Assembly (NCBI GenBank): GCA_900315755.1
Contig: ONAI01000030.1
Location: 1 to 36,294 of the forward strand
Origin: an uncultured Ruminococcus sp.
GTDB lineage: Bacteria > Bacillota > Clostridia > Oscillospirales > Ruminococcaceae
Length of the DNA: 36,294 nt
Reading direction: 5' to 3'
Part shown: positions 1 through 36,294 of the stretch, in pieces
Numbering within the stretch: position 1 is the first letter of the stretch
Layout of the letters: every line of letters starts with the position of its first letter
The notes under the pieces: model-generated
What the model was told of the DNA's origin: nothing
Databases searched by the model: none
Seen by the model: only the letters and a program-made list of their open reading frames with translations
Made by a program: the position numbers and the translations under genes

Positions 1-436
1 TGTCCTTTACTGAACGCATCAGTGCTTCTGCCTCGACCTCGTCTACCTTTGTTCTTGAATAGGTAGGAGTACGCTTGACCTCCGCTCTTAGAGCGTCGCC
101 GTCATCAATAAGGCGTACAAGATTTGCTTTGTAAACACCTTCAACAAGGACTTTCATTATATTATCCGGCAGCTTCAGGACTTGCTTTATGTCGACTACA
201 ACGCCGACCTTGTAAAGATCTGATGCTTTAGGATCATCGACATATGCTTCGTGCTGGGTTACAAGGAATAGCTTTCCTCCGTCCTTCAGTGCACGTTCGA
301 TCGCCTTTACTGATTTATCCCTCGATACATCAAAGTGCATTACCATTTTAGGGAAAGCTACGAGTCCTCTCATAGCAACTGTATATATTACTGTACCATT
401 TTCTGTGTTTTTGTCACTTTTAATTATCTGTTCCAT
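1..436 (-). CDS. lon: Lon protease, N-terminal part (cut by window edge)
   Basis: The first 145 codons of an ATP-dependent Lon protease run off the left edge of the window. The visible protein begins MEQIIKSDKNTENG and continues with the LON substrate-binding fold: a VAMRGLVAFPKMVMHFDV stretch near residue 21, then repeated beta segments ending VEGVYKANLVRLIDDGDALRAE. The AAA+ and Ser-Lys protease domains lie outside the window. In the family this domain selects unfolded or tagged substrates for degradation in the cytoplasm. The ATG at 436 is preceded by GGTGACAG, a weak Shine-Dalgarno match. A TTGCAA-17-TATAAT promoter and a perfect palindrome lie just upstream. It is transcribed divergently from the diguanylate-cyclase-like gene. 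Family assignment is firm; only the N-terminal domain was examined. Confidence 0.93.
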   Translation of the reverse strand, partial: MEQIIKSDKNTENGTVIYTVAMRGLVAFPKMVMHFDVSRDKSVKAIERALKDGGKLFLVTQHEAYVDDPKASDLYKVGVVVDIKQVLKLPDNIMKVLVEGVYKANLVRLIDDGDALRAEVKRTPTYSRTKVDEVEAEALMRSVKD

Positions 437-474
437 ACTGTCACCACATTTCCATTGGTTTTTCATATTTATCC

Positions 475-495
475 TGGTGGATCTATCATCCACCA
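475..495. promoter_or_regulatory. Perfect palindrome at the lon transcription start
   Basis: TGGTGGAT, five bases, then ATCCACCA: two perfect 8-bp arms. The -10 box of the lon promoter is at 501-506 on the minus strand, so transcription should start near 494, inside the right arm. The element could be an operator covering +1 or a hairpin at the extreme 5' end of the lon mRNA. It does not match the CIRCE (HrcA) or CtsR consensus. Confidence 0.6.
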
Positions 496-500
496 AATAC

Positions 501-529
501 ATTATACTATATCTATGTGAAAATTGCAA
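501..529 (-). promoter_or_regulatory. lon promoter
   Basis: Reading the minus strand, TTGCAA (524-529) is followed by a 17-base spacer and TATAAT (501-506). The predicted start is near 494, giving a leader of about 58 bases before the lon ATG. Confidence 0.75.
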
Positions 530-607
530 GTACGTTTTAACAATATATCACTCACTTGTTTATAACATAGTTTTAATTGATCTTACACAGTAAATTTATA
601 AAAGCAG

Positions 608-636
608 TTGAAATCGTTGTTGAAACGTGATATAAT
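608..636 (+). promoter_or_regulatory. Promoter of the GGDEF gene
   Basis: TTGAAA (608-613), 17-base spacer, TATAAT (631-636). The predicted start is near 643, about 53 bases before the chosen ATG at 696. Confidence 0.75.
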
Positions 637-695
637 AAAAATATGTAGTAGGTTTAGTGAAAGAGTATGAAAGAATTTGTTCCGGGGGTGTTAAA

Positions 696-2579
696 ATGAT
701 AAACGGCAAAAAAATGGTTTCCCTGTGTATTTCAAGGTTGCATGAGCAGGAGAATTACAGGTTTATCTCAAAGCTGAACGACTCGCTGAATAAACTTGGC
801 ATTGCTCTGTTTATCTATGACATCGCCTCAGATATTTACTGGAATGAGAGTATTATCAGAGCGGAAGCTTCTGTTTTTGATCTTGTAAGGTATGATAAAT
901 CCGATGTTGTCATCATAATGCATGAAAAGATCAAGTCCAAAACAATAACCGAGAAACTGATTAAACGGGCTAAAGAGCATGATACTCCGGTCATTGTTGT
1001 TGACGGCATTTATGAAGGATGTATGAATGTTGCTTTTGACTATGCTGCTGGTTTCAGAAAGATCGTTGAGCACGTTATTTGCTGTCACGGCATTACTGAT
1101 CTTCATATGTTTGCCGGATATAAAGGCAATCCTTATTCAGATCAGCGCGAAGAAGTTTTCAAGGAAGTTCTGAAAGAACACTCTATCCCATTTTCCGATG
1201 ATATGATCAGTTATGGTCAGTTCTGGGCAAGACCGACTATTGATGCTGCTGAAAAGCTTGTTGCTTCGGGAAAGATACCAAAGGCGATAGTATGTGCTAA
1301 TGATATTATGGCTATAAATGTTTCGGGAGTCCTTTCAAGTAACGGATACCGTATTCCGAATGATGTGCTTGTTACGGGTTTTGACGGTATTGATGAGATC
1401 AATTATACTGTACCGAGAATCTCATCTGTCAGATGTTCCGGAATTGAACTTGCTAAAACCATTGCTTGTATAGTTGAACGTGCTATTGATGAAAATGTGT
1501 ACCCTGATTTTACATATGTTGAGCCTAAACTTATAATCAATGAATCGTGTGGCTGTGATACCCTCGCTGAAAGCTTCGATACAAACAATATCCAGCGATT
1601 CAACGACCATTTTTATCAGTATCAGGACGATGCGCGCGTTCTCTCGGATATGACAGATCGAATGAATTCCTCTGAGACTATCGCTCAGGCTTCACAAAAA
1701 CTTAAAAATAGTGTGATCCACGATATGTGTTGCCTTATAAATAAAAGCTGTCTTGATTATACGTTCAATCATTTCGAGAGCCTTGTTCCAAGCGGTGTGG
1801 ACTCGGATATGTTTATGTTCTATGATACTGATTCCAAGAACGGCGAACAGTATGACTTTAATATTGATTTGATCGTTCCGGATCTTGATAAGCTCCTTAA
1901 CAGCGGTATGCCGCTGATATTCAATGTTATTGATTTCATGAACAGTCCTATCGGATACGTTTGCTTTCACTTTAAGGAATTTGATCTCACCAGCTTTTGT
2001 ACAATATCGCAGATAGTTTCTTCTATCGGCAGAGGTCTTGGCGGATTCATGAATATGAGATTTCAGAATTACCTTACGAAGAGGATAGAGCAGGTTTACC
2101 GTTATGACGGTCTGACAGGTCTTTACAACCGCGTAAGCTTCTCTTATGAGTACGAAAAAAAGCTTGCTGACATAACAGACGAGAATCATCCTGTAACTGT
2201 AATACTTGCTGATCTTGATGGTCTGAAGCATATTAATGATATTTACGGGCATCCTGCCGGCGACATTGCTATAAAGACTGTTGCAAGTGCCTTGAAATAT
2301 GCTTGTCCGCCTGATACGCTGTGTGTAAGATTCGGCGGTGATGAAATGCTTGCGGTTGTATTTGATAAGTGTTCAAGCAAGTATATACGTTCAAAACTGA
2401 AAGAGTATCTTAAAAATTTCAATAAGAAAATGAACTATGAATTCAAGATTTCAGCAAGTATCGGCGTTTATGAGACAAACACTGCTTCTGATCTTGATTT
2501 TGAAACTATTATCAAAAAAGCAGACGCAATAATGTACGTCGAAAAGCAGGCTAAGAAAGCTAAAGAAGCTGCACATTGA
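696..2579 (+). CDS. LacI-type sensor / GGDEF diguanylate cyclase-like protein
   Basis: A 627-residue protein without membrane segments or HTH. Residues about 5-280 are a LacI/PBP1-like ligand-binding domain (IPKAIVCANDIMAINV, DVLVTGFDGIDEI), normally a sugar sensor. Residues about 300-440 are a linker that may be GAF-like. Residues about 455-620 are a GGDEF domain: YDGLTGLYNR, LADLDGLKHINDIYGH, then RFGGDEM at about 545-551. The Mg2+-binding aspartate and the GGDE core are present, so c-di-GMP synthesis from GTP is plausible, but the last signature residue is Met instead of Phe, and no RxxD inhibitory I-site is seen five residues upstream. I chose ATG 696, preceded by GGGGGTG, over an upstream in-frame GTG at 657 that has no ribosome-binding site. 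It is monocistronic, with its own promoter and terminator. It probably reports a cytoplasmic ligand through c-di-GMP; the ligand is unknown. Confidence 0.88.
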   Translation: MINGKKMVSLCISRLHEQENYRFISKLNDSLNKLGIALFIYDIASDIYWNESIIRAEASVFDLVRYDKSDVVIIMHEKIKSKTITEKLIKRAKEHDTPVIVVDGIYEGCMNVAFDYAAGFRKIVEHVICCHGITDLHMFAGYKGNPYSDQREEVFKEVLKEHSIPFSDDMISYGQFWARPTIDAAEKLVASGKIPKAIVCANDIMAINVSGVLSSNGYRIPNDVLVTGFDGIDEINYTVPRISSVRCSGIELAKTIACIVERAIDENVYPDFTYVEPKLIINESCGCDTLAESFDTNNIQRFNDHFYQYQDDARVLSDMTDRMNSSETIAQASQKLKNSVIHDMCCLINKSCLDYTFNHFESLVPSGVDSDMFMFYDTDSKNGEQYDFNIDLIVPDLDKLLNSGMPLIFNVIDFMNSPIGYVCFHFKEFDLTSFCTISQIVSSIGRGLGGFMNMRFQNYLTKRIEQVYRYDGLTGLYNRVSFSYEYEKKLADITDENHPVTVILADLDGLKHINDIYGHPAGDIAIKTVASALKYACPPDTLCVRFGGDEMLAVVFDKCSSKYIRSKLKEYLKNFNKKMNYEFKISASIGVYETNTASDLDFETIIKKADAIMYVEKQAKKAKEAAH

Positions 2580-2596
2580 AGTGCAGCTTCTTTTTT
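2562..2596 (+). terminator. Rho-independent terminator after the GGDEF gene
   Basis: AAAGAAGCTGCAC (2562-2574) pairs with GTGCAGCTTCTTT (2581-2593); the 6-base loop contains the stop codon of the gene. A T-run follows at 2591-2596. The stem uses the last codons of the gene itself. On the other strand, serving ligA, the T-tract is poorer. Confidence 0.85.
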
Positions 2597-4541
2597 ATTC
2601 AGACATATTTTTGAAGTCTTCTTCACTTATTATCGGTATACCAAGTGATTTTGCAGCTTTATTCTTTGCAGAACCGGATTCCTTGTCATTGTTTATTAGA
2701 TAGTCTGTCTTTGATGATACTGAAGAGGATACTTTACCGCCTTTGGATTCAATAAATGCTTTCAGTTCGCTGCGATTCTTCCAAATGCTGACAGATCCGG
2801 TTATTACGAATGTTTTGGATGTTATAAAACTATTATTTTCTGTCTCTTCTGACGTTGATATTTTAAGTTCTTCGATAAGTTTGAGAAATTCATTACGTTT
2901 GTCATCGTCAGCAAAAAATCTTACATATTCAGAGGCGAGTACGTCACCGATCCCGTCGATAGATGTAAGCTGTTCGGCTGTCAGACATATGAGTTCTTCT
3001 GGGGTTTTATACTTTCCTGTTATCAGTCTTGAAGCAGCTCTGCCAATGTTTGGGATCCCTATTGCAAGAAGCACTCTGCTGAGTTCGGTACTGCGAGAAT
3101 TTTCAATAGCTTCATGCAGCTTCTGGTAAGATTTTTCGCCGAAGCCTTCAAGTGATACTATTTTGTCTCTGAATTTGTCTAAGTGATAGAAATCGCTGAA
3201 ATTACGTATAATCCCCTCATCGACAAGAGTTTCAATAGTTGCTGTTGACATTCCTATGATATTCATTGCATCACGCTGGACAAAATGCTCAAATCTGCCA
3301 ATGTGCTTTGCTGGACATTCTTTATTGACGCAGTGCAGTGTTTCCACATCATCATCCGATGTCATTATCTGCGTACTGCCGCCGCATACCGGACAGACTT
3401 CCGGCAGAGAGAGGCTTCCGGATGCTGTTTTGTTTTCAAGAATCTGCGGTATTATCATATTGGCTTTATAAACTGTCAATGTATCGCCTATCCCGAGCTT
3501 TAACTGCTTTACGATACTCGCATTGTGGACTGATGCTCTTGATACGGTAGTACCTTCAAGCTCGACAGGCTCAAATACTGCTACCGGATTAAGCAGACCT
3601 GTACGGCTTGCTGACCACTCAACTTCAATAAGCTTTGTATCGGCAGTTTCGTCTTTCCATTTAAAAGCCATACCGTTTCTCGGTGCATGAGATGTTTCAC
3701 CAAGACTGTTGCCGTAAGCTACATCGTCAAGCATGAGTACAAGCCCGTCTGACGGAAACTCGTTCTCTGCGATAGATGATTTGAAGTCCTCTATTTTCTC
3801 TTTCAGGCTGCTTGCGGTAACCGTAACTCCGTGTACGCTCTGAAAACCAAGAGTATTCAGCCAGTCAAGACGCTCCTTGAATGAGTTGTTATCGTAGCCG
3901 TCAGCTGACACAAGATTGAATGCAAAAAAATTGATATTGCGTTCCGCTGTGACCTTCGGATCGAGATTTCTGACAGTTCCAACGCAGAGATTGCGCGGAT
4001 TTTTATACTTGCTTCCCTCTTCCGTAGTCGAATTCACTATTTCAAAGTCCTTGTATTTCATAAGAGATTCTCCGCGGACTACCATTCTGCCTTTGAAAGG
4101 TATCTTTGAAGGTATCCCTATGATATGAAGTGCGTTATTGGTGATGTCCTCGCCTATTTCGCCGTTTCCTCGTGTAACAGCCTGTACGAGCCTTCCCTCT
4201 TCGTAGGTCAGCACAAGCGTGAGACCGTCCAGTTTCCAGCTCAGGAAGCCTGTGTTATCACCAAGCCATGCTTCGAGTTCATCCGGTATTTTAGTCTTAT
4301 CCAGTGACAGCATCCTTGATTCATGCCTGACTTTACGAAGTGATGACACAGCTTCAAATCCGACTTTCTGTGTGCGACTGCCGCTGAGGACTATCCCGGT
4401 CTCTTTTTCAAGTGCTTCGAGTTCATCGTATAGCTGATCGTATTCGTGATCACTCATAATTGCTACGCCTGTGTTATAGTAAGCGTTTGCAGCTTCAGAG
4501 AGCTTATCGTTTATTAGCTTCATTCTGTTTATCTTATCCAT
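2595..4541 (-). CDS. ligA: NAD-dependent DNA ligase (LigA), divergent
   Basis: A 648-residue DNA ligase sealing nicks in replication and repair. Domains in order: Ia (SDHEYDQLYDELEALE, residues 30-45), adenylation with the nucleophile K103 in WKLDGLT, OB fold (VEWSASRTGLLNPVAVFEP), Cys4 zinc finger (C383, C386, C404, C409), helix-hairpin-helix region, and a C-terminal BRCT domain (FVITGSVSIWKNRSELKAFI to the end). Nucleotide-binding residues persist (R124, E158, R183, KWK 294-296), but usually invariant positions vary: RGNG for RGDG, and NPRNLCVG for NPRNAAAG. Length is close to the usual 660-670. The ATG at 4541 has a GAGGAG site eight bases upstream. It lies downstream of the FkbM gene, separated by a hairpin, and no separate promoter is obvious. 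I am sure of the family; whether this is the only replicative ligase cannot be told here. Confidence 0.93.
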   Translation of the reverse strand: MDKINRMKLINDKLSEAANAYYNTGVAIMSDHEYDQLYDELEALEKETGIVLSGSRTQKVGFEAVSSLRKVRHESRMLSLDKTKIPDELEAWLGDNTGFLSWKLDGLTLVLTYEEGRLVQAVTRGNGEIGEDITNNALHIIGIPSKIPFKGRMVVRGESLMKYKDFEIVNSTTEEGSKYKNPRNLCVGTVRNLDPKVTAERNINFFAFNLVSADGYDNNSFKERLDWLNTLGFQSVHGVTVTASSLKEKIEDFKSSIAENEFPSDGLVLMLDDVAYGNSLGETSHAPRNGMAFKWKDETADTKLIEVEWSASRTGLLNPVAVFEPVELEGTTVSRASVHNASIVKQLKLGIGDTLTVYKANMIIPQILENKTASGSLSLPEVCPVCGGSTQIMTSDDDVETLHCVNKECPAKHIGRFEHFVQRDAMNIIGMSTATIETLVDEGIIRNFSDFYHLDKFRDKIVSLEGFGEKSYQKLHEAIENSRSTELSRVLLAIGIPNIGRAASRLITGKYKTPEELICLTAEQLTSIDGIGDVLASEYVRFFADDDKRNEFLKLIEELKISTSEETENNSFITSKTFVITGSVSIWKNRSELKAFIESKGGKVSSSVSSKTDYLINNDKESGSAKNKAAKSLGIPIISEEDFKNMSE

Positions 4542-4560
4542 GAATTACTCCTCAATAAAT

Positions 4561-4591
4561 CAAGGGCTGTACAATAAGTGTACTGCCCTTG
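4561..4591. terminator. Hairpin between the FkbM gene and ligA
   Basis: CAAGGGC pairs with GCCCTTG (4561-4567 / 4585-4591) and GTACA with TGTAC (4569-4573 / 4579-4583), around one T-T mismatch and a 5-base loop. On the minus strand only ATTTATT follows before the ligA ribosome-binding site, so termination is probably partial and ligA may be expressed by read-through. Confidence 0.5.
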
Positions 4592-4596
4592 TTCTT

Positions 4597-5661
4597 TTAT
4601 AATGTTGCGTAGAGATTTGTCTCCCATGCCGGTATATAAAGCTGATGTCTGATGTACAGCTTATATGACGGATTGAGTGTTTTTATCAGCAGAGGAAGTT
4701 CAAAAATATCCTCGTTTCTGTGATATAGGGAGACCATTAATTTCGGAGAATAATGTGAGATTATCTGAGCTGCTCCCCATATAGCTTCGCGCTCAAATCC
4801 TTCAACATCCATTTTTATTATTGTTGCCGCTTTTCTGCCAAGTATACTATCGACTGACAACGCCTTTACCATATTTGAGGACTCAGCTGATATAGCAGAT
4901 TGTCTTCCGGATTTTGCAGCAAATGGCAGTTCACCGTCAACGCACCATGCGGCAGCATTATATGCGTAAACATGGCTCATGCCGTCAACGAATTTAGCAA
5001 GCTTCTTGAAGTTCTTTCTGTCCGGTTCAAGCGCATATATCGAAGCGTACTTGCCGTAAGTGAATTCAAGCAGTTCCTTGATGGTATCGCCGTTATATGC
5101 ACCAAGGTCTACGTAAACTTCATTGAGCCCCGGCTTTATTATTTTTTTGTAAATGTCGGATTTAGGCGTCGTTACGGCAGAGAGATATTCTATCTTACCG
5201 CTTATCTTGAAGTTGATGATGTTAGCATAAACCTTACGTGAGTAGTCATCGGCAAGGCTGTTATAGACCTTTTGCAGCTTTTCTGCGTTTTCAAGACAGT
5301 ATTCATAGGTGAATATTCCCTGACCAACTACCGGTACATCGGGAACGTAAAGCGTATGCTGTGCGGCAATGCTGTGTATCTTGTCGACTATCTCCTGATA
5401 ACCGGCAGCAAATGCAAGCACCACAACAAAATCATCGACAAGTTCTTCGATCTCTGACAGCTTATGTACATGGTATCCTTCAAAAGAATGACCTCTTACG
5501 AAATCATCGCTTGCAAAAATACCAGCTACTGCGATCTCTTTCTGCTTGAAAACGGACATGATCTTAAGAGCGCCGTCACCCATACCGTAAATGAATATCG
5601 GACGCTGTTCGTTTTTGAGCCTGTCCCAGCAAGACTGTTTTTCAGTAATGAATGATAGCAT
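4597..5661 (-). CDS. FkbM-family SAM-dependent methyltransferase
   Basis: A 354-residue cytoplasmic protein in two parts. Residues about 20-110 form a nucleotide-binding-like fold (FIYGMGDGALKIMSVF at 23-38, then VVVLAFAAGY at 79-88), as in the sugar-acceptor-like N-termini found on some FkbM proteins. Residues about 180-345 are the FkbM methyltransferase: motif I VDLGAYNGDT at 184-193, the acidic loop YALEPD, then IIKMDVEGFERE. The family methylates hydroxyl groups of sugars or polyketides using SAM; the substrate here is unknown. It lies 14 bases downstream of the PH-domain gene and shares its promoter. The ATG at 5661 follows GGCGGTGAT. No polysaccharide cluster surrounds it, so a surface-glycan role is only a guess. 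Confidence 0.85.
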   Translation of the reverse strand: MLSFITEKQSCWDRLKNEQRPIFIYGMGDGALKIMSVFKQKEIAVAGIFASDDFVRGHSFEGYHVHKLSEIEELVDDFVVVLAFAAGYQEIVDKIHSIAAQHTLYVPDVPVVGQGIFTYEYCLENAEKLQKVYNSLADDYSRKVYANIINFKISGKIEYLSAVTTPKSDIYKKIIKPGLNEVYVDLGAYNGDTIKELLEFTYGKYASIYALEPDRKNFKKLAKFVDGMSHVYAYNAAAWCVDGELPFAAKSGRQSAISAESSNMVKALSVDSILGRKAATIIKMDVEGFEREAIWGAAQIISHYSPKLMVSLYHRNEDIFELPLLIKTLNPSYKLYIRHQLYIPAWETNLYATL

Positions 5662-5675
5662 TATATCACCGCCGC

Positions 5676-6086
5676 TTAAACAATATCAAAATCGTTGCTT
5701 GTATCCACATCGTCATAGTGATCGTGGAAGTTCATCATATCCCTGCCTCTGATACCGTACTTATCGCGCATAATATTAAGGTATTTATCAATAAGTTCGG
5801 ATACCTGTCTTACGTTTTTGATGCAATGGATCTCTTTGGATGGAGTGTCAGCATCACGACTGTATATTATTATTGAACCGCATTTGAAAAGTCTCTGGAA
5901 GAAAGGAAATCTTACTTTCTTATCGGTTATCTTGTAGAGATCTATTTCATCCTCATCAACACTGAGAAAACCTGTTCTTGTGATGAACTTGGTTTCAGTA
6001 AGGAAATAACGAGTGAATGAAAGCGGAAGCCCGAATAGTGTACGTTTTTTATCAGTCCAAACATATTTGAATGCATCTTTTTTCAT
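5676..6086 (-). CDS. Bacterial PH-domain protein (YdbS/bPH2-like)
   Basis: A 136-residue protein. Residues about 20-100 resemble the bacterial pleckstrin-homology-like fold: RYFLTETKFITRTGFLSVDEDEIDLYKITD, a phenylalanine-rich turn (VRFPFFQRLFKCGSIIIYSRD), then VRQVSELIDKYL. The C-terminus is acidic and His/Asp-rich (MNFHDHYDDVDTSNDFD). Unlike YdbS there is no transmembrane pair, so it would be soluble. I chose ATG 6086 because GGAGGT sits seven bases upstream of it; the longer frame from 6113 places that site inside the gene. It is the first gene of a unit with the FkbM methyltransferase. The role is unknown; family confidence is moderate because such domains are recognised by fold more than by motif. 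Confidence 0.75.
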   Translation of the reverse strand: MKKDAFKYVWTDKKRTLFGLPLSFTRYFLTETKFITRTGFLSVDEDEIDLYKITDKKVRFPFFQRLFKCGSIIIYSRDADTPSKEIHCIKNVRQVSELIDKYLNIMRDKYGIRGRDMMNFHDHYDDVDTSNDFDIV

Positions 6087-6130
6087 CAGTAATACCTCCG
6101 TCATGATATTCATATGTGTATGCTAATTAT

Positions 6131-6159
6131 ATTTTAACACAAATCCTTCTAATAGTCAA
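6131..6159 (-). promoter_or_regulatory. Promoter of the PH-domain/FkbM unit
   Basis: On the minus strand, TTGACT (6154-6159), 17-base spacer, TAAAAT (6131-6136). The leader to ATG 6086 is about 38 bases. Confidence 0.7.
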
Positions 6160-6249
6160 CAATAAACATGAATATTTTTGGTGAATTACATATATAAATG
6201 TACTTTTTAAGAAAAAACAAAAAATATCAGTATAATTTTCAAAAAGTTC

Positions 6250-6278
6250 TTTACAAGTGAGAAATTATGTGTTATAAT
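6250..6278 (+). promoter_or_regulatory. rpsO promoter
   Basis: TTTACA (6250-6255), 17-base spacer, TATAAT (6273-6278). The predicted start is near 6285. The 70 or so bases between this and the divergent promoter at 6159 are AT-rich with no further recognisable sites. Confidence 0.8.
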
Positions 6279-6284
6279 ATTATC

Positions 6285-6361
6285 ACCGCGTACTTGGTCA
6301 TGGGCTTGTCCTCAATATGCACCCTGTACTGAGTTTGCGGAATATTTATTATTAAGAGGTG
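6285..6361 (+). promoter_or_regulatory. Possible structured rpsO leader (S15 autoregulation candidate)
   Basis: The leader can close on itself: CCGC (6286-6289) with GCGG (6337-6340), GTAC (6290-6293) with GTAC (6326-6329), and GGG (6302-6304) with CCC (6322-6324), ending just before the AGAGGTG ribosome-binding site. In several bacteria S15 represses its own mRNA by binding leader structures. This one does not obviously match a leader class I know, so the function is inferred from position and pairing. Confidence 0.4.
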
Positions 6362-6367
6362 CTTTCA

Positions 6368-6634
6368 ATGTTACTGAAAGATGAAAAAACAGCCGTTATT
6401 GAGGCTAACAGAACTCACGAAAACGACACAGGATCTCCTGAGGTTCAGATCGCTATCCTTACAAGAAGAATAAACGATCTTACAGCTCACCTTAAGATCC
6501 ACAAGAACGATCACCACTCAAGAAGAGGTCTTCTCAAGATGGTTGGTCACAGACGTAACCTTCTTGCTTATCTCAAGAAGAAGGACATCAACAGATACCG
6601 TGCTATCGTTGAGAAGCTCGGTCTCCGTAAGTAA
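6368..6634 (+). CDS. rpsO: 30S ribosomal protein S15
   Basis: An 88-residue ribosomal protein of the small subunit that binds the central domain of 16S rRNA and forms an intersubunit bridge. The family signatures are present: [38 protein letters not shown] and [15 protein letters not shown]. Length matches the usual 88-89. I chose ATG 6368, which has AGAGGTG seven bases upstream; the in-frame GTG at 6359 lies inside that ribosome-binding site. It precedes pnp, the conserved bacterial order, and probably shares transcription with it through the intergenic hairpins. Confidence 0.97.
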
Positions 6635-6647
6635 TCATATGTTTACT

Positions 6648-6676
6648 AAGGCAGAGGGGGCTTCCCCTTCTGCCTT
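6648..6676 (+). terminator. Attenuator-like hairpin after rpsO
   Basis: AAGGCAGA (6648-6655) pairs with TCTGCCTT (6669-6676), continued by GGGG with CCCC. Only three Ts follow before ACG, so termination is likely partial and some transcripts should reach pnp. Confidence 0.55.
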
Positions 6677-6698
6677 TACGTCTATTAGAGAATCGGGT

Positions 6699-6768
6699 TT
6701 AGAAGTCAGAGGCAAGCGCTTTGATCAGGCTATCTAGCTGTTTATAAGTTTTTGCCTCTAACTTCTAA
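6699..6768 (+). promoter_or_regulatory. Long inverted repeat in the rpsO-pnp intergenic region
   Basis: TTAGAAGTCAGAGGCAA (6699-6715) and TTGCCTCTAACTTCTAA (6752-6768) are 17-base arms with one mismatch, separated by 36 bases. The stem ends about 28 bases before the pnp Shine-Dalgarno. In E. coli a long stem in the pnp leader is cut by RNase III and then lets PNPase repress its own translation. The same position here suggests a similar processing site. Confidence 0.6.
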
Positions 6769-6813
6769 GAGCTCGTTCCTGATAGATACACTTAATTTTT
6801 CAGGAGGTATATT

Positions 6814-8928
6814 ATGTTTGAAAATTACAGAAAATTTGAAACTACTTATGCCGGCAGACCGCTCGTAGTTGAAACAGGAAAAACCTGCGGACTTTCTAAC
6901 GGTTCATGCTGGGTAAGATACGGCGAAACTGTCGTTATGGCTAACGTTACTGCAAGTGCAAAGCCAAGAGAAGGCGTTGATTTCTTCCCTCTCTCTGTTG
7001 ACTATGAAGAGAGACTTTATTCAGTGGGCAAGATCCCCGGCAGCTTCACAAAGCGCGAAGGCAAGCCAACTGAAAAGGCTATCCTCACTTCACGCTGCGT
7101 TGACAGACCTATTCGTCCTCTCTTCCCTAAGGACATGAGAAACGATGTTTCTGTTGTTATGACAGTTCTTGCTGTTGAGCCTGATAATTCACCTGAGATC
7201 GCTGGTATGATAGCTACTTCTATCGCTATCTCTATCTCAGATATTCCGTGGAACGGTCCTATTGCAGGTATCGCTGTTGGTCTTGTTGACGGACAGATCG
7301 TACTCAATCCTACTCTTGAGCAGAGAGCAAAGACTGATCTCGTTCTTACTGTTGCTGGTACTGCTGAAAAGATCGTTATGATCGAGGCTGGCGCTAACGA
7401 AGTTCCTGAGGATACTATGCTTGAGGCCATTCTTACAGGTCACGAAGAGATAAAGAAGATGGTCGCTTTCATCAATGATATCCGCGCACAGATCGGTAAG
7501 CCTAAGTTCGCTTTCGAGTCTATGGAAGTTGATCACGATATGTTCGATGCTATCGAGGCTTTCGCTGCTGACCGCGTTAAGTTCGCTCTTGATACTAATG
7601 ACAAGAATGTCCGCGATGAGAGACTCGCTCCTATCGTTGATGACATCCACGCTAATTTCGATGAGAAGTATCCTGAGCAGATCGCTATGATAGATGAGTG
7701 CATCTACAAGCTCCAGAAGAAGATAGTTCGTAACTGGCTCTATGAGGGCAAGCGTGTTGACGGAAGAGGTATTGACGAGATACGTCCGCTTGCTGCTGAA
7801 GTTGGTCTTCTTCCAAGAGTTCACGGTTCAGGTCTTTTCACAAGAGGTCAGACTCAGGTTCTTACTATCGCTACTCTCGGACCTGTCAGCGATGCTCAGA
7901 AGCTTGACGGTCTTGATGAAGAAGAGACAAAGAGATATATGCACCAGTACAACTTCCCGAGCTATTCTGTCGGTGAAACTAAGCCAAGCAGAGGTCCTGG
8001 AAGAAGAGAGATCGGTCACGGTGCTCTTGCTGAAAGAGCTCTCGCTCCTGTTATCCCTCCGGTTGAGGAATTCCCTTATGCTCTCAGACTTGTTTCCGAG
8101 GTGCTCTCCTCTAACGGTTCAACTTCTCAGGGCTCGATCTGCGGTTCTACACTTGCTCTTATGGATGCAGGCGTTCCGATCAAGGCTCCGGTTGCTGGTA
8201 TTTCATGCGGTCTTATCACTAAGCCGGACAGCGATGAGTTCATGACTATGGTCGATATTCAGGGGCTTGAAGACTTCTTCGGCGATATGGACTTCAAGGT
8301 TGGCGGTACTCACAAGGGTATTACTGCTATTCAGGTCGATATTAAGGTTGATGGTCTTACTCCTGCTATTATCAAGGAAGCTTTCGAGAAAACAAGAAAG
8401 GCTCGTCTCTATATCCTTGACGAGATCATACTCAAGGCTATCCCTGAACCAAGAGCTACTGTTAATAAGTATGCTCCTAAGATGCTTCAGACTAAGATCC
8501 CTGTTGAGAAGATCCGTGAAGTAATCGGTCAGGGCGGTAAGGTAATCCAGAAGATCTCCGCTGACTGTGATGTTAAGATCGACATCAATGATGAAGGTAA
8601 TGTATTCATCAGCGGTGTAAATGGCGATAACGCAAGAAAGGCTCTTCAGATCGTTGAGACTATCGCTAATGGTCCTGAGGTCGGTGCTATCTACCGTGGT
8701 AAGGTTGTAAGACTTATGGACTTCGGTGCTTTCGTAGAGATCGTACCAGGCGTTGACGGACTTGTTCATATCTCAAAGCTTGATAAGCAGAGAGTTGAAA
8801 AGGTCGAGGACGTAGTTACTGTCGGTGATGAGATCGTTGTCAAGGTAACTGAGATAGATCGTCAGGGCAGAATCAATCTTTCACGTAAGGATGCTCTTGC
8901 AGACATTGAAGCTAAACAGAATAAGTAA
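6814..8928 (+). CDS. pnp: Polyribonucleotide nucleotidyltransferase (PNPase)
   Basis: A 704-residue 3'-5' phosphorolytic exoribonuclease, part of RNA decay. Domains in order: first RNase PH domain (about 1-230), alpha-helical linker, second RNase PH domain (about 310-550; TRGQTQVL, the PSYSVGE and GPGRREIGHG loops, GDMDFKVGGT), KH domain (IREVIGQGGKVIQKISADCDV) and C-terminal S1 domain (VVRLMDFGAFVEIVPGVDGLVHISKL). Length is typical. The ATG at 6814 follows a strong AGGAGG. Codon use is strongly biased, as expected for a highly expressed gene, which also produces long open antisense frames. It lies downstream of rpsO with intervening hairpins that could set its level. Confidence 0.97.
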   Translation: MFENYRKFETTYAGRPLVVETGKTCGLSNGSCWVRYGETVVMANVTASAKPREGVDFFPLSVDYEERLYSVGKIPGSFTKREGKPTEKAILTSRCVDRPIRPLFPKDMRNDVSVVMTVLAVEPDNSPEIAGMIATSIAISISDIPWNGPIAGIAVGLVDGQIVLNPTLEQRAKTDLVLTVAGTAEKIVMIEAGANEVPEDTMLEAILTGHEEIKKMVAFINDIRAQIGKPKFAFESMEVDHDMFDAIEAFAADRVKFALDTNDKNVRDERLAPIVDDIHANFDEKYPEQIAMIDECIYKLQKKIVRNWLYEGKRVDGRGIDEIRPLAAEVGLLPRVHGSGLFTRGQTQVLTIATLGPVSDAQKLDGLDEEETKRYMHQYNFPSYSVGETKPSRGPGRREIGHGALAERALAPVIPPVEEFPYALRLVSEVLSSNGSTSQGSICGSTLALMDAGVPIKAPVAGISCGLITKPDSDEFMTMVDIQGLEDFFGDMDFKVGGTHKGITAIQVDIKVDGLTPAIIKEAFEKTRKARLYILDEIILKAIPEPRATVNKYAPKMLQTKIPVEKIREVIGQGGKVIQKISADCDVKIDINDEGNVFISGVNGDNARKALQIVETIANGPEVGAIYRGKVVRLMDFGAFVEIVPGVDGLVHISKLDKQRVEKVEDVVTVGDEIVVKVTEIDRQGRINLSRKDALADIEAKQNK

Positions 8929-8935
8929 TAAACGA

Positions 8936-8962
8936 GAACGCTGCCTTAACGGCAGCGTTCTT
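8936..8962 (+). terminator. Terminator-like hairpin after pnp
   Basis: GAACGCTGCC (8936-8945) pairs perfectly with GGCAGCGTTC (8951-8960) around TTAAC. The T-tract is short (TTAT), so read-through into the small membrane protein gene is possible. Confidence 0.7.
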
Positions 8963-9007
8963 ATGATACTGTAAAATAAATCGGATCGGTATCCAGAGGA
9001 TGATAAG

Positions 9008-9229
9008 GTGGCTTTTATCAGTTTATTGTTAGCATTGCTTATTGTAGTTGTGATAGTTTGGATGGTTTTGAGCATTGGAATGGCTCTTATTATTGTTGGT
9101 ACAATATTATACAACAAGAAAGAACATAAGAAATTAGGAATTGTTCTCAGAATATTTGGTTGTATAGCTTTAATTCCTTCGATCACAATAATTGTGTTGA
9201 CGGTAATTGATATGTTTCATAGATCCTGA
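9008..9229 (+). CDS. Small two-helix membrane protein, unknown
   Basis: A 73-residue protein starting at GTG 9008, with AGAGG seven bases upstream. It has a long N-terminal hydrophobic helix (about residues 2-34), a short basic loop NKKEHKKLG, and a second helix (about 47-67) ending in DMFHRS. I recognise no family. No clear promoter lies in the 45 bases after the pnp hairpin, so it may be expressed by read-through from pnp. A strong bidirectional terminator follows. It is a real gene more likely than not: start signal, membrane periodicity and isolation on its strand agree. Confidence 0.6.
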   Translation: MAFISLLLALLIVVVIVWMVLSIGMALIIVGTILYNKKEHKKLGIVLRIFGCIALIPSITIIVLTVIDMFHRS

Positions 9230-9253
9230 TTTATCCCAATAATCAAATAGTAA

Positions 9254-9287
9254 AGCAAAACCGGGGAAACTCCCCGGTTTTGCTGTT
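9254..9287. terminator. Bidirectional terminator between convergent units
   Basis: A perfect 14-bp stem (9254-9267 with 9271-9284) including CCGGGG, with the 3-base loop AAC. TGTT follows on the plus strand and TTACTATTT on the minus strand. It separates the small membrane gene from the end of the V-ATPase operon. Confidence 0.75.
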
Positions 9288-9288
9288 A

Positions 9289-9939
9289 TCAGTGGTAATT
9301 ATGATTCTGTTTGAGTACCATGTCCTTTACCTTCATAAGTGAAGTCGTGGTACTTCTTTCGTTTTCAGAAAGCTTCATAGTTATGAACTTGATAGTCTCC
9401 TCATAATCAGGAATCATTATGTGTTCAAGTGCATTTACTCGGCGGCGAGTCTTTTCGATCTCGTCCGCCATAAGCTGACACGCTTTCTCGATCTCTGCAA
9501 GACGTATCATTTTCGGGAATACTTCGCTGAGTGATGCAACAGCACCGTCAAGGTCGATCGAAGTAAACGCAGTTCCGTATGAATAAATATCATTAGCATC
9601 GCTTGTACGGTATTTCGGGCTGAATACCGGTATATTAACGCTCATTACGTTCTTTTCCGAAACTTCAAGCTCAACTTCCTGCTTCGGAAGCATAAGAGCG
9701 GTCTCAAGAACTTCTCTCTGCATTACTGAGCCCGCTACTGCCATATACTTATTAGCAGTTGAGATCGCAGCTTCAACCTCTGAACGAAGCTGTTTGTTTT
9801 CCTTGATGAGGTTCATGAACTGACGCATAAGTTCATCACGCTTATCTTTCAGAAGCTTGTGTCCCCTTCTTGCTGAGGTTAGCTTAGTTTTGAGCTTGCT
9901 CAGTTCCATTCGGGTAGGATTAACGTTAAGTCTTGCCAC
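9289..9939 (-). CDS. ntpD: V/A-type ATPase subunit D (central stalk)
   Basis: The 216-residue central-shaft subunit that turns inside the A3B3 hexamer and couples rotation to the ion ring. It has the family start MARLNVNPTRMELSKLKTKLTSARRGHKLLKDKRDEL, a long coiled coil, a middle region (KYRTSDANDIYSYGTAF) and a second long coiled coil (LMADEIEKTRRRVNALEHIMIPDYEETIKFI). Length is usual. It is the last gene of the operon; its start lies 10 bases after the end of subunit B. A strong hairpin follows its stop. Confidence 0.95.
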   Translation of the reverse strand: MARLNVNPTRMELSKLKTKLTSARRGHKLLKDKRDELMRQFMNLIKENKQLRSEVEAAISTANKYMAVAGSVMQREVLETALMLPKQEVELEVSEKNVMSVNIPVFSPKYRTSDANDIYSYGTAFTSIDLDGAVASLSEVFPKMIRLAEIEKACQLMADEIEKTRRRVNALEHIMIPDYEETIKFITMKLSENERSTTTSLMKVKDMVLKQNHNYH

Positions 9940-9949
9940 TCACGTCACC

Positions 9950-11326
9950 TCATTTCTGGGTATCGTAGTATTTAACGAGGTATTCTTCTCTGATACGTCT
10001 CAACTCACTGCGCGGAAGGAGTTTGAGGAGTTCCCAGCCGATAGAGAGTGTATCCTCAATGCTGCGGTTGTTTTCAAAGCCTTGCGAAACATATCTGCGC
10101 TCGAACTCATCAGCGAATTTAGCGTAGATGAGGTCTGTCGGAGTAAGTGCAGCTTCGCCGAGAACTACCATGAGTTCCTTAGCGTCTTTACCTCTTGCAT
10201 AGGCTGAAAACAGCTGATTCATTGTGTCGGAATGGTCAGCGCGGGTCTTTCCCTCGCCTATACCTTTGTCTTTAAGACGTGAGAGAGAAGGCAGAACGTC
10301 TACCGGCGGATTTATACCCTTACGGTATAGTTCACGTGAGAGGATGATCTGTCCCTCAGTGATATATCCGGTAAGGTCAGGGATAGGATGTGTTTTATCA
10401 TCCTCAGGCATCGTGAGAATAGGTATCATGGTAATACTTCCCTCTTTGCCTTCCTGTCTGCCTGCACGTTCGTATATAGTTGCGAGGTCGGTGTACATAT
10501 AGCCGGGGTATCCACGTCTTCCGGGAACTTCCTTACGTGCTGCGGATACTTCTCTGAGTGCATCAGCGTAGTTTGTAATATCGGTAAGGATTACCAATAC
10601 GTGCATTCCCTTTTCAAATGCAAGATACTCAGCGGCTGTAAGTGCCATTTTCGGTGTCGCAAGACGTTCGATCGCTGAATCATTTGCAAGGTTTACAAAT
10701 AGAACAGTTCTGTCAAGAGCTCCTGTTGATCTGAAGCTGTCAACGAAGTATTCAGATTCCTCGAATGTTATGCCCATTGCGGCAAATACTACCGCGAACT
10801 GCTCGTCTTTTCCTCTGACTTTTGCCTGACGTGCAATCTGTGCAGCAAATTGCGCATGAGGAAGTCCGCTTGCTGAGAATATTGGCAGTTTCTGACCTCT
10901 TACGAGTGTGTTTAGTCCATCAATAGCCGAAACTCCGGTCTGGATGAATTCCTGTGGGTATTTTCTTGAAACCGGATTCATTGGCAGACCGTTTACATCC
11001 ATTCGCATTTCAGGAATGATCTCAGGACCATCGTCAATAGGTCTGCCCATACCGTCAAATACACGTCCGAGCATATCTTCGGAAACTCCGAGTTCCATCT
11101 GATGACCTGAGAACACTACGCTGCTGTCTTTTAAATTGATTCCGGCAGCATTATCAAATAGCTGAACAAGAGCATTTGTACCGTCTATTTCTAAGACACG
11201 GCAACGTTTTCTTTCACCGTTAGTAAGCCGTATCTCAGCGAGTTCGCCGTATGTTACGTTTTCAACGTCTTTTACGAGCAGCAGAGGACCTGCTGCTTCT
11301 TCTATTGTTCTGTATTCTCTTGGCAT
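9950..11326 (-). CDS. ntpB: V/A-type ATPase subunit B
   Basis: The 458-residue non-catalytic nucleotide-binding subunit, alternating with A in the head. It shows the expected degenerate P-loop, [19 protein letters not shown] near 150-168, in place of GxxxxGKT, plus [21 protein letters not shown] and [14 protein letters not shown]. The ATG overlaps the stop of subunit A by one base (ATGA-type), implying translational coupling to keep the A:B ratio fixed. Length matches E. hirae NtpB closely. No unusual residues were noticed. Confidence 0.96.
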
Positions 11327-13098
11327 CAGTCTTGCTCCCTTCTCAGCAGATCGTCAAGTTCTGAGGATATTTCGACTGAAATTCTGCTGAATTCTTCATC
11401 TGTCTGTTCTTCCGGAACGTATTTGAAACGTCCGATCTTTTCGCGTACCGGCAGCGTTGAGACTTCTTCTATATCCGCACCGTTCTTGACAGCCTCATTT
11501 GCTTCATCGTTGAAATTGAGTATCAGCTTCATCATGAACAGCTGCTTTTTCAGACTTGTGTAGGTGTCAACTTCATGAAAAGCAAGCTGGTGCAGGAAGT
11601 CCTCACGAATCGAACGCGCTGTTTCCATTTTTAGTCGGTCGGAAGCGGACAGAGCATCCATACCGATAAGTTTGACTATTTCTTTAAGCTCTGCTTCATC
11701 GTGGAGTATAGCCATAAAACGTGATCTGTTCTTCATCCAGTCGACAGAAACGTTGTTATCGTACCACTTTGCAAGTGAATCTGCATAGAGCGAGTAGCTC
11801 GTGAGCCAGTTTATAGCCGGGAAGTGTCGCTGATACGCAAGATTTGAATCAAGTCCCCAGAACACCTTGACTATTCTGAGTGTAGCCTGAGATACAGGTT
11901 CAGATATATCGCCGCCCGGAGGTGATACTGCTCCGATAACTGAAAGAGCACCTTCCCTGCCCTCAGTGCCGTTTGAGATGACTCGTCCTGCACGTTCATA
12001 GAATTGTGCAAGACGGCTTCCGAGGTAAGCAGGATAGCCCTCATCGCCGGGCATTTCTTCGAGACGTCCGGACATTTCACGCAGAGCTTCCGCCCAACGT
12101 GATGTCGAATCAGCCATAAGTGCAACTGAATAGCCCATATCACGGTAGTATTCAGCGATAGTGATACCTGTATAAACAGAGGCTTCACGCGCTGCGACCG
12201 GCATATCGGATGTATTAGCGATAAGAACTGTACGCTCCATAAGTGATTTTCCTGTGTTAGGATCTATCAGCTCAGGAAATTCGTTGAGAACGTCGGTCAT
12301 TTCGTTGCCGCGCTCGCCGCATCCGATATATACAATAATATCAGCGTCTGCCCATTTTGCAAGCTGATGCTGTGTAACAGTCTTGCCGCTTCCAAAAGGT
12401 CCCGGAATAGCAGCAACTCCGCCCTTGGCTATCGGGAAGAGACAATCGACTACTCGCTGACCTGTTATAAGCGGCATATCAGGAGAAAGCTTTTTCTTGT
12501 AAGGTCTGCCTTTTCTTACGCCCCATTTCTGGAGTAATGTAAGGTTCTTATCTCCCTTTGCGGTCTCAATTACGCATACTGTATCATCAACATGGAATTC
12601 TCCGGATCCGATAGTTTTTACTGTACCTTCAACTCCGTTAGGTACCATTATCTTGTGAAGGACAATGTCAGTTTCCTGCACTGTTCCTATGATGTCACCG
12701 CCCACGACCTTATCTCCTGTTTTCACAGAAGGTTCAAATTTCCAGAGAATGTCTCTTTTCAGTGAAGGTACTTCAACGCCTCTCTGCAGAAGATTGTTTC
12801 CACAGGCTTTACGTATGTCATCAAGCGGACGCTGGATGCCATCGAAGATACTGCCTATCAGTCCGGGACCGAGCTCAACGCTCATTGGCTCACCGGTAGA
12901 TTCAACTTCTTCTCCTGTACCAAGTCCGGAAGTCTCTTCGTATACCTGTATTGAAGCACGGTCACCGTGCATTTCGATTATTTCACCTATCAGTCTCTTG
13001 CTGCTGACGCGGACAACGTCGAACATATTTGAGTCTCTCATGCCCTCAGCAACTACAAGCGGACCGGATATTTTTACTATTTTTCCAATACTGCTCAT
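11326..13098 (-). CDS. ntpA: V/A-type ATPase catalytic subunit A
   Basis: The 590-residue catalytic subunit that hydrolyses or makes ATP in the cytoplasmic head. The P-loop GPFGSGKT is at 233-240 and the catalytic Glu in GERGNE at 261-266 (E262). The A-type insertion with the non-homologous region ([33 protein letters not shown]) is present, distinguishing it from F-type beta. RAGR and [26 protein letters not shown] are also seen. The start at 13098 lies 20 bases after subunit F; the nearest AGAGG is somewhat far (about 13 bases), so initiation may partly depend on coupling. Confidence 0.97.
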
Positions 13099-13118
13099 TG
13101 GGGATCATCAGCCTCTTT

Positions 13119-13430
13119 CTAATTCAAAATATCTGAGCCGACTGCCTTCTCTACGGCTTCATGCAGTGCTCGCATACCGTCGCCGGTATTTCCCTCTATT
13201 GAAGGAATGAGCACTATTGAAGGCAGCTTGCTGTTTCTGTATTTGTTTATAGTGTCGCTAACAAGTGCAGCCGCCGGCTCTGTAATGTATATCACTGCAA
13301 AATCGCTTGCAGCGAGTTTTGAGATAAGTTTTTTTACTTTTTCCGGTTCAGTTTCACGAAAAACGGAAAGTCCAAGTGCTGCAAATCCGGATACACTTGC
13401 ACTATCGCCTATTACAGCAGCTTTATACAT
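13119..13430 (-). CDS. ntpG: V/A-type ATPase subunit F (central stalk)
   Basis: The 103-residue globular central-stalk subunit that binds D and regulates the motor. It begins MYKAAVIGDSASVSGFAALGLSVF, the usual Rossmann-like start, and contains VIYITEPAAALVSDTI and PSIVLIPSIEG. Its ATG overlaps the end of subunit C by eight bases, so it is probably translated by coupling. Called NtpG in the E. hirae nomenclature and F elsewhere. Confidence 0.93.
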   Translation of the reverse strand: MYKAAVIGDSASVSGFAALGLSVFRETEPEKVKKLISKLAASDFAVIYITEPAAALVSDTINKYRNSKLPSIVLIPSIEGNTGDGMRALHEAVEKAVGSDILN

Positions 13431-14355
13431 AGAGTTTCCTCATCCTTTCCGTGATAGTTTCGCGGTCTGCTCCACATTCCTTGCATACTCTCAGTATGCG
13501 CAGATTCTTGATCTCAGCTTCTTTTGCGATATAGTATGCTGCAAGAGGCTCTATTCCGAATGCCATAACTCTTGCTGATTCTGCATGATCTATCATGACA
13601 TCGTCACACCATTTTTCAAACTGTGCCGGAGATTCTTTAAGCATTTCAGCTGTCTCTTTATAGGCTGTACCTTCAAGGAAGCTCAGCAAAGGATCAGTTC
13701 CGGCAAGAGCTGCTTTTATGAGTGATTCTTTATCGAGTTCTCTGCTGCCGCAAATGGCTGTTTCAAGAAACTGGCGCGGCTTGTTCATGATACTGCATCT
13801 GTATGCAGTTTTTATGTCGGCACAGACTGTTGTGAGCTGTGCAAATTTTTTCATGAATGTGTTGCCGGTCTCATCTGCGCTTTTCTGCATTGCTGCAAGA
13901 GCAGCCGAGTCTATATATGAATCCGAAAGCTGACCGTCAAGAGTGACCGTTGCTGTTTCGTAGGCTTTTTCAGCAGTTTCTGCCATGTATTTCGGAAGCG
14001 TATCAAACTCCTTGGAAGAAAATGCGGAAACAAGTGTTTCAAGTGAAACATTTGACGGCGCAATATAATAGTGTGCCGGATCTCTGCCTGAGAGCATTGC
14101 TTTCAGTACGGATTTCAGGTTGTGAAAATCGTTGCGGTAAAGCAGGATCTTCAGTTCTTCGCAATCGGGAGCATATGTTGAGAGCATACTCCACACTTCA
14201 TTCATATCGTTTGAAGCAGCCTTTGATTCAAGAAGTGTTTTTAATTCGTTAAGGGTCGGAGTATTGATAAGCTGTTCTATGTCATTGTGGCTCAGGAGAG
14301 TACATTCCATAGCTTTTATAGCTGCAACTGCGCTTGCATATTCTGTTTTGCTCAT
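13423..14355 (-). CDS. ntpC: V/A-type ATPase subunit C
   Basis: The 310-residue socket subunit (V-type d homologue) that joins the central stalk to the membrane ring. It is mostly alpha-helical, starting MSKTEYASAVAAIKAMECTLLSHNDIEQLI, with the conserved-type ending EAEIKNLRILRVCKECGADRETITERMRKLYV. The ATG is eight bases after the end of subunit E. This family diverges quickly, so the call rests on operon position and the C-terminal EIKNLR motif together. Confidence 0.9.
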   Translation of the reverse strand: MSKTEYASAVAAIKAMECTLLSHNDIEQLINTPTLNELKTLLESKAASNDMNEVWSMLSTYAPDCEELKILLYRNDFHNLKSVLKAMLSGRDPAHYYIAPSNVSLETLVSAFSSKEFDTLPKYMAETAEKAYETATVTLDGQLSDSYIDSAALAAMQKSADETGNTFMKKFAQLTTVCADIKTAYRCSIMNKPRQFLETAICGSRELDKESLIKAALAGTDPLLSFLEGTAYKETAEMLKESPAQFEKWCDDVMIDHAESARVMAFGIEPLAAYYIAKEAEIKNLRILRVCKECGADRETITERMRKLYV

Positions 14356-14363
14356 CCTTTCAC

Positions 14364-14957
14364 CTACCTGAATAACTCTCTTGCAGTTATGTCTCTAACA
14401 GTTTCTTTTTCGGCTTCAAGTACAGCACGAAAACTATAATTCTCAGAAATGTTTCCGTATGTGAGAATGAAGCCGTCGGCAATATCAGCTGGTTCATCCG
14501 AGATCGTTATACTGCCGCCTTTATCTGAGGCTGCTTTTGAAAGTTTGTCTTTAAAATCAGCCGGAAGTCTTTTAAGATCATTGCTGCACATGGAAATCAC
14601 ACCGTCTCCTTTGCGGAGATCACGTTTTGCAAGCTTTTCTATAAGCTGAAAATACTCAGTGTCCGGAAGGTTATGGAGCTTCTGATATGCCTTTTCAATT
14701 GCTTCATTGATGCGTTTTACCTTATATTCGAGGATCTTTCGCTTCATTGCTGAATCAATTGAAGAACAGGCAGTATTGTAGTCATGCTCGTTCTTTAATG
14801 TTGCGCGCTGGATATATTCCTTATAGGCTTTATCGGCTTTATCTTCGGCTTCGGACATTATTTCCCTGACCTTATTTTCGGCGTGATCCATTATCTTTTT
14901 TTCGTTTTCTTTCTGCTGTGAGTCTATTATACTCAGAATATTTTCAAGACCGGACAT
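14364..14957 (-). CDS. ntpE: V/A-type ATPase subunit E (peripheral stalk)
   Basis: The 197-residue peripheral-stalk subunit that holds the head against rotation. Residues about 10-110 form a long charged coiled coil (IDSQQKENEKKIMDHAENKVREIMSEAEDKADKAYKEYI), followed by a small globular head-binding domain with GGSITISDEPADIADGFILTYGNISENYSFRAVLE, the family pattern. It lies 18 bases after subunit K. It would dimerise with the 102-residue G subunit encoded first in the operon. Confidence 0.92.
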   Translation of the reverse strand: MSGLENILSIIDSQQKENEKKIMDHAENKVREIMSEAEDKADKAYKEYIQRATLKNEHDYNTACSSIDSAMKRKILEYKVKRINEAIEKAYQKLHNLPDTEYFQLIEKLAKRDLRKGDGVISMCSNDLKRLPADFKDKLSKAASDKGGSITISDEPADIADGFILTYGNISENYSFRAVLEAEKETVRDITARELFR

Positions 14958-14975
14958 TGTATTCCTCCGTTCTTA

Positions 14976-17415
<2,440 letters not shown>

Positions 17416-17447
17416 ATATTATATCACACTCCTTATTCTGTTCTCGT

Positions 17448-17756
17448 TCAGAATATGCTGCTGATTATCTCGTCTATTGTTCGGGACATATTCTTCTCAG
17501 AAATGTCTTTGAGCTTTGCGAGATCTTTTTCGAGTTCAACCTCTGCTTGTTCCTTGTGTGAAGCTAACTTCTTATCATATTCTATTCTTTGACGATTGGA
17601 TTCGGCATTAGCTTCACCGATCTTTTTCTGAATGATGTGTGCTGAATTTCCGACAGCGTTATTGATTATCTCGTCCTTACGCTTCCGCGCTTCAGCATTC
17701 TTTTTATTCACTTCACTTTCGGCTTCGAGAATTCTTTTTATAGCTTCGGATGCCAT
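17448..17756 (-). CDS. ntpF: V/A-type ATPase peripheral-stalk subunit G/H (NtpF-type)
   Basis: A 102-residue, almost wholly coiled-coil protein (SEAIKRILEAESEVNKKNAEARKRKDEIINNA, then KIGEANAESNRQRIEYDKKLASHKEQAEVELEKDLAKL). It is the first gene of the operon, the place of NtpF in the E. hirae order FIKECGABD, and is the expected coiled-coil partner of subunit E. The ATG at 17756 is preceded by AAAGGAGGGAGA. As a generic coiled coil its identity depends strongly on context. Confidence 0.88.
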   Translation of the reverse strand: MASEAIKRILEAESEVNKKNAEARKRKDEIINNAVGNSAHIIQKKIGEANAESNRQRIEYDKKLASHKEQAEVELEKDLAKLKDISEKNMSRTIDEIISSIF

Positions 17757-17774
17757 ATTCTCCCTCCTTTACCC

Positions 17775-17795
17775 AAAATGACTAACAGTCATTTT
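17775..17795. promoter_or_regulatory. Perfect palindrome in the V-ATPase leader
   Basis: AAAATGACT, AAC, AGTCATTTT: perfect 9-bp arms with a 3-base spacer. It lies at about +7 to +27 relative to the predicted start near 17802 and just before the ribosome-binding site of the first gene. Its size fits a dimeric repressor operator; it could also be a 5' mRNA hairpin. Confidence 0.6.
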
Positions 17796-17808
17796 ACGAG
17801 CTAATATT

Positions 17809-17837
17809 ATTATAGTACACTATCTGCAATTTGTCAA
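17809..17837 (-). promoter_or_regulatory. V-ATPase operon promoter
   Basis: Full consensus on the minus strand: TTGACA (17832-17837), 17-base spacer, TATAAT (17809-17814). No other strong promoter is seen within the nine-gene operon. Confidence 0.9.
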
Positions 17838-17850
17838 TACTGCTTTTGGC

Positions 17851-17890
17851 AAAAAACAGAATGGGAGCGATCCCTCCAGACAGCTCCCAT
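17851..17890 (-). terminator. Terminator of the hisS-aspS-Nudix unit
   Basis: On the minus strand ATGGGAGC (17883-17890) pairs with GCTCCCAT (17861-17868) across a 14-base loop, followed after TCTG by six Ts (17851-17856). It isolates the V-ATPase promoter from upstream transcription. The remaining bases between here and 17982 hold no further feature. Confidence 0.75.
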
Positions 17891-17981
17891 AAAAAATATT
17901 TAACTCACGTTGTTATTATACCACAATTGATCTATGCTGTCAAGTGAAACAGTTAGAAACTTATTCCAATTTAGCATAGGA

Positions 17982-18440
17982 CTATACTCCGAATATCTCG
18001 TATTCGCCTTGTTTTAGTGATATGGAACGATATTCGCCTTTTTTCAGTATATTATCTCTTTCAGCTATATATGCATTAAGTATTGCACGGCTCATATTTG
18101 TTATATCATTTCTCTGAACAGCTTCTTCCGGCGTTAAAAGCAGGACTTCGCTGTTTTCATAACCGTCTGATACAGGTTCTCCGGATATGTATTTCAACGT
18201 GAAGACAACACACCACTGGTCACGCTTGAACTGTATCGAAAATATCGAATCCGCTTCAGCGTTTACAGAAGTTTCCTCGAAGAATTCCCTTTTTACCGCT
18301 TGTGTGGGAAGTTCATCTTCTTTAACATATCCACCGGGGATAAGTATTCTGTTTTTTGCCTGTCCATAAGTATGGCGGACGAACAGGATCTTCCCGTCAA
18401 TTTCGAGTATACCACAAACTGCGTAGTAACGATTACTCAT
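17982..18440 (-). CDS. Nudix hydrolase
   Basis: A 152-residue Nudix-fold protein that should cleave a nucleoside diphosphate linked to some group X; the substrate cannot be told. The Nudix box runs from G37 to V59: G37, E43, R51-E52, E55-E56 are present, but the usual Gly near the end is Ser58 (REFFEETSV). The metal-binding glutamates are intact, so activity is plausible. The ATG overlaps the end of aspS by eight bases (GATGAGTAA), so translation is probably coupled to aspS. A terminator follows. A housekeeping role next to the synthetase is possible but unproven. Confidence 0.88.
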   Translation of the reverse strand: MSNRYYAVCGILEIDGKILFVRHTYGQAKNRILIPGGYVKEDELPTQAVKREFFEETSVNAEADSIFSIQFKRDQWCVVFTLKYISGEPVSDGYENSEVLLLTPEEAVQRNDITNMSRAILNAYIAERDNILKKGEYRSISLKQGEYEIFGV

Positions 18441-20208
18441 CGGCTTTATTTACACTTATTCCAAGAACATTAAGGCTTTCATCGTCAACGAATGAAGGAC
18501 ATTCAGACATAAGTTCGCTCGCATTCTGAACCTTCGGGAATGCAGTTACGTCACGAAGACTTTCAGCCTTGCACATTATCATAGCAAGTCGGTCGAGACC
18601 GATGCCCATGCCGCCATGAGGTGGTGCACCGTAACGGTAAGCATCAACAAGGAATCCGAATTTTGCTTCAATCTCTTCATCTGTCATACCAAGAGCCTCG
18701 AACATCCTCTGCTGGAGTTCATAATCTGTTATACGCATAGAACCACTTGATAATTCTGTACCATTAAGCACAAGATCCCATGCTTTTGCACGAACATTTG
18801 CCGGATCAGTATCGAGGTAATCAAGACACTCCTCCATAGGCATTGTGAATGGATGATGTGCTGCAACCCATGTGTTATGCTCTTCGTCGTACTCAAAGAA
18901 AGGCATTTCTGTGATCCAGAGGAAATTGTATTTGTCCTCAGGGATCACGTCAATACGCTTAGCGCATATAAGTCTGAGCGCACCTAATGTCGTGAGTACA
19001 GTCTTAGTCTTGTCAGCACAGATAAGTACAAGATCGCCTTCCTTAGCGTCAACAGCTGCACATATCTTTTCAAGGTCACCTTCACCAAGGAATTTCTTGA
19101 ATGAACAGTTAGGCTCATCAGCCCAGCGAATGTAAGCAAGTCCCTTTGCACCGATACCTTTTGCGTGTTCAACGAGTTTGTCAATTTCCTTGCGAGTATA
19201 TGTAGCTGCACCGTTCTTTACATTGATAGCGCGTACAGTGCCGCCTTCTTCGACAGCTCCCTTGAATACCGGAAAATCAATATCCTTAACAGCTTCTGTT
19301 ATATCCTGTATTTCAAATCCAAAACGTGTATCCGGCTTATCTGAACCGTAACGGTTCATAGCGTCAGCAAAAGTGAGTCTTGTAAGAGGAGTCTGTATCT
19401 CGACATTAAGTACCTCCTTGAAAACTCGCTTGATGAAGCCTTCAACACATTCCTGAATATCTTCTGAATCTACAAATGACATTTCAAGGTCGATCTGTGT
19501 GAATTCCGGCTGACGGTCTGCACGAAGATCCTCATCACGGAAGCAGCGCGCAAGCTGTATGTACTTATCGTATCCAGCGACCATAAGAAGCTGCTTGTAG
19601 ATCTGAGGTGACTGCGGAAGTGCATAGAATTTGCCCTGATGTACTCTTGAAGGGATGAGATAGTCTCTTGCACCTTCCGGAGTTGATTTCATCATCATTG
19701 GGGTTTCAATCTCGAGGAATCCGTTCTCATAGAAGTAATCACGCGTTACTTTTGCAATCTGGTGACGCATGATGATATTCTGCTGGAGAGGGGCTCTTCT
19801 GAGATCAAGATAGCGGTATTTGAGACGTATCTCTTCATTAGCTTTAGTATCATTCACGATCTCAAAAGGTGGAGTCTGAGCTTTTGCGAGAATTCTGAGA
19901 TCGGTAACGAATATTTCAACGTTTCCAGTTTTGAGTTTATCGTTCTTGCTTTCACGCTCACGTACCTGACCTTTTGCCATAAGTACATATTCGCTTCGGC
20001 ATGAAGCAGCTTTGTCAAACAGTTCGTGGTCTGTTTCATCGTTGAAAAGAAGCTGTACAACGCCGGTCCTGTCTCTGAGGACGATAAACACTACGCCGCC
20101 CTTGTTTCTTACTCTTTCTACGAATCCGCCTACTACTACCTCTGCACCGATTTCGGTAACTTCACCGCAGTAATGCGTTCTTTTTAAACCTTTCATGCTG
20201 TCTGCCAT
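18433..20208 (-). CDS. aspS: Aspartyl-tRNA synthetase
   Basis: A 591-residue class II synthetase charging tRNA-Asp. Order: N-terminal OB anticodon-binding domain (THYCGEVTEIGAEVVVGGFVERVRNKGGVVFIVLRDRTG), catalytic core with motif 2 (ARCFRDEDLRADRQPEFTQIDLEMSF), bacterial GAD insertion (about 290-420), and motif 3 (GGMGIGLDRLAMIM). I chose ATG 20208, with GGGGAGG nine bases upstream and one base after the hisS stop. The frame stays open for 37 more codons upstream, but that part overlaps hisS and is not family-like. It is cotranscribed with hisS, a common pairing in Firmicutes. Whether it is discriminating was not assessed. Confidence 0.96.
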   Translation of the reverse strand: MADSMKGLKRTHYCGEVTEIGAEVVVGGFVERVRNKGGVVFIVLRDRTGVVQLLFNDETDHELFDKAASCRSEYVLMAKGQVRERESKNDKLKTGNVEIFVTDLRILAKAQTPPFEIVNDTKANEEIRLKYRYLDLRRAPLQQNIIMRHQIAKVTRDYFYENGFLEIETPMMMKSTPEGARDYLIPSRVHQGKFYALPQSPQIYKQLLMVAGYDKYIQLARCFRDEDLRADRQPEFTQIDLEMSFVDSEDIQECVEGFIKRVFKEVLNVEIQTPLTRLTFADAMNRYGSDKPDTRFGFEIQDITEAVKDIDFPVFKGAVEEGGTVRAINVKNGAATYTRKEIDKLVEHAKGIGAKGLAYIRWADEPNCSFKKFLGEGDLEKICAAVDAKEGDLVLICADKTKTVLTTLGALRLICAKRIDVIPEDKYNFLWITEMPFFEYDEEHNTWVAAHHPFTMPMEECLDYLDTDPANVRAKAWDLVLNGTELSSGSMRITDYELQQRMFEALGMTDEEIEAKFGFLVDAYRYGAPPHGGMGIGLDRLAMIMCKAESLRDVTAFPKVQNASELMSECPSFVDDESLNVLGISVNKADE

Positions 20209-20209
20209 T

Positions 20210-21544
20210 TTATTTATCCTCCCCTGTAAATGCGAACAATGAACCGTTTTCATCGTCGATGCCATCGAGCATTTGATTGAAATATATTTCCTCGAAAGTG
20301 GCTTCAAACTTATCATCAAGATTGATCACTGTTTCCTCGCCGCTTTCCATTTCTTTAAGCTTTGCCTTACCGTCTGCAAGCTCATTGTCGCCAAGTACCA
20401 TTGTAAACGCTGCACCGATCTTATTAGCGTACTTCATCTGAGCCTTGAGACCACGTCCCATTAAGTCGTACTCCGCAAAATAGCCGAATTCACGAAGTTG
20501 TGCTGTAAGTGACATTGCTTTTTCAAGTGCTTCATCGCCCATAGTTGCAAAGTAAATATCGCATTTTTTAGGTGCAAGATAATCACAATTCTGCTTATCC
20601 ATTACAAGAAGAAGGCGTTCAAGTCCCATACCAAATCCGAGTGCCGGAGTATGCTGTCCGCCAAGCTGTTCTATAAGACCATCATAGCGTCCGCCGCCGC
20701 AGACTGTACCCTGCGCGCCTATTTCGGTGGTAATGAATTCAAAAACTGTCTTTGTGTAATAGTCAAGTCCGCGGACTATTTTGGGATCAATAGTATAGTC
20801 GATGCCTGCGTTATCAAGATATTTCTTTAATTTTGTAAAATGATCCGAGCATTCATCACAGAGATAATCAAGTATGACCGGAGCATCTTTAGCTATCTCG
20901 CGGTCCTCCGGGCTCTTACAGTCAAGGAGACGCATCGGGTTCTTGACAAGGCGTTCCTTGCAGGTTTCACAGAGCTCATTCTTATGAGGCTCGAAGTATG
21001 CCCTCAGAGCTTCGTGATACTTCGCACGGCAAGTAGGACAGCCGATAGAATTTATGTGAAGCTCAATATTTTTTAATTCAAGGCGGTCAAGTATCTTTTT
21101 AGCAAGAGAAATTACCTCTGCATCTGCTGCCGGAGACGGACTTCCTGCCATTTCGAGCCCGAACTGATGGAACTCACGAAGTCTTCCTGCCTGAGGTCTC
21201 TCATGACGGAAGCATGAGATAATGTAGAATATGCGCTGAGGAAGTGCTTCGTTGAGCAGTCCGTTCTGGAGCATTGCGCGGATAGCACCGGCAGTTCCTT
21301 CAGGACGAAGAGTAAATTTTGTCTCCTTTGCCATAACGGTGTACATTTCCTTCTGAACAACATCAGTGGTTTCACCGACAGAACGCAGAAACAGATCGGT
21401 ATTCTCGAAAGTCGGAAAACGCAGTTCTCCGAATCCGTAGCTTTCAGCAGTTTCACGAGCGATCTTTTCTACCGTGTGCCATTTGTGGATGTCTCTTGGA
21501 AGTACATCTTCTGTGCCGTTAGGGCGCTTGATATTTATAGCCAT
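20210..21544 (-). CDS. hisS: Histidyl-tRNA synthetase
   Basis: A 444-residue class II synthetase charging tRNA-His. Visible motifs: RPNGTEDVLPRD at the N-terminus, LRPEGTAGAIRAM, motif 2 FRHERPQAGRLREFHQFGLEMAG, the histidine-binding loop VRGLDYYTKTVFEF, GGGRYDGLIEQLGG, motif 3 GFGMGLERLLL, and the C-terminal anticodon-binding domain. Slightly longer than the usual 420-430 owing to an acidic C-terminal extension. The ATG at 21544 has AAAGG about ten bases upstream. No T-box is found upstream: the leader is under 100 bases and lacks the TGGNACCGCG antiterminator motif. Its promoter is not clear; a terminator-like hairpin and another stem lie immediately upstream. Confidence 0.96.
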   Translation of the reverse strand: MAINIKRPNGTEDVLPRDIHKWHTVEKIARETAESYGFGELRFPTFENTDLFLRSVGETTDVVQKEMYTVMAKETKFTLRPEGTAGAIRAMLQNGLLNEALPQRIFYIISCFRHERPQAGRLREFHQFGLEMAGSPSPAADAEVISLAKKILDRLELKNIELHINSIGCPTCRAKYHEALRAYFEPHKNELCETCKERLVKNPMRLLDCKSPEDREIAKDAPVILDYLCDECSDHFTKLKKYLDNAGIDYTIDPKIVRGLDYYTKTVFEFITTEIGAQGTVCGGGRYDGLIEQLGGQHTPALGFGMGLERLLLVMDKQNCDYLAPKKCDIYFATMGDEALEKAMSLTAQLREFGYFAEYDLMGRGLKAQMKYANKIGAAFTMVLGDNELADGKAKLKEMESGEETVINLDDKFEATFEEIYFNQMLDGIDDENGSLFAFTGEDK

Positions 21545-21572
21545 AAATTTTCAGCCTTTCATTAATTTATAG

Positions 21573-21604
21573 GTAATGAAAGAAAGGAGTCTTTCACTCA
21601 TTAC
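21573..21604. repeat. Stem-loop in the hisS leader
   Basis: GTAATGA (21573-21579) pairs with TCATTAC (21598-21604), and inside it GAAAG with CTTTC. It lies between the mgsA terminator and the hisS start. It could stabilise or attenuate the hisS message. Confidence 0.45.
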
Positions 21605-21607
21605 ATG

Positions 21608-21634
21608 AAAAATTGTCCCTTAAAAGGGACAATT
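21608..21634 (-). terminator. Terminator after the MgsA-like gene
   Basis: AATTGTCCCTT (21611-21621) pairs perfectly with AAGGGACAATT (21624-21634); on the minus strand a run of five Ts follows (21608-21612). Confidence 0.75.
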
Positions 21635-21640
21635 AATAGA

Positions 21641-22042
21641 TCAGATACTTGGAGTTCCAACCTCACGCCAGTCAAGATCACCGCGTTCGAGAGCAAGGAT
21701 AAGTGCTTCTGCTGTGGCAATATTTGTGGCTACCGGCACGTTATGAACATCGCACAATCTAAGAAGATTCATGCCGTGAACATCATTTGCATTGGGGTTG
21801 ATAGGATCTCTGAAGAAGAGAAGTACATCTACTTCGTTGCAGGAAAGAAGTGCAAGTATCTGTTCTGCTCCGCCCTGTCCGCTGAGGTATCTCTTTATGG
21901 GGAGACCTGTTGCTTCGGCGACTTGTTTTCCTGTTGTATTAGTAGCTATAAGAGTATGCTTTGAAAGAATTCCACAGTAAGCACTGCAAAACTGAACCAT
22001 GAGTTCTTTTTTTGCATCGTGTGCAATGATTGCAATCTTCAA
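21641..22042 (-). CDS. mgsA: Methylglyoxal synthase-like protein
   Basis: A 133-residue protein of the methylglyoxal synthase family, which converts dihydroxyacetone phosphate to methylglyoxal. Family features: IAIIAHDAKK (D9), ATNTTGK phosphate loop, FFRDP (D79), LLRLCDVHNVPVATNIATAEALI. However, the catalytic Asp71 of E. coli, in GGDQQ, aligns with GGAEQ here (E60, with a one-residue deletion), His98 aligns with N86 and Asp101 with H89. Activity is therefore uncertain. The start is TTG 22042; an in-frame TAG lies five codons upstream and no ATG or GTG is available, and the Shine-Dalgarno is poor. It follows the MinD-like gene by 39 bases and ends at a terminator. Confidence 0.8.
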   Translation of the reverse strand: MKIAIIAHDAKKELMVQFCSAYCGILSKHTLIATNTTGKQVAEATGLPIKRYLSGQGGAEQILALLSCNEVDVLLFFRDPINPNANDVHGMNLLRLCDVHNVPVATNIATAEALILALERGDLDWREVGTPSI

Positions 22043-22081
22043 TGCTTTTAGTATCTATAATGATTTTCTGTATCTTATATC

Positions 22082-22816
22082 TTAGTTATTGAATGTCAGC
22101 GGTACAAATTCGCCGCCGAGTCTTTTAGCTATTGCATCAAATGCCTTGAGTGCTTCAGAATCAGTTGGGATCGGATTACCCTTGCCGGTAGCAACAGTCA
22201 TCTTGAAGTCATCCGGGATAACGCCGATAAGCTGGATTCCTACCTTATCAATGATCTCATCAAGATTTGCGACGAGACCATTTCCGATAACCTTTTTACT
22301 TACCTTATTTATTATAAGTCTCTGACTCTTGTTTCCTCTGTTGTAGAATTCATCGGACATAAGACTTGCATCACGTATACAAACCTGATCCGGTGTTGAA
22401 ACAACAAGTATGAGGTTTGACTGTTCCACTATATCAAATACGTGCGAATTGATACCAGCACCTGTATCAATGATTATGTATTCAAAGTATTTCTTTACGG
22501 AACGGCATATCTCACCGATCTGTTTTGCGTCGACCGGAGTTAATGTCTTAGGAGCGCAAAGAATACTGAGATTGCTTGCCATTGGTACTTGTGCTACTGC
22601 TTCGAGTGCAGTTTTCTTTCCGTTAAGAACTTCACCGAGATCGTGGTCTATTCTTGTTTCCATTCCGAACATGATGTCGAGACATCTTAGTCCGAAATCC
22701 AGCTCAATGATAAGAGTTCTGTGTCCCTGCTTAGCGAGAGTATAGCCGAGACCTGCACAAACTGTCGACTTACCGGTTCCGCCTTTACCTGAAGTTACTG
22801 CAATGATTTTAGCCAT
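22082..22816 (-). CDS. minD: MinD/ParA-family ATPase
   Basis: A 244-residue deviant Walker ATPase: KGGTGKST at 11-18, IIELDFGLRCLDIMFGMETRI (MinD-like switch I), YIIIDTGAG. The family positions division or cargo proteins at the membrane. The N-terminal pattern is closer to MinD than to ParA or Mrp, but the protein ends in GGEFVPLTFNN, without the basic amphipathic helix that anchors MinD. No minC or minE is nearby. I chose ATG 22816, preceded by AAAGGAAAAG; the frame extends upstream into the promoter. A full-consensus promoter lies 130-155 bases upstream. The call as MinD is provisional; a MinD-like orphan is the alternative. Confidence 0.8.
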   Translation of the reverse strand: MAKIIAVTSGKGGTGKSTVCAGLGYTLAKQGHRTLIIELDFGLRCLDIMFGMETRIDHDLGEVLNGKKTALEAVAQVPMASNLSILCAPKTLTPVDAKQIGEICRSVKKYFEYIIIDTGAGINSHVFDIVEQSNLILVVSTPDQVCIRDASLMSDEFYNRGNKSQRLIINKVSKKVIGNGLVANLDEIIDKVGIQLIGVIPDDFKMTVATGKGNPIPTDSEALKAFDAIAKRLGGEFVPLTFNN

Positions 22817-22943
22817 TTCTTTTCCTTTCCGATATCCGCAAGCCAGAGCAGTATAGCTGCTGAACGGCACCGGATTCTGCAAATCGTATAAGATATTGAT
22901 AGTACAGCGCCGCTGCGAACACTTCAATACTAACCTAAAATAT

Positions 22944-22972
22944 ATTATAACACAAAAACAACAGTTTGTCAA
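22944..22972 (-). promoter_or_regulatory. minD promoter
   Basis: Full consensus on the minus strand: TTGACA (22967-22972), 17-base spacer, TATAAT (22944-22949). The leader is about 120 bases long. Confidence 0.88.
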
Positions 22973-23029
22973 AGAAGTTTTTGTGCAAAAAACAAAATTG
23001 TGAATAGTAGCACTTTTGTACGTTGATTA

Positions 23030-23046
23030 TTGTGCACATTGCACAA
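23030..23046. promoter_or_regulatory. TTGTGCA palindrome
   Basis: TTGTGCA, CAT, TGCACAA: perfect 7-bp arms. A related sequence, GTTTTTGTGCAAAAAAC, occurs at 22977-22993 next to the minD -35 box. Two copies of the same half-site suggest an operator, but the binding protein is unknown. Confidence 0.45.
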
Positions 23047-23146
23047 AAGCGATAAAAGCGTCTTGATATGAACTAATATCTTACGTTTTAATGTATCGGG
23101 CTAATAATTATCAGCGGTAATTCATAATTTGTCAATATCTATATTA

Positions 23147-23175
23147 ATTTTACCATATTATGCTAAGTTTGTCAA
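23147..23175 (-). promoter_or_regulatory. Second minus-strand promoter match upstream of minD
   Basis: TTGACA (23170-23175), 17-base spacer, TAAAAT (23147-23152) on the minus strand. It would start near 23140, either giving minD a 320-base leader or making a short non-coding RNA. No good terminator was found between it and the main minD promoter. Confidence 0.45.
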
Positions 23176-23223
23176 CATTAAATCCGGCTATAAATTGCGA
23201 TTTTGCTTAAAAATGTTCAATTA

Positions 23224-23252
23224 TTGACAATATTATGCATATGTGATAACAT
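23224..23252 (+). promoter_or_regulatory. mnmL promoter
   Basis: TTGACA (23224-23229), 17-base spacer, TAACAT (23247-23252). It leads almost directly into the ribosome-binding site GAGGTG and the ATG at 23270. Confidence 0.65.
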
Positions 23253-23269
23253 ACTAATGAGGTGTTGAT

Positions 23270-24208
23270 ATGAAAAATCCTTTCAGATATTCCCGCGACA
23301 ATAAGCGTTACCATACCTTGAATTACTATAATCGCTCGAATTTCGGTGAGAAGATATACAAAGCTGTTCTGAACTGCGGATTCACCTGTCCGAATATTGA
23401 CGGAAGCAAAGGAATAGGCGGTTGTATTTTCTGCGATGCGGGCAGCGGATATTTTACACGTCCGGAACTGACCGTTTCACAGCAGCTTGATTCAGAGATC
23501 AGGCGCATAAGCACTAAATTGGGATATGTCCCCAAGATTGCTGCATATTTGCAGTCCAATACCAATACTTATACTTCTCCGGAAATATTGCGTTCAATAA
23601 TGGAGGACATCCTGTCTTACAACGAAGTAGCCGGTGTAGCTATCGGTACTCGCGGTGATTGTCTGGCGGACGATATGCTCGATCTGCTTGAATACTACTC
23701 TCACCGTACTTCTCTTACAGTAGAGCTCGGTATGCAGACTGTACATGAGAAAACTATAACCCTTATCAACCGCTGCTGCACACACAGCGAGTTCCTCGAA
23801 GGATACCATAAGATCAAAGAACGCGGTATACGTGTTTGTCTTCACATTATAAACGGGCTGCCTGATGAGTCAGCGGATATGATGCTTGAAACTGTTCGTC
23901 AGGCGGCTGCTCTCTCCCCTGACGCTGTTAAGCTCCAGATGCTTCACGTTATCCGCGGTACAAAGCTTGCTGAAATGTACAGTAAAGTCAGCATGGAGCT
24001 TCTTAGCAAAGATGAGTATATTGATATTATTGTACGTCAGCTTGAATTACTGCCTCCGGAGACCGTGATCGAGCGCATTACCGGCGATGGCGATAAGTCT
24101 AAGCTTATTGCTCCGATGTGGAGCGCAGATAAGATCTCTGTACTCGGCGGTATTGATAAGCGCCTTGCTGAGCTTGACACGTATCAGGGAAGATTATATA
24201 ACCGGTGA
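23270..24208 (+). CDS. mnmL: YtqA/YhcC-type radical SAM protein (MnmL candidate)
   Basis: A 312-residue radical SAM protein of the TIGR01212 family. The cluster cysteines are C40, C52 and C55 (CPNIDGSKGIGGCIFC), the family's unusual CX11CX2C spacing. Other family blocks: YLQSNTNTYTSPE, GVAIGTRGDCL, LTVELGMQTVHEKT, HIINGLPDE, and GGIDKRLAELDTYQG at the C-terminus. In B. subtilis and streptococci YtqA was renamed MnmL for its role in converting cmnm5s2U toward mnm5s2U in tRNA wobble bases; E. coli YhcC is uncharacterised as far as I know. The usual partner methylase MnmM (YtqB) is not adjacent here. GAGGTG lies before the ATG. It converges on the methyltransferase gene with only five bases between them. 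Confidence 0.88.
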   Translation: MKNPFRYSRDNKRYHTLNYYNRSNFGEKIYKAVLNCGFTCPNIDGSKGIGGCIFCDAGSGYFTRPELTVSQQLDSEIRRISTKLGYVPKIAAYLQSNTNTYTSPEILRSIMEDILSYNEVAGVAIGTRGDCLADDMLDLLEYYSHRTSLTVELGMQTVHEKTITLINRCCTHSEFLEGYHKIKERGIRVCLHIINGLPDESADMMLETVRQAAALSPDAVKLQMLHVIRGTKLAEMYSKVSMELLSKDEYIDIIVRQLELLPPETVIERITGDGDKSKLIAPMWSADKISVLGGIDKRLAELDTYQGRLYNR

Positions 24209-24213
24209 TACTT

Positions 24214-24852
24214 TTACTTTCTTCCCTCGGCACAAACCCAGCTTGTGCCCTCCCTGGTGCGTATGTTTACACTGCTGAATCCTGCGTTTTCAAGCAGACT
24301 GCGGAATTCAGAGATCTTCGGGTTGTAGAGTGAGTATTTACGGATGTTTTCAATATCCTCTTCACTGAGCTCGGCATCGCCGTTGATGTCCGCAACTATC
24401 AGAAATACCCCGTTATTATTTAGAACGCGATACACTTCTTTTAAATTATTCTGCGGATCCGGCCAGAAATAAAAACTCTCGACAGTGATTATCCGGTCGA
24501 AACTATTATCTTCAAAAGGCAGATCCTCAACAGATGCTTCGATTATTTCCATTCTTCCAGAGCTTATCATTTCCGCATTGGTATCCTTACTCATTTTTAC
24601 TGAGACATCTGAGTAGTCAACTCCCATGATGTGTCCGGACTTAGTCATGCCTGCGATTTTTGAAAGCGTTGCACCGCCTCCGCAGCCAATGTCAAGCACG
24701 CTGTTACCGTCTTTCAGTTCGAGGAAGCCAAGAGCCCAGTCAGTTACGTCCGAGTGATGCTCGTTCATACTGCTGAGCATTTCAAATCCGGCTTCTCCTT
24801 GCGGCTTACGCGGATTTCCAAGTTCAGTCACAGATTTAATCTCATTACTCAT
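24214..24852 (-). CDS. Class I SAM-dependent methyltransferase
   Basis: A 212-residue methyltransferase of the Methyltransf_11/UbiE-like type. Motif I is VLDIGCGGG at 52-60, followed by GVDYSDVSVKMSK, the SVEDLPFEDNSFDRI motif and YRVLNNNGVFLIV. The substrate is unknown; such enzymes act on small molecules more often than RNA. It is not MnmM, which belongs to another family, despite lying next to the mnmL-like gene. The ATG at 24852 follows AAAGGATG. It lies downstream of glmS, separated by a hairpin, and has no clear promoter of its own. Confidence 0.88.
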   Translation of the reverse strand: MSNEIKSVTELGNPRKPQGEAGFEMLSSMNEHHSDVTDWALGFLELKDGNSVLDIGCGGGATLSKIAGMTKSGHIMGVDYSDVSVKMSKDTNAEMISSGRMEIIEASVEDLPFEDNSFDRIITVESFYFWPDPQNNLKEVYRVLNNNGVFLIVADINGDAELSEEDIENIRKYSLYNPKISEFRSLLENAGFSSVNIRTREGTSWVCAEGRK

Positions 24853-24874
24853 AATATTTCATCCTTTCAACAGA

Positions 24875-24912
24875 AAGAGCGAACATTGGTCAGCCTCCCT
24901 CAGTTCGCTCTT
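24875..24912 (-). terminator. Hairpin between glmS and the methyltransferase
   Basis: AAGAGCGAAC (24875-24884) pairs with GTTCGCTCTT (24903-24912), perfect 10-bp arms with an 18-base loop. On the minus strand TTTCTGTTG follows, a weak T-tract, so termination may be partial. Confidence 0.6.
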
Positions 24913-24917
24913 GTTAT

Positions 24918-26756
24918 TTATTCAACGGTTACGCTCTTTGCCAGATTTCTCGGCTTATCTACATCATAACCCTTTGCTACTGATACATAGTATCCAAGCA
25001 ACTGAAGCGGTATTACAGCAAGACTTCCGGCAAAATGCGGATCTGTCTGCGGAATGTATACTGTGAAATCGGCAGTATCTTCCATGCTGTAATTACCATA
25101 GGTTGTAAGTCCCATCAGAGACGCGCCGCGGCTCTTTACTTCTACCATGTTACTGATAGTTTTCTCGTAAAGATCCTGCTGTGTGAGTATACTGATTACC
25201 AGTATACCGTCTTCGATAAGGCTTATAGGTCCGTGCTTGAGTTCACCTGCTGCATACGCTTCGGAGTGGATGTAGCTGATCTCCTTCATTTTGAGACTTC
25301 CCTCAAGTCCGATAGCATAATCTATGCCTCTGCCGATAAAGAAAGCGTCCTTTGCGCTTGCAAGTTTATTTGCAAACCATTGTAAGCGCTCTTTATCTTC
25401 GAGAATTTTCTTGATCTTGTCCGGAATAGTGTAAAGCTCTTTAAGAAGTTCGCTGCACTTTTCTTCGGACATCTCTCCTCTTGCGACTGCAAATTGCATT
25501 GCAAGAAGATAACCAGCGATAAGCTGTGTACTGTAAGCCTTTGTGGTCGCAACCGAGATCTCAGGTCCGGCAAGAGTATAGAATACATTATCAGCTTCAC
25601 GCGCAATAGACGAACCAACAACGTTCACAATACCGAGCGTCTTGATCCCCTTATCCTTAGCCTCTCTGAGAGCAGCAAGACTATCAGCAGTTTCGCCGGA
25701 CTGACTTATTATTATTACAAGACTGTCCTTAACAAGCTGCATTTTTCTGTATCTGAATTCGGAAGCGAGTTCGACACGTACAGACAGAGAAGTAAAATCT
25801 TCAATTACATACTGTACAGCCATTCCGACGTGATAAGCTGAACCGCAGGCTACGATATAGATCTGGCTGAATGACTTCATTTCATCGTCAGTGAGACCTA
25901 TTCCGCTGAAATCTATTTTACCGTTTTTTACAACTGAATTGATAGTATCTCTTACGACCTTTGGCTGCTCGTGTATTTCCTTGAGCATGAAATGCTCATA
26001 ACCGCCCTTTTCAGCAGCTTCTGCATCCCATTTTATCTCTGTGAGTTCCTTTTCAATCTCTTCGCGGTCTATGTTATAGAAGGTTGCTGTACCTTTAGTT
26101 AATTTTGCTATTTCGCGGTTACCGATATAGTAAACGTTTCTCGTGTATTTGAGTATAGCAGGAACGTCAGAAGCAACATATGTCTCACCATTTGAGATAC
26201 CGATTATCATCGGACTGTCCTTACGTGCGGTGTATAATTCCTCAGGATAATCCTTGAACATGACTGCAAGTGCATATGAGCCTCTTATCCTTATCATTGC
26301 TCTTGCAATGGAATCGACCGGACCAAGAGCATATTTCTTGTAGTAATAGTCGATAAGCTTGACAGCTACCTCAGTATCTGTCTGTGAATTGAATGTGTAT
26401 CCGCTTTTTGTAAGTTTTTCGCGGAGTTCCTGATAATTCTCGATTATACCGTTATGTACTGCGATCACGTTTTCGTCATCGCTGCAATGCGGATGTGCAT
26501 TTAGTGTTGAAGGCTCTCCGTGAGTAGCCCAGCGGGTATGTCCGATTCCGCAGGTACCCTTTACAGCATTACCGTTATTGGTCATTTCCTTGAGAACCTT
26601 AAGTTTTCCCTTTGCTTTGACTATTTCAGTTTCAGCACTGCCGTCCCTGACAGCTATACCTGCCGAATCATAGCCTCTATATTCAAGCTTTGAAAGCCCG
26701 TCAAGCAATATAGGAGCAGCCTGAGAGCTTCCTACAAAGCCTACTATTCCACACAT
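24918..26756 (-). CDS. glmS: Glutamine-fructose-6-phosphate aminotransferase
   Basis: A 612-residue cytoplasmic enzyme making glucosamine-6-phosphate for peptidoglycan. N-terminal class II glutaminase with nucleophile Cys2 (MCGIVGFVGS), LEYRGYDSAGIAV, and GHTRWATHG; then two SIS isomerase domains (IVACGSAYHVGMAVQY, IIISQSGETADSLAALREAK, AYAAGELKHGPISLIE) and the conserved C-terminus DKPRNLAKSVTVE. Length is typical. The predicted start is near 26788, leaving a leader of only about 30 bases, too short for the glmS ribozyme that many Firmicutes carry. The upstream membrane-module operon has no terminator, so read-through into glmS is possible. Confidence 0.97.
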   Translation of the reverse strand: MCGIVGFVGSSQAAPILLDGLSKLEYRGYDSAGIAVRDGSAETEIVKAKGKLKVLKEMTNNGNAVKGTCGIGHTRWATHGEPSTLNAHPHCSDDENVIAVHNGIIENYQELREKLTKSGYTFNSQTDTEVAVKLIDYYYKKYALGPVDSIARAMIRIRGSYALAVMFKDYPEELYTARKDSPMIIGISNGETYVASDVPAILKYTRNVYYIGNREIAKLTKGTATFYNIDREEIEKELTEIKWDAEAAEKGGYEHFMLKEIHEQPKVVRDTINSVVKNGKIDFSGIGLTDDEMKSFSQIYIVACGSAYHVGMAVQYVIEDFTSLSVRVELASEFRYRKMQLVKDSLVIIISQSGETADSLAALREAKDKGIKTLGIVNVVGSSIAREADNVFYTLAGPEISVATTKAYSTQLIAGYLLAMQFAVARGEMSEEKCSELLKELYTIPDKIKKILEDKERLQWFANKLASAKDAFFIGRGIDYAIGLEGSLKMKEISYIHSEAYAAGELKHGPISLIEDGILVISILTQQDLYEKTISNMVEVKSRGASLMGLTTYGNYSMEDTADFTVYIPQTDPHFAGSLAVIPLQLLGYYVSVAKGYDVDKPRNLAKSVTVE

Positions 26757-26794
26757 AATATATCCTCCATTAAAAAATAAAAATATATATAAAC

Positions 26795-26823
26795 ATTATA
26801 GCACAATAATTGAATAATGTCAA
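26795..26823 (-). promoter_or_regulatory. glmS promoter
   Basis: Full consensus on the minus strand: TTGACA (26818-26823), 17-base spacer, TATAAT (26795-26800). The -35 box lies about 10 bases after the stop of the preceding gene. Confidence 0.88.
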
Positions 26824-26833
26824 CTGCTATGCG

Positions 26834-27259
26834 TCAGGAGTGTGAACGTTCGGTCTTATCGACTTTTTTGTAAAGGAAAGTATCACTGTTTTCGCGCAGA
26901 TCAAGAGAATCCTTGATAACATAACTCGATGCTTCGTACTTTTTGCGTACTGTCTTGAGACCGGATTTGATGCTGAACACCACTATCAGTGCTATGATAG
27001 CTGATATTACAAATGCGATAATAAGTGATCTTACAGGGCTGAATTTTTTCTTTTCAGATTTTTCTGTACTTTTTGTCTGCTCAGAGAGGTTTACGGTTAC
27101 TGAACTTATCTCATTATATGCCGGTGCGTAATCGCTGTATTCAGCTGAATATGCGGCGCAGGCTTCAAAATCTCCGGTGCAGCCTGACGTAAGGTCTGAT
27201 CCCGGTATGAAGAATACAGCCAGTAATGCTGCGAATATTACAAATAACTTGCGTTTCAA
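26834..27259 (-). CDS. YdjH-like membrane protein lacking its TPM domain
   Basis: A 141-residue protein starting at TTG 27259, with GAGGAGG eight bases upstream; the longer frame from 27319 overlaps the preceding gene and has no ribosome-binding site. Residues 1-20 are a signal peptide or membrane anchor (KRKLFVIFAALLAVFFIPG), 40-75 are a polar spacer, 78-97 a transmembrane helix, and the tail (SGLKTVRKKYEASSYVIKDSLDLRENSDTFLYKKVDKTE) resembles the C-terminal tail of YdjH-type TPM-domain proteins (...LKSVRPQ..A..YV......L...DxFLY..V.RT). The TPM phosphatase-like domain expected between signal peptide and helix is missing. It is third in the YdjI-YdjG-like unit. The resemblance is from memory. 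Confidence 0.7.
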   Translation of the reverse strand: MKRKLFVIFAALLAVFFIPGSDLTSGCTGDFEACAAYSAEYSDYAPAYNEISSVTVNLSEQTKSTEKSEKKKFSPVRSLIIAFVISAIIALIVVFSIKSGLKTVRKKYEASSYVIKDSLDLRENSDTFLYKKVDKTERSHS

Positions 27260-27272
27260 TCTGATAACCTCC

Positions 27273-28355
27273 TCATCGTGACATAAGGTACGAGATGCCG
27301 AAAATAACAGCCGTACCAATTGCAGTTATTGCCGAAAACAGTCTTATTGCTGCGCCGGTATCTATCGGAAGGTTTCCGACGAATTTTCCTGTCTGACCGT
27401 TCATAGCAAATGTGTATTTATTGCCGTCCCATGAGGTATTCAGTATCCATACCGGATACAATGCGTATTTGCCCTTTCCGTCATCAAGTGATATGTTTGC
27501 GGACTCGGTCGATACGCTGTCGTAGCCTTTTACGGTATCCTCAAAAATAGCCTTTGTGCTGTTTTCAATTCGTTCATTTGCTCTTGATACACTGTCCTCA
27601 GCTGAAACATCATAACGATCAGCTAAGTATCCCGATAGATAAGCTGTCTTGAAATCAACAGCGTCCTTGAAATCATAAGGCTCTATGGATTCCATGATCT
27701 CAGGATCCATTTTTGTTGAGCCGTCAACCGGTACGTTTTCAAATCCGAGTGTTCCCGCTCTGACTGCTGAATAATAGCTTGTTTCGACATAGTTGTAATC
27801 ATCGTCGTTCCAGCTGCGTTCTTTTTTTGCTTTGAATATTATACGTGCGTCTGCTTTAGCATCAAAAAGCCACATCGGAACGTATACTCCTTTAATTTCG
27901 TCAATATGATTCTTTTGCTTGAATACTGCCGGAACAAGCTTCTTGCTCTTGATATATTTGTCAAGGGCACTTTTAGCGGCTTCCTTGTCAAGCTTGAACG
28001 GTATAACGTAATCTGGTTTGAGATCACCCGAAAGACTTCCCGTCATCACTATCGGACTGTCACAGTAAGGACAGCTTGAAGCGGCTGTTGTATTGTCAGT
28101 TACTATCTGTGCACCGCATGACTGACAATGATAAACACTCATGTTTTCAGCCTCACCTGAAGCCCATTCGCCGCCTGCGGATGTATCCCAGTTCATGTTG
28201 TTCTCATCCGGAGTTTCAACTGCATGATTGAATTCCTGTACCGCTTCTATGTCAAATTCAGATTCGCAAAACGGACACTTCATGCTTTGCGTTCCGCTGT
28301 TGAATTCAAGCTTTCCGCTGCAAGCCGGACATTTATACTCTAATAATTCTGACAT
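27273..28355 (-). CDS. TFIIB-type zinc-ribbon membrane protein, YdjG-like
   Basis: A 360-residue protein with two N-terminal zinc ribbons (C9/C12 with C27/C30, and CQSCG near residue 77 with CPYCD near 95), a long soluble beta-rich middle with KGVYVPMWLFDA, and one hydrophobic C-terminal helix (IRLFSAITAIGTAVIFGISYLM) ending in SR. In B. subtilis YdjG, YdjH and YdjI form a membrane complex that recruits the PspA homologue YdjF. The gene lies between YdjI-like and YdjH-like genes in the same direction, 77 bases after the former and 13 before the latter; its stop TGA overlaps the ribosome-binding site of the next gene. AAGGAAGG precedes the ATG. Confidence 0.82.
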   Translation of the reverse strand: MSELLEYKCPACSGKLEFNSGTQSMKCPFCESEFDIEAVQEFNHAVETPDENNMNWDTSAGGEWASGEAENMSVYHCQSCGAQIVTDNTTAASSCPYCDSPIVMTGSLSGDLKPDYVIPFKLDKEAAKSALDKYIKSKKLVPAVFKQKNHIDEIKGVYVPMWLFDAKADARIIFKAKKERSWNDDDYNYVETSYYSAVRAGTLGFENVPVDGSTKMDPEIMESIEPYDFKDAVDFKTAYLSGYLADRYDVSAEDSVSRANERIENSTKAIFEDTVKGYDSVSTESANISLDDGKGKYALYPVWILNTSWDGNKYTFAMNGQTGKFVGNLPIDTGAAIRLFSAITAIGTAVIFGISYLMSR

Positions 28356-28384
28356 TTTCTTACCTTCCTTGTTTGTTTATAGTA

Positions 28385-28421
28385 ATAGCGCAGCTTCGCT
28401 TACGACCGGTAGCTGCGCTAT
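28385..28421. repeat. Intercistronic hairpin in the Ydj-like unit
   Basis: ATAGCGCAGCT (28385-28395) and AGCTGCGCTAT (28411-28421), perfect 11-bp arms with a 15-base loop. No T-run follows on the minus strand, so it is more likely an mRNA processing or stability element than a full terminator. Confidence 0.55.
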
Positions 28422-28432
28422 ATAGGATCATA

Positions 28433-29800
28433 TTACTTTACGATGTCATCATCATTGAAAGGATCTCCGCACTCCTCGCAGAATTTAGGCGGATTAAACG
28501 GATCAGCAGGTTCCCAGCCGCACTTGTCACAACGGTAGAGCGGTGCTCCTGCCGGCTTGGGTTTGCCGCATTCTGAGCAGAACTTGCCCTTATTTACAGC
28601 ACCGCATTCACAAGTCCAGCCGTCAGCGGATACCGGCACCGGCTTAGGCTTGCCGCACTCTGAACAGAATTTCTTTGAGTTGATCGCTCCGCATTCACAC
28701 TGCCACTTATCGCCGCCTGCTGCCTGCTGAGGTGCAGCTGATGCAGCTGGTGCAGCATTAGCCGTATTATCAAGAGGCTGTGTAGCCTGCTGTGCCTGTG
28801 CCATCTGGAAGAGATTCTGTGCATTGAAGCCGCCAACGTTCTGAGCCATTCCCATGCCGAAAAGTCCCATTGCAGCGCCATTAGGATTGCTTGCCGCATT
28901 CTGCATAGCCTGAGCCTGAGCCTCAACAAGAGTTGCAGCTGCATTGTTCGGATTTGTATTCCAAACGCGGTCTTCAAACTGCTGGATGCGTTTTGTATCT
29001 TCATCAGAAATAGTTGCAGAGTTTATCGAAACTGTTTCAAGAGAAAGACCTCTTCTCTCAGTCCAGTTAGCATTGAGCTCTGACTGCATAGCTTCCTTGA
29101 CTTCTCTCTGTCTTACCGGGAGTTCATCGTATCTTATGCCGCTTGCAGAGATCTTTCCGAAAGCAGGCTGGAGATAATCAAGAAACTCGCTCTTAAGTTG
29201 CGAATCGAGATTTGAACGTCCATATGAACCGGAAACGTTGCCGCAGACATTTGCAAAGAAAAGTACCGGGTCAACTATCTTGTATGAATATATACCGTTG
29301 CAGCGAACTCCAACAGTGAAATTTCTGCCTATTTCCTGATAGTTTATTCTGAACGGGATCGGATTCTGAGTTCCGAATTTATTGTCGATGATCTCCTTCA
29401 TGTTGAAGTAGTAGATGCGCTGATCCTTTGCAACATCACCGCCGTGTTTGATACGCTCCCACATTTCTTTGAACGTGTTCTTGAGACCTGCTCCGAATGT
29501 ACTTGAAAACAAGCTTGGTGCTGTACCTGTTTCATATTTATAGATGCCGGGCTGAGTTGCAATCTCAGTAACTACGCCCTGATCGACCATTATCATTGCC
29601 TGACCTTCATGTACTACGATGGTACTTCCGTCAGAGATGACATTTTCATTTCCTTTTTTATTTGATGAATGCTTGCCGACCTTTTTTTCACCGCGTACTA
29701 CGAGTGTTTCAGCAGGGATGGATTCACAAACGAAGAATTCTTCCCATGTATCAGCAAGTGTTGATAACGAACCGACAAGTGCTGCCTGTATGATTCCCAT
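28433..29800 (-). CDS. SPFH-domain protein with zinc ribbons, YdjI-like
   Basis: A 455-residue protein. Residues about 20-280 are an SPFH/band-7-like domain of the YdjI (virion-core-like) type (ESIPAETLVVRGEKKVGK, EGQAMIMVDQGVV, VDPVLFFANV, RQREVKEAMQSELNANWTERRGLSLETVSINSATISDED). It continues with an Ala/Gln/Met-rich low-complexity stretch (about 290-360) and three zinc ribbons: two near-identical WxCECGA(I/V)N..KFCSECGKPKP units and a third CDKCG...CEECG. In B. subtilis YdjI is part of a membrane-stress complex with YdjG and YdjH. It is the first gene of the unit; the ATG at 29800 follows GGAAGGAG. Confidence 0.88.
   Translation of the reverse strand: MGIIQAALVGSLSTLADTWEEFFVCESIPAETLVVRGEKKVGKHSSNKKGNENVISDGSTIVVHEGQAMIMVDQGVVTEIATQPGIYKYETGTAPSLFSSTFGAGLKNTFKEMWERIKHGGDVAKDQRIYYFNMKEIIDNKFGTQNPIPFRINYQEIGRNFTVGVRCNGIYSYKIVDPVLFFANVCGNVSGSYGRSNLDSQLKSEFLDYLQPAFGKISASGIRYDELPVRQREVKEAMQSELNANWTERRGLSLETVSINSATISDEDTKRIQQFEDRVWNTNPNNAAATLVEAQAQAMQNAASNPNGAAMGLFGMGMAQNVGGFNAQNLFQMAQAQQATQPLDNTANAAPAASAAPQQAAGGDKWQCECGAINSKKFCSECGKPKPVPVSADGWTCECGAVNKGKFCSECGKPKPAGAPLYRCDKCGWEPADPFNPPKFCEECGDPFNDDDIVK
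28553..28618 (-). repeat. Zinc-ribbon coding repeat, copy 1
   Basis: A 66-base segment repeated at 28640-28705 with an 87-base (29-codon) period. It encodes the second ribbon in the protein. The copies differ mainly at third positions, indicating an old internal duplication under protein-level selection. Confidence 0.7.
28640..28705 (-). repeat. Zinc-ribbon coding repeat, copy 2
   Basis: Partner of 28553-28618; it encodes the first ribbon (WQCECGAINSKKFCSECGKPKP). Confidence 0.7.
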
Positions 29801-29882
29801 ATTAATGCTCCTTCCGGGATAGATCCCTGTAATATTATTATTAGGAAATAAAGTGTATGTACTAAAAATACATTACATTGAC

Positions 29883-29911
29883 ATTATAACATATTTTAAA
29901 CAAAATAGCAA
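29883..29911 (-). promoter_or_regulatory. Promoter of the Ydj-like unit
   Basis: On the minus strand, TTGCTA (29906-29911), 17-base spacer, TATAAT (29883-29888). The leader is about 75 bases and holds the small palindrome GGGATAGATCCC (29816-29827) near the ribosome-binding site. The pattern is of housekeeping type, not the sigma-W type known for B. subtilis ydj. Confidence 0.7.
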
Positions 29912-29935
29912 TAGTTTAATGCAAAATCCTTGTTA

Positions 29936-30277
29936 TTATTCCCATTTGCTCCATATTTCTGGAAAAAAGCCTATTACGGCGTTCTTTCCGCTGCGTACCA
30001 CCGGGGTTTTTATAAGCTGAGGATTATCGAGAAGCTTTTCTTCCTTATCAGCATCGGACATATATTTTATGAGTGTTATGGTGTCCTGATCCTTTGCTTT
30101 GTAGTTTATCATTTCCTCGATACCGCCGACAGCCTGCCTGACGCTATTGAATTCGCCTTTACTCATTCCTTTTTCAGCCATATCTATAAACTGATATTTT
30201 ATTCCGCGCTCTTTGAACCAGCGCTCGGCTTTTTTAGTGTCGAAGCACTTTTTTGCTCCGAATATCTGTATGTTCAT
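29936..30277 (-). CDS. ArsC/Spx-family thioredoxin-fold protein
   Basis: A 113-residue protein of the ArsC-like family, which includes arsenate reductases, Spx regulators and uncharacterised YffB-type proteins. It has IQIFGAKKCFDTKKAERWF with a single Cys11 (no CXXC as in Spx), and the cis-proline loop KTPVVR near residue 90. The Arg triad of true arsenate reductase was not confirmed, and no ars genes are nearby. It starts one base after the GH3 stop, with GAGGGTAA upstream, so it is cotranscribed with the glycosidase. No terminator is visible before the next promoter. Function unknown; a thiol-redox role is the safest reading. Confidence 0.85.
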   Translation of the reverse strand: MNIQIFGAKKCFDTKKAERWFKERGIKYQFIDMAEKGMSKGEFNSVRQAVGGIEEMINYKAKDQDTITLIKYMSDADKEEKLLDNPQLIKTPVVRSGKNAVIGFFPEIWSKWE

Positions 30278-30278
30278 A

Positions 30279-33062
30279 TCAATTACCCTCGTTTAAAAAT
30301 GCAATATCTATTCCTGCTTCTTCGTCAGATCTGTGGAAGCTTATCTCATGCAGATCAAGACCGTTTTGTGCGAAATATAATCTTGCTGCGGTAAAGTGTG
30401 AGAACAAAGGTAATCTCAGAGTGTATGTTACAGGTTTGCCATTAGTTCCGTTCCATGTCATAGTGCCGCTCGCAGTACCCATGAAGAAAAGAGTTACAGG
30501 TATCTGTGCGAGTTCACTCTGAGTTGAAGACGCACTCAGACTGACTTCAAACCATCCCGGCTCATTAACTGTCAGAGCGAAGCAGTGATTCTCACCCTTT
30601 CGGCTTTGAATACCGTGAAGATCAATCGTAAGATCTTTATTCAGTTCATAGAATATTACCGGTTCTTCGTCCTGATCTGCTTCATCGTTGTTATTGATAA
30701 ATTCGTATTCGTCAGCACATCCCATCAGACGTTTCATAGCGTTTGTATTCATGATAAACCGGCATATATTTGCAGCATTTCGCTGGAGTTCTGCCCTTGT
30801 GAGTGATCCGTCCGCCAAAGCTTTGGATACGCCTTCGTCATCGCTGACGCACTCGGCACATACCATGTATACATCGTTCTGTGCGGCTGCCATAGGTGCA
30901 AACATCGCTCTCTGCGGCTCATCACCGCGAATGTTGATATTAGCCCACCAATCAGTCATCACGAAACCGCTGAATCCCCATTCGTTTCTTAGAATGACTG
31001 TATTCAGATCGTAGTTTCCGGCAGTCCAGAGACCGTTTATCGAACCGTAGGTCGTCATGATCGAGTCAGCATTACCTTCGCGTACTGCTATTTCAAAGCC
31101 TTTCAGATATATCTCTCTGAGTGCGCGTTCGGATACTGCCGAGTCAAGGAAATGACGGTTCGTTTCCTGATTGTTTCCGCAGAAATGCTTTAGAGTTCCT
31201 GTAACTCCGCTGGAATGAAGCCCTTGCAGTTCGGCTGCTGCCATTGCTCCTGTAAGATACGGATCTTCTGAAAAATACTCGAAATTCCGTCCGTTCAGCG
31301 GATGACGGTGTATGTTCATTCCGGGGCCAAGCAGACATTCGACCTTATTAAGACACATCTCCAGACCTGTATATCTGAAGAGATCTGTGATGAGTTCAGT
31401 GTTGAATGTGCAGGCTATCATCGTACCGTTAGGCAGGCTGAATGCCTTTGTACCGCAGTCGAGACGCATACCAGAAGGTCCGTCATCGCAGCAGGCTGCC
31501 GGTATGCCAAAGCCTGTAAGTCTGTCAGTAACTCCTCCGAATGCTGAAGCTGTACCGGCTGTGACACGCGGACTTCCCATACCTTCGCCGCGAATAATGC
31601 TTGCAAGATCCTTGTCCCCAAGCTGTGCGATGAACTCTTCGAGGGTATTCTTTCCGTTACGGACATCAGCAAGCTTTATTCCCTTGTCACCGGTGTAAGG
31701 CAGCTCCTTAGGCATATTTTCAAGCCTTCTCTGCGCTTCGTTGACTTTGCTGAGAGGTACATTCTCCTCGATAGGAACAAGATCGCCATTTTTCTTGGCT
31801 GGTCTTATGCGTTTAAAAGGCTGAACAGGTGCCATTGCCTGTACTGCTTGTTTAACGGCTATGGTTTTGGGGATAAGTTCAGAGATTGCAGAAAATGCTG
31901 ATCTTACGTCAGTACCAATGTAGAAATTGTAATATCCTTCTTCAAGCACCCAGCAGTGTGGGTGTCCGGTACAGCCGGAATCGTCGTAGGACGCAAGTTC
32001 AGACATTGAACCGGTCAGTATTATTACGACCTCCTGTGACTCTCCCGGTGCAAGTTCCTTGGTTTTTGTAAATCCACACAGCACCCTTGAAGGCTGTCCG
32101 AGCTTGCCCTGAGGTTTTTCCACATAAAGCTGTACAACTTCCTTGCCCTTACAGCTGCCTGTGTTAGTGACCTTAACTCTGAATCTCAGATAGTCATCTC
32201 TTTTTACGCTGATTGTTTTCAGCTTGAAAGTTGTGTATGAAAGTCCGAAGCCGAACGGGTAGCGTACTTTATCTTTTGCAAATGTCTCGAACCAACGATA
32301 GCCTACGAAAATATCTTCCGTATAGTAATTTCGGGTCCTGTCACCGAAAAATGGCGATGAAGGGTAATCATCTACTCTATACGCGATCGTATCACTGAGT
32401 TTTCCGGAAGGCGATTCGTCACCTGTAAGTACCAAAGCTACACCTGTACCGCCGATCATACCGCCTTGCCATACATAAAGTACAAAATCCGGCGAATAAT
32501 CGTCCACAAACGACATATCTACAAGACCGCCTACGTTCAGAAGTACAATGACTTTCTCAAAATACTTTCTGACTTTTGAGATCATATCCTTTTCAAGCGA
32601 TGTAAGCAGATATGAACCTTCTTCGGGCTTTGCGTCCTGTTCTTCTCCGGCTGTTCTGCCTATGATAACGATAGCTGTTTTCCCCGACAATGAAGCTCTT
32701 TTTACGGTCTCGTCACTCAGCGGCATTTCTTTTTGCGACCACGGCTCGCTTCCCCAGCCTTTGCCAAGATCATAGGGATTTTCCTTTTCCCATTCAATGT
32801 AGGTTTTTCTGAGTTCCTCATTGACCTTAACTCCGGCTTCAAGCAGTCCTTCAACGATACCTACAACACGCGATACATTTACCATTCCTCCGGAGCCTGT
32901 GCCGCTTTTATAGTAATTCAGCTGCGAGCGTCCGAATACTGATACTGTTTCGTCTTTGTTCAATGGCAGCGCATTGTTGTCATTCTTTAGCATGACTATA
33001 CCTTCGGCTGCAACCTTTACAGCAGTCGAAGTATATTTTTCCCAATCAAGTATTTTTTTCAT
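30279..33062 (-). CDS. Glycoside hydrolase family 3, domain-swapped
   Basis: A 927-residue cytoplasmic enzyme (no signal peptide), probably a beta-glucosidase or related exo-glycosidase. Domain order is reversed from most GH3: the GH3 C-terminal sandwich comes first (residues about 10-270, AAEGIVMLKNDNNALPL to FGFGLSYTTF), then fibronectin III-like (about 280-395), a linker, then the TIM-barrel domain (about 475-770) with CDDGPSGMR, GPGMNIHRHPLNGRNFEYFSEDPYLTG, KH at 625-626 and the nucleophile D704 in VMTDWW, and a C-terminal beta region of unknown type (about 840-927). The same order is known for R. albus beta-glucosidase. Own promoter; GAGGTG precedes the ATG. It would hydrolyse imported oligosaccharides; the linkage cannot be told. 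Confidence 0.93.
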   Translation of the reverse strand: MKKILDWEKYTSTAVKVAAEGIVMLKNDNNALPLNKDETVSVFGRSQLNYYKSGTGSGGMVNVSRVVGIVEGLLEAGVKVNEELRKTYIEWEKENPYDLGKGWGSEPWSQKEMPLSDETVKRASLSGKTAIVIIGRTAGEEQDAKPEEGSYLLTSLEKDMISKVRKYFEKVIVLLNVGGLVDMSFVDDYSPDFVLYVWQGGMIGGTGVALVLTGDESPSGKLSDTIAYRVDDYPSSPFFGDRTRNYYTEDIFVGYRWFETFAKDKVRYPFGFGLSYTTFKLKTISVKRDDYLRFRVKVTNTGSCKGKEVVQLYVEKPQGKLGQPSRVLCGFTKTKELAPGESQEVVIILTGSMSELASYDDSGCTGHPHCWVLEEGYYNFYIGTDVRSAFSAISELIPKTIAVKQAVQAMAPVQPFKRIRPAKKNGDLVPIEENVPLSKVNEAQRRLENMPKELPYTGDKGIKLADVRNGKNTLEEFIAQLGDKDLASIIRGEGMGSPRVTAGTASAFGGVTDRLTGFGIPAACCDDGPSGMRLDCGTKAFSLPNGTMIACTFNTELITDLFRYTGLEMCLNKVECLLGPGMNIHRHPLNGRNFEYFSEDPYLTGAMAAAELQGLHSSGVTGTLKHFCGNNQETNRHFLDSAVSERALREIYLKGFEIAVREGNADSIMTTYGSINGLWTAGNYDLNTVILRNEWGFSGFVMTDWWANINIRGDEPQRAMFAPMAAAQNDVYMVCAECVSDDEGVSKALADGSLTRAELQRNAANICRFIMNTNAMKRLMGCADEYEFINNNDEADQDEEPVIFYELNKDLTIDLHGIQSRKGENHCFALTVNEPGWFEVSLSASSTQSELAQIPVTLFFMGTASGTMTWNGTNGKPVTYTLRLPLFSHFTAARLYFAQNGLDLHEISFHRSDEEAGIDIAFLNEGN

Positions 33063-33096
33063 ACCGGTTCACCTCTTTTGTGTAACTATTAACTGT

Positions 33097-33125
33097 ATTA
33101 TATCAAATTCTTTTTGAAATTTCAA
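33097..33125 (-). promoter_or_regulatory. GH3 promoter with palindromic -35
   Basis: On the minus strand, TTGAAA (33120-33125), 17-base spacer, TATAAT (33097-33102). The -35 box is half of a perfect 12-bp palindrome TTGAAATTTCAA (33114-33125), a possible operator for substrate control. Confidence 0.7.
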
Positions 33126-33146
33126 GAGGTTCAGTCTAAAATGTAC

Positions 33147-33174
33147 AAAAAAACGGCAGGCATAACGCCTGCCG
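33147..33174 (-). terminator. Terminator after the rubrerythrin gene
   Basis: CGGCAGGC and GCCTGCCG (33154-33161 / 33167-33174) form a perfect 8-bp GC-rich stem with a 5-base loop, followed on the minus strand by seven Ts (33147-33153). Confidence 0.93.
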
Positions 33175-33192
33175 GTAGTATGTATACAAATA

Positions 33193-33744
33193 TCAGCCGA
33201 AGTATCTCTTAAGAAGTCCTTCAAATGCTTTGCCGTGACGAGCTTCGTCTCTTGCCATTTCATGAACTGTATCGTGAATAGCGTCAAGGTTGAGCTCCTT
33301 AGCTCTCTTGGCGAGCTTGAGTTTTCCCTCGGTCGCACCGTGCTCTGCTGCAACTCTCTTCTCAAGGTTTTCCTTAGTCGAAGATGACAGCACCTCTCCG
33401 AGAAGCTCTGCAAATTTTGCAGCGTGTTCAGCTTCTTCGTATGCTGCTTTTTCCCAGTATGCACCGATCTCAGGATAGCCTTCTCTGTATGCAACTCTTG
33501 CCATTGCGAGATACATACCAACTTCTGAACATTCACCATTGAAGTTTGAGCGAAGACCTTCTACGATCTCCTGATCTGTTACTGCCTTTGCAACACCAAG
33601 TTCATGCTCGCAGGCAAATACGAGTTTCTCGCCTGCTTCCTTCTCTATAAACTTTGAACCCGGTACTCCGCACTGTGGACATTTCTCAGGCGGTGCATCT
33701 CCTTCATGCACATAGCCGCATACTGGACATACATATTTTTTCAT
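33193..33744 (-). CDS. Reverse rubrerythrin
   Basis: A 183-residue oxygen/peroxide-detoxifying protein with the rubredoxin domain first (C6, C9, C22, C25: [21 protein letters not shown]) and the diiron ferritin-like four-helix domain after ([40 protein letters not shown]). This order is the reverse of classical rubrerythrin and is known from Clostridium acetobutylicum, where it reduces H2O2 and O2 with electrons from NAD(P)H through rubredoxin reductase. It lies 56 bases downstream of the glycyl-radical-tail gene with no convincing promoter between, so the two are probably cotranscribed. GGAGGT precedes the ATG; a strong terminator ends the unit. Confidence 0.94.
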
Positions 33745-33800
33745 AATCCATTTACCTCCGTATTTGTTATTTATAAACCGTTACAGGCATAACTGCCAGT

Positions 33801-34064
33801 TTATACTGTGTGTTTTACTCTGTCGCGTTCTTCTGCGCGTTTTCCGTTATTGAATCTGTCGAGTGTACCTACGAGATAACCGGTAATTCTTCTTATACGG
33901 TCGAAAGGTACATCTGCAAAATCGTATTCAAGGTCAACATAATCACCGTCGATCTTGACTGTCATTGCAGCGATCTCACGGTCGCTGTATTTTTTCTTGC
34001 CATAGTCGATATAAGCATTGATCTCATCCTGAGAGATCTGCTCACCGATAACGTTTACTTTCAT
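33801..34064 (-). CDS. Stand-alone NrdD glycyl-radical-tail protein
   Basis: An 87-residue protein. Residues 1-50 are a small acidic domain (VNVIGEQISQDEINAYIDYGKKKY, VKIDGDYVDLEYDF). Residues 54-86 match the end of class III ribonucleotide reductase: RRITGYLVGTLDRFN, then NGKRAEERDRVKH; compare E. coli NrdD RVCGYLGSPDARPFN, AGKQEEVKRRVKH. G62 sits where the glycyl radical forms. The NrdD catalytic barrel and the Cys4 zinc site before the tail are absent, so it cannot be a reductase alone. AGGAGGT precedes ATG 34064. It heads a unit with reverse rubrerythrin, divergent from a Crp/Fnr regulator. Automatic annotation may call it anaerobic ribonucleoside-triphosphate reductase. A spare radical subunit, like GrcA, is my inference. 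Confidence 0.8.
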   Translation of the reverse strand: MKVNVIGEQISQDEINAYIDYGKKKYSDREIAAMTVKIDGDYVDLEYDFADVPFDRIRRITGYLVGTLDRFNNGKRAEERDRVKHTV

Positions 34065-34143
34065 AAAAATACCTCCTGTTTAATGCAGCTCTGCGTTGTA
34101 CGGTCGTCAATCAGCCTGCGGACAGAGCATTTTTAATAAAAAC

Positions 34144-34179
34144 TTGACTTTTGACGTAATTTATTATATCATATATAGT
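34144..34179 (+). promoter_or_regulatory. Overlapping promoters of the Crp/Fnr-type gene
   Basis: Two matches with 17-base spacers: TTGACT (34144-34149) with TATCAT (34167-34172), and TTGACG (34151-34156) with TATAGT (34174-34179). Starts would be near 34179 or 34186, just before the palindrome at 34190, which would then act as an autorepression site. Confidence 0.55.
34163..34168 (-). promoter_or_regulatory. -10 box of the NrdD-tail/rubrerythrin unit
   Basis: TATAAT on the minus strand, with no recognisable -35 box at 17 bases (CAGATT). The predicted start is near 34156, giving a leader of about 90 bases. A good -10 without a -35 is typical of activator-dependent promoters. Confidence 0.6.
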
Positions 34180-34189
34180 AGAAAAAATC

Positions 34190-34205
34190 TGTTGCAATTG
34201 CAACA
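34190..34205. promoter_or_regulatory. Perfect 16-bp palindrome, candidate Crp/Fnr-type operator
   Basis: TGTTGCAATTGCAACA, a perfect inverted repeat between the divergent genes. Its centre (34197.5) is about 41.5 bases upstream of the predicted minus-strand start, the class II activator position for Crp/Fnr proteins. It also lies between the plus-strand promoters and the AAGGAGGA site of the regulator gene. Confidence 0.65.
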
Positions 34206-34219
34206 AGGAGGAACTTTTT

Positions 34220-34888
34220 ATGCTCCCGGAAGATAATATACTTTTCAATGGCGTGGATAAAGATGACTGCCATCGCATGATAAGCTGCTTCAACGCAGAC
34301 ATCCGCAGATATAAATCAGGCAGCCGTATTGCTGAGTTCTCTATGGGCAGTGACCGCATCGGTATTCTGCTCAGTGGTAAGGCAGTAATAGTTAAATACG
34401 ATATAAACGGCGTTCGCACGATCATGGAAACTCTTGATGAGCAGAGTGTCTTTGGCGCTTATTTTACATATTCTGCTTCTTTGAGGAGTATGATTGAAAT
34501 AGTTAGCGAAACTGACTGCGAAGTAATGTTCCTGAGACGTTCTGAAATAACCAAACGCTGTGAAAATGCTTGTCAGTGCCACACTAAAGTTGTTGAAAAT
34601 CTGCTGGAACTGATGTCTGAAAAAGCTGTAAGGCTGAGTGAAAGGATCGAGGTGCTCAGTCAGAGAACTATTGAGGATAAACTCATCAGCTGTCTGCAAA
34701 TAATCGAGGATAATACTCCTGACGGGAAATCTCCGCAGATACCTTTCTCAACTACTGCGCTTTCTGACTATCTTTGTGTAAACAGAAGTGCTTTGCAGCG
34801 AGTTATAACAAGGCTCAAAAATGACGGCGTTCTTTATATATCCAAACGCAGATTCAGGCTTAACCGTTTCCGCGATCACGATATTTGA
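34220..34888 (+). CDS. Crp/Fnr-family transcriptional regulator
   Basis: A 222-residue regulator: cyclic-nucleotide-binding-like beta-roll (about 15-115; GSDRIGILLSGKAVIVKYD), dimer helix (about 120-150), and a C-terminal winged HTH (about 175-220) with recognition helix VNRSALQRVITRLK. The cAMP-binding PRSA motif is absent. Cysteines sit at 17, 23, 100, 114, 118, 120, 158 and 186; the N-terminal pair and the C114/C118/C120 cluster at the start of the dimer helix recall redox or Fe-S sensors such as FNR and YeiL, though the spacing differs. ATG 34220 follows AAGGAGGA. It is divergent from the NrdD-tail/rubrerythrin unit, with a shared palindrome between, so it likely controls both. The signal is unknown. 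Confidence 0.9.
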   Translation: MLPEDNILFNGVDKDDCHRMISCFNADIRRYKSGSRIAEFSMGSDRIGILLSGKAVIVKYDINGVRTIMETLDEQSVFGAYFTYSASLRSMIEIVSETDCEVMFLRRSEITKRCENACQCHTKVVENLLELMSEKAVRLSERIEVLSQRTIEDKLISCLQIIEDNTPDGKSPQIPFSTTALSDYLCVNRSALQRVITRLKNDGVLYISKRRFRLNRFRDHDI

Positions 34889-34913
34889 CATATTATCGGA
34901 AATATGATATAAT
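34885..34913 (+). promoter_or_regulatory. uppP promoter
   Basis: Full consensus TTGACA (34885-34890), 17-base spacer, TATAAT (34908-34913). The -35 box contains the stop codon of the regulator gene, so uppP is transcribed independently. Confidence 0.9.
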
Positions 34914-34945
34914 GTGTCTTGATACTTTTGGAAAGGATATTTTTT

Positions 34946-35797
34946 ATGTTGGAGATAATTAAAGCGATAATATTGGGAATTGTTGAAGGTATAACAGAAT
35001 GGCTTCCGGTAAGCAGTACCGGTCATCTGATACTGGTAAGCGAATTCGTGAACCTTGACAAGTCCGATGACTTTAAAGAAATGTTCGATGTCGTCATTCA
35101 GTTAGGTGCTATAATGGCTGTTGTGGTAATATTCTGGAGCAAGATATGGCCGTTCGGAAAGAAGAATAATCCTGTCCCCTACAAAGAGACTGGTTTCGGC
35201 TCTTACATAAAGAAAGACATATTTGTTATGTGGTTCAAGGTGCTCGCTGCCTGCATACCGGCAGCTGTTGTAGGTCTGCTTCTTGATGACTGGATCGATG
35301 AACACCTTTACAACCCGTGGACTGTTGCAATTGCACTCATAGTTTTCGGTATTGCGTTCATCGTTGTCGAGAACTGGAATAAGAATAAAACGCCTAATGT
35401 GAATTCAATAAGTGATCTTACTTACAAAATGGCGTTCATTATCGGCTGCTTCCAGCTTCTTGCTGCTGTATTCCCGGGCACTTCGCGTTCAGGTGCTACG
35501 ATCGTAGGTGCACTGCTTATCGGTATTTCCCGTACTGTTGCGGCTGAGTTTACCTTCTATCTTGCTATACCGGTAATGTTCGGTGCAAGTCTGCTGAAAA
35601 TTGTAAAATTCGGCGGAAGTATGTCCGGCGGTGAACTTGCTGTACTTCTTACTGCTATGGTCACCGCCTTTGTAGTGTCGCTGTTCGTTATCAAATTCCT
35701 CATGGACTACATTAAAAAGCACGATTTTAAGGTTTTTGGCTGGTACAGGATCGTACTTGGTATTCTTGTTATACTTTACTTCTCAGTGATAAAATAA
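34946..35797 (+). CDS. uppP: Undecaprenyl-diphosphatase UppP (BacA)
   Basis: A 283-residue integral membrane enzyme that recycles undecaprenyl diphosphate to the monophosphate carrier for cell-wall synthesis; it confers bacitracin tolerance when abundant. The two active-site loops are present: EGITEWLPVSSTGHL near residues 14-28 and PGTSRSGATIVGALL in the second half. About eight hydrophobic helices are seen. I chose ATG 34946, with AAAGGATA upstream, instead of the in-frame TTG at 34919 that falls at the predicted transcription start. It stands alone, with its own promoter and terminator. Confidence 0.96.
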   Translation: MLEIIKAIILGIVEGITEWLPVSSTGHLILVSEFVNLDKSDDFKEMFDVVIQLGAIMAVVVIFWSKIWPFGKKNNPVPYKETGFGSYIKKDIFVMWFKVLAACIPAAVVGLLLDDWIDEHLYNPWTVAIALIVFGIAFIVVENWNKNKTPNVNSISDLTYKMAFIIGCFQLLAAVFPGTSRSGATIVGALLIGISRTVAAEFTFYLAIPVMFGASLLKIVKFGGSMSGGELAVLLTAMVTAFVVSLFVIKFLMDYIKKHDFKVFGWYRIVLGILVILYFSVIK

Positions 35798-35802
35798 CTT
35801 TA

Positions 35803-35838
35803 AGCGGTATAGGAAATGATTCTTATACCGCTGTTTTT
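35803..35838 (+). terminator. Terminator after uppP
   Basis: AGCGGTATA (35803-35811) pairs perfectly with TATACCGCT (35824-35832), followed by GTTTTT (T-run 35834-35838). Confidence 0.9.
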
Positions 35839-35869
35839 AGTCTTATATGCGGAAATTTTCTTTTTTTAC

Positions 35870-35898
35870 TTGCAAATCCGGTTAAAGTGTGTTAAAAT
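35870..35898 (+). promoter_or_regulatory. Promoter of the topoisomerase gene
   Basis: TTGCAA (35870-35875), 17-base spacer, TAAAAT (35893-35898). The leader to ATG 35939 is about 34 bases. Confidence 0.7.
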
Positions 35899-35938
35899 TA
35901 TAGCGTATGTTCTGACATAAATTGAAAGGAAGAGATCA

Positions 35939-36294
35939 ATGGCTAAGAAGAATGATTACGGTAATGACAGTATCACTATGCTCAAAGGCGCTGACAAAGT
36001 CAGAAAACGTCCTGCGGTAATTTTCGGTTCAGACGGTCTTGACGGCTGTGAACACTCGATTTTTGAGGTAATATCAAACTCTATTGATGAGGCTCGTGAA
36101 GGCTATGGCAGTAAAATTATCATAACTCATTACAGAAATCATGATATTGAGGTCGAGGACTTCGGAAGAGGCTGTCCTGTTGACTTCAATAACAACGAAC
36201 AGCGATTTAACTGGGAACTTGTCTACTGTGAGCTCTACGCCGGCGGTAAGTACGACGATTCTGCTGAATCCTATGAGTATTCCCTCGGACTTAA
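35939..36294 (+). CDS. ParE/GyrB-type topoisomerase subunit, N-terminal part (cut by window edge)
   Basis: The first 118 codons of a type IIA topoisomerase ATPase subunit. The GHKL ATP-binding fold is visible: ITMLKGADKVRKRPAVIFGS, the N-box EHSIFEVISNSIDEAREG with its Mg2+-binding Asn, and EDFGRGCPVDF for the G1 box. The 30-residue start and the CEHSIFEV form look like the second, topoisomerase IV-type B subunit of Clostridia, more than housekeeping GyrB, but the distinguishing C-terminal half is outside the window. GAAAGGAAGAG lies before the ATG. A parC/gyrA-type partner would be expected downstream. Confidence 0.88.
   Translation, partial: MAKKNDYGNDSITMLKGADKVRKRPAVIFGSDGLDGCEHSIFEVISNSIDEAREGYGSKIIITHYRNHDIEVEDFGRGCPVDFNNNEQRFNWELVYCELYAGGKYDDSAESYEYSLGL

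Follow-up and report, generated by a model that had tools for sequence, protein, structure and literature searches.

A stand-alone NrdD-type glycyl-radical domain in Ruminococcus, a likely trans-acting part of class III ribonucleotide reductase

Small proteins that supply a glycyl-radical domain (GRD) in trans are known for pyruvate formate-lyase (PFL). GrcA/YfiD (TIGR04365) and Y06I of phage T4 are free-standing GRDs with an extra N-terminal part, and in the accessible portions of PMC8683613 these two, both serving PFL, are the only validated spare parts, such parts for other glycyl radical enzymes being speculative. NCBIfam 20.0 contains the families GrcA, GrcA2 and GrcA3 for PFL, and a search of it gave no equivalent curated family for the protein described here. 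Ribonucleotide reductases (RNRs) whose chain comes in two pieces, as in our case, have also been reported, namely NrdJa/NrdJb, the Aeh1 class I alpha subunit and the intron- or intein-split nrdD of phages (PMC9669993, PMC3267527, PMC3653736), and in the available parts of these sources a glycyl-radical tail encoded as its own gene is not described. We found no description of a stand-alone NrdD radical domain in the open PMC literature, among the matches listed and in the portions of it that are accessible, and none in the accessible parts of PMC11226230, PMC11528403, PMC9531940, PMC12662201, PMC12288474, PMC3019208, PMC8683613 and PMC3688515. A GRD in trans is thus a known kind of arrangement; the enzyme served, the architecture of the protein (a GRD with an extra N-terminal half, hereafter LONG) and its obligate use look new.

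The window, a stretch of 36,294 nucleotides from an uncultured Ruminococcus sp. (contig ONAI01000030.1), carries the following features at this locus:

33801–34064, minus strand: gene ('copy A') for the 87-residue stand-alone NrdD-type GRD protein, LONG form (profile and PDB matches, predicted fold)
Within the protein: residues 1–50, beta-alpha-beta-beta domain; residues 54–85, radical loop and C-terminus, with radical glycine Gly62
34071–34077, minus strand: AGGAGGT ribosome-binding site of the GRD gene (from sequence)
34163–34171, minus strand: extended -10 TGATATAAT of the GRD promoter (TGATATAAT or TGATACAAT in loci that pair a crp-type gene with a GRD, including L053)
34190–34205, no strand assigned: palindromic candidate operator TGTTGCAATTGCAACA, of the form TGTTGC-N4-GCAACA, kept in crp–GRD loci
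34220–34888, plus strand: divergent Crp/Fnr-family regulator gene (cNMP_binding above cut-off, Crp-type HTH below cut-off; a conserved neighbour)
33193–33744, minus strand: rubrerythrin with a rubredoxin-like domain at its N-terminus, the unit's second gene (PF21349, E 5e-14; PF02915, E 6e-13)
33154–33174, minus strand: terminator-like hairpin and T run after the rubrerythrin gene (consensus scan)

The first-pass annotation had described an 87-residue ORF with a strong ribosome-binding site whose end nearly matches the C-terminus of NrdD, lacking the catalytic barrel and the zinc cysteines, and each of these points held. The ORF starts with ATG, and its residues 54–85 align with columns 533–562 of the 562 of PF13597 (NRDD; 31.3 bits, cut-off 26.2, E 1.2e-7); the top PDB match is the NrdD of Prevotella copri (8p23, residues 707–738, E 8.5e-7). 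Gly62 sits in ITGYL and RVKH forms residues 82–85, so that the C-terminal feature of NrdD, a radical-loop glycine plus an RVKH end, is present in the form RIRRITGYLVGT..RFN..K..E..DRVKH common to NrdD C-terminal GRDs. The window protein resembles the P. copri domain in this loop and differs from it in being a separate polypeptide: the ten-stranded barrel with its active-site cysteines is absent, PF13597 being matched in columns 533–562 only, and no zinc-site cysteines precede the loop, the protein having no Cys at all. In an AlphaFold2 model of the isolated chain (mean pLDDT 68.7), residues 2–49 form a beta-alpha-beta-beta fold (pLDDT 80–85) and the radical loop is disordered (pLDDT < 50). A Foldseek search for the origin of the N-terminal domain yielded HPF/YfiA ribosome factors as only weakly similar structures (best E 0.0096; TM < 0.45 among the best 50), and no second Pfam family matched LONG consistently, the best being Pinin_SDK_memA, which matched 12 of the 42 members with a lowest E of 0.0035. 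With the GrcA models of NCBIfam 20.0, the window protein had no match up to E 10, and L057, L278 and L355 had none up to E 1. The differences from GrcA/YfiD lie in a domain of the NrdD rather than the PFL type, in the beta-alpha-beta-beta N-terminus and in a partner that, by gene content, is NrdD/NrdG.

A family-model search of the source genome (G000; R. flavefaciens-type, 2.45 Mb in 123 contigs, 92% complete) gave four matches: copy A in the window; copy B on a contig of 3.6 kb; copy C, whose radical Gly is replaced by Asp; and the tail of NrdD. This NrdD is intact and followed by nrdG, and its tail is 84% identical to the window GRD over 38 residues; NrdA/NrdJ (PF02867) was not found in this 92%-complete genome. 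Most of the closest relatives of this GRD protein are in records named R. flavefaciens or Ruminococcus sp. (L038 is 99% identical), and nine equal-length R. flavefaciens-type genes have a mean dN of 0.12 (0.06 in the tail) and a median dS of 1.6, with dS defined in 11 of 36 pairs. Because the genome holds three such ORFs together with the closely similar NrdD tail, and because dN lies far below dS, the ORF is far from a chance reading frame; judged by its sequence, it is a real gene for a stand-alone NrdD glycyl-radical domain. The PFL of this genome is split too, with a 701-residue body, a 69-residue ORF with no NCBIfam match and a 79-residue GrcA3 at L359 (G000:C68, 2080–4660). This GrcA3 (NF038360; 167 bits, above the cut-off of 158) is, like the window protein, a GRD in trans beside a tail-less body, and differs in belonging to the PFL family.

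We then looked at the NrdDs of the family. Our sample comprised 148 genomes, at least 102 with a family-model match at E <= 0.001 and at least 141 with an NrdD-body relative at E <= 1e-20. We inspected the C-terminal ends of 100 NrdD loci, drawn from 98 genomes, with about 1.5 kb on each side; distant NrdDs and fragmentary ones (G016, G028, G067, G070, G121, G133) were not typed. Fifty of the 100 were fused, that is, normal NrdDs, and 50 lacked the radical tail, some stopping just before the radical loop (for example ...GFERIKRIR in G030), which means that at half of these loci a gene under the name nrdD encodes the enzyme incompletely. In 39 of the 50 tail-less loci, as in Subdoligranulum variabile (OY725842.1), nrdD adjoins a SHORT GRD, an ORF of ~45–60 residues, with its own start as read by us, between the tail-less nrdD and nrdG. 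Naturally split class III RNRs of this kind, with a short tail ORF after a tail-less nrdD, were also seen at L036, L109–L118, L121, L122 and L355.

The remaining 11 tail-less NrdDs (G015, G030, G035, G049, G065, G071, G085, G090, G094, G103 and G143) had no GRD in the fetched stretch. Among the matches listed, every one of these 11 genomes carries a Gly-type LONG gene on another contig, and many of the genomes are drafts in which 'another contig' is no proof of distance. LONG was found in none of the 39 SHORT genomes versus all 11 (Fisher p 2.7e-11), and its Gly type in 14 of the 50 fused genomes versus all 11 (p 1.1e-5), again among the matches listed. A Pfam search gave a matching result: along PF13597 the 11 NrdDs cover columns 1 to 532–540, and the LONG proteins columns 532/533–562. 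The tail-less NrdD is the sole NrdD in ten of the 11 genomes, with LONG as the sole tail found there among the matches listed; only G065 has a second, intact NrdD. This gene content strongly supports the view that the GRD supplies in trans the radical loop that its NrdD partner lacks.

Two other accounts of the 11 missing tails were considered and rejected. A frameshift or assembly error does not fit ends that differ among genomes, and tblastn of the fetched stretches gave no convincing tail remnant (best E 0.006, from the FERIKRI end of G030 itself, versus E 1e-19 in a control locus). Cover for a broken NrdD by another RNR was rejected on finding PF02867 in none of the 11 genomes, eight of which are at least 96% complete and three (G049, G085, G103) 75–88%. 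The same argument fails for SHORT, because NrdA/NrdJ was present in 22 (three by weak matches only) and absent in 15 of the 37 SHORT genomes tested out of 39.

LONG is not confined to this family but extends to others in the order and the phylum. The first-pass annotation had asked whether its occurrence follows nrdD/nrdG. Among the matches listed, an NrdD body accompanied LONG in each of the 29 genomes of the family sample that carry it and, by PF13597, in all 45 tested beyond that sample, although this co-occurrence is weak evidence alone because most genomes of the family have an NrdD body anyway. Judged by where the profile match ends, the 45 comprise 26 with fused NrdDs only, 17 with tail-less ones only and two with both, among the matches listed, and in the 17 tail-less-only genomes LONG is the only tail found among those matches. 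In 17 further genomes with LONG whose NrdDs are all tail-less, NrdA/NrdJ was absent in 13 and present in four. In family f60, the gene immediately after LONG is nrdG at all 10 loci found, with the nrdD body upstream of LONG in four and elsewhere in the genome in six; the order is tail-less nrdD–LONG–nrdG at L057 and intact nrdD–LONG–nrdG at L059. Together with the 11 complementing genomes, these operons strongly support the earlier proposal that class III RNR can have its radical tail as a free-standing protein. In other genera the neighbourhoods of LONG genes vary, and many of the genes stand alone without a stress context, so guilt by association is confined to the crp/rubrerythrin and nrdD/nrdG contexts.

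The first of these contexts is that of the window. The rubrerythrin gene lies 56 nt downstream of the GRD gene and is co-directional with it; the Crp/Fnr-type gene, which had been placed in the same unit, is divergent and would therefore have a control region, not a transcript, in common with the GRD gene. The order crp (divergent)–GRD–rubrerythrin recurs in 21 loci (L038–L056, L058, L061), and in three further genomes with fused NrdD (G048, G261, G386) LONG has a divergent crp-type gene beside it but no rubrerythrin, which with the window gives 25 crp–GRD loci, some of them close relatives. All 25 contain TGTTGC-N4-GCAACA, with one outer mismatch each in L058 and L254. The centre of the palindrome lies 29 nt before the first base of the -10 in 24 loci and 28 nt in L254; in the window the 29-nt distance puts it at about -41 from the expected start. 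Crp/Fnr proteins usually activate from near -41, and the divergent Crp-type regulator likely acts on this candidate operator. A similar placement is listed for E. coli yfiD, with an FNR site at -40.5, in the accessible part of PMC3688515.

The source genome has two exact palindrome sites versus one for a reversed control pattern. Its only other site (L320, G000:C18:7429) lies upstream of suf-like genes, one SufC-like and one SufB/D-like, at nearly the same -10 spacing; the first is an ABC ATPase (sufC model E 3.7e-37, an ECF-transporter ATPase model slightly better, both below cut-off) and the second matches sufD at E 3.6e-7, below cut-off. Across 60 genomes of the genus, we counted at least 84 sites in at least 41 genomes versus at least 27 with the control pattern reversed; chance may thus account for roughly a third of the genus sites. 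When one site was read in each of 30 genomes, 17 were at a GRD gene, four at the suf-like operon and nine at neither; the 29-nt spacing was found at all four suf-like and 16 of the 17 GRD sites, and the remaining nine had no TA(T/C)AAT within 45 nt on either side. The exact operator is absent from the genus members G019 and G135. Beyond the genus, the arrangement of a divergent crp gene and a conserved site near -41 is absent at most LONG loci: crp occurs at four of 26 fused-type versus none of 27 tail-less-type LONG loci. In 12 of the 14 fused-NrdD genomes of the family sample with Gly-type LONG, no crp-type gene lies in the fetched stretch; the oxygen setting therefore does not apply throughout. 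G094, a tail-less genome, has a rubrerythrin gene within 2 kb of LONG on the other strand. Where it occurs, the context of rubrerythrin, Crp-type regulator and suf-like genes suggests a spare part for oxygen damage, as GrcA/YfiD is for PFL.

We consider it likely, from sequence comparison, that the GRD protein provides class III RNR with a glycyl-radical domain in trans and that in this organism it is most likely a spare part, one that probably replaces tails cut off by oxygen. The proposal builds on features established in the sequences themselves (homology, radical loop, gene-content complementation, nrdD/nrdG operon links, operator architecture). Oxygen would cut activated NrdD at its radical glycine, a cleavage at the glycyl radical that the accessible part of PMC3019208 reports, and the cut enzyme would then equal the state of the tail-less NrdDs of relatives. 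The beta-alpha-beta-beta domain of the GRD protein may help it to bind NrdD, the Gly62 loop would fill the empty place in the barrel, and NrdG would install the radical on Gly62, restoring activity without a new 770-residue enzyme. Acting at the palindrome near -41, the Crp-type regulator would switch the GRD gene along with rubrerythrin and the suf-like operon, in response to a signal and with a sign that we can only presume. We infer the repair role in R. flavefaciens from the intact NrdD taken with the rubrerythrin/Crp/suf-like context; with NrdD intact, the need for the GRD in this organism is presumptive. Counted against the proposal, besides the intact NrdD, are the disordered loop of the isolated model, the Asp-bearing lineage described below, the 12 fused-NrdD genomes that show no crp-type gene, the missing exact operator of G019 and G135, the share of genus sites that may be chance, the second NrdD of G065, and the NrdA/NrdJ found in four of the 17 further genomes.

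A rather unlikely alternative is that the protein is a constitutive radical subunit, which changes places with the tail that intact NrdD has built in and helps to activate or tune the enzyme at all times, much as the obligate subunit would in tail-less relatives. Such a role would suit the many LONG genes that stand alone without stress context, the operon of L059 with its intact nrdD, and the ten of 11 genomes in which, among the matches listed, LONG is the only tail found for the only NrdD, a tail-less one. However, in intact NrdD the site is already taken by the built-in tail, as is established for solved NrdDs, and the R. flavefaciens gene is tied to rubrerythrin, to a Crp-type regulator and to an operator common with suf-like genes.

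The residues kept in LONG bear on a further alternative. In 42 Gly-type sequences, E14, Y18, F54, I57–R59, T61–L64, G66, T67, N72, K75, E78, R82 and H85 are invariant, as is G62 by the choice of Gly-type rows, and V83 and K84 are at least 90% conserved, so the RVKH end singled out by the first-pass annotation is indeed kept. That annotation had held that homologues without the glycine would speak against its idea, and such homologues exist: the radical residue in 104 distinct LONG sequences, with weak matches in families f36, f65, f81, f94, f103, f121 and f138 left out, is Gly in 59, Asp in 45 and no other in any. The Asp form (L003/L006 at G000:C111; L068–L106) is itself conserved, mostly reading RSADYLVN. 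In all 39 of the loci L068–L106, rsmA/ksgA lies downstream in the fetched stretch, the other six being L003, L009, L010, L033, L035 and L239; because 39 of the 45 have rsmA there, the Asp forms look like a separate paralogue and not like decay of the window gene. Since this paralogue is conserved though unable to carry a glycyl radical, some members may act without one, and the protein could serve as a regulator or decoy, sitting on NrdG or in the empty barrel and restraining the formation of the radical. Such a role may suit the Asp form, whereas for the Gly form we find it improbable: its sequences keep the rest of the loop and R82/H85 invariant, and no tail but this one was found with the tail-less NrdDs, whose missing loop a pure inhibitor could not make good.

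Service to another glycyl radical enzyme, for example PFL, is very improbable: the PFL of this genome is indeed split from its radical domain, but it already has a GrcA3-type protein in its cluster, the window loop is NrdD-like and not PFL-like, and linked relatives lie beside nrdD/nrdG. That the gene, by sequence a fragment of NrdD, is a remnant of a duplicated nrdD without a role is hardly credible given purifying selection, a second conserved domain, a conserved promoter and conserved neighbours, and spread over many families; a loss of the reading frame in most close relatives was not seen.

How a trans-acting spare part could become an essential subunit is suggested by the NrdDs themselves. 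On a quick unrooted tree of 141 NrdDs, which leaves out L315 and tail-less NrdDs without a fetched locus (such as six of f60), the state tail-less with LONG required 11 changes (at least seven forced by well-supported branches), SHORT 15 (seven forced) and fused 25 (10 forced). Genus g16 is mixed, with fused G132 and G359 and tail-less G015, G279, G302, G323, G351 and G416, and LONG is present in all eight members among the matches listed. From these changes and this mixture we infer the order spare first, tail lost later. A fuller scheme, to which we give slightly better than even credence, is that class III RNR was repeatedly split in two in Clostridia-type anaerobes. The radical-tail protein would have been a spare part first, kept as such in R. 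flavefaciens under an oxygen-damage switch; several NrdD lineages would have lost the tail because the spare could replace it, turning the spare into an essential subunit; phages and conjugative elements would carry copies; and one lineage would have exchanged Gly for Asp and taken on a new role.

The GRD protein is a concrete and widespread spare-part candidate for an essential enzyme, and the natural 'pre-cut' NrdDs make a test of that role simple. It could explain how DNA synthesis recovers after oxygen in strict anaerobes that have only class III RNR.

Several variants of the domain were seen in passing. The nrdD of G057 (L195) has two tandem radical tails fused at its C-terminus. The matches G677:C1:1918583-1918762 and G459:C4:41986-42159 cover model positions 2–61 and 2–60 only, apparently N-terminal halves without a radical tail. 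GRDs of the copy B type (L005 in G000:C12, L064, L221) lie among genes that a conjugative element also has; the neighbours of L221 encode a Toprim/DUF3991 protein and a VirD4-like T4SS coupling protein. On a viral contig (L108, IMG/VR), LONG lies at 722–979 between the terminase large subunit and portal genes, a phage-borne copy that recalls T4 Y06I for PFL.
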